A DNA stretch of 28,084 nucleotides from a virus. Shown here piece by piece: positions 1 to 28,084 of this stretch. The notes beneath the pieces are model-generated. The model saw nothing but the letters and a program-made list of their open reading frames with translations. It was not told the origin of the DNA and searched no databases. The position numbers and the translations under genes are program-made. The stretch spans positions 1 through 28,084 of the IMG/VR virus record IMGVR_UViG_3300010885_091161. The stretch is one strand, 5' to 3'. Numbering within the stretch: the stretch's first letter is position 1; each line of letters opens with the position of its first letter.

Positions 1-22
1 AGAGGATAATATTAACTGAACC

Positions 23-54
23 CCTCCCATAACTAATGGTGTTTATGTGGGAGG
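23..54 (-). terminator. stem-loop overlapping the endolysin stop
   Basis: CCTCCCA at 23-29 pairs with TGGGAGG at 48-54, and the arms can be extended loosely inward (TAAC with GTTTA). It covers the last codons of the endolysin on the minus strand. There is no clean T-run after it (the minus strand continues GGTTCAGTTAATATT), so it may be a 3'-end protecting or rho-assisted structure rather than a classical intrinsic terminator. Confidence 0.35.
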
Positions 55-492
55 ATTTATATACAGATTAGCTTCAGCCGCCCGTCTTTTTATAAGTCCA
101 GGCAGCTTCCTGCTGCCACCCCACACCCATTTCTTAAACTCATCCGGCACATCATGATGATCTTCAGCATTTACCTTGTGGCGCAAGGTAGAGCGTTGCA
201 GAGCGCCTGATCCTAGGTTATAGGTAAAAGAAACCAAGGCATTAAACTGGTTGTCGGTAAGTGGAACTTTAATAAAGAGCAGGACTGCCTGTTCCGCTAT
301 TTGTACATCTGTTTTTAGCAGTACCATAGCTGTATCCTCATAAATACCAGCCTTGAATTTTTCCATTTCATATTTCTTAACCACATGGCCATAGCCAATA
401 GTTGGATAACCAGCAGGACATATATAAATATTTGCTGAAAAGCCTTCAAAACGGCAAATCAGGTCAAGCCCTTCCTGGGTTATATGGCGCAT
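43..492 (-). CDS. GH24 phage endolysin (T4-type lysozyme)
   Basis: This 149-residue muramidase is expected to cut the glycan strands of peptidoglycan at the end of infection. The N-terminal part carries the GH24 core: Glu16 in RFEG, then YICPAGYPTIGYGH, where Cys25 and Thr31 stand at the same spacing (9 and 6 residues) as Asp20 and Thr26 of T4 lysozyme, so the triad reads Glu-Cys-Thr. The C-terminal half has the usual family end (GLIKRRAAEANLY). No signal peptide or N-terminal membrane anchor is seen, so export should depend on the holin. It is the last gene of the late transcript, 6 bases after the small membrane protein gene. The start is MRHITQEG, with a weak AGGT upstream. A stem-loop overlaps its stop codon. 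Family assignment is secure. Confidence 0.95.
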   Translation of the reverse strand: MRHITQEGLDLICRFEGFSANIYICPAGYPTIGYGHVVKKYEMEKFKAGIYEDTAMVLLKTDVQIAEQAVLLFIKVPLTDNQFNALVSFTYNLGSGALQRSTLRHKVNAEDHHDVPDEFKKWVWGGSRKLPGLIKRRAAEANLYINPPT

Positions 493-498
493 AAAATA

Positions 499-720
499 CT
501 ACCTGCAATGAATGTAATTAAAAATGCGGCGCAATATATAGTTGCGCAAAATGCTTAATGCGGTAAATATCAAGGCTATCTGCAGGTTTTGGGTATAGGT
601 GATGTAAATGCCAAGCAGTGGAAAAACAAATAACTGTGCGACAAGTGATATCCCAAAGCCTACGAATGTATTCACGCAAGCCTCAGAAAACGAATGTAAT
701 TTTTTCTGTCCAATTTTCAT
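499..720 (-). CDS. small phage membrane protein (DUF7220-like)
   Basis: This is a 73-residue protein with two hydrophobic segments (about residues 17-37 and 43-58) and a basic C-terminus (RNYILRRIFNYI). The pattern SEACVNTFVGFGIS...FPLLGIY...NLQIALIFTALSILRNYILRR matches small phage membrane proteins grouped as DUF7220, whose role is not established. It sits between the 3-TM holin (2 bases upstream) and the endolysin, so a part in lysis, for example as second holin or antiholin, is a guess from position only. Confidence 0.75.
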   Translation of the reverse strand: MKIGQKKLHSFSEACVNTFVGFGISLVAQLFVFPLLGIYITYTQNLQIALIFTALSILRNYILRRIFNYIHCR

Positions 721-722
721 AC

Positions 723-1190
723 CTACTTACTACCACGAAGCTTATTCATAGCCCGTTGACCAAAGTAAAAGCTGATAATGCCTGCAAATATTGCGGCATC
801 TTCTTCTGTCCACAAGGTGGTGTAAAGAATAGCTAGAGAAGTAGTAGCGAAATTAGATACAGCCAGATAAGCAAGGATTTTCACGGCTGCATATAGAATG
901 AAGAACGCATAGGCAATTACAGGACGCACGGTGCCATTAAGTGCATCTACCCATGTAATACCTGTGGTATAGGTTTTATATAGTGCCTGACTTTCCGCAA
1001 TATCTGCCTGCATATTGCCTTGCACAGTAATTTCTTCGAGGCGCTGCGCATGGCCTTGCTTCTGTTGCTCCATTTGCATTTCAAGAATTTTAATTTCATG
1101 CTTCTTATCCTGTGCATCACGGAATAATTTTAAAAAATCAGGAAATGCGGCTCCTAGAAAACCAAGCAAGCTTCCAAATAATGTAATCAT
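723..1190 (-). CDS. phage holin, 3-TM (GTA-type) family
   Basis: This 155-residue protein would form the inner-membrane lesion that releases or activates the endolysin. An N-terminal hydrophobic stretch (LFGSLLGFLGAAFPDFLKLF) is followed by a charged coiled-coil stretch (about residues 25-65). A conserved C-terminal block then contains WVDALNGTVRPVIAYAFFILYAAVK and WTEEDAAIFAGIISFYFGQRAM. The WTEED...FYFGQR signature is characteristic of the 3-TM holin family common in alphaproteobacterial prophages and gene transfer agents. It lies 2 bases downstream of the DUF6127-like gene and directly upstream of another small membrane protein and the endolysin. Confidence 0.9.
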   Translation of the reverse strand: MITLFGSLLGFLGAAFPDFLKLFRDAQDKKHEIKILEMQMEQQKQGHAQRLEEITVQGNMQADIAESQALYKTYTTGITWVDALNGTVRPVIAYAFFILYAAVKILAYLAVSNFATTSLAILYTTLWTEEDAAIFAGIISFYFGQRAMNKLRGSK

Positions 1191-1192
1191 GG

Positions 1193-1489
1193 TTATTTAC
1201 CTCCAAAAAATTCATTGATGCGTAATTTGATTGCAACGCCAGTAATCAGGGCAAGTAGTAGAAAGGCAGTAGTTACCTTTACCGTTGTCAGTAGTGCTGT
1301 GCGTTTGGCGAGCTGGAATGCAGAAAGCAGCGCGCGAAGTTCCCTGATATCATTTGCAGCATCCGGCCCATCAAGACCAACATTTGCAAGTGCGCGCCTT
1401 GCGCCACGCTCGGCGGCGCGGCATAGCATTTCTTCAAAATCTTCGCGTGGCAGCACAATATGGCTAGCCAGTTTCCTTGGCTTGGACAT
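1193..1489 (-). CDS. DUF6127-like phage protein, single C-terminal membrane segment
   Basis: This is a 98-residue protein of unknown function. The N-terminal 60 residues are charged and probably helical (LPREDFEEMLCRAAERGARRALANVGL, then DAANDIRELRALL). One hydrophobic segment follows at about residues 69-89 (VKVTTAFLLLALITGVAI). The arrangement of a helical arginine-rich domain and one TM just upstream of the holin is typical of the small DUF6127 proteins in alphaproteobacterial prophages. It could be a lysis accessory, but no spanin lipobox or conventional Rz pattern is visible. Minus-strand GGAGAACTATA precedes the start. Confidence 0.75.
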   Translation of the reverse strand: MSKPRKLASHIVLPREDFEEMLCRAAERGARRALANVGLDGPDAANDIRELRALLSAFQLAKRTALLTTVKVTTAFLLLALITGVAIKLRINEFFGGK

Positions 1490-1507
1490 TATAGTTCTCC
1501 AATATTA

Positions 1508-2482
1508 TTATTTTTGTGGTGTCTGTGCGTTTATGCGACATATATAGCCGCTGTTATCAAGCTGGTGCTCGACTGTGGTAATATTCCAATCCCCGTCAGC
1601 ACCACTTCTTACATTTACAAGCGTAAGCTTACCTTCTGCCATAAAGCGCGGGTTGCCAGGGAGCGATATAGTTAATGTTCCTGTACCGCGCTGTAGCTGG
1701 TTAAGTTTTGCTTTTACAGCAGCTTCGAGCTGCGCTTTACTATCGTATGTATGGCGGATTGTATAAACCGGCTTGCCGCTTCCAGTTGTTACTTTTTCCT
1801 GCAAGGCAGTTTGTTTGTTATGCCAGGAACCTTCAACGCTACTGTACTTACCACGTTCGGCAAAAGTTGCCTGCCAGTTGGTTATATCTTTTGAAGATAA
1901 GATTACAGGTGATATCAGTGTACCACTTACCGCCTTTGCCTGTCCCTTGGGAGCAAATAACAGGAAACCATTTACAGGTTTTGTTACAGCGTCATGGGCA
2001 AGTGCCAGCCTGGTTAATAAATGCAGGTCACTTTCTTCTGTTTGTATAAGGTGCGGAATTTCAAAGGCAGTAAGCTCAGGTGTGATACGTGGTGTAAGGC
2101 CATGCTCACCGGCTATGGTGTTAACCAGAGCACCTATTGTAATTTTCCCCCATGTTTTAGTGCGTGGTGCTTTTAACACTTGCCGCATATCAGCGGCGTG
2201 GGCGCGGATTGTCATGCTTTGTGGTGGACTTTCCACTGTCACTTCATCGACAACATAAATGCCCATATTAACCAGGCCACTTTCCTTATAACCCAAGGAA
2301 ATTTCCAGCTTGGCACCAGTACGTGGCATGGATATTTTGCCATCCCTGTCATCGAGCTTTATTTCTGTTTTATCGCTGGTAAAACCGGCCTCGTCCGTAA
2401 CACTTAAAGATAGAAGTCCCCTGCGTATGGCGGCTGTAATATCAGCGCCTTCCGCAATTACCCTGAAATCAGGTGTGGTCAT
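1508..2482 (-). CDS. D: tail hub protein, P2 gpD family (late control gene D)
   Basis: This 324-residue protein corresponds to P2 gpD, the baseplate hub that links the tail tube and tape measure to the spike (gp27-like). It opens with TTPDFRVIAEGADITAAIRRGLLSLSVTDEAG and continues with DKTEIKLDDRDGKISMPRTGAKLEISLGY, the conserved family start. LHLLTRLALAHDAVTKPVNGFLLFAPKG follows, as does the C-terminal TLVNVRSGADGDWNITTVEHQLDNSGY. Its length is close to that of other gpD proteins. It follows gpX with one base between, completing the T-U-X-D order of P2-like tails. Confidence 0.95.
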   Translation of the reverse strand: MTTPDFRVIAEGADITAAIRRGLLSLSVTDEAGFTSDKTEIKLDDRDGKISMPRTGAKLEISLGYKESGLVNMGIYVVDEVTVESPPQSMTIRAHAADMRQVLKAPRTKTWGKITIGALVNTIAGEHGLTPRITPELTAFEIPHLIQTEESDLHLLTRLALAHDAVTKPVNGFLLFAPKGQAKAVSGTLISPVILSSKDITNWQATFAERGKYSSVEGSWHNKQTALQEKVTTGSGKPVYTIRHTYDSKAQLEAAVKAKLNQLQRGTGTLTISLPGNPRFMAEGKLTLVNVRSGADGDWNITTVEHQLDNSGYICRINAQTPQK

Positions 2483-2483
2483 A

Positions 2484-2690
2484 TCAGTCCCAGAGCCTTA
2501 CTATTGTATCAGTTTTTGGTATCTGTATTTCCGGCAGTATGATAACCAGGCCTGCAGGAAGCTTATCGCCTTTATCTGCAAGGCCAGGATTTGCTTCCAG
2601 GATGGCTTCAACAATGCCATCCTGGGTGCCATAATGTTTCCACGCAATCCAGTCAAGCATATCATTTTCACTGGTTCGGTATTTTATCAT
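2484..2690 (-). CDS. X: tail protein X (P2 gpX family)
   Basis: A 68-residue protein with the gpX pattern: MLDWIAWKHYGTQDGIVEAILEANPGLAD...LPAGLVIILPEI. This LysM-like fold is found in P2 gpX and Mu homologues and helps join tail components. The ATG overlaps the end of the U gene (position 2690 is shared), and the stop lies one base before gene D, so translation is probably coupled. Size and context agree with the family. Confidence 0.93.
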   Translation of the reverse strand: MIKYRTSENDMLDWIAWKHYGTQDGIVEAILEANPGLADKGDKLPAGLVIILPEIQIPKTDTIVRLWD

Positions 2691-3076
2691 TAATCTTCCC
2701 CATAACTGACAATGGTCATGCTGAAACTTATCTTGCGTGGCACACCATTACTCAGGAAGGTTTCCCTGGTTTCTTCAATTTGCATTATCACCCAACGACC
2801 CCACACCCTCCCAAGGCCATCAACCAGTAAAAGAGGCTGGCCAATATCAGCGTTGCGTTTCATGCTTTCAGTCTGGCCAAGCCCTCCACGGAATTCAGGA
2901 TATATCACTCCTTCAAAACCTATCTGCTCTTTGCCTGGCCCAATAAATTGCATAGCAGGGTTATTGCCGATCCTGTCCTGTGCCTGCCAGCGATATTCTA
3001 TACTGCGTTTTAGTTGCTGGTATGCGCTGGTAGAAAGGGCAAAACGGTATGGGCCAAGTGCCATCATCACGCTCAT
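2690..3076 (-). CDS. U: tail protein U (P2 gpU family)
   Basis: A 128-residue protein matching P2 gpU, needed for tail completion or termination. Conserved features include the start MALGPYRFALSTSAYQQLKRS, then RWQAQDRIG, FIGPGKEQIGFEGVIYPEFRGG and the end GVPRKISFSMTIVSYG. The start at 3076 is favoured by GGAG 7 bases upstream and by an ATGA overlap with the tape measure stop. An internal Met two to three codons later is also possible. It lies between the tape measure and X as in P2. Confidence 0.94.
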   Translation of the reverse strand: MSVMMALGPYRFALSTSAYQQLKRSIEYRWQAQDRIGNNPAMQFIGPGKEQIGFEGVIYPEFRGGLGQTESMKRNADIGQPLLLVDGLGRVWGRWVIMQIEETRETFLSNGVPRKISFSMTIVSYGED

Positions 3077-5772
3077 AATGTAGCTCCTGCAGTATCAAAC
3101 AAGGCACCACGGGACATTTCTTTTATTTTACGCATCACCTCCTCGGCAATACTTTTAATATCCTGCCCTGGGGCCGCATTTACTTCAATTTTGAAATTAT
3201 TATGGATAGTTTTTGATTCACTAATGCTCTGGTTAGGAGCAGCAGGACTTGCAAAAGATACCGGAGTATTCTGGATATTAGGAAGCGGGGTTATCCCAGC
3301 AATATTTGTTGCTGGTATTTCCGGTGTACCAGGAATAAAAGATTGCCCTGCAACTTCTGGAACCGGCAAGCTACTGCTTATATTTGTCTCCGCTGCATTG
3401 GCAGCTTCCTGTGATCCTGTAATATTAGCCTGCAACTTTTTATTAGAGCCAAAAAGAAACTCAAATACTTTACCAATAGCCGCAACTGGAGCACTGATAA
3501 TTTTCCAGAAACTGCCTATCCAGTTGGCAAATGCTTCCCATGCTGGTTTTATTGGCTCCCATATCCCAGCAAAAAATGTTCTAACCTTTTCCCAATTGGC
3601 AATTATGAGGCCAGCAGCAAGTGCGATACCGCCAATTACCAGGCCAATAGGATTAGTCATTAACGCAACTGTTAAAGCCCTTAGACCACCAATTACAACT
3701 GGAATGGCGGTACTGGCAAAAGTAATAAGCCCACCTGCAAAAGAAGCAATAATACTACCTAAAGCAAATAACCTGATACGTGCGGCAGTTATCAGAGATA
3801 CCGCATTAAAAGTAAGTAACCTGGCACTTGCAAAAGACACTGCATTACCAAGCATTCCCCATACAGCAATCAGCACCTGCCCAATTGCAAGGGCTTTTGT
3901 GCGCACATAGGTGATAGCCGCTACAGTATTAAAAGCCATAAGGCGTGTTGTTGTAAAAACAAGAGCCGCACCTAATGCTCTCCATATGCTGGCAATTACA
4001 GAACCAAAGGCCAGGGCTTTTAATCTTATGGAAGTAATAAGTGATGCAGCATTGAAACTATTAAATTTTATACCTGCAAGAGTGGCTTCTATACCCATTT
4101 TAAATAAAGCTGTTCTTACCAGCAGCGCCCCACCTTGTACAAAAGTCCATGCATAAACAAGTGCAATGGAAGCAACTTTAAGAGCCATAAGGCTCACTAT
4201 TGGTATTAATATAACCTTGGCAAGAATTGGAAATTTTTGCATGCTATCTGATACAACACCAAGAACGGAGCCAAACACACCAAGCACAGAATTCAAGGCA
4301 GGAAGCAGGACAGAGCCAATATTGATGCCAAGTACGTGCAGTGAATTTGTAAATAATTGAAATTGGGCCTCACTGGCTTTCATTTTAGATTCAAACTCGT
4401 GCTGAACAGCATCAGTACGTTTTGATTCATCTGTAATGTTATTTAGTGCTTTTTTATAATGGTCAAGGTTATCTACCAGCAGGGTTATATCATCTGCTGC
4501 ACCTCCACCAAACATATCAAACAATATGCCTGTTTTATCTTCCGCTTCATTTGCGGCTTTTAAAAATTCCATCAATGCACCGGAAGCATCCTGTTTTATA
4601 GCTTCTTTAAAATCTGAGGCTTCAAATCCAAGGCTGGATAGTCCTTTTTTAAATTGGTCGCTTTGTTTTTCAGCATTACCAAGCTTCATAAGCATATCGG
4701 TAATAGCAGAACTTGCATTACGTGGTTCTTTCCCTAGTGAGATGAATGCGCTGGCAAGGGCAGCAACATGCTCTGCAGATAAGCCGAAATTTGAAGCAGC
4801 GCCAGCGGATTTTGCCATTGTTTTAAAAATCTCACCAGGCTTTGCCTGCTGTGTATCACCCAGGAGGTTTATAACATCCCCTAATTTTTGCAACTGACCT
4901 ACAGGCAATTTATAGGCTGCTGACATTTTGGCTGCAGCATCACTGGCATCTTCGGCACTCATACCATATACGAATGCCATTTTTGCAGTAGTATTGATGT
5001 AGTCGCCAAGCTTATCTGTTGCAATACCAATATGGCCACCACTTTCTGCCATTACAACAAGTTGTTCGGCGGTGAAAGGTAGGGTGCGTGACAGATTCTT
5101 AAGTGAGGTGCCAAACTTATCCAGAACTTTTGTAGCCTCATGCTCATTTTCAGGCAAATCAACTAGATTTTCCTTCAAATTATACATTTCAGTTTCAAAC
5201 TTTGCTGCTGAATGAAGCGGAGCAACAATTGCAGCACCAAGAGCAAGAGTATCAGCTATTTGGCCTCGGAGTTCAGAACGCTTTGCCAATATTGCTTTAT
5301 GCTCAGTTATGACACTATTTAAAGCAGTGTATTTAAGCTTAAGCCTTTCGATGGAACCGCCGAGGCGTATTTGTTCCATCGAAAGGCCGCCACTGGCTTG
5401 GCCAGCAGAAACCATTTCCATGCGCACATTATGAAGTGCATCGCGCTTTTTTATAAAAGCATCTTTTGCTTTACCTGCCGCAAATTCAGCTTTCTCAAAT
5501 TCACGCTGCATATCCTGAGTTGGCTGAGCCGTGGAAGAAATGCCAATAGCCAGCCTTCTTACCTGGCTTTCCGCTTCCTGCCACGTATGTTTTGCCGCAC
5601 CTAAATCAGCAGACATCCCCCTGAAAGTATTTATCCTTTTACTATCTGTTTCCATTTTGCGGATGGCATCCCCAAGGCGGCTGATCTGGCTGGTGCTATC
5701 ACCGATTACAGATTTAAAACCGCTTTGGAGAGCTGCTCCAATAGTTACGGATAATATATGTGATTTACTCAT
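3073..5772 (-). CDS. T: tail tape measure protein (P2 gpT family)
   Basis: This 899-residue protein is expected to set tail length and to be ejected with the DNA. The N-terminal third is coiled-coil rich (residues 25-175). It is followed by the conserved TMP core (about 185-430: FETEMYNLKENLVDLP, ELVVMAESGGHIGI-like segment, YGMSAEDASDAAAKMSAAYKL, LGLSAEHVAALASAFISLGKEP, ILFDMFGGG). Hydrophobic stretches span 500-710. Within these, residues 573-692 form three 41-residue tandem repeats, each beginning FN and containing a KALAxG-like core. No clear Shine-Dalgarno precedes the ATG, which overlaps the E' stop (ATGA), so translation is probably coupled to E/E'. The last part (720-760) has WEKVRTFFAGIWEPIKPAWEAF, frequent in P2-type tape measures. 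Confidence 0.96.
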   Translation of the reverse strand: MSKSHILSVTIGAALQSGFKSVIGDSTSQISRLGDAIRKMETDSKRINTFRGMSADLGAAKHTWQEAESQVRRLAIGISSTAQPTQDMQREFEKAEFAAGKAKDAFIKKRDALHNVRMEMVSAGQASGGLSMEQIRLGGSIERLKLKYTALNSVITEHKAILAKRSELRGQIADTLALGAAIVAPLHSAAKFETEMYNLKENLVDLPENEHEATKVLDKFGTSLKNLSRTLPFTAEQLVVMAESGGHIGIATDKLGDYINTTAKMAFVYGMSAEDASDAAAKMSAAYKLPVGQLQKLGDVINLLGDTQQAKPGEIFKTMAKSAGAASNFGLSAEHVAALASAFISLGKEPRNASSAITDMLMKLGNAEKQSDQFKKGLSSLGFEASDFKEAIKQDASGALMEFLKAANEAEDKTGILFDMFGGGAADDITLLVDNLDHYKKALNNITDESKRTDAVQHEFESKMKASEAQFQLFTNSLHVLGINIGSVLLPALNSVLGVFGSVLGVVSDSMQKFPILAKVILIPIVSLMALKVASIALVYAWTFVQGGALLVRTALFKMGIEATLAGIKFNSFNAASLITSIRLKALAFGSVIASIWRALGAALVFTTTRLMAFNTVAAITYVRTKALAIGQVLIAVWGMLGNAVSFASARLLTFNAVSLITAARIRLFALGSIIASFAGGLITFASTAIPVVIGGLRALTVALMTNPIGLVIGGIALAAGLIIANWEKVRTFFAGIWEPIKPAWEAFANWIGSFWKIISAPVAAIGKVFEFLFGSNKKLQANITGSQEAANAAETNISSSLPVPEVAGQSFIPGTPEIPATNIAGITPLPNIQNTPVSFASPAAPNQSISESKTIHNNFKIEVNAAPGQDIKSIAEEVMRKIKEMSRGALFDTAGATL
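3697..4056 (-). repeat. three 41-residue repeats inside the tape measure gene
   Basis: Residues 573-613, 614-654 and 655-692 align with an exact 41-residue period: each starts FNxxxxIT, has R-x-KALAxG (third copy R-LFALG) and ends in T/S-x-RL. A more degenerate copy may precede them (residues 532-572). The units are hydrophobic and probably helical. Confidence 0.8.
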
Positions 5773-6148
5773 GGGGTTTTATTTGTGAATGTTCTGGCTG
5801 CTTCCAGCCACATACGAAACTCTTCAAGTTCCATATTAAGAAATTGCTCAATACCCCCGCCAGTAACAGAGGCAATGGATATTACTGCGATTCTGAGGTC
5901 ACTGGTGCTGGTGCCAAAAAACTTTGCAGAACCTCCTGCACCTTATTGTAATCAGCAAGGTCAAGCTCCTCTATTACCGCAACCTCTACTTCTGTAAGGT
6001 TAGCAATCAGGGCAATTTCCTTTTCTGCATCCGTTTTCTTGATGCGTTCTACAGCCAACCTATCACGCACCTTGGGGCGGCGGATATTTAGTGTTGAGTA
6101 AGTTGCCTCATTAATAGTAACAGGCACGAATAATGTAATGGCTTGCAT
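5769..6148 (-). CDS. E': tail chaperone E/E' fusion made by programmed -1 frameshift
   Basis: P2-like phages make a short chaperone E and a longer E+E' by -1 slippage; both are thought to bind the tape measure. Here minus-strand T TTT TTG lies at 5921-5915, in the zero frame of E exactly as X XXY YYZ. After a one-base slip the -1 frame stays open from 5915 to a TGA at 5769-5771. It encodes about 48 residues, ending TGGGIEQFLNMELEEF and RMWLEAARTF, a pattern usual for E' (an M-x-EEF...W stretch). The predicted fusion is about 126 residues. The TGA overlaps the ATG of the tape measure gene. The E' region has no start of its own with a ribosome site, which favours frameshifting. The slippage rate cannot be read from sequence. 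Confidence 0.85.
5882..6148 (-). CDS. E: tail assembly protein E (P2 gpE family), zero-frame product
   Basis: An 88-residue protein of the phage tail E family: conserved VTINEATYSTLNIRRPKVRDRLA near the start and EKEIALIANLTEVEVAVIEELDLADYNKVQEVL in the middle. A strong AGGAGG lies 7 bases before the ATG at 6148. Its 3' part contains the slippery heptamer described for the E/E' product. The zero-frame ending after the heptamer (about 10 residues, APAPVTSESQ) is low-complexity, as expected if the main information continues in the -1 frame. It lies between tube protein FII and the tape measure, where E is found in P2. Confidence 0.92.
   Translation of the reverse strand: MQAITLFVPVTINEATYSTLNIRRPKVRDRLAVERIKKTDAEKEIALIANLTEVEVAVIEELDLADYNKVQEVLQSFLAPAPVTSESQ
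5915..5921 (-). promoter_or_regulatory. slippery heptamer T TTT TTG for -1 frameshifting
   Basis: On the minus strand the bases are TTTTTTG, phased with E codons AGT TTT TTG, so the site fits the X XXY YYZ rule. The same T6G motif is known from P2 gene E. The -1 frame downstream remains open to 5769. I did not identify a clear stimulatory stem-loop directly after the site. Confidence 0.85.
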
Positions 6149-6200
6149 GGCAATCCTCCTAAAAGTTGTAAAATTGTTGATTTGAAATGAAGAAAGGTAA

Positions 6201-6314
6201 CTATTCTTTACGGAATAGATTTTGCAATTCCGAATATTTCGTTACCCTGGAATTATTATTTCCACGTAACCTATGATTCAGTTTTGTAAATATGGTTTTG
6301 ATAAACTTAAACAT
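6201..6314 (-). CDS. possible small gene (37 aa) between tube FII and E
   Basis: A 37-codon ORF begins at an ATG that overlaps the TAA of the tube gene by one base (TAATG) and ends with TAG at 6201-6203. The product is strongly basic (MFKFIKTIFTKLNHRLRG, then NNNSRVTKYSELQNLFRKE). AGG about 6 bases before the ATG could act as a weak ribosome site. It fills most of the 165-base gap between FII and E, which otherwise has no gene. I recognise no family. The coupling and basic composition make it plausible, but it may be chance. Confidence 0.4.
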   Translation of the reverse strand: MFKFIKTIFTKLNHRLRGNNNSRVTKYSELQNLFRKE

Positions 6315-6814
6315 TAAATACCTATTGCCTGTCTGATGGAAGCCATCTGATCCACGCCGCCGATAATACGTATCATATTTTCTGCGTCAATTTCTATTAC
6401 ATCTACACCGCTTATATTAAAACGGTAATAGCGTATTGCCATCATGCATTTTAGTGTAGCTTTGTCTCCGGCTTTCCAGTTGCCGGAATCAAGCTCACGG
6501 AAAGAACCGCGCAGTGTTACCACAATAGGTTCAGCCTCACCGCCAGCTTGCATCGCTCCACGCAAGGTAACTGATACAGAATTGCCATCAACCAGACCAA
6601 ATAAGCGGAACAGCTCTGCATCATATTCAGCAAAAGTAAGATCGGCTTCGAGTTTTTCCATGCCCATGTCTATTTCTACAGGCACGTCCATACCGCCGGC
6701 ACGATGTTCATCAGTTTTTACCGTAAGCTTTGGCAAAGTAATTTCATCAACACGTCCAGCGTAGCCACGGCCATCTACGAAAGCATTAAAGTTTTTTAGG
6801 ATTTTAGGGATCAT
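6314..6814 (-). CDS. FII: major tail tube protein (P2 gpFII family)
   Basis: A 166-residue protein that polymerises into the inner tail tube within the sheath. Conserved family features are MIPKILKNFNAFVDGRGYAGRVDEITLPKL at the start, GGMDVPVEIDMGMEKLEADLTFAEYD, LRGSFRELDSGNWKAGDKATLK, and the end RYYRFNISGVDVIEIDAENMIRIIGGVDQMA. GGAGA lies 8 bases before the ATG. The gene directly follows the sheath, as FI-FII do in P2. Length matches P2 FII (about 170 residues). Confidence 0.96.
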   Translation of the reverse strand: MIPKILKNFNAFVDGRGYAGRVDEITLPKLTVKTDEHRAGGMDVPVEIDMGMEKLEADLTFAEYDAELFRLFGLVDGNSVSVTLRGAMQAGGEAEPIVVTLRGSFRELDSGNWKAGDKATLKCMMAIRYYRFNISGVDVIEIDAENMIRIIGGVDQMASIRQAIGI

Positions 6815-6849
6815 GGAAAAATCTCCAGTTAGTAGTTAAGTGCCAGTGC

Positions 6850-8028
6850 CTATAAGATTTCAGAAATATAATCATTCACCAGATGGCTGCGGAAAGTTAT
6901 ATGTTCCGCCGGATATGGTGGAGTGAATTCGAAATCAAAATACACTTTGCCTTGCGATATATTAGCAGGGGTGTTAAGTTCAGGGTCGGCATAGGCTTTG
7001 CCTCCAAGAATAGCACCAAGGGCTTTTAAAGTGGCAAGGTAGGCATTAATACCTTCAAGCACATCTTCGATATATGTTTTGGTAATATTCCTGTCTACCG
7101 CCCACAAATGCGCGCGCAGCAAACTATCATTTATAATATCAGCAGTACGCCTTACAGAAAGGAATGCCCATTTAGGATCGGAAGAACAGGTGCGGCTACC
7201 CCACAGCCTGTAACCATCCTGCCTGATAATAGTTGCCACCTCATGTTCATTAAGATAATTGGCGCGGGCATTAGTATCACCAAGTGCAAAATCAACTGGC
7301 CTTGCAGTGCCGGTAATACCATTTATATTTTGATTGGATGGCGACCACCAGAAGCCGAGGTCATTATCTATTTTTGCAATAAGACCTGCTACACGCGCAC
7401 TGGCATGTTCTATAACTTCTGCATTAGTATCAGGATCAAATACTTTAACGGCAGGATCAATAACATATACACGCGCGCTACCCCAATCCTCGCGGTAGGT
7501 AATAGCGTCAGCATCATTGGTATTTGGCCCATCGGCGATAATTACCGCTTTTAACCTTTCAGCAATACCAAGCAATTCAGCAACCACAGCATTAGCACTG
7601 GTGCCGCTACGTTGGTGGGTGAAACCAGGCGCTATCAGTATTCGTGGGGAAACATGCACTATACTTTCAGCACCAAGGAATGCCTGTACACCTTTATAGG
7701 CACCAGTATCCTCATCAACACCGCCGATAATATTTGCAATTGTAGCAGCCTCATCTGCGCCAGCTACTATACGAACTACAACAACCATAGCGCCAGCTTG
7801 GTCAAAGATGGCATCAATGGCAGATGGTAAAGTTCCGGTGGCGCCAAGTTTAGCAGCATCGGTACGATTTCCGGCAATCAGCACGGGCTGATTAACAGGA
7901 AAAAGTGTGGCATCGGCTCCTGGCGCTGTACCAATCAAACCAATTATGGATGATTTTACGGTCTGTATTGGCCGCGCGCCTGTATCTATTTGTACGACTT
8001 CTACGCCATGAAGAAATTGTTCTGGCAT
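6850..8028 (-). CDS. FI: tail sheath protein (P2 gpFI family)
   Basis: This protein of about 392 residues forms the contractile sheath. Conserved segments are FLHGVEVVQIDTGARPIQTVKSSIIGLIGTAPGAD near the start, REDWGSARVYVIDPAVK, PSNQNINGITGTARPVDF, LNEHEVATIIRQDGYRLWGSRTCSSDPKWAFLSVRRTADII (the sheath core) and the C-terminal GKVYFDFEFTPPYPAEHITFRSHLVNDY. I prefer the start MPEQFLHG at 8028 because GGGGG lies about 8 bases before it. An upstream in-frame ATG at 8043 sits inside a hairpin and has no such site. Two overlapping hairpins upstream suggest a separate transcript boundary here, as in the P2 F operon. Confidence 0.96.
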   Translation of the reverse strand: MPEQFLHGVEVVQIDTGARPIQTVKSSIIGLIGTAPGADATLFPVNQPVLIAGNRTDAAKLGATGTLPSAIDAIFDQAGAMVVVVRIVAGADEAATIANIIGGVDEDTGAYKGVQAFLGAESIVHVSPRILIAPGFTHQRSGTSANAVVAELLGIAERLKAVIIADGPNTNDADAITYREDWGSARVYVIDPAVKVFDPDTNAEVIEHASARVAGLIAKIDNDLGFWWSPSNQNINGITGTARPVDFALGDTNARANYLNEHEVATIIRQDGYRLWGSRTCSSDPKWAFLSVRRTADIINDSLLRAHLWAVDRNITKTYIEDVLEGINAYLATLKALGAILGGKAYADPELNTPANISQGKVYFDFEFTPPYPAEHITFRSHLVNDYISEIL

Positions 8029-8037
8029 TATTTTAAC

Positions 8038-8059
8038 CCCCATTTACATTTAAATGGGG
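8038..8059 (-). promoter_or_regulatory. hairpin directly upstream of the sheath start
   Basis: CCCCATTTA (8038-8046) pairs with TAAATGGGG (8051-8059) around a 4-base loop. The stem holds the G-run that would be the Shine-Dalgarno of the sheath gene starting at 8028, so folding could hide it. It shares bases 8057-8059 with the larger hairpin at 8057-8100, so the two structures are mutually exclusive. Confidence 0.55.
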
Positions 8060-8100
8060 CAAGAATAAAGGTCTTCTACTTGGAACCAGAATTCTTGCCC
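8057..8100 (-). terminator. hairpin between fibre accessory gene and sheath gene
   Basis: GGGCAAGAAT (8057-8066) and ATTCTTGCCC (8091-8100) form a perfect 10-base-pair stem with a 24-base loop, seven bases after the preceding gene's stop. The minus-strand sequence after the stem is CATTTAAATG, not a T-run, so it is not a typical intrinsic terminator. It may stabilise or process the transcript end, or form the alternative partner of the hairpin at 8038-8059. Confidence 0.5.
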
Positions 8101-8106
8101 TTATTA

Positions 8107-8637
8107 TTACCAACCAGCATTAACATCATAAGTGTCAATAGCAGTAACTGTAGTCAGTGCATCAATTTCCTGGTGTTTGGTGCTTTCTGTCATGTAAGCA
8201 TTTTGTTGTGAGGTGAAAAATGCATTAAACAATTCCTGGAATTGGGCTTGTGTCAAAATCACATGGTTATTATCAATGTCGAGCCAGAAATCATCGGTTT
8301 TAGTGCCTGAATTGAAAGATAATAACATGGCAGTGAGGTTGCTCCTCGCAACCTGGCCTGCATTATATGTATTGCCACCATAAGTAACATTAGCATACTG
8401 CTTTACATTTCTTATAACTTCCAGCTCAGAAAATTTACGTTGTTTTGCGTTTGGCAATGCACTAGCTGCAGCGGCTGCAACACGAGCATTGTAATCAGAA
8501 AGGTCAGCACCAGTAAGTGGGTAGATTCCGTGGCCTGGAAGTTCATTGCCTTCTTCATCAAGACGCGGAAATTGTGCGGTATCCATTCCGCAAGGTGTAT
8601 TTTCAGGCACAGTTGTACCATCATGTATTATAGGCAT
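8107..8637 (-). CDS. tail fibre accessory/assembly protein (DUF4376-like C-terminus)
   Basis: A 176-residue protein. Residues 1-43 (IIHDGTTVPENTPCG...PRLDEEGNELPGHGIYPLTG) match the N-terminus of the 69-residue protein at 13092-13301. The rest, with KQRKFSELEVIRNVKQYANVTYGGNTYNAGQVARSNLTAML, then FWLDIDNNHVILTQAQFQELFNAFFTSQQ, resembles the DUF4376 domain found in fibre-assembly and fibre-associated proteins. It comes right after the last fibre gene and before the sheath hairpins. GGAGAA precedes the start by about 6 bases. A chaperone role for the fibres is inferred from domain and position. Confidence 0.75.
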   Translation of the reverse strand: MPIIHDGTTVPENTPCGMDTAQFPRLDEEGNELPGHGIYPLTGADLSDYNARVAAAAASALPNAKQRKFSELEVIRNVKQYANVTYGGNTYNAGQVARSNLTAMLLSFNSGTKTDDFWLDIDNNHVILTQAQFQELFNAFFTSQQNAYMTESTKHQEIDALTTVTAIDTYDVNAGW

Positions 8638-8685
8638 AGTAGTTCTCCAATAATTATATGGTTAAAAAAATAGGAAGGGTGGTAA

Positions 8686-9402
8686 TTAAGAAACTCCATA
8701 GAGTTTGAATGTTCCGTTAAACGTGCCAGAAGGAGGGGCTATCTTTATATTATTAATAGGGCCAGTAGATATACTGCCACCTCCACTTACGAGAAATGCA
8801 AAATCATTATATTCCATCATGAATGTAGGCGTACTAACCCCTGGCGTAGTAATATCGAAAAGATTTATAGTGCCACTGGCAGGAGAGCTTGCGGAGTTAG
8901 AGAAGTTTCCTGATTGGACAGTAATATCAATTTTTGAGTCGTTAGAAATACCCGTTCCGTTTATCGTTCCAGATCCAGGATTTTGCCATTGTCCGGCCCA
9001 TGTATAACCTGAAGTAGAATATGAAGCGCCATTATTATTTGAAGTAGTTAAATATAAATAATTTGCTGGTGGTATCGTACCATAAACCCCAGAGTACATA
9101 ATAATATAATGCTTGTATGCGGTTGTAAGATATGTACTGCTAAAAGAAATAGAAGTAGAGCCACTTGCAATTTGTGTTTGCAGCAACACCAACCCACCAC
9201 CCAAACCTGAAGGTAGATTGAGAAGCTGGCTTGCATCAAGCGCAGGTAGTTTGGCTGCATTGTCTAGTTGCACAAACTGGTTTGCACTTGTTCCTGAATT
9301 TATAATTGAGGCTGGAAGTTTATTGCCAGCACCAATAATCGGTATTTGCCCCTGCAAAATACCGGTATCAAGTAAATCATTATCTATTGTAGGAAATGGC
9401 AT
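8686..9402 (-). CDS. tail fibre protein, short stalk with type-A head
   Basis: This 238-residue protein is the fifth of five fibre paralogues. Residues 1-70 form a short N-terminal part with the common fibre repeat LPALDASQLLNLP. From residue 71 begins the type-A head: VLLQTQIASGSTSISFSSTYLTTAYKHYII, ending INNIKIAPPSGTFNGTFKLYGV. The same head type occurs in the genes at 9414-10082 and 13649-15094, while the middle of the head is diverged, as expected for a receptor-binding surface. AGGAG lies 8 bases before the ATG. It does not carry the long N-terminal region of three other paralogues, so it may attach differently. Confidence 0.82.
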   Translation of the reverse strand: MPFPTIDNDLLDTGILQGQIPIIGAGNKLPASIINSGTSANQFVQLDNAAKLPALDASQLLNLPSGLGGGLVLLQTQIASGSTSISFSSTYLTTAYKHYIIMYSGVYGTIPPANYLYLTTSNNNGASYSTSGYTWAGQWQNPGSGTINGTGISNDSKIDITVQSGNFSNSASSPASGTINLFDITTPGVSTPTFMMEYNDFAFLVSGGGSISTGPINNIKIAPPSGTFNGTFKLYGVS

Positions 9403-9413
9403 GGGTTGTACTC

Positions 9414-10082
9414 CTATTGGATTCCATAAAGTTTGAATATTCCAGTGGCTATATTGCCTGCGCTGAAGGAAAATTTAATATTGTTGATTGGGTTGTTTGT
9501 GCCTTTGTATGCGGCAGCCATTGAATAAAATTGCACTGTTCCAGCGCTATCTTCTATTGTTGCGTTAATAAAAAATCTTTTATTTAATGTAGTGCCGCCA
9601 GGATTATACAAAGCAATTGAAGCACAAGCAGACTCACCAGGAGCGTTACCTGACTGATTGCCTTGACCTGTTATATTTATAAATGCTTGATTTGTTTGAC
9701 CCTGTCCTGATAAAGAGCCACCAGAAGCTATGTGAGCGCCTTGGAATTCATAATCACTGCCACCAGTTTTATAATTGGCGCCGTTATCTTCTGATACAAT
9801 CATCCGTAATGTTTGTACGTCTATTTCAGGAACTATATCTATCAATTCAATTATATATTTCTTATAAGCACTGGTAAGATACGTGCTACCGAATGTTACT
9901 GATGCAACCAAGCTGGCAACTTGTGTTTGCAGCAGAACCATCCCACCACCTAAAGCCGCAGGGAAATTAACTAACTGGCTGGCATCAAGAGCTGGCAGTT
10001 TTGCTGTGTCATCTAGCTTGATAAGCTGGTTTGCGCCGCTACCAATATTCAGCAAATTATTATTAACTTTTGGAAATGGCAT
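9414..10082 (-). CDS. tail fibre protein, short stalk with type-A head
   Basis: A 222-residue fibre paralogue. It starts MPFPKVNNNLLNIG like the next gene (MPFPTIDNDLL), contains KLPALDASQLVNFP, then the type-A head from residue 48 (VLLQTQVASLVASVTFGSTYLTSAYKKYIIELIDIVPEIDVQT) to INNIKFSFSAGNIATGIFKLYGI. The head opening is very close to that of the long fibre at 13649-15094 (KYIIELIDVVP), so heads and stalks are combined differently. AGGAGG is placed before the ATG. An intrinsic terminator lies just upstream, so this and the next gene could need readthrough or their own promoter. Confidence 0.82.
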   Translation of the reverse strand: MPFPKVNNNLLNIGSGANQLIKLDDTAKLPALDASQLVNFPAALGGGMVLLQTQVASLVASVTFGSTYLTSAYKKYIIELIDIVPEIDVQTLRMIVSEDNGANYKTGGSDYEFQGAHIASGGSLSGQGQTNQAFINITGQGNQSGNAPGESACASIALYNPGGTTLNKRFFINATIEDSAGTVQFYSMAAAYKGTNNPINNIKFSFSAGNIATGIFKLYGIQ

Positions 10083-10102
10083 TTTATGCCTCCTGGTATT
10101 AG

Positions 10103-10135
10103 AAAAACAAAAAAGGGCTGTGATGAGCAGCCCTT
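10103..10135 (-). terminator. intrinsic terminator after the third long fibre
   Basis: Minus strand: AAGGGCTG, 7-base loop, CAGCCCTT, then a T-rich run (TTTTTGTTTTT). The stem is at 10113-10120 with 10128-10135, the T-tract at 10103-10114. It is followed 20 bases later by the next fibre gene. Its stem sequence closely resembles that at 13045-13071. Confidence 0.88.
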
Positions 10136-10165
10136 ACATTTTTACGAATAAAATTATGGGTGGTT

Positions 10166-11587
10166 TTATTTCAGGCCATAAATATCAATGTTGCCTGCGC
10201 TCATATTTATGCCTTCATAAAATATCCGCAGCCCTTTTAGGGATGAGGGAGAAACATAAAGTCCTGCCGATTGTGAATTTCCTGTCTGGCCACCATCATT
10301 CGTTTCATTGCCAAATGACAGGAAAATTGCCCGTGAACCAACACCAGAAGGATTTATGACAACTGTATAAAAATCACTCCAGTGGTAGTTACCTGACCAT
10401 ATTGGCACTAGAAACATAGAGCTGGCATGTTGGTTAACTGTGTGATCTCCATTATTAGGTGAAGAATGTGTAGAAGAATTATAATCACCACTTCCTGTCT
10501 GGTACGCAGTGCCAACTTTCACCTGGCAGCAAAGATGTCCCCAGCCTGCGCTTTGGGTAACTGGCCTTATGCCTGACCCAAAAATCATCAGGTGCTTGTA
10601 AGTGCCATCAAACATACTTGCGTTTTCAATATCAAGCTGCACTATGGAACTTGATATTGTATATCGTGCAATAAAATTCATAGCACCATGGGCAACCGTT
10701 GTTTCCTCTAACACGCCGGTGCTGCTATTAAATTTTAGAAACTTACCAGCCGTACCATTTGCCATTTTTGCAAGGGTGACAGCATTATTTGCCAGCTTAA
10801 TAGTGCTGATAGTATTATCAGCTACGCTTGCTGTAATATCCGTTTCCTCAATAACGCCGGTGCTGGTATTATATTTCAGGTATTTACCTGGTGTGCCATT
10901 GGCAATTTTTGCTAGTGTAATTGCCCTGTCATTTATTTTTGCCGTGGTTATACTTCCATCCGGTAAAGAGGCGTTGCTGCCCAAATGATAAACCGCAATT
11001 GCATTAGCGATTGTTATGGGTGGTGCATCGGTAAATGTAAGAATTGTTCCTAATATTGAATATAACGCAGGGTCAATAGTAACGCCGCTTACGGTTACAA
11101 TCACAGCATTGGAGTTGATGGGAGCCTGCGACAAAGTAAACTGTGTTGCAGTGCCATTGCCTGTAAAGCGGTTTATCGCACTACTTACAGGTACTGTGTC
11201 ACCACCGCCTCCGCCACTGCCAACAGGCGCGGTAATAATTTCAAAACCATTCCCATTACTGTTTACAGCAATTACCTTTCCAACCAAGCTGAGAAGGTTA
11301 GCTGGTAATGTAGATAATGCACTTAATATTGCCGTGGCAGGAAGTGCAGCAAGTTGTTCCTGTTGCGTTTCTGGCAAGCCACCAGCCGCATTGCCGCTTG
11401 TTCCAAGGATATTTTTATTTTTCAAAAAAGCAATCGTTGGGATGGAAGCGTCAAGAGGCGCGGTAACATCTGCAATTTTTATCAAGCCTTCGGTACTTAC
11501 ACTTGCATTACCAATTGCATTTATAGCATTTGATAATTGCAATATATCAGCCGCAGCAGCATTTAATACGTCTTCTGGTGTTGGCAT
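10166..11587 (-). CDS. tail fibre protein, long stalk with type-B head
   Basis: This 473-residue fibre paralogue shares its first 300 residues with the genes at 11604 and 13649. The N-terminal domain includes FLKNKNILGTSGNAAGGLP, then a Gly-rich linker (122-130). A beta-rich domain follows at about 139-203 (NRFTGNGTATQFTLSQAP...TVSGVTIDPALYS...LTFTDAPP). After that come two repeats of about 47 residues (212-299, core TLAKIANGTPGKYLKYN and TLAKMANGTAGKFLKFN). From residue 303 begins the type-B head (MNFIARYTISSS, DIENASMFDGTYKHLMIFGSGI), ending NIDIYGLK. GGAG is upstream. It probably mediates host recognition; the receptor is unknown. Confidence 0.88.
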   Translation of the reverse strand: MPTPEDVLNAAAADILQLSNAINAIGNASVSTEGLIKIADVTAPLDASIPTIAFLKNKNILGTSGNAAGGLPETQQEQLAALPATAILSALSTLPANLLSLVGKVIAVNSNGNGFEIITAPVGSGGGGGDTVPVSSAINRFTGNGTATQFTLSQAPINSNAVIVTVSGVTIDPALYSILGTILTFTDAPPITIANAIAVYHLGSNASLPDGSITTAKINDRAITLAKIANGTPGKYLKYNTSTGVIEETDITASVADNTISTIKLANNAVTLAKMANGTAGKFLKFNSSTGVLEETTVAHGAMNFIARYTISSSIVQLDIENASMFDGTYKHLMIFGSGIRPVTQSAGWGHLCCQVKVGTAYQTGSGDYNSSTHSSPNNGDHTVNQHASSMFLVPIWSGNYHWSDFYTVVINPSGVGSRAIFLSFGNETNDGGQTGNSQSAGLYVSPSSLKGLRIFYEGINMSAGNIDIYGLK

Positions 11588-11603
11588 GGAAAAACTCCAA
11601 GAA

Positions 11604-13025
11604 TTATTTTAAACCGTAGCAATCAATATAACCGCCACCAAGATTTGTGCTTGCAAAGAAGAACCGTAATCCCTGCAAAGGCAAAGTATTAACAGGTTCA
11701 TACAAACCTGTTGCTGTTGAGTTACCTGTTTGCGCACTATTATTAGTCTGGTTTCCTACTGTCATGAAAACTGGCCGTGGTAGTGCTGTGGCATTGGGAT
11801 TAGTTACGGTAGTAACAAAGTCCATAGTCGATGTTGAACCACTCCATTGCGGAACTACAAGTATTGCACTATTATCCTGGTACACATTATGCCCGCCATT
11901 ATTCGGTGCGTCATGTCCTGAAGACCTGTAGCTACCATCTGCACGGTAAGTTCCTGCGGTTTTTATCCTGCAGTAAAAGTGTCCTGTAGCTGTGGGTGAT
12001 GGTGGTATTATCCCAGAACCGATAATCATCAATTGTTTATATGTACCGTCAAATAGGGAGGCGTTCTCAATATCAATCTGCGCTACAGAACTTGAAATCG
12101 TATAACGTGCAATAAAACTCATGCTGCCAAGTTGTGTGGCTATATCAGTTTCCTCAATAACGCCGGTAGTAGTATTGTATTTTAAATATTTTCCAGGCGT
12201 ACCATTTGCCATTTTTGCAAAGGTGACAGCATTATTTATAAGTTTAACAGTGCTGATACTGTTATCGGCAGCCGTTGCTACCACATCAGTTTCTTCTATA
12301 ACTCCGGTACTACTGTTGAATTTTAAATATTTGCCTGGTGTGCCATTAGCGATTTTTGGCAAAGTAACAGCCCTATCAGCAATTTTTAAGGTTACGATAC
12401 TGCTATCCGCAATCGCTGCCACAGCGCCTAAGTGACGTACTATTATTGCGTTGGTAATTGTAGTTGGTGGTGTAGCGGTAAATGTAAGTATGTTGCCGGA
12501 TACAGAATACAAGGAGGGGTCTATGGTAACACCGCTAACCGTTACTATCACAGCATTGGAATTAGCTGGTGACTGTGACAGAGTAAATTGAGTGGCGGTA
12601 TTATTTCCGGTGAAGCGGTCAACAACAATGCTTACGGACAGTGTATTGCTGCCACCGCCAGAAGGCGCAATTATTACATCATAACCATTGCCATTAGCAT
12701 TTACCGCAATAATCCTGCCTGCAAGTCCTGCAAGGCTTTGTGGAAGTGATGATAAAGCTGTCAGGATTTCCGGTGCAGGCAAGGCGTTAATCTGCGTCTG
12801 CTGGTTCTGCGGCAGACCACCAGCCGCATTGCCAGTTGCCCCAAGAATATTTTTGCTTTTAAGAAATGCAACAGTTGGAACAGAGGCATCGGCAGGTGTT
12901 GTAGTATCGGCCACCTTTACAAGTCCTGCACTGACTGTACTTGCGCTTCCGATTTGCGTAACATCACCCGCAAGCTGTGCTATCTCCGCAGAAATATCAC
13001 CTAAAATATCTTCTATTGTAGCCAT
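11604..13025 (-). CDS. tail fibre protein, long stalk with type-B head
   Basis: A fibre paralogue of 473 residues, using the start MATIEDIL at 13025 (GGAGAG 4 bases upstream). An upstream in-frame ATG at 13040 abuts a terminator T-run and has no ribosome site. The N-terminal domain, linker, RFTGNNTATQFTLSQSP domain and two ~47-residue repeats (TLPKIANGTPGKYLKFN, TFAKMANGTPGKYLKYN) match the other long fibres. The head from residue 302 is type B (MSFIARYTISSSVAQIDIENASLFDGTYKQLMIIGSGI), with conserved PNNGGHNVYQ and a GNxTNxxxQTGNS segment, ending YIDCYGLK. Its head is diverged in the middle from that of the next gene. Confidence 0.88.
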   Translation of the reverse strand: MATIEDILGDISAEIAQLAGDVTQIGSASTVSAGLVKVADTTTPADASVPTVAFLKSKNILGATGNAAGGLPQNQQTQINALPAPEILTALSSLPQSLAGLAGRIIAVNANGNGYDVIIAPSGGGSNTLSVSIVVDRFTGNNTATQFTLSQSPANSNAVIVTVSGVTIDPSLYSVSGNILTFTATPPTTITNAIIVRHLGAVAAIADSSIVTLKIADRAVTLPKIANGTPGKYLKFNSSTGVIEETDVVATAADNSISTVKLINNAVTFAKMANGTPGKYLKYNTTTGVIEETDIATQLGSMSFIARYTISSSVAQIDIENASLFDGTYKQLMIIGSGIIPPSPTATGHFYCRIKTAGTYRADGSYRSSGHDAPNNGGHNVYQDNSAILVVPQWSGSTSTMDFVTTVTNPNATALPRPVFMTVGNQTNNSAQTGNSTATGLYEPVNTLPLQGLRFFFASTNLGGGYIDCYGLK

Positions 13026-13044
13026 ATCACTCTCCGGCATTCAC

Positions 13045-13071
13045 AAAAAAAGGGCTGCAAAAAGCAGCCCT
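13045..13071 (-). terminator. intrinsic terminator before the second long fibre
   Basis: Minus strand: AGGGCTGC, loop of five T, GCAGCCCT followed by a run of T (13045-13051). It lies 20 bases after the stop of the small accessory gene and 20 bases before the start of the next fibre gene. Form and stem (AGGGCTG/CAGCCCT) are nearly the same as in the terminator at 10103-10135. Confidence 0.9.
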
Positions 13072-13091
13072 CATATTAAAAAATTAGATTA

Positions 13092-13301
13092 TTATTGCTC
13101 AGGTGGAGGTGGTGGGTCTTCACCTTCGTTTTCATTATCATTCTGCTCTGCAAGGTATGCAGCCAGTTCATCACCTACCAGCTTGTAATAACCATGTCCT
13201 GGTAGTGGTACGCCAGAAGTATCATAGCGTGGATATTGCTCAGGTTTATAACTACAGATGGTTTCGTTTGACACTGTTGTGCCATCATGGATAATTTTCA
13301 T
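13092..13301 (-). CDS. short fibre-associated protein sharing an N-terminus with the fibre accessory gene
   Basis: A 69-residue protein starting MKIIHDGTTV at 13301, with AGGAG 5 bases upstream (a GTG two codons earlier is less likely). The first 42 residues match the N-terminus of the protein at 8107-8637: IIHDGTTV..., Q-x-PR-x-D, then PGHGYYKLVGDELAAY. It lacks the DUF4376-like part and instead ends in an acidic, proline-rich tail (NENEGEDPPPPPEQ). It ends just before an intrinsic terminator. It could be a truncated copy of a fibre accessory protein or a distinct small partner. The function is unknown. Confidence 0.7.
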   Translation of the reverse strand: MKIIHDGTTVSNETICSYKPEQYPRYDTSGVPLPGHGYYKLVGDELAAYLAEQNDNENEGEDPPPPPEQ

Positions 13302-13338
13302 ACACACTCCTGTTGATTGGAAATTTGGGGCAGTTCTG

Positions 13339-13647
13339 TTATGGCTTTGGAATATTTTGTTTTACTATGGCTATATGGGTGTTCCAGACATCAATTCCGT
13401 CATGGTGAATCATATCAAACTGTTCCCCTGGTGTACCGTAGCCACCTTCAGCAAGGGAAGCAGTGCGTTTGCGGTAACAATCCTGCAACTCCCTTTCCGG
13501 AGCTTTAGATTGCCACTGTGCTTCACTAGCTGCAATTTCTGCATGGTCTACATCGGTAAGTAAATAATGCACACCGTCTATGGTTTTAACAGGGGTATCA
13601 AACGATACCTCAACTTCAACACCATTGTTATCTATTACTTTTTTCAT
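13339..13647 (-). CDS. probable fibre/tail accessory protein with YGTPGEQFDMIHHDG motif
   Basis: A protein of about 102 residues. The start MKKVIDNNG at 13647 is chosen because GGAG lies about 8 bases upstream, and the fibre stop is one base before. The C-terminal half (YRKRTASLAEGGYGTPGEQFDMIHHDGIDVWNTHIAIVKQNIPKP) matches a motif seen in many phage proteins encoded beside fibre genes (Y-x2-R...YG/PS-x-x-Q-x-D-M-x-x-DG-x-x-W-x-x-x-I-x-x-VK-x-x-PKP). Its molecular role is not established. Position directly after the first long fibre suggests assembly or attachment of that fibre. Confidence 0.7.
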   Translation of the reverse strand: MKKVIDNNGVEVEVSFDTPVKTIDGVHYLLTDVDHAEIAASEAQWQSKAPERELQDCYRKRTASLAEGGYGTPGEQFDMIHHDGIDVWNTHIAIVKQNIPKP

Positions 13648-13648
13648 A

Positions 13649-15094
13649 TTATAAGACTCCATAAAGTTTAAATTTGCCGGAAGTTATATTGCCAGTACCC
13701 ATTGCTAATTTGATATTGTTTATGGCTGTGGTGTTTGCATCGAATAGCCCTAATATGTGACATTGCTCAAGAAGATGAGAACTGTATTCAATTCCGCCAT
13801 CAAATGTAATTTTCTTGTGGTTTGTGGTTCCAAGAGGATTATAAACTGCAATAGTAGCGCAAAGCCCAGTGTTGGCAGTGTTCAATAATTGGGCATGACC
13901 TAAACTAAAACTGGCTTGTGAAGTTTGGGCATACCCGCTAACTGTAGGGGCTGGCACTGTAGCATTAGAAGTATAAACTGCGGAATAGTGGTACTCATTG
14001 TTGTTATAATAAGTATTTCCGTTATCGGATGAAAAATACATTTGTATAGTAATACTGTTAGTAGCAGGGACTACATCAATAAGTTCAATAATGTATTTAG
14101 TATAAGTCGAAGTTAGGTATGTACTGCTAAAAACAATAGAAGCGGAACCACTTGCAATTTGTGTATTCAATAATACTAATGCGTCAGTTACATTTGTTAC
14201 ATCAGCCTCCTCAATAACTCCAGTACTGCTATTAAATTTGAGGAACTTTCCAGGTGTACCATCAGCAATCTTTGCCAGCGTAACATTTTTATTTATGAGC
14301 TTAATAGTGCCGATACTGTTGTCTAGCACCGTTGCTACAACATCGGCTTCTTCGATCACGCCAGTGGTGGCATTGAACTTAAGATACTTACCAGGAGTAC
14401 CATCAGCCATTTTTGCAAGGGTGACAGCTTTATTTATAAGCTTTATTGTCGCAATACTATTATCAGCAAGTGCCGCTACTGTTCCAAGATGGCGGACTAC
14501 TATGCCGCTGGTTTCTGTAGTAGGTGGGGCATCGGTGAAAGTAAGGATATTACCCGCTATTGTATATATGGCGGGATCAACGCTTATGCCGCTTATCGTA
14601 ATATGCAGTGCGTTGGAATTTGCCGGAGACTGCGAAAGTGTAAATTGAGTAGCAGTATTATTACCTGTAAAGCGGTCTACAGCAACATTCACAGGCAAAG
14701 TTGTTGTGCCACCACCTCCGACACCGCCAGTAGGCGCCACAATCAATTCATAGCCACTGCCTGTAGTATTTACAGCGATAATTTTTCCTGCCAAGCCATT
14801 TAAGCTTACTGGCAATGTAGCAAGTGCAGCCAGCACTTGTGCAGGCGGCAAAGCATTTACCTTATCAAGCTGTGTCTGTGGCAAGCCGCCACCAGCTTCG
14901 CCGCTTTCCCCAAGGATATTTCTATCTTTCAGGAATGCAACAGTTGGTATGGAATTATTATCAGGTGTGGTGCCATCAGAAATTTTTACCAGGCCAGCCT
15001 TTATTGCAGTGGCATTTCCTATCTGGGAAAGGTCACTGGCTATCTGTGATACCTCACTCGTAATATCACTTAATGTTTCTTCTAAAGTTGGCAT
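13649..15094 (-). CDS. tail fibre protein, long stalk with type-A head
   Basis: This first fibre paralogue of the array has 481 residues. Residues 1-300 are shared with the two other long fibres: FLKDRNILGESGEAGGGLP, a Gly-rich linker (123-129), the RFTGNNTATQFTLSQSP domain, and two repeats (TLAKMADGTPGKYLKFN, TLAKIADGTPGKFLKFN, each followed by TGVIEEADV). From residue 306 it changes to a type-A head (VLLNTQIASGSASIVFSSTYLTSTYTKYIIELIDVVP, ending INNIKLAMGTGNITSGKFKLYGV), otherwise found in the two short fibres. It is thus a natural combination of stalk type 1 and head type A. GGGAG is about 10 bases before the ATG. Confidence 0.88.
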   Translation of the reverse strand: MPTLEETLSDITSEVSQIASDLSQIGNATAIKAGLVKISDGTTPDNNSIPTVAFLKDRNILGESGEAGGGLPQTQLDKVNALPPAQVLAALATLPVSLNGLAGKIIAVNTTGSGYELIVAPTGGVGGGGTTTLPVNVAVDRFTGNNTATQFTLSQSPANSNALHITISGISVDPAIYTIAGNILTFTDAPPTTETSGIVVRHLGTVAALADNSIATIKLINKAVTLAKMADGTPGKYLKFNATTGVIEEADVVATVLDNSIGTIKLINKNVTLAKIADGTPGKFLKFNSSTGVIEEADVTNVTDALVLLNTQIASGSASIVFSSTYLTSTYTKYIIELIDVVPATNSITIQMYFSSDNGNTYYNNNEYHYSAVYTSNATVPAPTVSGYAQTSQASFSLGHAQLLNTANTGLCATIAVYNPLGTTNHKKITFDGGIEYSSHLLEQCHILGLFDANTTAINNIKLAMGTGNITSGKFKLYGVL

Positions 15095-15096
15095 AT

Positions 15097-15606
15097 CTAT
15101 AACACTCCCACATTTCTAAGGTGATTGCTGATTATCACTCGGCTGTTCCTGATATTGGCCAAAGCCTGCTGGGATAAAGGTTTCAGCAGCGACAGATTGT
15201 TATTTATTTCTGCATCGATAGTGACTGAGCCAGGGGGAAAGGCTGCAAAGTGCAGCAACAATTCTAAAGGCACACGCTGGTTAGCTGGCTTCCACTGTAT
15301 TGCATTTACGTCTGCGGCAACTGCCAGCAGAACATCTGTGCCATTGTGGTTTGCAATCACACCAATTTCATGGATAAAGAATTCTGCTGCACCTTCTGCA
15401 AAAGCCGAAACTTTATGAATGTTGTTTTCTATTGCCTGCGCACCAAGAACAGGAGTCCTGATTCTCTCGCTCATTAAAGCAATGGCATTTTCGTCAGGTG
15501 TCCACGATCCATCACCAAGCGCAATATGCGTTACCTGCACGGTGCCGCCATTGGCAACCGCATCAGCTACTGCTGCCATGCCAGCAATCGTTGCTACTGT
15601 TTGCAT
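15097..15606 (-). CDS. tail fibre N-terminal attachment protein (P2 gpH N-terminal domain)
   Basis: A 169-residue protein corresponding to the N-terminal domain of P2-type fibre protein H. It contains AAVADAVANGGTVQVTHIALGDGSWTPDENAIAL, SERIRTPV, AEFFIHEIGVI and LLAVAADVN. In P2 this domain fixes the fibre to the baseplate at gpI. Here it ends after the domain, without stalk or head, so the long fibres that follow may be attached to it non-covalently. It starts at 15606, overlapping the tail end of the I gene region, and lies between I and the first fibre as H does in P2. Confidence 0.88.
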   Translation of the reverse strand: MQTVATIAGMAAVADAVANGGTVQVTHIALGDGSWTPDENAIALMSERIRTPVLGAQAIENNIHKVSAFAEGAAEFFIHEIGVIANHNGTDVLLAVAADVNAIQWKPANQRVPLELLLHFAAFPPGSVTIDAEINNNLSLLKPLSQQALANIRNSRVIISNHLRNVGVL

Positions 15607-16683
15607 TTAAAACTCCAGTGATAAATTTATTCTCGGAATGACAGGCACAGAGCCGAGTATTCCGGCACCTGCATCTGTAATATTCGTGTAAGGTGTTAAT
15701 TCAATTTCGCTTAAAGCACGGATAGCAGGCACAGCTTCATAGCCAGCACCCGTGTCAGTATTTGCTTTGCTGGTATATGGTTTAAGCTCAATACTCTCTG
15801 CAGTCCTTCCGGTTACATGAGAGCTATAGCAACCACCAACTTCTGAGCCTGATTTATTGGCATAAGGAATAATTTCATTTACATGCTCCGCGCGCGCTGC
15901 TACATGCGAATCATATAAACCGCCTGCAGTAGAATTTGCGTGGCTGGTATATGGTATAAGCTCAACGCTTTCTGCAGCCCTTCCGGTTACATGAGAACTA
16001 TAGCCGCCGCCAACTTCCGAGCCAGCTTTACTGGTATAAGGTATAATTTCATTTACATGACTAGCGCGCGCAGGAACCAGGGAATCATATTTACCCCCAG
16101 CCACAGAATTTGACCGGCTTGGGTAAGGCACAATTTCAGTTGTATTATTTGCCCTTGAAGTAACATGACCATCAAATGCTGCGCCAACATCAGAAGGAAG
16201 TTTGCTGCCAAACATCAATTCAAAATGCGCGCGTACCGGCTTTACATTTGTAACAGAGCTTTTTAAATCTGAATAAGCCTGTGGCAGGAGTTTGGTTTTA
16301 TCCTCGCTATCCTTGTTATAGTTTGACCAGGCAGTGACAGTAAAAGTGTGCGGTATTGCATTATTCTGAAACCACTCCAGCAACTCCACATCTATATCAA
16401 GCGCGGCTATTGCTTTCTTTACCGCGCCAACCGTACCTTTCTTGCGGTGTACATCTACGGAAGCTGCAATGACCTGGCGTTTTACATTATCTGGCCATGC
16501 ATTATCCCATGTGTCTACTGACAGCGCCCATGCAAGATAAGGCAATATTTTTGCTGGTATGGTTTGTGGATTCCATAATTTACCAATTGGTAAATCTATT
16601 GCCTCAATCCTTGTTTTTCCTGCCGCTGCCTCTATATCCTTTTCCAAGGAAGATGCATTAGGTGGCAGGATAGTATCAGACAT
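15607..16683 (-). CDS. I: baseplate protein I (P2 gpI family) with repeat-bearing C-terminal extension
   Basis: Residues 1-165 are a complete gpI-like domain (LLPPNASSLEKDIEAA; LWNPQTIPAKILPYLAWALSVDTWDNAWPDNVKRQVI; HRKKGTVGAVKKAIAAL; RAHFELMF), close to the whole length of P2 gpI. Residues 173-345 are an addition of six repeats of 29 residues (the last 28), each with RA...EIxPYTS and a GG/GxGY turn. The ATG overlaps the end of J by eight bases. gpI is a baseplate component that carries the fibres in P2. The extension could offer extra binding surface for fibres, but that is inference. Confidence 0.92.
   Translation of the reverse strand: MSDTILPPNASSLEKDIEAAAGKTRIEAIDLPIGKLWNPQTIPAKILPYLAWALSVDTWDNAWPDNVKRQVIAASVDVHRKKGTVGAVKKAIAALDIDVELLEWFQNNAIPHTFTVTAWSNYNKDSEDKTKLLPQAYSDLKSSVTNVKPVRAHFELMFGSKLPSDVGAAFDGHVTSRANNTTEIVPYPSRSNSVAGGKYDSLVPARASHVNEIIPYTSKAGSEVGGGYSSHVTGRAAESVELIPYTSHANSTAGGLYDSHVAARAEHVNEIIPYANKSGSEVGGCYSSHVTGRTAESIELKPYTSKANTDTGAGYEAVPAIRALSEIELTPYTNITDAGAGILGSVPVIPRINLSLEF
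15649..16167 (-). repeat. six 29-residue tandem repeats at the end of gpI
   Basis: Repeats begin at residues 173, 202, 231, 260, 289 and 318. Two subtypes alternate: one with SRANN/GRAAES...EL and one with ARAxHVNEII, giving a higher-order unit of 58 residues (174 bases). At DNA level, neighbouring copies of the same subtype are nearly the same (for example GTTACATGAGARCTATAG). Confidence 0.85.
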
Positions 16684-17575
16684 TTGTCACTGTAATATTT
16701 ATGTTTGTGTTCCACGCTGCGTTTACAGGTGATGTAATTATATGATCGGCAGGTACAATCAGATTTACCTCTTTGACTCCGGCAACATGCATGGCTGCAT
16801 AAATTCCAGATAGCGCAATATTTCGCTCAATTCTATGTTGGTCGCTGACATATTTTTGTGTATTGGCAAGTGCGGTGGCTCTTACTACTTCGCTGTCTGG
16901 CCCATCAAACACATGGATAACCGCTTCTATAACGTATGTAATAATTTCTGCAGAACGTACTGTAACAAAATCAGTAAGTGGCCTTACAAATTCATCTGTA
17001 AGCGCAGCCTCAACAGTGTCCAGCAAATCCTGGCTTGCAATTCCCATACCTTCCGTGGAAAGTATCGTAACTACAACCTCACCAGGGTTAGGTGAATCTA
17101 CAGCAACGTCTTTCACTCGCGGGTCAGCATTCAAGCTATGCGAAATGTAAGAACCTATAGGGCCAGCGGTTGTTGCAGCTTCCAGCGAGAGCGCAACACG
17201 AAACCTGAAACGTGAATCTTCTTCTAAAATTTCTGGTATAGGCGGATTGGCATCTGGCACTGCCACCTGAACTACCTGCCGTGGCAGGCCATAAAAAGAA
17301 GCAAGGTTATCAAGGTCAGTACCGCCAGCGTATGGCAACATCACCGACCTCGCAGCATCATTTATTCTTTGACGTAAGCGCAACTCTCTATATGCAAAAG
17401 CTTCAAGCAGCTTATTGAGAGGGTCGCTTTCTATCCCACTGGCAAACAAAGCAGCAACATCAGAATTACGTGCCTCCAGATCATCTTTTATTTCCTGCAA
17501 TATTGTTTCAAATACCAGAGTCTCCACAACATCAGGTGCTGGGAGTTTTTCCAGGTTAATGGCATCTAATTTCAT
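16676..17575 (-). CDS. J: baseplate assembly protein J (P2 gpJ family)
   Basis: A 299-residue wedge protein of the baseplate. Conserved parts are DDLEARNSDVAALFASGIESDPLNKLLEAFAYRELRLRQRINDAARSVMLPYAGGTDLDNLASFYGLPR, then EDSRFRFRVALSLEAATTAGPIGSYISHSLNADPRVKDVAVDSPNPGEVVVTILS, and a C-terminal DQHRIERNIALSGIYAAMHVAGVKEVNLI. The length matches P2 gpJ. The ATG overlaps the gp25 gene stop (ATGA), so W-J-I are translationally linked. Confidence 0.96.
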   Translation of the reverse strand: MKLDAINLEKLPAPDVVETLVFETILQEIKDDLEARNSDVAALFASGIESDPLNKLLEAFAYRELRLRQRINDAARSVMLPYAGGTDLDNLASFYGLPRQVVQVAVPDANPPIPEILEEDSRFRFRVALSLEAATTAGPIGSYISHSLNADPRVKDVAVDSPNPGEVVVTILSTEGMGIASQDLLDTVEAALTDEFVRPLTDFVTVRSAEIITYVIEAVIHVFDGPDSEVVRATALANTQKYVSDQHRIERNIALSGIYAAMHVAGVKEVNLIVPADHIITSPVNAAWNTNINITVTNV

Positions 17576-17913
17576 TTTGTTATTTCTAAATTTGATAAGA
17601 TAATTTCGCTACCATCAATAAGGAACGTGCCTTTAAGTTCTAAAACAATACTGCCAGGAGTAATTTCAATTACACTGGTTTGCTGCAGCCTAAACCGTGG
17701 CTCCCATTTGATAAGAGCCTCTGCGGTAGCGGCAAATATTTCTGTTTTTAAATCCTCGCTTAAAGGATTGTCAATAAGGTCAAATAATCTGGAACCATAA
17801 TCCCTCAGCATTACACGGGTGCCGATAGGGGTAGAAAGTATATCTTTTATAGACTGCTTAAGATGGTTAATGCCGCCCAGCTCTTTACCACTTAAGGAAT
17901 TTATGCCCTTCAT
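17572..17913 (-). CDS. W: baseplate wedge protein (P2 gpW / T4 gp25 family)
   Basis: A 113-residue protein of the lysozyme-like gp25 family that starts wedge assembly. Typical elements are LKQSIKDILSTPIGTRVMLRDYGSRLFDLIDNPLSEDLKTEIFAATAEALIKWEPRFRLQQTSV, including the conserved RDYGS. It starts the block W-J-I-H on the minus strand and is divergent from the HU-like gene. Its ATG at 17913 has AAGAGA upstream. The name W here is P2 usage and differs from the lambda gpW head protein at 25867-26094. Confidence 0.95.
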   Translation of the reverse strand: MKGINSLSGKELGGINHLKQSIKDILSTPIGTRVMLRDYGSRLFDLIDNPLSEDLKTEIFAATAEALIKWEPRFRLQQTSVIEITPGSIVLELKGTFLIDGSEIILSNLEITK

Positions 17914-17918
17914 ATCTC

Positions 17919-17947
17919 TTGGCTTCTGATAAAAGTTTGTTTATGTT
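17919..17947 (+). promoter_or_regulatory. putative promoter of the HU-like gene
   Basis: TTGGCT (17919-17924), 17-base spacer, TATGTT (17942-17947), 44 bases before the HU-like ATG. It lies in the 77-base gap between the divergent gp25 gene and the HU-like gene. It fits a sigma-70 promoter moderately well; untested. Confidence 0.5.
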
Positions 17948-17990
17948 CCTACTATTAGTAGAAATAGAAATTATATTTAGGAGAAGTCCC

Positions 17991-18263
17991 ATGAATAAAT
18001 CTGAACTTGTTGAAGCGCTTGCTAAAGCAACAAAACTAACCAAAGTTGATGTTGCAAATGTTCTTGATGCTTTTGTTGAAACCAGCAAAAAAGAACTTAA
18101 GAAAGGTGGCGAGATAAATCTCGTTGGTTTCTTAAGCCTTAAAAAAGTTAAACGTGCAGCACGTACTGGCCGTAACCCACGCACCGGCAAAGAACTTAAA
18201 ATTGCTGCTAAAAATGTTGTTAAAGCTAAAATTGGCAAAACTTTACAAGATGCTGTGAAATAA
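17991..18263 (+). CDS. divergent HU/IHF-family DNA-binding protein, opposite strand
   Basis: This 90-residue histone-like protein is expected to dimerise and bend DNA. It starts MNKSELVEALAKATKL at 17991 with AGGAGA 6 bases before. The helical half (residues 1-40) and the beta-arm signature GRNPRTGKELKI (60-71) are intact. Other conserved positions differ: the usual VGFGxF reads VGFLSL (45-50), and the usual P-x-F-x-x-G reads V-K-A-K-I-G (77-82). It is the only plus-strand gene of the window, with its own promoter and ribosome site. Its TAA abuts the stop of the PAAR gene with no base between. It looks like an independently transcribed accessory gene (moron). Possible roles are helping packaging at cos, as IHF does in lambda, or lysogenic expression. 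Confidence 0.93.
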   Translation: MNKSELVEALAKATKLTKVDVANVLDAFVETSKKELKKGGEINLVGFLSLKKVKRAARTGRNPRTGKELKIAAKNVVKAKIGKTLQDAVK

Positions 18264-18548
18264 TTATCCAGCAAATACGTTGCCACTGCCTTGGGCTACC
18301 GTTGATCCGCATGATATAGGATCTCCGGTTCGCCCGACAGCTTTCCCATTTACAAATACAGTGCCAGATCCCGCTGTAAGAGTACCGTCATGGCAGCTTA
18401 CAGGGTCGCAGTGCTGCTCCCAACCATCACCCTGTCTATGTACAGGAAGTCCATTGCAAAACACATTGCCGCTTCCGGCAATAGATGTCCTTGGTGGAAA
18501 CGCAGCGTGACCACTGCATTTGTCACCTTGTCTGGTAATTGCTGGCAT
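18264..18548 (-). CDS. PAAR-domain tail tip protein
   Basis: A 94-residue protein with the PAAR pattern: MPAITRQGDKCSGHAAFPPRTSIAGSGNVFCNGLPVHRQGD and HCDPVSCHDGTLTAGSGTVFVNGKAVGRTGDPISCGSTVAQGSGNVF. The duplicated GSGxVFxNGxxVxRxGD units and His/Cys residues fit a metal-binding cone that caps the gpV spike and pierces the cell envelope. No Shine-Dalgarno is seen before the ATG (the minus strand reads TTAAATCATAAAAAAAATG), so translation may be weak or coupled to the gene 12 bases upstream. The position after V and before gp25 is usual in P2-like tails. Confidence 0.94.
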   Translation of the reverse strand: MPAITRQGDKCSGHAAFPPRTSIAGSGNVFCNGLPVHRQGDGWEQHCDPVSCHDGTLTAGSGTVFVNGKAVGRTGDPISCGSTVAQGSGNVFAG

Positions 18549-18560
18549 TTTTTTTATGAT

Positions 18561-19082
18561 TTAAGAATTATTGAGTATTACTTTCTTCTGTTTTTTAAAT
18601 TCCGCTTCTGTAAGATTACCTTCTTCTTTTAACTTTACCAGACGCTCCAGTTGCGTGACTGTATCATTTTGTGCGGCATCTGCCTTATTATCTGCATTTT
18701 CCTTGGCTTTATTTACAGCATCAATAAAGGGCTTCACTACACTTTTAACAATGTTATTAACGCATATTGATCCTGCGCTGCTGGCAAGTATAATTTCACC
18801 TGTCAGGAATCCTATTTTCTGTGCAATAGACGATATATCTTTTAGCGGCATTTCTTTGTGAGAGGAGGTTTTGTATAATATCAGAATTCGTTTATTAGTG
18901 CATAATGCTATACAAAAATCCCCCTGTAAAATATTCCTCTTCCAAACGCCTCGCGCTACTGACAATATGCTTTCATTTTCTCCCAAAAGGTCGGGTAAGA
19001 AATTGATTTCTTTTTGCGCAAAAATAGATTTGTCCTTAGTTAAGGACTCTATCTGTTTCTTTATTTGTTCAAGTGTCTGCAT
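18561..19082 (-). CDS. PH-like domain protein with C-terminal SHOCT domain (accessory gene)
   Basis: A 173-residue protein with no structural role in P2-like tails. Residues 1-30 are a helical lead. Residues 36-120 resemble a bacterial PH domain (LLGENESILSVARGVW...LQGDFCIALCTNKRILILYK...EMPLKDISSIAQKIGFLTGEIIL). An alanine-rich charged linker (122-140) leads to a SHOCT domain (144-170: LERLVKLKEEGNLTEAEFKKQKKVIL). Such two-domain proteins are common in bacteria and prophages, and their function is mostly unknown. It has its own near-consensus promoter just upstream and so may be expressed in the lysogen as a moron. A membrane or superinfection role is only a guess. Confidence 0.85.
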   Translation of the reverse strand: MQTLEQIKKQIESLTKDKSIFAQKEINFLPDLLGENESILSVARGVWKRNILQGDFCIALCTNKRILILYKTSSHKEMPLKDISSIAQKIGFLTGEIILASSAGSICVNNIVKSVVKPFIDAVNKAKENADNKADAAQNDTVTQLERLVKLKEEGNLTEAEFKKQKKVILNNS

Positions 19083-19101
19083 AGCAAAACTTCCTACATT
19101 T

Positions 19102-19148
19102 CATGGGTATAGATAAGATAACCCACGAGTAGAGAAAGTCAACCCATG
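19102..19148 (-). promoter_or_regulatory. promoter within an inverted repeat, upstream of the PH-SHOCT gene
   Basis: On the minus strand, TTGACT (19142-19137), 16-base spacer and TATCTT (19120-19115) form a good sigma-70 promoter. It sits between gene V's stop (19149-19151) and the PH-SHOCT start (19082). CATGGGT (19102-19108) and ACCCATG (19142-19148) form a 7-base inverted repeat around it, and a further ACCCA lies at 19120-19125, so a repressor or operator site is possible. Confidence 0.6.
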
Positions 19149-19763
19149 CTAATTTAAATCAATTTTTCCTGATGCCAGCTTAATACTTGAACCTGTAATT
19201 AATATTGATGACCCGCCATTTTTGTGCTCAATATTGCTATCTGTCACAGTTATTGTTGATGCGCCGTTTTTATGCTCGATGCTTGCATCCGTAATAGTTA
19301 TAGTTGATGCGCCATTTTTTAGCTCAATGCTTGCATCCACCATTGTGATAGTAGAAGCACCTATTATAACTTCCACCTTGCCGGCGCTGTTTACATCTAT
19401 CGTAAGAATATGATTCTCACGGTCATATTTTGTAAAAGTGCCATCCTTATAAATTGTTTTGCTGACATCTACCTTATTATCAATGGCAGGATATGCACTC
19501 TGATAAAGGGATGGCAATATAACTGCCTGATATAATTCTCCAGAAGGAGCAAGTACAATTACCTGTTCGCCAATCTCCGGCGCCCACCAGGTAGTATCAT
19601 TATTTGCCCTATGTGTAAGCCACGGCAGCCAATCTGTAGTAACATCTCCAAGTTTTACTTTCAGCTTTGCGTTTGGGTAATCAGCTTCAGCCACTATTCC
19701 AACCTGGATAAGATTGCTTATGCGCCGATCCAGTTCGGTAATTGCAAAGCTGCTTTCCATCAT
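19149..19763 (-). CDS. V: baseplate spike protein V (P2 gpV family)
   Basis: A 204-residue protein making the membrane-piercing spike at the tail tip. The N-terminal OB-like domain (residues 1-95) has LIQVGIVAEADYPNAKLKVKLGDVTTDWLPWLTHRA and WWAPEIGEQVIVLAPSGELYQAVILPSLY, the conserved phage_base_V pattern. A linker (YKDGTFTKYDRENHILTID) leads to a C-terminal stalk of four 16-residue repeats (residues 135-198), as for a triple-stranded beta-helix. The ATG overlaps the preceding gene's stop (ATGA). The PAAR protein encoded downstream would cap it. Confidence 0.95.
   Translation of the reverse strand: MMESSFAITELDRRISNLIQVGIVAEADYPNAKLKVKLGDVTTDWLPWLTHRANNDTTWWAPEIGEQVIVLAPSGELYQAVILPSLYQSAYPAIDNKVDVSKTIYKDGTFTKYDRENHILTIDVNSAGKVEVIIGASTITMVDASIELKNGASTITITDASIEHKNGASTITVTDSNIEHKNGGSSILITGSSIKLASGKIDLN
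19170..19361 (-). repeat. four 16-residue repeats in the V spike stalk
   Basis: Units at residues 135, 151, 167 and 183: GASTITxxDASIExKN twice, then GASTITVTDSNIEHKN and a degenerate GGSSILITGSSIKLAS. At DNA level the first three copies are close (48-base period). They fit successive turns of a spike beta-helix. Confidence 0.85.
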
Positions 19764-20281
19764 GGCACAGCACCTTCTTCAATTTTTATATATTTATCTT
19801 CATTTCCAGTACCAACAAATGGCACATAACCCAAATATATTTCCTCTGGTATAATGCCGACACCATCCCACACAGACTGGCCAATATGTATTTCATGCTG
19901 CCATTCTACCATCCATATCTCGAAAGCATCAATATCTGGCCGGAAATGGTCAGGTGTAATGGATACCAGCGCAGCAGCTTTTACATTAAGGCCAAAACTG
20001 TTTTTGTTTATAACACGGGCGACTTCTGCAGCAAGTTCACGGACATTTAAGCAAGCAGTATCATTATTTCCTAAAACCACCCTTGCTTCAAACCTTGCTA
20101 TTAATGCAAGTTCTCCGGTGCCAGGGTCAGTGCCAGGTTCCATTGATGCAAGATCAATAAATACCGCAGGGGTTTTTATTGCAGTACGCAGCTTTGGATA
20201 AAAACCTGATGTTTCAATACCTGTAATTTTACTGGTAATTTCCGTAAGTATGGCATTGTGTAATTCAGTAATAATACTCAT
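19760..20281 (-). CDS. Gp37/DUF1834-like phage tail completion protein
   Basis: A 173-residue protein (start MSIITELHNAILTEITSKI) resembling the phage Gp37/DUF1834 group. It has GFYPKLRTAIKTPAVFIDLASMEPGTDPGTGELALIARFEARVVLG, LNVRELAAEVARVINKNSFGL and PDIDAFEIWMVEWQHEIHIG. Members lie between head-tail joining and baseplate genes in hybrid prophages. The fold and position suggest a tail terminator or completion role, which is inference. It overlaps both neighbours by four bases. Confidence 0.7.
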   Translation of the reverse strand: MSIITELHNAILTEITSKITGIETSGFYPKLRTAIKTPAVFIDLASMEPGTDPGTGELALIARFEARVVLGNNDTACLNVRELAAEVARVINKNSFGLNVKAAALVSITPDHFRPDIDAFEIWMVEWQHEIHIGQSVWDGVGIIPEEIYLGYVPFVGTGNEDKYIKIEEGAVP

Positions 20282-20805
20282 TGCTTTAACATCAAAAAAT
20301 TTAACTCCTGCCGGAATACCACTTCGAACCTTTGCATTACTTTCCGGTCAAGGTAATGCTCTATTATTTCCGATGCCATTGGCTCCAGTGGTACAGTCAT
20401 TTCCTGGATAGGTAATCTTGCCTGCCGCTTTCTTTTATAGATACTGGTATGGCCAGATGGCATAGTCGCAATAAATGCGCCTGGAAACTCATAAGAGCCG
20501 ACTTTAGAGCCAGTTTTATTCTGGCGCATAGTTCCAACTTTATTTGCCTGAACACCATAAAGCTTTGCAGTTACCGCCGCCTGCAATTTTGTGCGTATGG
20601 CTTTTATAACTTTAAGACGCTCCATTACCAGTTTCTTTGGCAGATGAATTTCCTTGCTGATATCACTGCCAGCATGGGTACGAAGCCAGAATGCAGTTTT
20701 ATTAAGTGCGCGCACTGCGGCAAGGCTTGCTTTCTCCGGCGCAGTATTAAAGTCAGCAATGATTTTATCAACACTACCTTCAACATCTATAGTAAAAACT
20801 GTCAT
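20278..20805 (-). CDS. minor tail protein Z-like
   Basis: A 175-residue protein resembling lambda-type minor tail protein Z. Features are an N-terminal helical region (APEKASLAAVRALNKTAFWLRTHAGSDISKEIHLPKKLVMERLKV), FPGAFIATMPSGHTSIYKRKRQARLPIQEMTVPLEPMASEIIEHYL, and a C-terminal helix. The order joining protein-Z-Gp37 is the same as in WO-like prophages. The overlap with both neighbours (ATGA) supports the start at 20805. Assignment by pattern only. Confidence 0.75.
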   Translation of the reverse strand: MTVFTIDVEGSVDKIIADFNTAPEKASLAAVRALNKTAFWLRTHAGSDISKEIHLPKKLVMERLKVIKAIRTKLQAAVTAKLYGVQANKVGTMRQNKTGSKVGSYEFPGAFIATMPSGHTSIYKRKRQARLPIQEMTVPLEPMASEIIEHYLDRKVMQRFEVVFRQELNFLMLKQ

Positions 20806-21119
20806 GCTGGTATTACCACACCTTTTACATCCCAGCTATTACGCTCAAGATTGCGTAATGGTTCGCCATAAACCTGATACAAGGTTGCACCAATAGTGAT
20901 AGTATCATTGGGTAGAGGCCGCGCCACATCCAGGACACGCAGCTCAAACTTTGCAGTTTCACCGACCATGACAGCATCACCTGCCTGATACTCAATATCG
21001 GCTGCAAATTTCAGCACCCTGATATTTACCGGAGGCAGCCCGACACCTGAGTAGACAGCATCTACACCAAGATGTTTCAGGCAATCATCCATTGCTATTG
21101 CTAATATTTCTCTGCTCAT
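20802..21119 (-). CDS. head-tail joining protein (lambda gpFII-like)
   Basis: A 105-residue protein beginning MSREILAIAMDDCLKHLGVDAVYSG, with a beta-rich C-terminal part (KFELRVLDVARPLPNDTITIGATLYQVYGEPLRNLERNSWDVKGVVI). The size, the ATLYQV...P...W end and the position straight after the major capsid fit the phage attachment/head-tail joining family. It lies 3 bases downstream of the capsid gene and overlaps the next one by 4 bases. Confidence 0.78.
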   Translation of the reverse strand: MSREILAIAMDDCLKHLGVDAVYSGVGLPPVNIRVLKFAADIEYQAGDAVMVGETAKFELRVLDVARPLPNDTITIGATLYQVYGEPLRNLERNSWDVKGVVIPA

Positions 21120-21122
21120 AAA

Positions 21123-22133
21123 TTATGTAACAGTTACTTTTACAAGCACAGAAGGACGATGGCACATTGGCAGTGGGTTAGACTGCGTATGTATATCAGT
21201 GCCACGCTCAAATTTACGTGATTCCTGTTTTACATAAATAGGCTGGCCGAGTGTATTGGCAGTTTCGTTAAAATCTGCCGGTGCAAAATATGTGCGGAAG
21301 GTCTGCTGCGTACCAACAGGGAAAGCATGGCCTTCATTTGCTGCTATAAACCTTCTTACGTTGCCATCACTATCACTTGCCTCAGCAGAATATTCCTTAA
21401 AGATAAGACCACCAAATGGAAAGCCATCACGCATATCATCACGCAATGCCGCACCCTGGTTCCATAGTGCATATGCATCTTTTACAGTAGCGTGGGAAGT
21501 AAGTGCATCAAAAAATTCAGGGCTGACAAGAACCTGAACCCCACTCATAACTTCGCCCATGAGGTTCTTTTCAATATAGCGTTTTACATCAATACACTTT
21601 TTCTTAACGTCAGTTGTGGCTGTGCCAAGAGCAAAGCTTATAACTTTTGCAGTGATACCGAACTCCTGGTATAAATCCAGAAGCGTTGAACCATCAGCAT
21701 CAAGGATCACGCCTTTTAAAGCGCCCATACGCAAATACTCTAAAGTAATCGCATGTTTATTACGCATTGATTGCAAATGGTCAGTGATGATATCGGATAA
21801 TACCTGTAACTGGTTGTTTGAACCAAATGCCCGTATGCCTTGCACTTCTTCTGGTAGCACCACATCATCATGAGGGATATGCGGAACACTGAATCCACGA
21901 AGTTTTCTTTTGCCGTGCCTACCGACAGTGCCAGGACTTCCTGGTGCTTTGGTAGGAAGCAGGTTAAGCACACCATTATTTTCCTCAAGGGAAATCTGGC
22001 GTGTACGAACTGGCTGCGGACGAAACAAGCCCATCTGCTCTAATAAACCATAATTATTTGGTAAAATATTTATGGCCTGGGTTAACTCAGCCATATTAAA
22101 GGCTGGATCATCAAAAGGGTTACTCATAGGCAT
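21123..22133 (-). CDS. E: major capsid protein E (lambda gpE family)
   Basis: A 336-residue HK97-fold capsid protein. It begins FDDPAFNMAELTQAINILPNNYGLLEQMGLFRPQPVRTRQISLEENNGVLNLLPT and contains KRKLRGFSVPHIPHDDVVLPEEVQGIRAFGS, MRNKHAITLEYLRMGALKGVILDADGSTLLDLYQEFG and FPVGTQQTFRTYFAPADFNETANTLGQPIYVKQ, all typical of the lambda E family. The length agrees with lambda E (341). GGAG lies about 9 bases before the first ATG; a second in-frame ATG two codons on is possible. It follows decoration protein D as in lambda. Confidence 0.96.
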   Translation of the reverse strand: MPMSNPFDDPAFNMAELTQAINILPNNYGLLEQMGLFRPQPVRTRQISLEENNGVLNLLPTKAPGSPGTVGRHGKRKLRGFSVPHIPHDDVVLPEEVQGIRAFGSNNQLQVLSDIITDHLQSMRNKHAITLEYLRMGALKGVILDADGSTLLDLYQEFGITAKVISFALGTATTDVKKKCIDVKRYIEKNLMGEVMSGVQVLVSPEFFDALTSHATVKDAYALWNQGAALRDDMRDGFPFGGLIFKEYSAEASDSDGNVRRFIAANEGHAFPVGTQQTFRTYFAPADFNETANTLGQPIYVKQESRKFERGTDIHTQSNPLPMCHRPSVLVKVTVT

Positions 22134-22193
22134 GGCAAAATACTCCGTATAAACAGATTAAAAATATTTGGTAATGGATTTGAAAATTATTAA

Positions 22194-22568
22194 TTAAGCG
22201 TCTTTGCGAAGCAGGATTCCCAAAGCTTTAAGTTGGGCTATGGCTGTATTCATCTGGGTTGTAGTAGTACCAGCAGGCCAGATAACAGAGTTTGTAGCAA
22301 CAATGGCGTGACGTGCTATCATCCAGCTTCTTTTAGCTGCAGTCGATGCATTAACATCGTCAGCAATAATGCCAACGGCAATGTCATTGCCAGTTCCACC
22401 ACCTGAGTTAAGCGTAACAATATTGCTGTTTGAGTTAAGGCGACCAACCACAGTAGCAAAGGCGATATTCTGCCCGCTGTTAACCATTATTTCTCCGCGT
22501 GAAAACAGGTTATCTTCTTCAAACTTTAGAAGATCACCAAGGTTTTGTGATTCTGTAAGTGATGGCAT
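22194..22568 (-). CDS. head decoration protein D (lambda gpD family)
   Basis: A 124-residue protein that stabilises the expanded capsid. The family pattern is seen: SLTESQNLGDLLKFEEDNLFSRGEIMVNSGQNIAFATVVGRLN, then GNDIAVGIIADDVNASTAAKRSWMIARHAIVATNSVIWPAG and LKALGILLRKDA at the end. AGGAGG precedes the start. It lies between the S49 protease and the major capsid, the order of lambda C-D-E. Confidence 0.95.
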   Translation of the reverse strand: MPSLTESQNLGDLLKFEEDNLFSRGEIMVNSGQNIAFATVVGRLNSNSNIVTLNSGGGTGNDIAVGIIADDVNASTAAKRSWMIARHAIVATNSVIWPAGTTTTQMNTAIAQLKALGILLRKDA

Positions 22569-22613
22569 AAAATGCCTCCTGAATTTAGATGTTAGAAAAT
22601 AATAAAACTAAGA

Positions 22614-23003
22614 TTATGCTGATTTTGCTCTGGCTTTTGCGGCGGCAACTACAGGACTATCTGCTTGTTTTTCAGCAGCAGGTGGCAATGCATCTACGTT
22701 CGAACGGATATCACCTTTGCCATACTGGTTATGGGCTACAAGAATTTGCATAAGCTCATCCTTTGCAGATTGTACACCGACATTTTTCTCTACAAAGCCT
22801 GCCAGCTTTTCTGGCATGTCTGCCATCTTACATGTTTTGGCAAGCTCCATAACTTCCGCACGGTATGCTTCCCGCCCACGGGCTTCGGCTTCTTTTAGAA
22901 TTTCTGCCATATCCACATTGAGTGGCTGGATTTGTCTTTTAGGTGCCGAATCTGCACTTGCTTCCGTAGTTGGGTTTTGCACTTCTGCGTCAATTTTAGT
23001 CAT
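22614..23003 (-). CDS. possible nested scaffold protein (Nu3-like) inside the protease gene
   Basis: An in-frame ATG at 23003 (Met280, in KTMTKIDAEV) opens a 129-residue C-terminal product with the composition of a scaffold: low-complexity start, helical MAEILKEAEARGREAYRAEVMELAKTCK, and a variable end. In lambda, scaffold Nu3 is made from an internal start within gene C. The ribosome site here is weak (AGCGAGC 5 bases upstream), so an internal start is possible but not proven. Confidence 0.4.
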   Translation of the reverse strand: MTKIDAEVQNPTTEASADSAPKRQIQPLNVDMAEILKEAEARGREAYRAEVMELAKTCKMADMPEKLAGFVEKNVGVQSAKDELMQILVAHNQYGKGDIRSNVDALPPAAEKQADSPVVAAAKARAKSA

Positions 23004-23840
23004 AGTTTTGCTCGCTTTAAGAGGTTGGGTTGTTTTTTTAATAAGTTCAAGAACCTGCGGCATTGTGATAATGTCATCAGCAAGGCCAGCAGTTACGCAG
23101 TCTGGCCCAAAGAAAAGGCCAGCTTCTGTATTCCTGATATCGTTTGCAGCAACTTTGCGGTTACGTGCTACTAACTTTACAAACATGTCGTAAAGGCGGT
23201 TTACTTCTGTTTGCAGTACATTTACTGCTTCTGAGGTTATTGGTTCGTGTGGGTTAAAATCATTCTTCCGGCTACCTGCAAAAACAGTAGTAAATTTTAC
23301 ACCTAGTTTCTGGTCGAATATGGATTGGTCAGTGCTTGAAGCAATTACGCCAATACTTCCAACGCCGCCAGTGCGGGTGACAAATAATTTTTCTGCAGAA
23401 GATGCTATGGCATAAGCGGCGGAGTATGCTTCCTCATTAGCGGAAGCCCATACAGGTTTTATCTTACGCGCCGCATATATTTCATCGCATAAATCAAACA
23501 GCCCGGCAACTTCACCGCCAGGGCTGTCAATATCCAGAAGGATAGAGTTAACATCGCTGTCATCTAATGCTTCCTGCAATTGTTCCGACAAAAGTTCATA
23601 ACTGGTAAAACCAAAGAAATCATCGAATATGCCAGACCTTTTACTGAGTGGGCCATGCACAGGAATAATAGCAACGCCGTTTACTACATCAATTTGATTT
23701 CTGGAATCGTTACTGCCATAATCAAATGCCTTGATCTCAGCATTTTCTTGTCCACGCATAAGCAGGTAATCAAATGCTTTTCGCTCAAGCATCATGGGCC
23801 GGCCTGAAAACAGGCCGTGTAAAGCTTGTGACTTATCCAT
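22614..23840 (-). CDS. S49-family head maturation protease with scaffold-like C-terminus (lambda gpC type)
   Basis: A protein of 408 residues from the ATG at 23840. Residues 1-275 are an S49 (SppA-type) peptidase: NGVAIIPVHGPLSKR, SILLDIDSPGGEVAGLFDLCDEI, then Ser140 in EEAYSAAYAIASSA as nucleophile and Lys192 in AGSRKNDFNPHEP as partner. GGVGSIGV follows the Ser motif. Residues 280-408 are charged, helical and Ala/Glu-rich, like the scaffold part of lambda C/Nu3. An upstream ORF extension to 24056 overlaps the coiled-coil gene and is rejected as start. Cleavage of head proteins during procapsid maturation is the family role. Confidence 0.94.
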   Translation of the reverse strand: MDKSQALHGLFSGRPMMLERKAFDYLLMRGQENAEIKAFDYGSNDSRNQIDVVNGVAIIPVHGPLSKRSGIFDDFFGFTSYELLSEQLQEALDDSDVNSILLDIDSPGGEVAGLFDLCDEIYAARKIKPVWASANEEAYSAAYAIASSAEKLFVTRTGGVGSIGVIASSTDQSIFDQKLGVKFTTVFAGSRKNDFNPHEPITSEAVNVLQTEVNRLYDMFVKLVARNRKVAANDIRNTEAGLFFGPDCVTAGLADDIITMPQVLELIKKTTQPLKASKTMTKIDAEVQNPTTEASADSAPKRQIQPLNVDMAEILKEAEARGREAYRAEVMELAKTCKMADMPEKLAGFVEKNVGVQSAKDELMQILVAHNQYGKGDIRSNVDALPPAAEKQADSPVVAAAKARAKSA

Positions 23841-23879
23841 AGGGATTCTCTTTAAATATAAGGCGGAAATATAAAAGTT

Positions 23880-23906
23880 ACCCTCGCTTTTACCTAAAAC
23901 GAGGGT
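23880..23906 (-). other. stem-loop between the coiled-coil gene and the protease gene
   Basis: ACCCTCG (23880-23886) pairs with CGAGGGT (23900-23906), and the inner TTTTA/TAAAA extends it with one bulged C. The stem lies 7 bases after the coiled-coil gene's stop. On the minus strand it is followed by AACTTTTAT, a weak T-run; on the plus strand by TTGGTTTTTT, a better one. It may act as a weak terminator, an RNA processing or stability element, or terminate antisense transcripts. Confidence 0.5.
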
Positions 23907-23913
23907 TGGTTTT

Positions 23914-24258
23914 TTAGTTGCCTGCAGTAGTACTACCATTATCAACGGAAGGATTTTCAGCCTCACCATTATCATTGCCTGCAGTATTTTCTGTATTGTC
24001 AGCAGTGGCCTTATATGCAGCACTTGCAGTTGCCTCTGCAGCTTCAATGTCTCCATTGTTAATTGCTACAACAGTCTCCTGCAGCGCTTTCTGCAACTCA
24101 ACAACTTGCCCTTGAAGGTTTGTCACCTCAGTTTGCAAAGGCGCAAGGCCTGTATTAACTGCTTCTGTAACCTTCCTGGTTATTTCCACATCGTTTACAC
24201 CATGCTCAACATGGATATTTTGAATTGCAGCTTCGATATCATTTAAAAATTTACTCAT
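23914..24258 (-). CDS. small coiled-coil protein with acidic tail, unknown function
   Basis: A 114-residue protein. Residues 25-65 look like a coiled coil (VTEAVNTGLAPLQTEVTNLQGQVVELQKALQET). The tail from 75 is Ala/Glu/Asn-rich and acidic (ENTAGNDNGEAENPSVDNGS). No family is recognised. It lies between portal and protease, where no gene lies in lambda. Its start has AAGGAG 12 bases upstream, rather distant, and these bases are the last codons of the small ORF at 24268-24381. A scaffold, chaperone or capsid accessory role is possible but unsupported. Confidence 0.7.
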   Translation of the reverse strand: MSKFLNDIEAAIQNIHVEHGVNDVEITRKVTEAVNTGLAPLQTEVTNLQGQVVELQKALQETVVAINNGDIEAAEATASAAYKATADNTENTAGNDNGEAENPSVDNGSTTAGN

Positions 24259-24267
24259 GGCTTTTTT

Positions 24268-24381
24268 TTACTCCTTAAACATTGATATAAACCTCTTTAA
24301 AGGTGTGATTACCGCTGCTTTTCCGGCTGGCCAACGCTGCAGTAATATTAGCCACATGCCATGCAGCGTAAGCTGGCACAT
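24268..24381 (-). CDS. possible small gene (37 aa) between portal and coiled-coil gene
   Basis: A 37-codon ORF fills the 136-base gap after the portal gene. Its product has a hydrophobic N-terminal part (MCQLTLHGMWLILLQRW) and a basic end (AGKAAVITPLKRFISMFKE). Its last codons, AAG GAG TAA, form the Shine-Dalgarno of the following gene, which would couple them. Only a weak ribosome site (AAAGATACC) precedes it, and I know no family. It may be chance. Confidence 0.3.
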   Translation of the reverse strand: MCQLTLHGMWLILLQRWPAGKAAVITPLKRFISMFKE

Positions 24382-24394
24382 GGTATCTTTAATT

Positions 24395-25867
24395 CTAATC
24401 TAAAGAATTTGGGTCTACACTTGTGTCAACCGCACTGGTGCTGGTGTCTTTTACCTGTCGTGGATCAGAATCATAATTAAGACCATAACTGTCAGCGCGT
24501 GCGTTATCAGCCGCTATTTCACGGTCAATTTCTTCCGCATCGCCACCCATACGGGAGACAATCTCTGAACGACTTTTAAAACCATCACGTACTGCAAGTT
24601 CTTGCGCCTTATAGTCTTTGAGTGGATCAACCCATTCCCAGCCTTGTGGAACCCATTTTACAGCCTGATATTTTTTATCATTAGCAGGTATTTCTAAAGC
24701 ACCGGAAAGTATTGCCAGTTGCATCCATCTTTTCCACACAGGGCGGCAAAGCTGGTGAACCATAACGTGCCGTTGCAGCATTTCACATTTACGCCGAAAC
24801 TCTATAAGCCCAGCACGGATGGAAGAGAAATTTACCTGCGTAAGGTCGCCAGTAAGTTGCTCGTAACTTATACCCATGCCCATTGCTACAAAGCGCAGTT
24901 GCTGGCGCATAAAACCTTCATAGCTGCTGCCAACATCAGATGGCTGGGAGAATTTTATATCCTCACCAGGTTCAAGTAGTTGCACAGTGCCAGGCTCTAA
25001 CTCCGCCAGCGATATACCGCTTTCGTCAGGATCACCTTCACCCATGATATTTGCTTCTGGGTCAAGGCGTGTAATGAAAGCAGTAAATAGGGCAGATGTT
25101 TTCTTGCGCACCAATTCCGCATCATCATACTGATCTAGCTCATAAAGCTTGAGCAATACTCTACTTAACCACGGTATGCCTCGTATCTGGCCAATGCGTA
25201 ATGGTTTATAAACATGTAATACTTCGGAAGCTGGAATACGTATTGTAGTTGAGCTACCAGATAAGCTTTGCTCACCTGGATGCTCAGTAAACAGATAATA
25301 AGCCGCACGTTTACCCTGCTTATCAAACTCAATCCCTGATTTTACTACGTTGCCGTTTGATAAAACTTCTGATCTGGAGCTGTCTAAATGCTCCGACTCC
25401 AGCGCTTGCAGTTGCAGCGGAACGCTTAAATCTCCGCCTGGTTTGCTTATTCTGAATCTTACAAAACATTCCCCACCTTCTAAGACCGATGTGCATATTA
25501 AAGCCTGTAATCCATAAAAATCTGTAACACCATAAAAGTCCGCTTCATCTTTCCACTCATGCCATAAGTCCTGTACCTCTTCTTTAAAGGAAGAATCATG
25601 TGCCTTGGACTGCGGCTTAATACCTGTGCCAATACAATTAGACACAATGGAATCAACTGCACTAAATGCGACAGGATTATTAAGCACGATCTTACGTGAC
25701 CGCCTACGTAGGATATCCAGTGAACTAAGCAGAAGACTATTAATAGAATCGCTGCTTGCCTGCCAATTTTTAAGGCGCTTGCCCTGACCAGCAGCATCCC
25801 AATTATTCATTACAAAAAAACGGCGCTTATTACTGGAAGGCTTCCTGTTTTTTGAAAAGAAACCCAT
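24395..25867 (-). CDS. B: portal protein (lambda gpB family)
   Basis: A 490-residue portal forming the dodecameric ring for DNA entry and exit. Typical sequences are WDAAGQGKRLKNWQASSDSINSLL, NNPVAFSAVDSIVSNCIGTGIKPQ, LWHEWKDEADFYGVTDFYGLQALICTSVLEGGECFVRF, VLHVYKPLRIGQIRGIPWLSRVLLKLYELDQYDDAELVRKK, FMRQQLRFVAMGMGISYEQLTGDLTQVNFSSIRAGLIEFRR and KWVPQGWEWVDPLKDYKAQELAVRDGFKSRSEI. The ATG overlaps the gpW stop (TAATG), supporting this start over the internal Met20. Length matches lambda B (533) roughly. Confidence 0.97.
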   Translation of the reverse strand: MGFFSKNRKPSSNKRRFFVMNNWDAAGQGKRLKNWQASSDSINSLLLSSLDILRRRSRKIVLNNPVAFSAVDSIVSNCIGTGIKPQSKAHDSSFKEEVQDLWHEWKDEADFYGVTDFYGLQALICTSVLEGGECFVRFRISKPGGDLSVPLQLQALESEHLDSSRSEVLSNGNVVKSGIEFDKQGKRAAYYLFTEHPGEQSLSGSSTTIRIPASEVLHVYKPLRIGQIRGIPWLSRVLLKLYELDQYDDAELVRKKTSALFTAFITRLDPEANIMGEGDPDESGISLAELEPGTVQLLEPGEDIKFSQPSDVGSSYEGFMRQQLRFVAMGMGISYEQLTGDLTQVNFSSIRAGLIEFRRKCEMLQRHVMVHQLCRPVWKRWMQLAILSGALEIPANDKKYQAVKWVPQGWEWVDPLKDYKAQELAVRDGFKSRSEIVSRMGGDAEEIDREIAADNARADSYGLNYDSDPRQVKDTSTSAVDTSVDPNSLD

Positions 25868-26094
25868 TAATCCACACCTTTATTTGATATGATTTGTATC
25901 CTTGCCTTTGGCCTTTGGCCTGGAACATTAATGCCAGCCTTGATTTGATTGCGAAGGGCAATTAAATCATTTAACTGCACCTCCGCATATTTGACCATGT
26001 GGCCATCATGTGCTACCTGCACCACGCGCTCACCATTCTGCAGTTTGGTTATAGCGCTCTCTACTGCCTGTAAATCTGTGTCCGTATAAGCCAT
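25867..26094 (-). CDS. W: head-tail joining protein gpW (lambda family)
   Basis: A 75-residue protein with the lambda gpW pattern: MAYTDTDLQAVESAITKLQNGERVVQVAHDGHMVKYAEVQLNDLIALRNQI. It plugs the portal after packaging. It lies between the large terminase (3 bases upstream) and the portal, exactly as in lambda A-W-B. The C-terminus (PGQRPKARIQIISNKG) is slightly longer than in lambda gpW (68). Confidence 0.94.
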   Translation of the reverse strand: MAYTDTDLQAVESAITKLQNGERVVQVAHDGHMVKYAEVQLNDLIALRNQIKAGINVPGQRPKARIQIISNKGVD

Positions 26095-26097
26095 GTA

Positions 26098-27990
26098 TTA
26101 CCCCGACATGAAATTACTGCGTGAAACCCGCTGACGTTTTTTCTTAGATAAAGATTTGGAATTCTCTGTATCCACTTTGGCAGGAGTTGCTGAATTACTA
26201 TTTTTAGTTAGTGATTCAGAAATTTTCCTCCACTTGGATTCCGGCCATTGATCCACACCAAGTGCAATCGCAGCAGCCCTGGCATAAATACGGCAGTCCA
26301 GCGCTTCATTACGTTCACGGGTTTTCTGCCATTGCCGCTTTGCATATCCCTTCACCATTCTGGTGACGAGTTGTTCGGCGGTTAGCTGCTTAAAATATTC
26401 AGGATCGTATTTTGGAAAATGGCAATACCCATTAGGGAAGCCGCCATTCTCATCGCATGTTAATTTCAAACAGTGGTAGAATTCCGATTTCAAAATGGAA
26501 ACACCAACAGGCCATACTTTAGCACCCTTACGCAATCTCTTGCCCTGGGTGTTAAGGTCAACTCTGCTGGGACTGCCAAGTGGTACAATCGCACGTTCTA
26601 CACCTTTAACTGCAATAGCCCTTTGAGCTTTACGAACCCAATTATATACTTCCTGGGTTGCGTAACCGGAATCTACTGCCGTCATAAGTATCGGCATTTC
26701 TATGCCGGATGTATGAGTGAAGCTGCCTTGTAATAATTCTGATAGTTCTTTCCAAACAGCGGCGCGTGCTGGGTCGCCATAGAATACTTTATATTCCACT
26801 GACCAGCTTTGCCTGTCTTTACCCCATGCAACAATTTCCACTTCTATACGGTCTTTCTGCACGTCGCTACCCGCAGTAAGAAACAATCCACCTTCAGGTA
26901 CAATGCCGATTCTATAATCCTCGGCACGTTCAAATAATCTTTCCCAATCCGGCGCTTCGCCTTTATCAATCCACGGTTCGCCAAGTACAGTGTTTATCCA
27001 TACTTTAAGAAGTTCCTCATTATCTTTGGCCACAAGGAAACGCTCCACCGCATCGTTCCAGCTAAACCAACCAACTGGTGAGTACAGGCTGGATAAATGG
27101 AAGCCTGCGGTTTTAGTAACCTCAGGATTTTTTGCACGCCACTCACCGCGTTCTAGCATCCAGTTTTTCTGGAAGTTCTTTATTCCATAACTGCAATGTT
27201 CACATTCGTAGCGGGTAGTAGCAGGATCGTTGTTATCAAATTTTATCTGCAGCCACCTGAGCACTTGATACTCATTACATTCAGGACAAGGCACCCAGAA
27301 ATATCTCTGGTCTGAATTCTGGAAATCGAGTTCAATACGGCTTAAACCTTCAATAGTAGGTGTTGAAACCTTTAATATCTTGCGCCTTGCAAATGTACTG
27401 GTACGGCGTATAGCAAGGGATATCGGGTCACCTTCGCCGCTTACATCAAGCGGATACGCATCTATTTCATCCATGAACAAATAGCGCACAGGCATGGAAC
27501 GCAAACCCACCGCGCTGTTAGCACCAGTAATTACAATAATACCGCCAGGAAATTCCTTGCTTTGAACGGTATTGCCTGAATCGCGTGAGCGTGGGTCTTT
27601 CACTTTACCATGAAGGCAAGGTGTATCGTTTATAAGTGGTGCAAGCCTTCCCTTGCTCCAGCGTTTTGCCATTTCAACAGTTGGCTGCACTACCAGCATA
27701 GGCCCTGGTGCCTGATCTATAACATAACCAATCCAATTGTTCCCGCACTCAGTTCCCCCTACCTGCGCCCCTTTCATGAACACGACCTCCTCAGTAGGGG
27801 AGGCAGGGGATAGGCAATCCATTATTTCTTTCAGGTATGGTGTACGCGAAGTACGGAACCTTCCTGGTTCTGCAGATGCTGTCTGTGACAACATCCTGTA
27901 TTCATCCGACCATTCTGAAACTTTTAAAAATGGGTCAGGCCGCAAACCTGCTTTAATGCTCTGGTTATATGTAAAGTTTCCATTATCCAT
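26098..27990 (-). CDS. A: terminase large subunit (lambda gpA / GpA family)
   Basis: A 630-residue ATP-driven packaging motor and nuclease. SEWSDEYRMLSQTASAEPGRFRTSRTPYLKEIMDCLSP leads to a Walker A-like KGAQVGGT (73-80) and Walker B LFMDE (171-175). A Cys-rich segment follows (CPECNEYQ...YECEHCSYG), then the nuclease half with LTAGSDVQKDRIEVEIVAWGKDRQSWSVEYKVFYGDP and AVDSGYATQEVYNWVR. The end is basic. The gene starts at 27990, overlapping the small terminase stop. The GpA type suggests cos-ended packaging, as in lambda. Confidence 0.97.
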   Translation of the reverse strand: MDNGNFTYNQSIKAGLRPDPFLKVSEWSDEYRMLSQTASAEPGRFRTSRTPYLKEIMDCLSPASPTEEVVFMKGAQVGGTECGNNWIGYVIDQAPGPMLVVQPTVEMAKRWSKGRLAPLINDTPCLHGKVKDPRSRDSGNTVQSKEFPGGIIVITGANSAVGLRSMPVRYLFMDEIDAYPLDVSGEGDPISLAIRRTSTFARRKILKVSTPTIEGLSRIELDFQNSDQRYFWVPCPECNEYQVLRWLQIKFDNNDPATTRYECEHCSYGIKNFQKNWMLERGEWRAKNPEVTKTAGFHLSSLYSPVGWFSWNDAVERFLVAKDNEELLKVWINTVLGEPWIDKGEAPDWERLFERAEDYRIGIVPEGGLFLTAGSDVQKDRIEVEIVAWGKDRQSWSVEYKVFYGDPARAAVWKELSELLQGSFTHTSGIEMPILMTAVDSGYATQEVYNWVRKAQRAIAVKGVERAIVPLGSPSRVDLNTQGKRLRKGAKVWPVGVSILKSEFYHCLKLTCDENGGFPNGYCHFPKYDPEYFKQLTAEQLVTRMVKGYAKRQWQKTRERNEALDCRIYARAAAIALGVDQWPESKWRKISESLTKNSNSATPAKVDTENSKSLSKKKRQRVSRSNFMSG

Positions 27991-28084
27991 CTCTGCTCAG
28001 TTCTTCTAAAACAAGGCGGATTTCTTTTGTAAGGATTTCATGTATTTTGCGCTCATCACTTCCTGCGGATGCAATTACCGAAGA
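27983..28084 (-). CDS. terminase small subunit, C-terminal end (partial)
   Basis: An open frame enters from the right edge and ends with TAA at 27983-27985, overlapping the ATG of the large terminase. Only 33 residues are seen, ending KIHEILTKEIRLVLEELSRDG, a charged helix. Position directly upstream of the gpA-type subunit and the coupling support a small terminase (Nu1-like), but the diagnostic N-terminal HTH lies outside the window. Confidence 0.7.
   Translation of the reverse strand, partial: SSVIASAGSDERKIHEILTKEIRLVLEELSRDG

Follow-up and report, generated by a model that had tools for sequence, protein, structure and literature searches.

A tandem array of paralogous tail fibre genes with exchangeable heads in an uncultured contractile-tailed phage

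The fibre locus and its borders

The window, by which we mean the whole 28,084-bp stretch of a virus record analysed here, belongs to an uncultured phage with a contractile tail. Its head module is of the lambda type, with a GpA terminase, a Phage_portal_2 protein and an S49 protease nearest to that of Wolbachia phage WO, and its tail is of the P2 type, with matches to the Phage_GPD and PhageMin_Tail domains and to Tail_P2_I (E=2e-40). The tail genes, whose order was read from the open reading frames and from comparison with relatives, follow one another as in a P2-type operon: W-J-I baseplate, fibre, sheath, tube, tape measure and U/X/D. The sheath is 66-70% identical to those of many contractile phages and 67% identical to that of phage WO.

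Five intact fibre genes, paralogs with a variable head at the C-terminus and each with its own start codon and Shine-Dalgarno-like leader, lie at one locus on the minus strand, as do all the features described below. The upstream border is the collar gene (15097..15606), which encodes a stubby Phage_tail_fib (tail-collar fibre N-terminal) protein that lacks both stalk and head (Pfam PF12571, E=2.5e-9; PHROG 3737, tail fiber) and is conserved at 85-91% identity in five relatives. The downstream border is formed by the conserved gene D12 (8107..8637), which encodes a DUF4376 tail fibre assembly/tail protein (PF14301, E=8e-12) that is 57-78% identical in relatives, and by the flanking tail sheath gene (6850..8043), whose product is up to 93% identical in syntenic relatives.

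The first fibre gene, F1 (13649..15094), joins a long stalk (14198-15094) to a head of type A (13649-14179). Directly 3' of this head lies chap1 (about 13339..13647), encoding a small protein of phrog_9114 and putative fibre chaperone, followed by C1 (13092..13301), a 69-aa remnant of a tail-fibre-assembly protein. An intrinsic terminator in the C1/F2 gap (13050..13072) ends about 25 nt ahead of the start codon of F2 (11604..13025), in which a long stalk (12132-13025) carries a head of type B (11604-12122). F3 (10166..11587) has the same composition (long stalk 10691-11587, head B 10166-10681), and a second intrinsic terminator in the F3/F4 gap (10113..10135) ends about 31 nt ahead of the start codon of F4. 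Both F4 (9414..10082) and F5 (8686..9402) combine a short MPFP stalk with a head of type A, at 9414-9941 and 8686-9192, respectively.

These five reading frames, their start sites and the limits of their heads and stalks are those given in the original prediction, which had also recognised that the long stalk carries both head types (A in F1, B in F2 and F3) and that head A sits on both stalk types (long in F1, short in F4 and F5). It had described the genes as five in a row, which holds for their common strand but not for their contiguity, as chap1 and C1 lie between F1 and F2 and the two terminators split the array into three blocks, F1-chap1-C1, F2-F3 and F4-F5-D12. The coding strand has no strict terminators in the 28 kb other than these two, against an expectation of about 0.15 from Markov-resampled windows. 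A promoter scan stayed at chance level (31 found against 31.5 expected).

Homology and fold of stalks and heads

Judged by sequence comparison, homology among the fibre genes is far above chance. Long-stalk pairs share 59-65% amino acid identity over about 297 aa, and BLASTP relates F2 to F3 (E=0), F1 to F2 (E=9e-143) and F4 to F5 (E=8e-44), as well as the head of F1 to those of F4 (E=5e-36) and F5 (E=5e-17 to 1e-16). The A heads are mutually 34-41% identical, with ends at 50-80% and a middle at 12-36%, bearing out the expectation that heads within a type keep their start and end and vary in between; the two B heads (F2, F3) are 53% identical to each other. The phrog_14820 profile matches the heads of F1 (4e-16) and F4 (1.6e-23), and also short-stalk heads in the related phages L027 and L079. 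The F5 head is undetected by PHROGs, yet it is 40% identical to the F4 head.

The two head types had been set apart as distinct. As subfamilies they are, but they are not unrelated: since profile-profile comparison links head A with head B (94.5% probability, E 8e-8), and since the structural models of the two retrieve the same beta-sandwich proteins, A and B are two divergent subfamilies of one beta-sandwich domain family. The AlphaFold model of head A (from F4) is good, with a pLDDT of 90, and that of head B is weak, with a pLDDT of 66. Both resemble galectin/GH32-C-terminal-like beta-sandwiches with Z 7-8.5 and rmsd 3-4 A, a level that is common among beta-sandwiches and may mean a shared arrangement only. 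The predicted folds fit carbohydrate binding without proving it. Head A has many viral relatives; head B gave no match in the annotated phage collection. Searches with the short-stalk motif LPAxDxSxLTNLP return at least 500 unrelated environmental phages, and the motif is therefore generic.

Exchange of heads among related arrays

We compared the array with those of five related phages and one fragment of a metagenome-assembled genome (MAG), none of them cultured, which is a small sample. In what follows, L and S denote the long and short stalk, and A, B, X, Y and Z are head subtypes. The array of L079 consists of L+X, C1, L+B, S+Y and S+A; that of L027 of L+X, C1, L+B and three S+A; that of L028 of C1, L+Y and S+Z; and that of L031 of C1 and a single fibre, L+B. 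The MAG fragment L171 has an incomplete array of L+B, S+Y and S+Z, and the contig of L260 is cut within the first long stalk. Syntenic relatives thus carry arrays of 1, 2, 4 and 5 fibres, plus one incomplete, with at least five head types at one locus, and the array borders (collar and sheath) stay fixed while the number and content of the fibres vary. Neither outcome that would have refuted the original prediction was seen: within each type the heads are homologous, and the array is not shared unchanged among the related phages. Stalk length also varies, with one to three GTPGK repeats, and the RFTGN domain is missing from L031. Every relative has at least one long-stalk fibre; the short-stalk tips are accessory. 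Four relatives have B heads that match the head of F2 at 62-70% identity.

A scan of the genome collection with the long-stalk profile found no relative. The same collection scanned with the sheath profile gave one MAG fragment with an array, L171, which comes from a MAG labelled Gammaproteobacteria and is the sole cellular contig with such an array. Homologous fibres are missing from L029 and from the MAGs whose sheaths are closest (L107-L109), wherever their upstream sequence is available. Contig breaks in or near the array (L016, L171, L260 and L261) were considered as signs of population variation and set aside, as chance alone, given how much of the genome the array occupies, would produce a similar number.

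That the heads have moved independently of the stalks is supported by several lines of evidence. The B heads form one clade, with 52-90% identity inside it and at most 27% to other heads, whereas forcing the stalks of the B-headed long-stalk proteins into one clade was rejected by an AU test (p = 0.0004), which presumes an adequate alignment and model. The heads of L079b and L027b are 88% identical, but the L027b stalk is closer to that of L027a (77%) than to that of L079b (67%); the test of this stalk pair is borderline (p = 0.0475), the pair having been picked after the tree was seen. L171 and L079 run collinearly at 84-92% identity on the DNA level, and only 389 bp in the last head depart from this. 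In codon alignments, L171c resembles L079d to about head residue 22, then follows head Z of L028 through the middle, and is again L079d-like in its last 24 nt (96% vs 86%), which places the crossovers within the conserved stretches of ~22 residues at the start and ~8 residues at the end of the head. Head Y is joined to a short stalk in L079 and L171 and to a long one in L028, and the match begins at the head border. Finally, the DNA identity of F1 to L079a and L027a is 60-78% through the stalk and 33-42% in the head.

The head of F1 points outside this group of phages. The order of F1 head and chap1 recurs in the podovirus-like contig L017, on a fibre whose N-terminus we take to be a T7-type sequence; a chap1 homolog (32% identical) lies directly 3' of head A there, and the end of the F1 head and the start of chap1 are 87% identical to L017 over 46 bp. 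The donors in these exchanges look like other phages rather than neighbours in the array. The original prediction of a repertoire of fibre paralogs, produced by duplication and by recombination between stalk and head, is upheld by the discordant stalk and head trees, the L171/L079 head swap and the occurrence of head Y on both stalks. Its more specific proposal, that recombination took place between shared repeats, is borne out in part, by the junctions at the stalk/head border, and sits less well with the crossovers inside the conserved head ends and with the apparent donors.

The arrays also suggest a history for C1. The N-terminal domain of C1 is common to C1 and the DUF4376 protein D12, and full-length versions in L079 (119 aa) and L027 (131 aa) have a C-terminal tail fibre assembly domain (phrog_4912). 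It is plausible that C1 served as assembly factor for an ancestral F1 with head X, that head A was later acquired together with chap1, and that the C-terminus of C1 was then lost.

Hairpins similar to the terminators lie ahead of L+B in L027 and L031 and ahead of L+Y in L028, and L027 has another between L+B and the first short fibre, like the F3/F4 terminator of the window; no such terminator was found inside the arrays of L079 and L171. In the window and three relatives, the position of the terminator is conserved and its sequence is not. Terminators placed 25-31 nt before the blocks might work as attenuators, with read-through fixing the proportion of long to short fibres and giving single virions with defined mixtures of tips, although we consider this idea unlikely.

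Use and renewal of the array

We believe that the array probably represents a set of co-maintained paralogous, alternative receptor-binding proteins of a contractile-tailed phage, renewed by module exchange. The analysis demonstrates that the genes are paralogs, that stalk and head trees disagree, that a head was replaced between mapped crossovers, that copy number varies while the locus stays put, and that those array genes open to comparison are under purifying selection. The collar at the upstream border would probably dock the fibres, and each protein would form a homomeric fibre with a lectin-like beta-sandwich head at its end, the fold being predicted and carbohydrate binding its presumed role. 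The heads would bind receptors, and several fibres may be displayed by one phage population or virion. Heads move as modules, probably mostly to and from other phages in the community, with exchange at the stalk/head border or in the conserved first and last head strands; the adjacent chaperone sometimes travels with the head, and the number of fibre genes shifts through duplication, fusion and deletion.

An alternative is that the five proteins together build a single fibre complex, composite or branched, in which, for example, the long proteins form the shaft and the short ones its side branches or tips. The ordered layout (long first, short last) and the conserved borders in all relatives would agree with this, and Ackermannviridae do have branched complexes of paralogous tailspikes (PMC11414711). 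However, most parts must be dispensable, given that L031 makes do with one fibre (L+B) and L028 with two, and the heads are all of one fold family and all at the protein C-terminus. Nor do Pfam or PHROGs recognise XD/TD-like anchoring domains, although the proteins may be anchored in an unrelated way. We therefore regard a composite complex as unlikely.

A second alternative is that the locus is actively rearranging, by homologous recombination or by an invertase, and that one expressed fibre takes its heads from silent cassettes. The shared modules and the tandem repeats are suggestive of this, and phage Rad52-like recombinases tolerate divergence, phage recombinases having been shown to work on sequences that differ by about 12-17% (PMC3945230). 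The fibre genes of the window, however, differ by 25-35%, which is beyond that range: their DNA identity is about 65-75%, and no two of them share an exact match longer than 23 bp. The leader and start codon on each gene also speak against silent cassettes. An independent sister record, L016, is 100% identical over 9,890 bp, including all of F5 and most of F4. As had been noted originally, the window has neither an invertase nor inverted gene copies, all array genes being on one strand; in the records of the relatives PF00239 occurs only once, in a 436-aa frame far from the array. No reverse transcriptase (PF00078) was found in the window or in the relatives' records, some of which are fragments, and the array has no near-identical template/variable repeats. 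We accordingly rejected both invertase-switched fibres of the Mu Gin, P1 Cin and Min kind, for which inverted alternative fibre ends and a small serine recombinase next to them are lacking, and the target of a diversity-generating retroelement, for which PF00078 and a near-identical repeat are lacking.

Selection on the array was assessed in pairs taken from the relatives rather than from the window's F1-F5. In the L171/L079 comparison, the L+B part has a dN/dS of 0.065, S+Y one of 0.036 and the final short stalk one of 0.045, values like those of D12 and the sheath (0.05 each); L+X, compared between L027 and L079, reaches 0.063 at a nearly saturated dS. The compared array genes are thus kept by purifying selection, which favours use of all of them over silent cassettes, and because dN/dS is about 0.04-0.07 each array gene is probably used. 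Given the 23-bp maximum match, the 25-35% divergence, the identity of L016 and the lack of an invertase, inverted copies and a reverse transcriptase, exchange is a process over evolutionary time, probably with other phages, and ongoing switching is unlikely. The suggestion in the original prediction that the array may rearrange is thus not sustained, and we consider it very improbable that a single fibre is being supplied from cassettes. Ordinary descent of old duplicates without module exchange, for which the mutual age of the five genes (stalks 59-65% identical in amino acids) might speak, is refuted by the stalk/head incongruence, the L171/L079 single-head replacement and the attachment of head Y to long and short stalks alike, provided that the contigs of the relatives are not chimaeric assemblies, and its chance of being right is very slight indeed.

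A set of alternative receptor-binding proteins renewed by module exchange has parts in common with several known systems. In P2-type phages the fibre genes sit after gene I of the baseplate operon and are exchanged between unrelated phages, as in the window; P2 itself has a single fibre gene (H) and a single gene for assembly (G). Haggard-Ljungquist and colleagues reportedly described mosaicism of P2/Mu-type tail fibre genes in 1992 (cited in PMC3945230). In Mu and P1 two fibre sets are switched by an invertase, in contrast to the window, which is without one.

The Pelagibacter phages HTVC010P (21026-22984) and HTVC019P (35604-37439) encode three tandem hypothetical proteins of ~200 aa, each with a C-terminal domain of the head A type that is 29-31% identical to head A of the window for matched copies, and a longer fibre with a similar stalk module lies nearby. 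These are, however, podovirus genomes with other short stalks and only three similar heads, without the long-stalk/head-B series and without a collar or chaperone of the window's kind. The head A domains of their tandem proteins are unremarked in the annotation.

Ackermannviridae likewise have several paralogous receptor-binding proteins per locus, with conserved N-terminal and exchangeable C-terminal parts, and for TSP1-4 exchange of the C-terminus by recombination in the conserved part has been shown experimentally (PMC11414711). Those proteins are large enzymatic tailspikes that form a branched complex via XD/TD domains, whereas the window encodes small fibres with no recognised enzyme or XD/TD domains. 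In the Alteromonas phages A5 and V22, a fibre head region and its adjacent chaperone are common to morphologically different phages (PMC10579305), just as the F1 head and chap1 are common to the window and podovirus-like L017, but there is one fibre per phage and the chaperone is of a different family.

Several receptor-binding proteins per phage, C-terminal exchange and fibre-chaperone transfer between unrelated phages are thus already established. The novelty lies in the combination: a P2-type tail locus that unites two stalk classes with five or more head subtypes sharing one fold, a copy number of 1-5 at a fixed site, terminators that separate the blocks, and crossovers placed within the conserved ends of the heads. 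None of this alters the general view of how phage fibres evolve, and the exchange strategy is a known one that is here unusually compact and variable. The arrays form a natural series, of one to five fibres with two stalk types and at least five head subtypes between fixed borders, in which receptor-binding modules are seen swapping, fusing and dropping out, and the crossovers at the conserved head ends show why the ends of the heads are conserved and their middles variable.

Terminators ahead of the fibre blocks and the C1 domain

In the window, intrinsic terminators on the minus strand (13050-13072 and 10113-10135) stand ahead of fibre blocks, and each block's leading fibre gene has its start codon approximately 25-31 nt downstream, as at the equivalent sites in the related phage contigs L027, L028 and L031; this gap is too short for a promoter. 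The position of the terminator is kept in the window and all three relatives, its sequence not always. C1, the small ORF between the first two fibre genes (window 13092-13301; L028 3029-3235; L031 7815-8012), is a domain of 68-74 aa that stands alone and, across these three phages, is retained even where the preceding fibre gene is absent. Given this persistence, the N-terminal domain of C1 may serve a separate function.

Repeats and additional genes among the tail genes

Within gene I (15607-16683), the baseplate protein has a run of repeats towards its C-terminus (15757-16104; a 174-nt DNA repeat, 80% identical), and this run is shorter in relatives such as L031. An HU-family DNA-binding protein gene (17919-18263, plus strand; PF00216, E=5e-29) lies on the strand opposite to the surrounding late tail operon and resembles an inserted extra gene. 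The same operon holds a bacterial PH-domain protein gene (18561-19082, bPH_3 match), flanked by the V and PAAR genes.

Head-A-type proteins of pelagiphages

HTVC010P (record L253, 5902-7860) and HTVC019P (record L254, 4950-6785) each encode three tandem 'hypothetical' proteins with C-terminal domains of the head A type, one of the two fibre head types of the window. The tandem proteins are probably receptor-binding tips.
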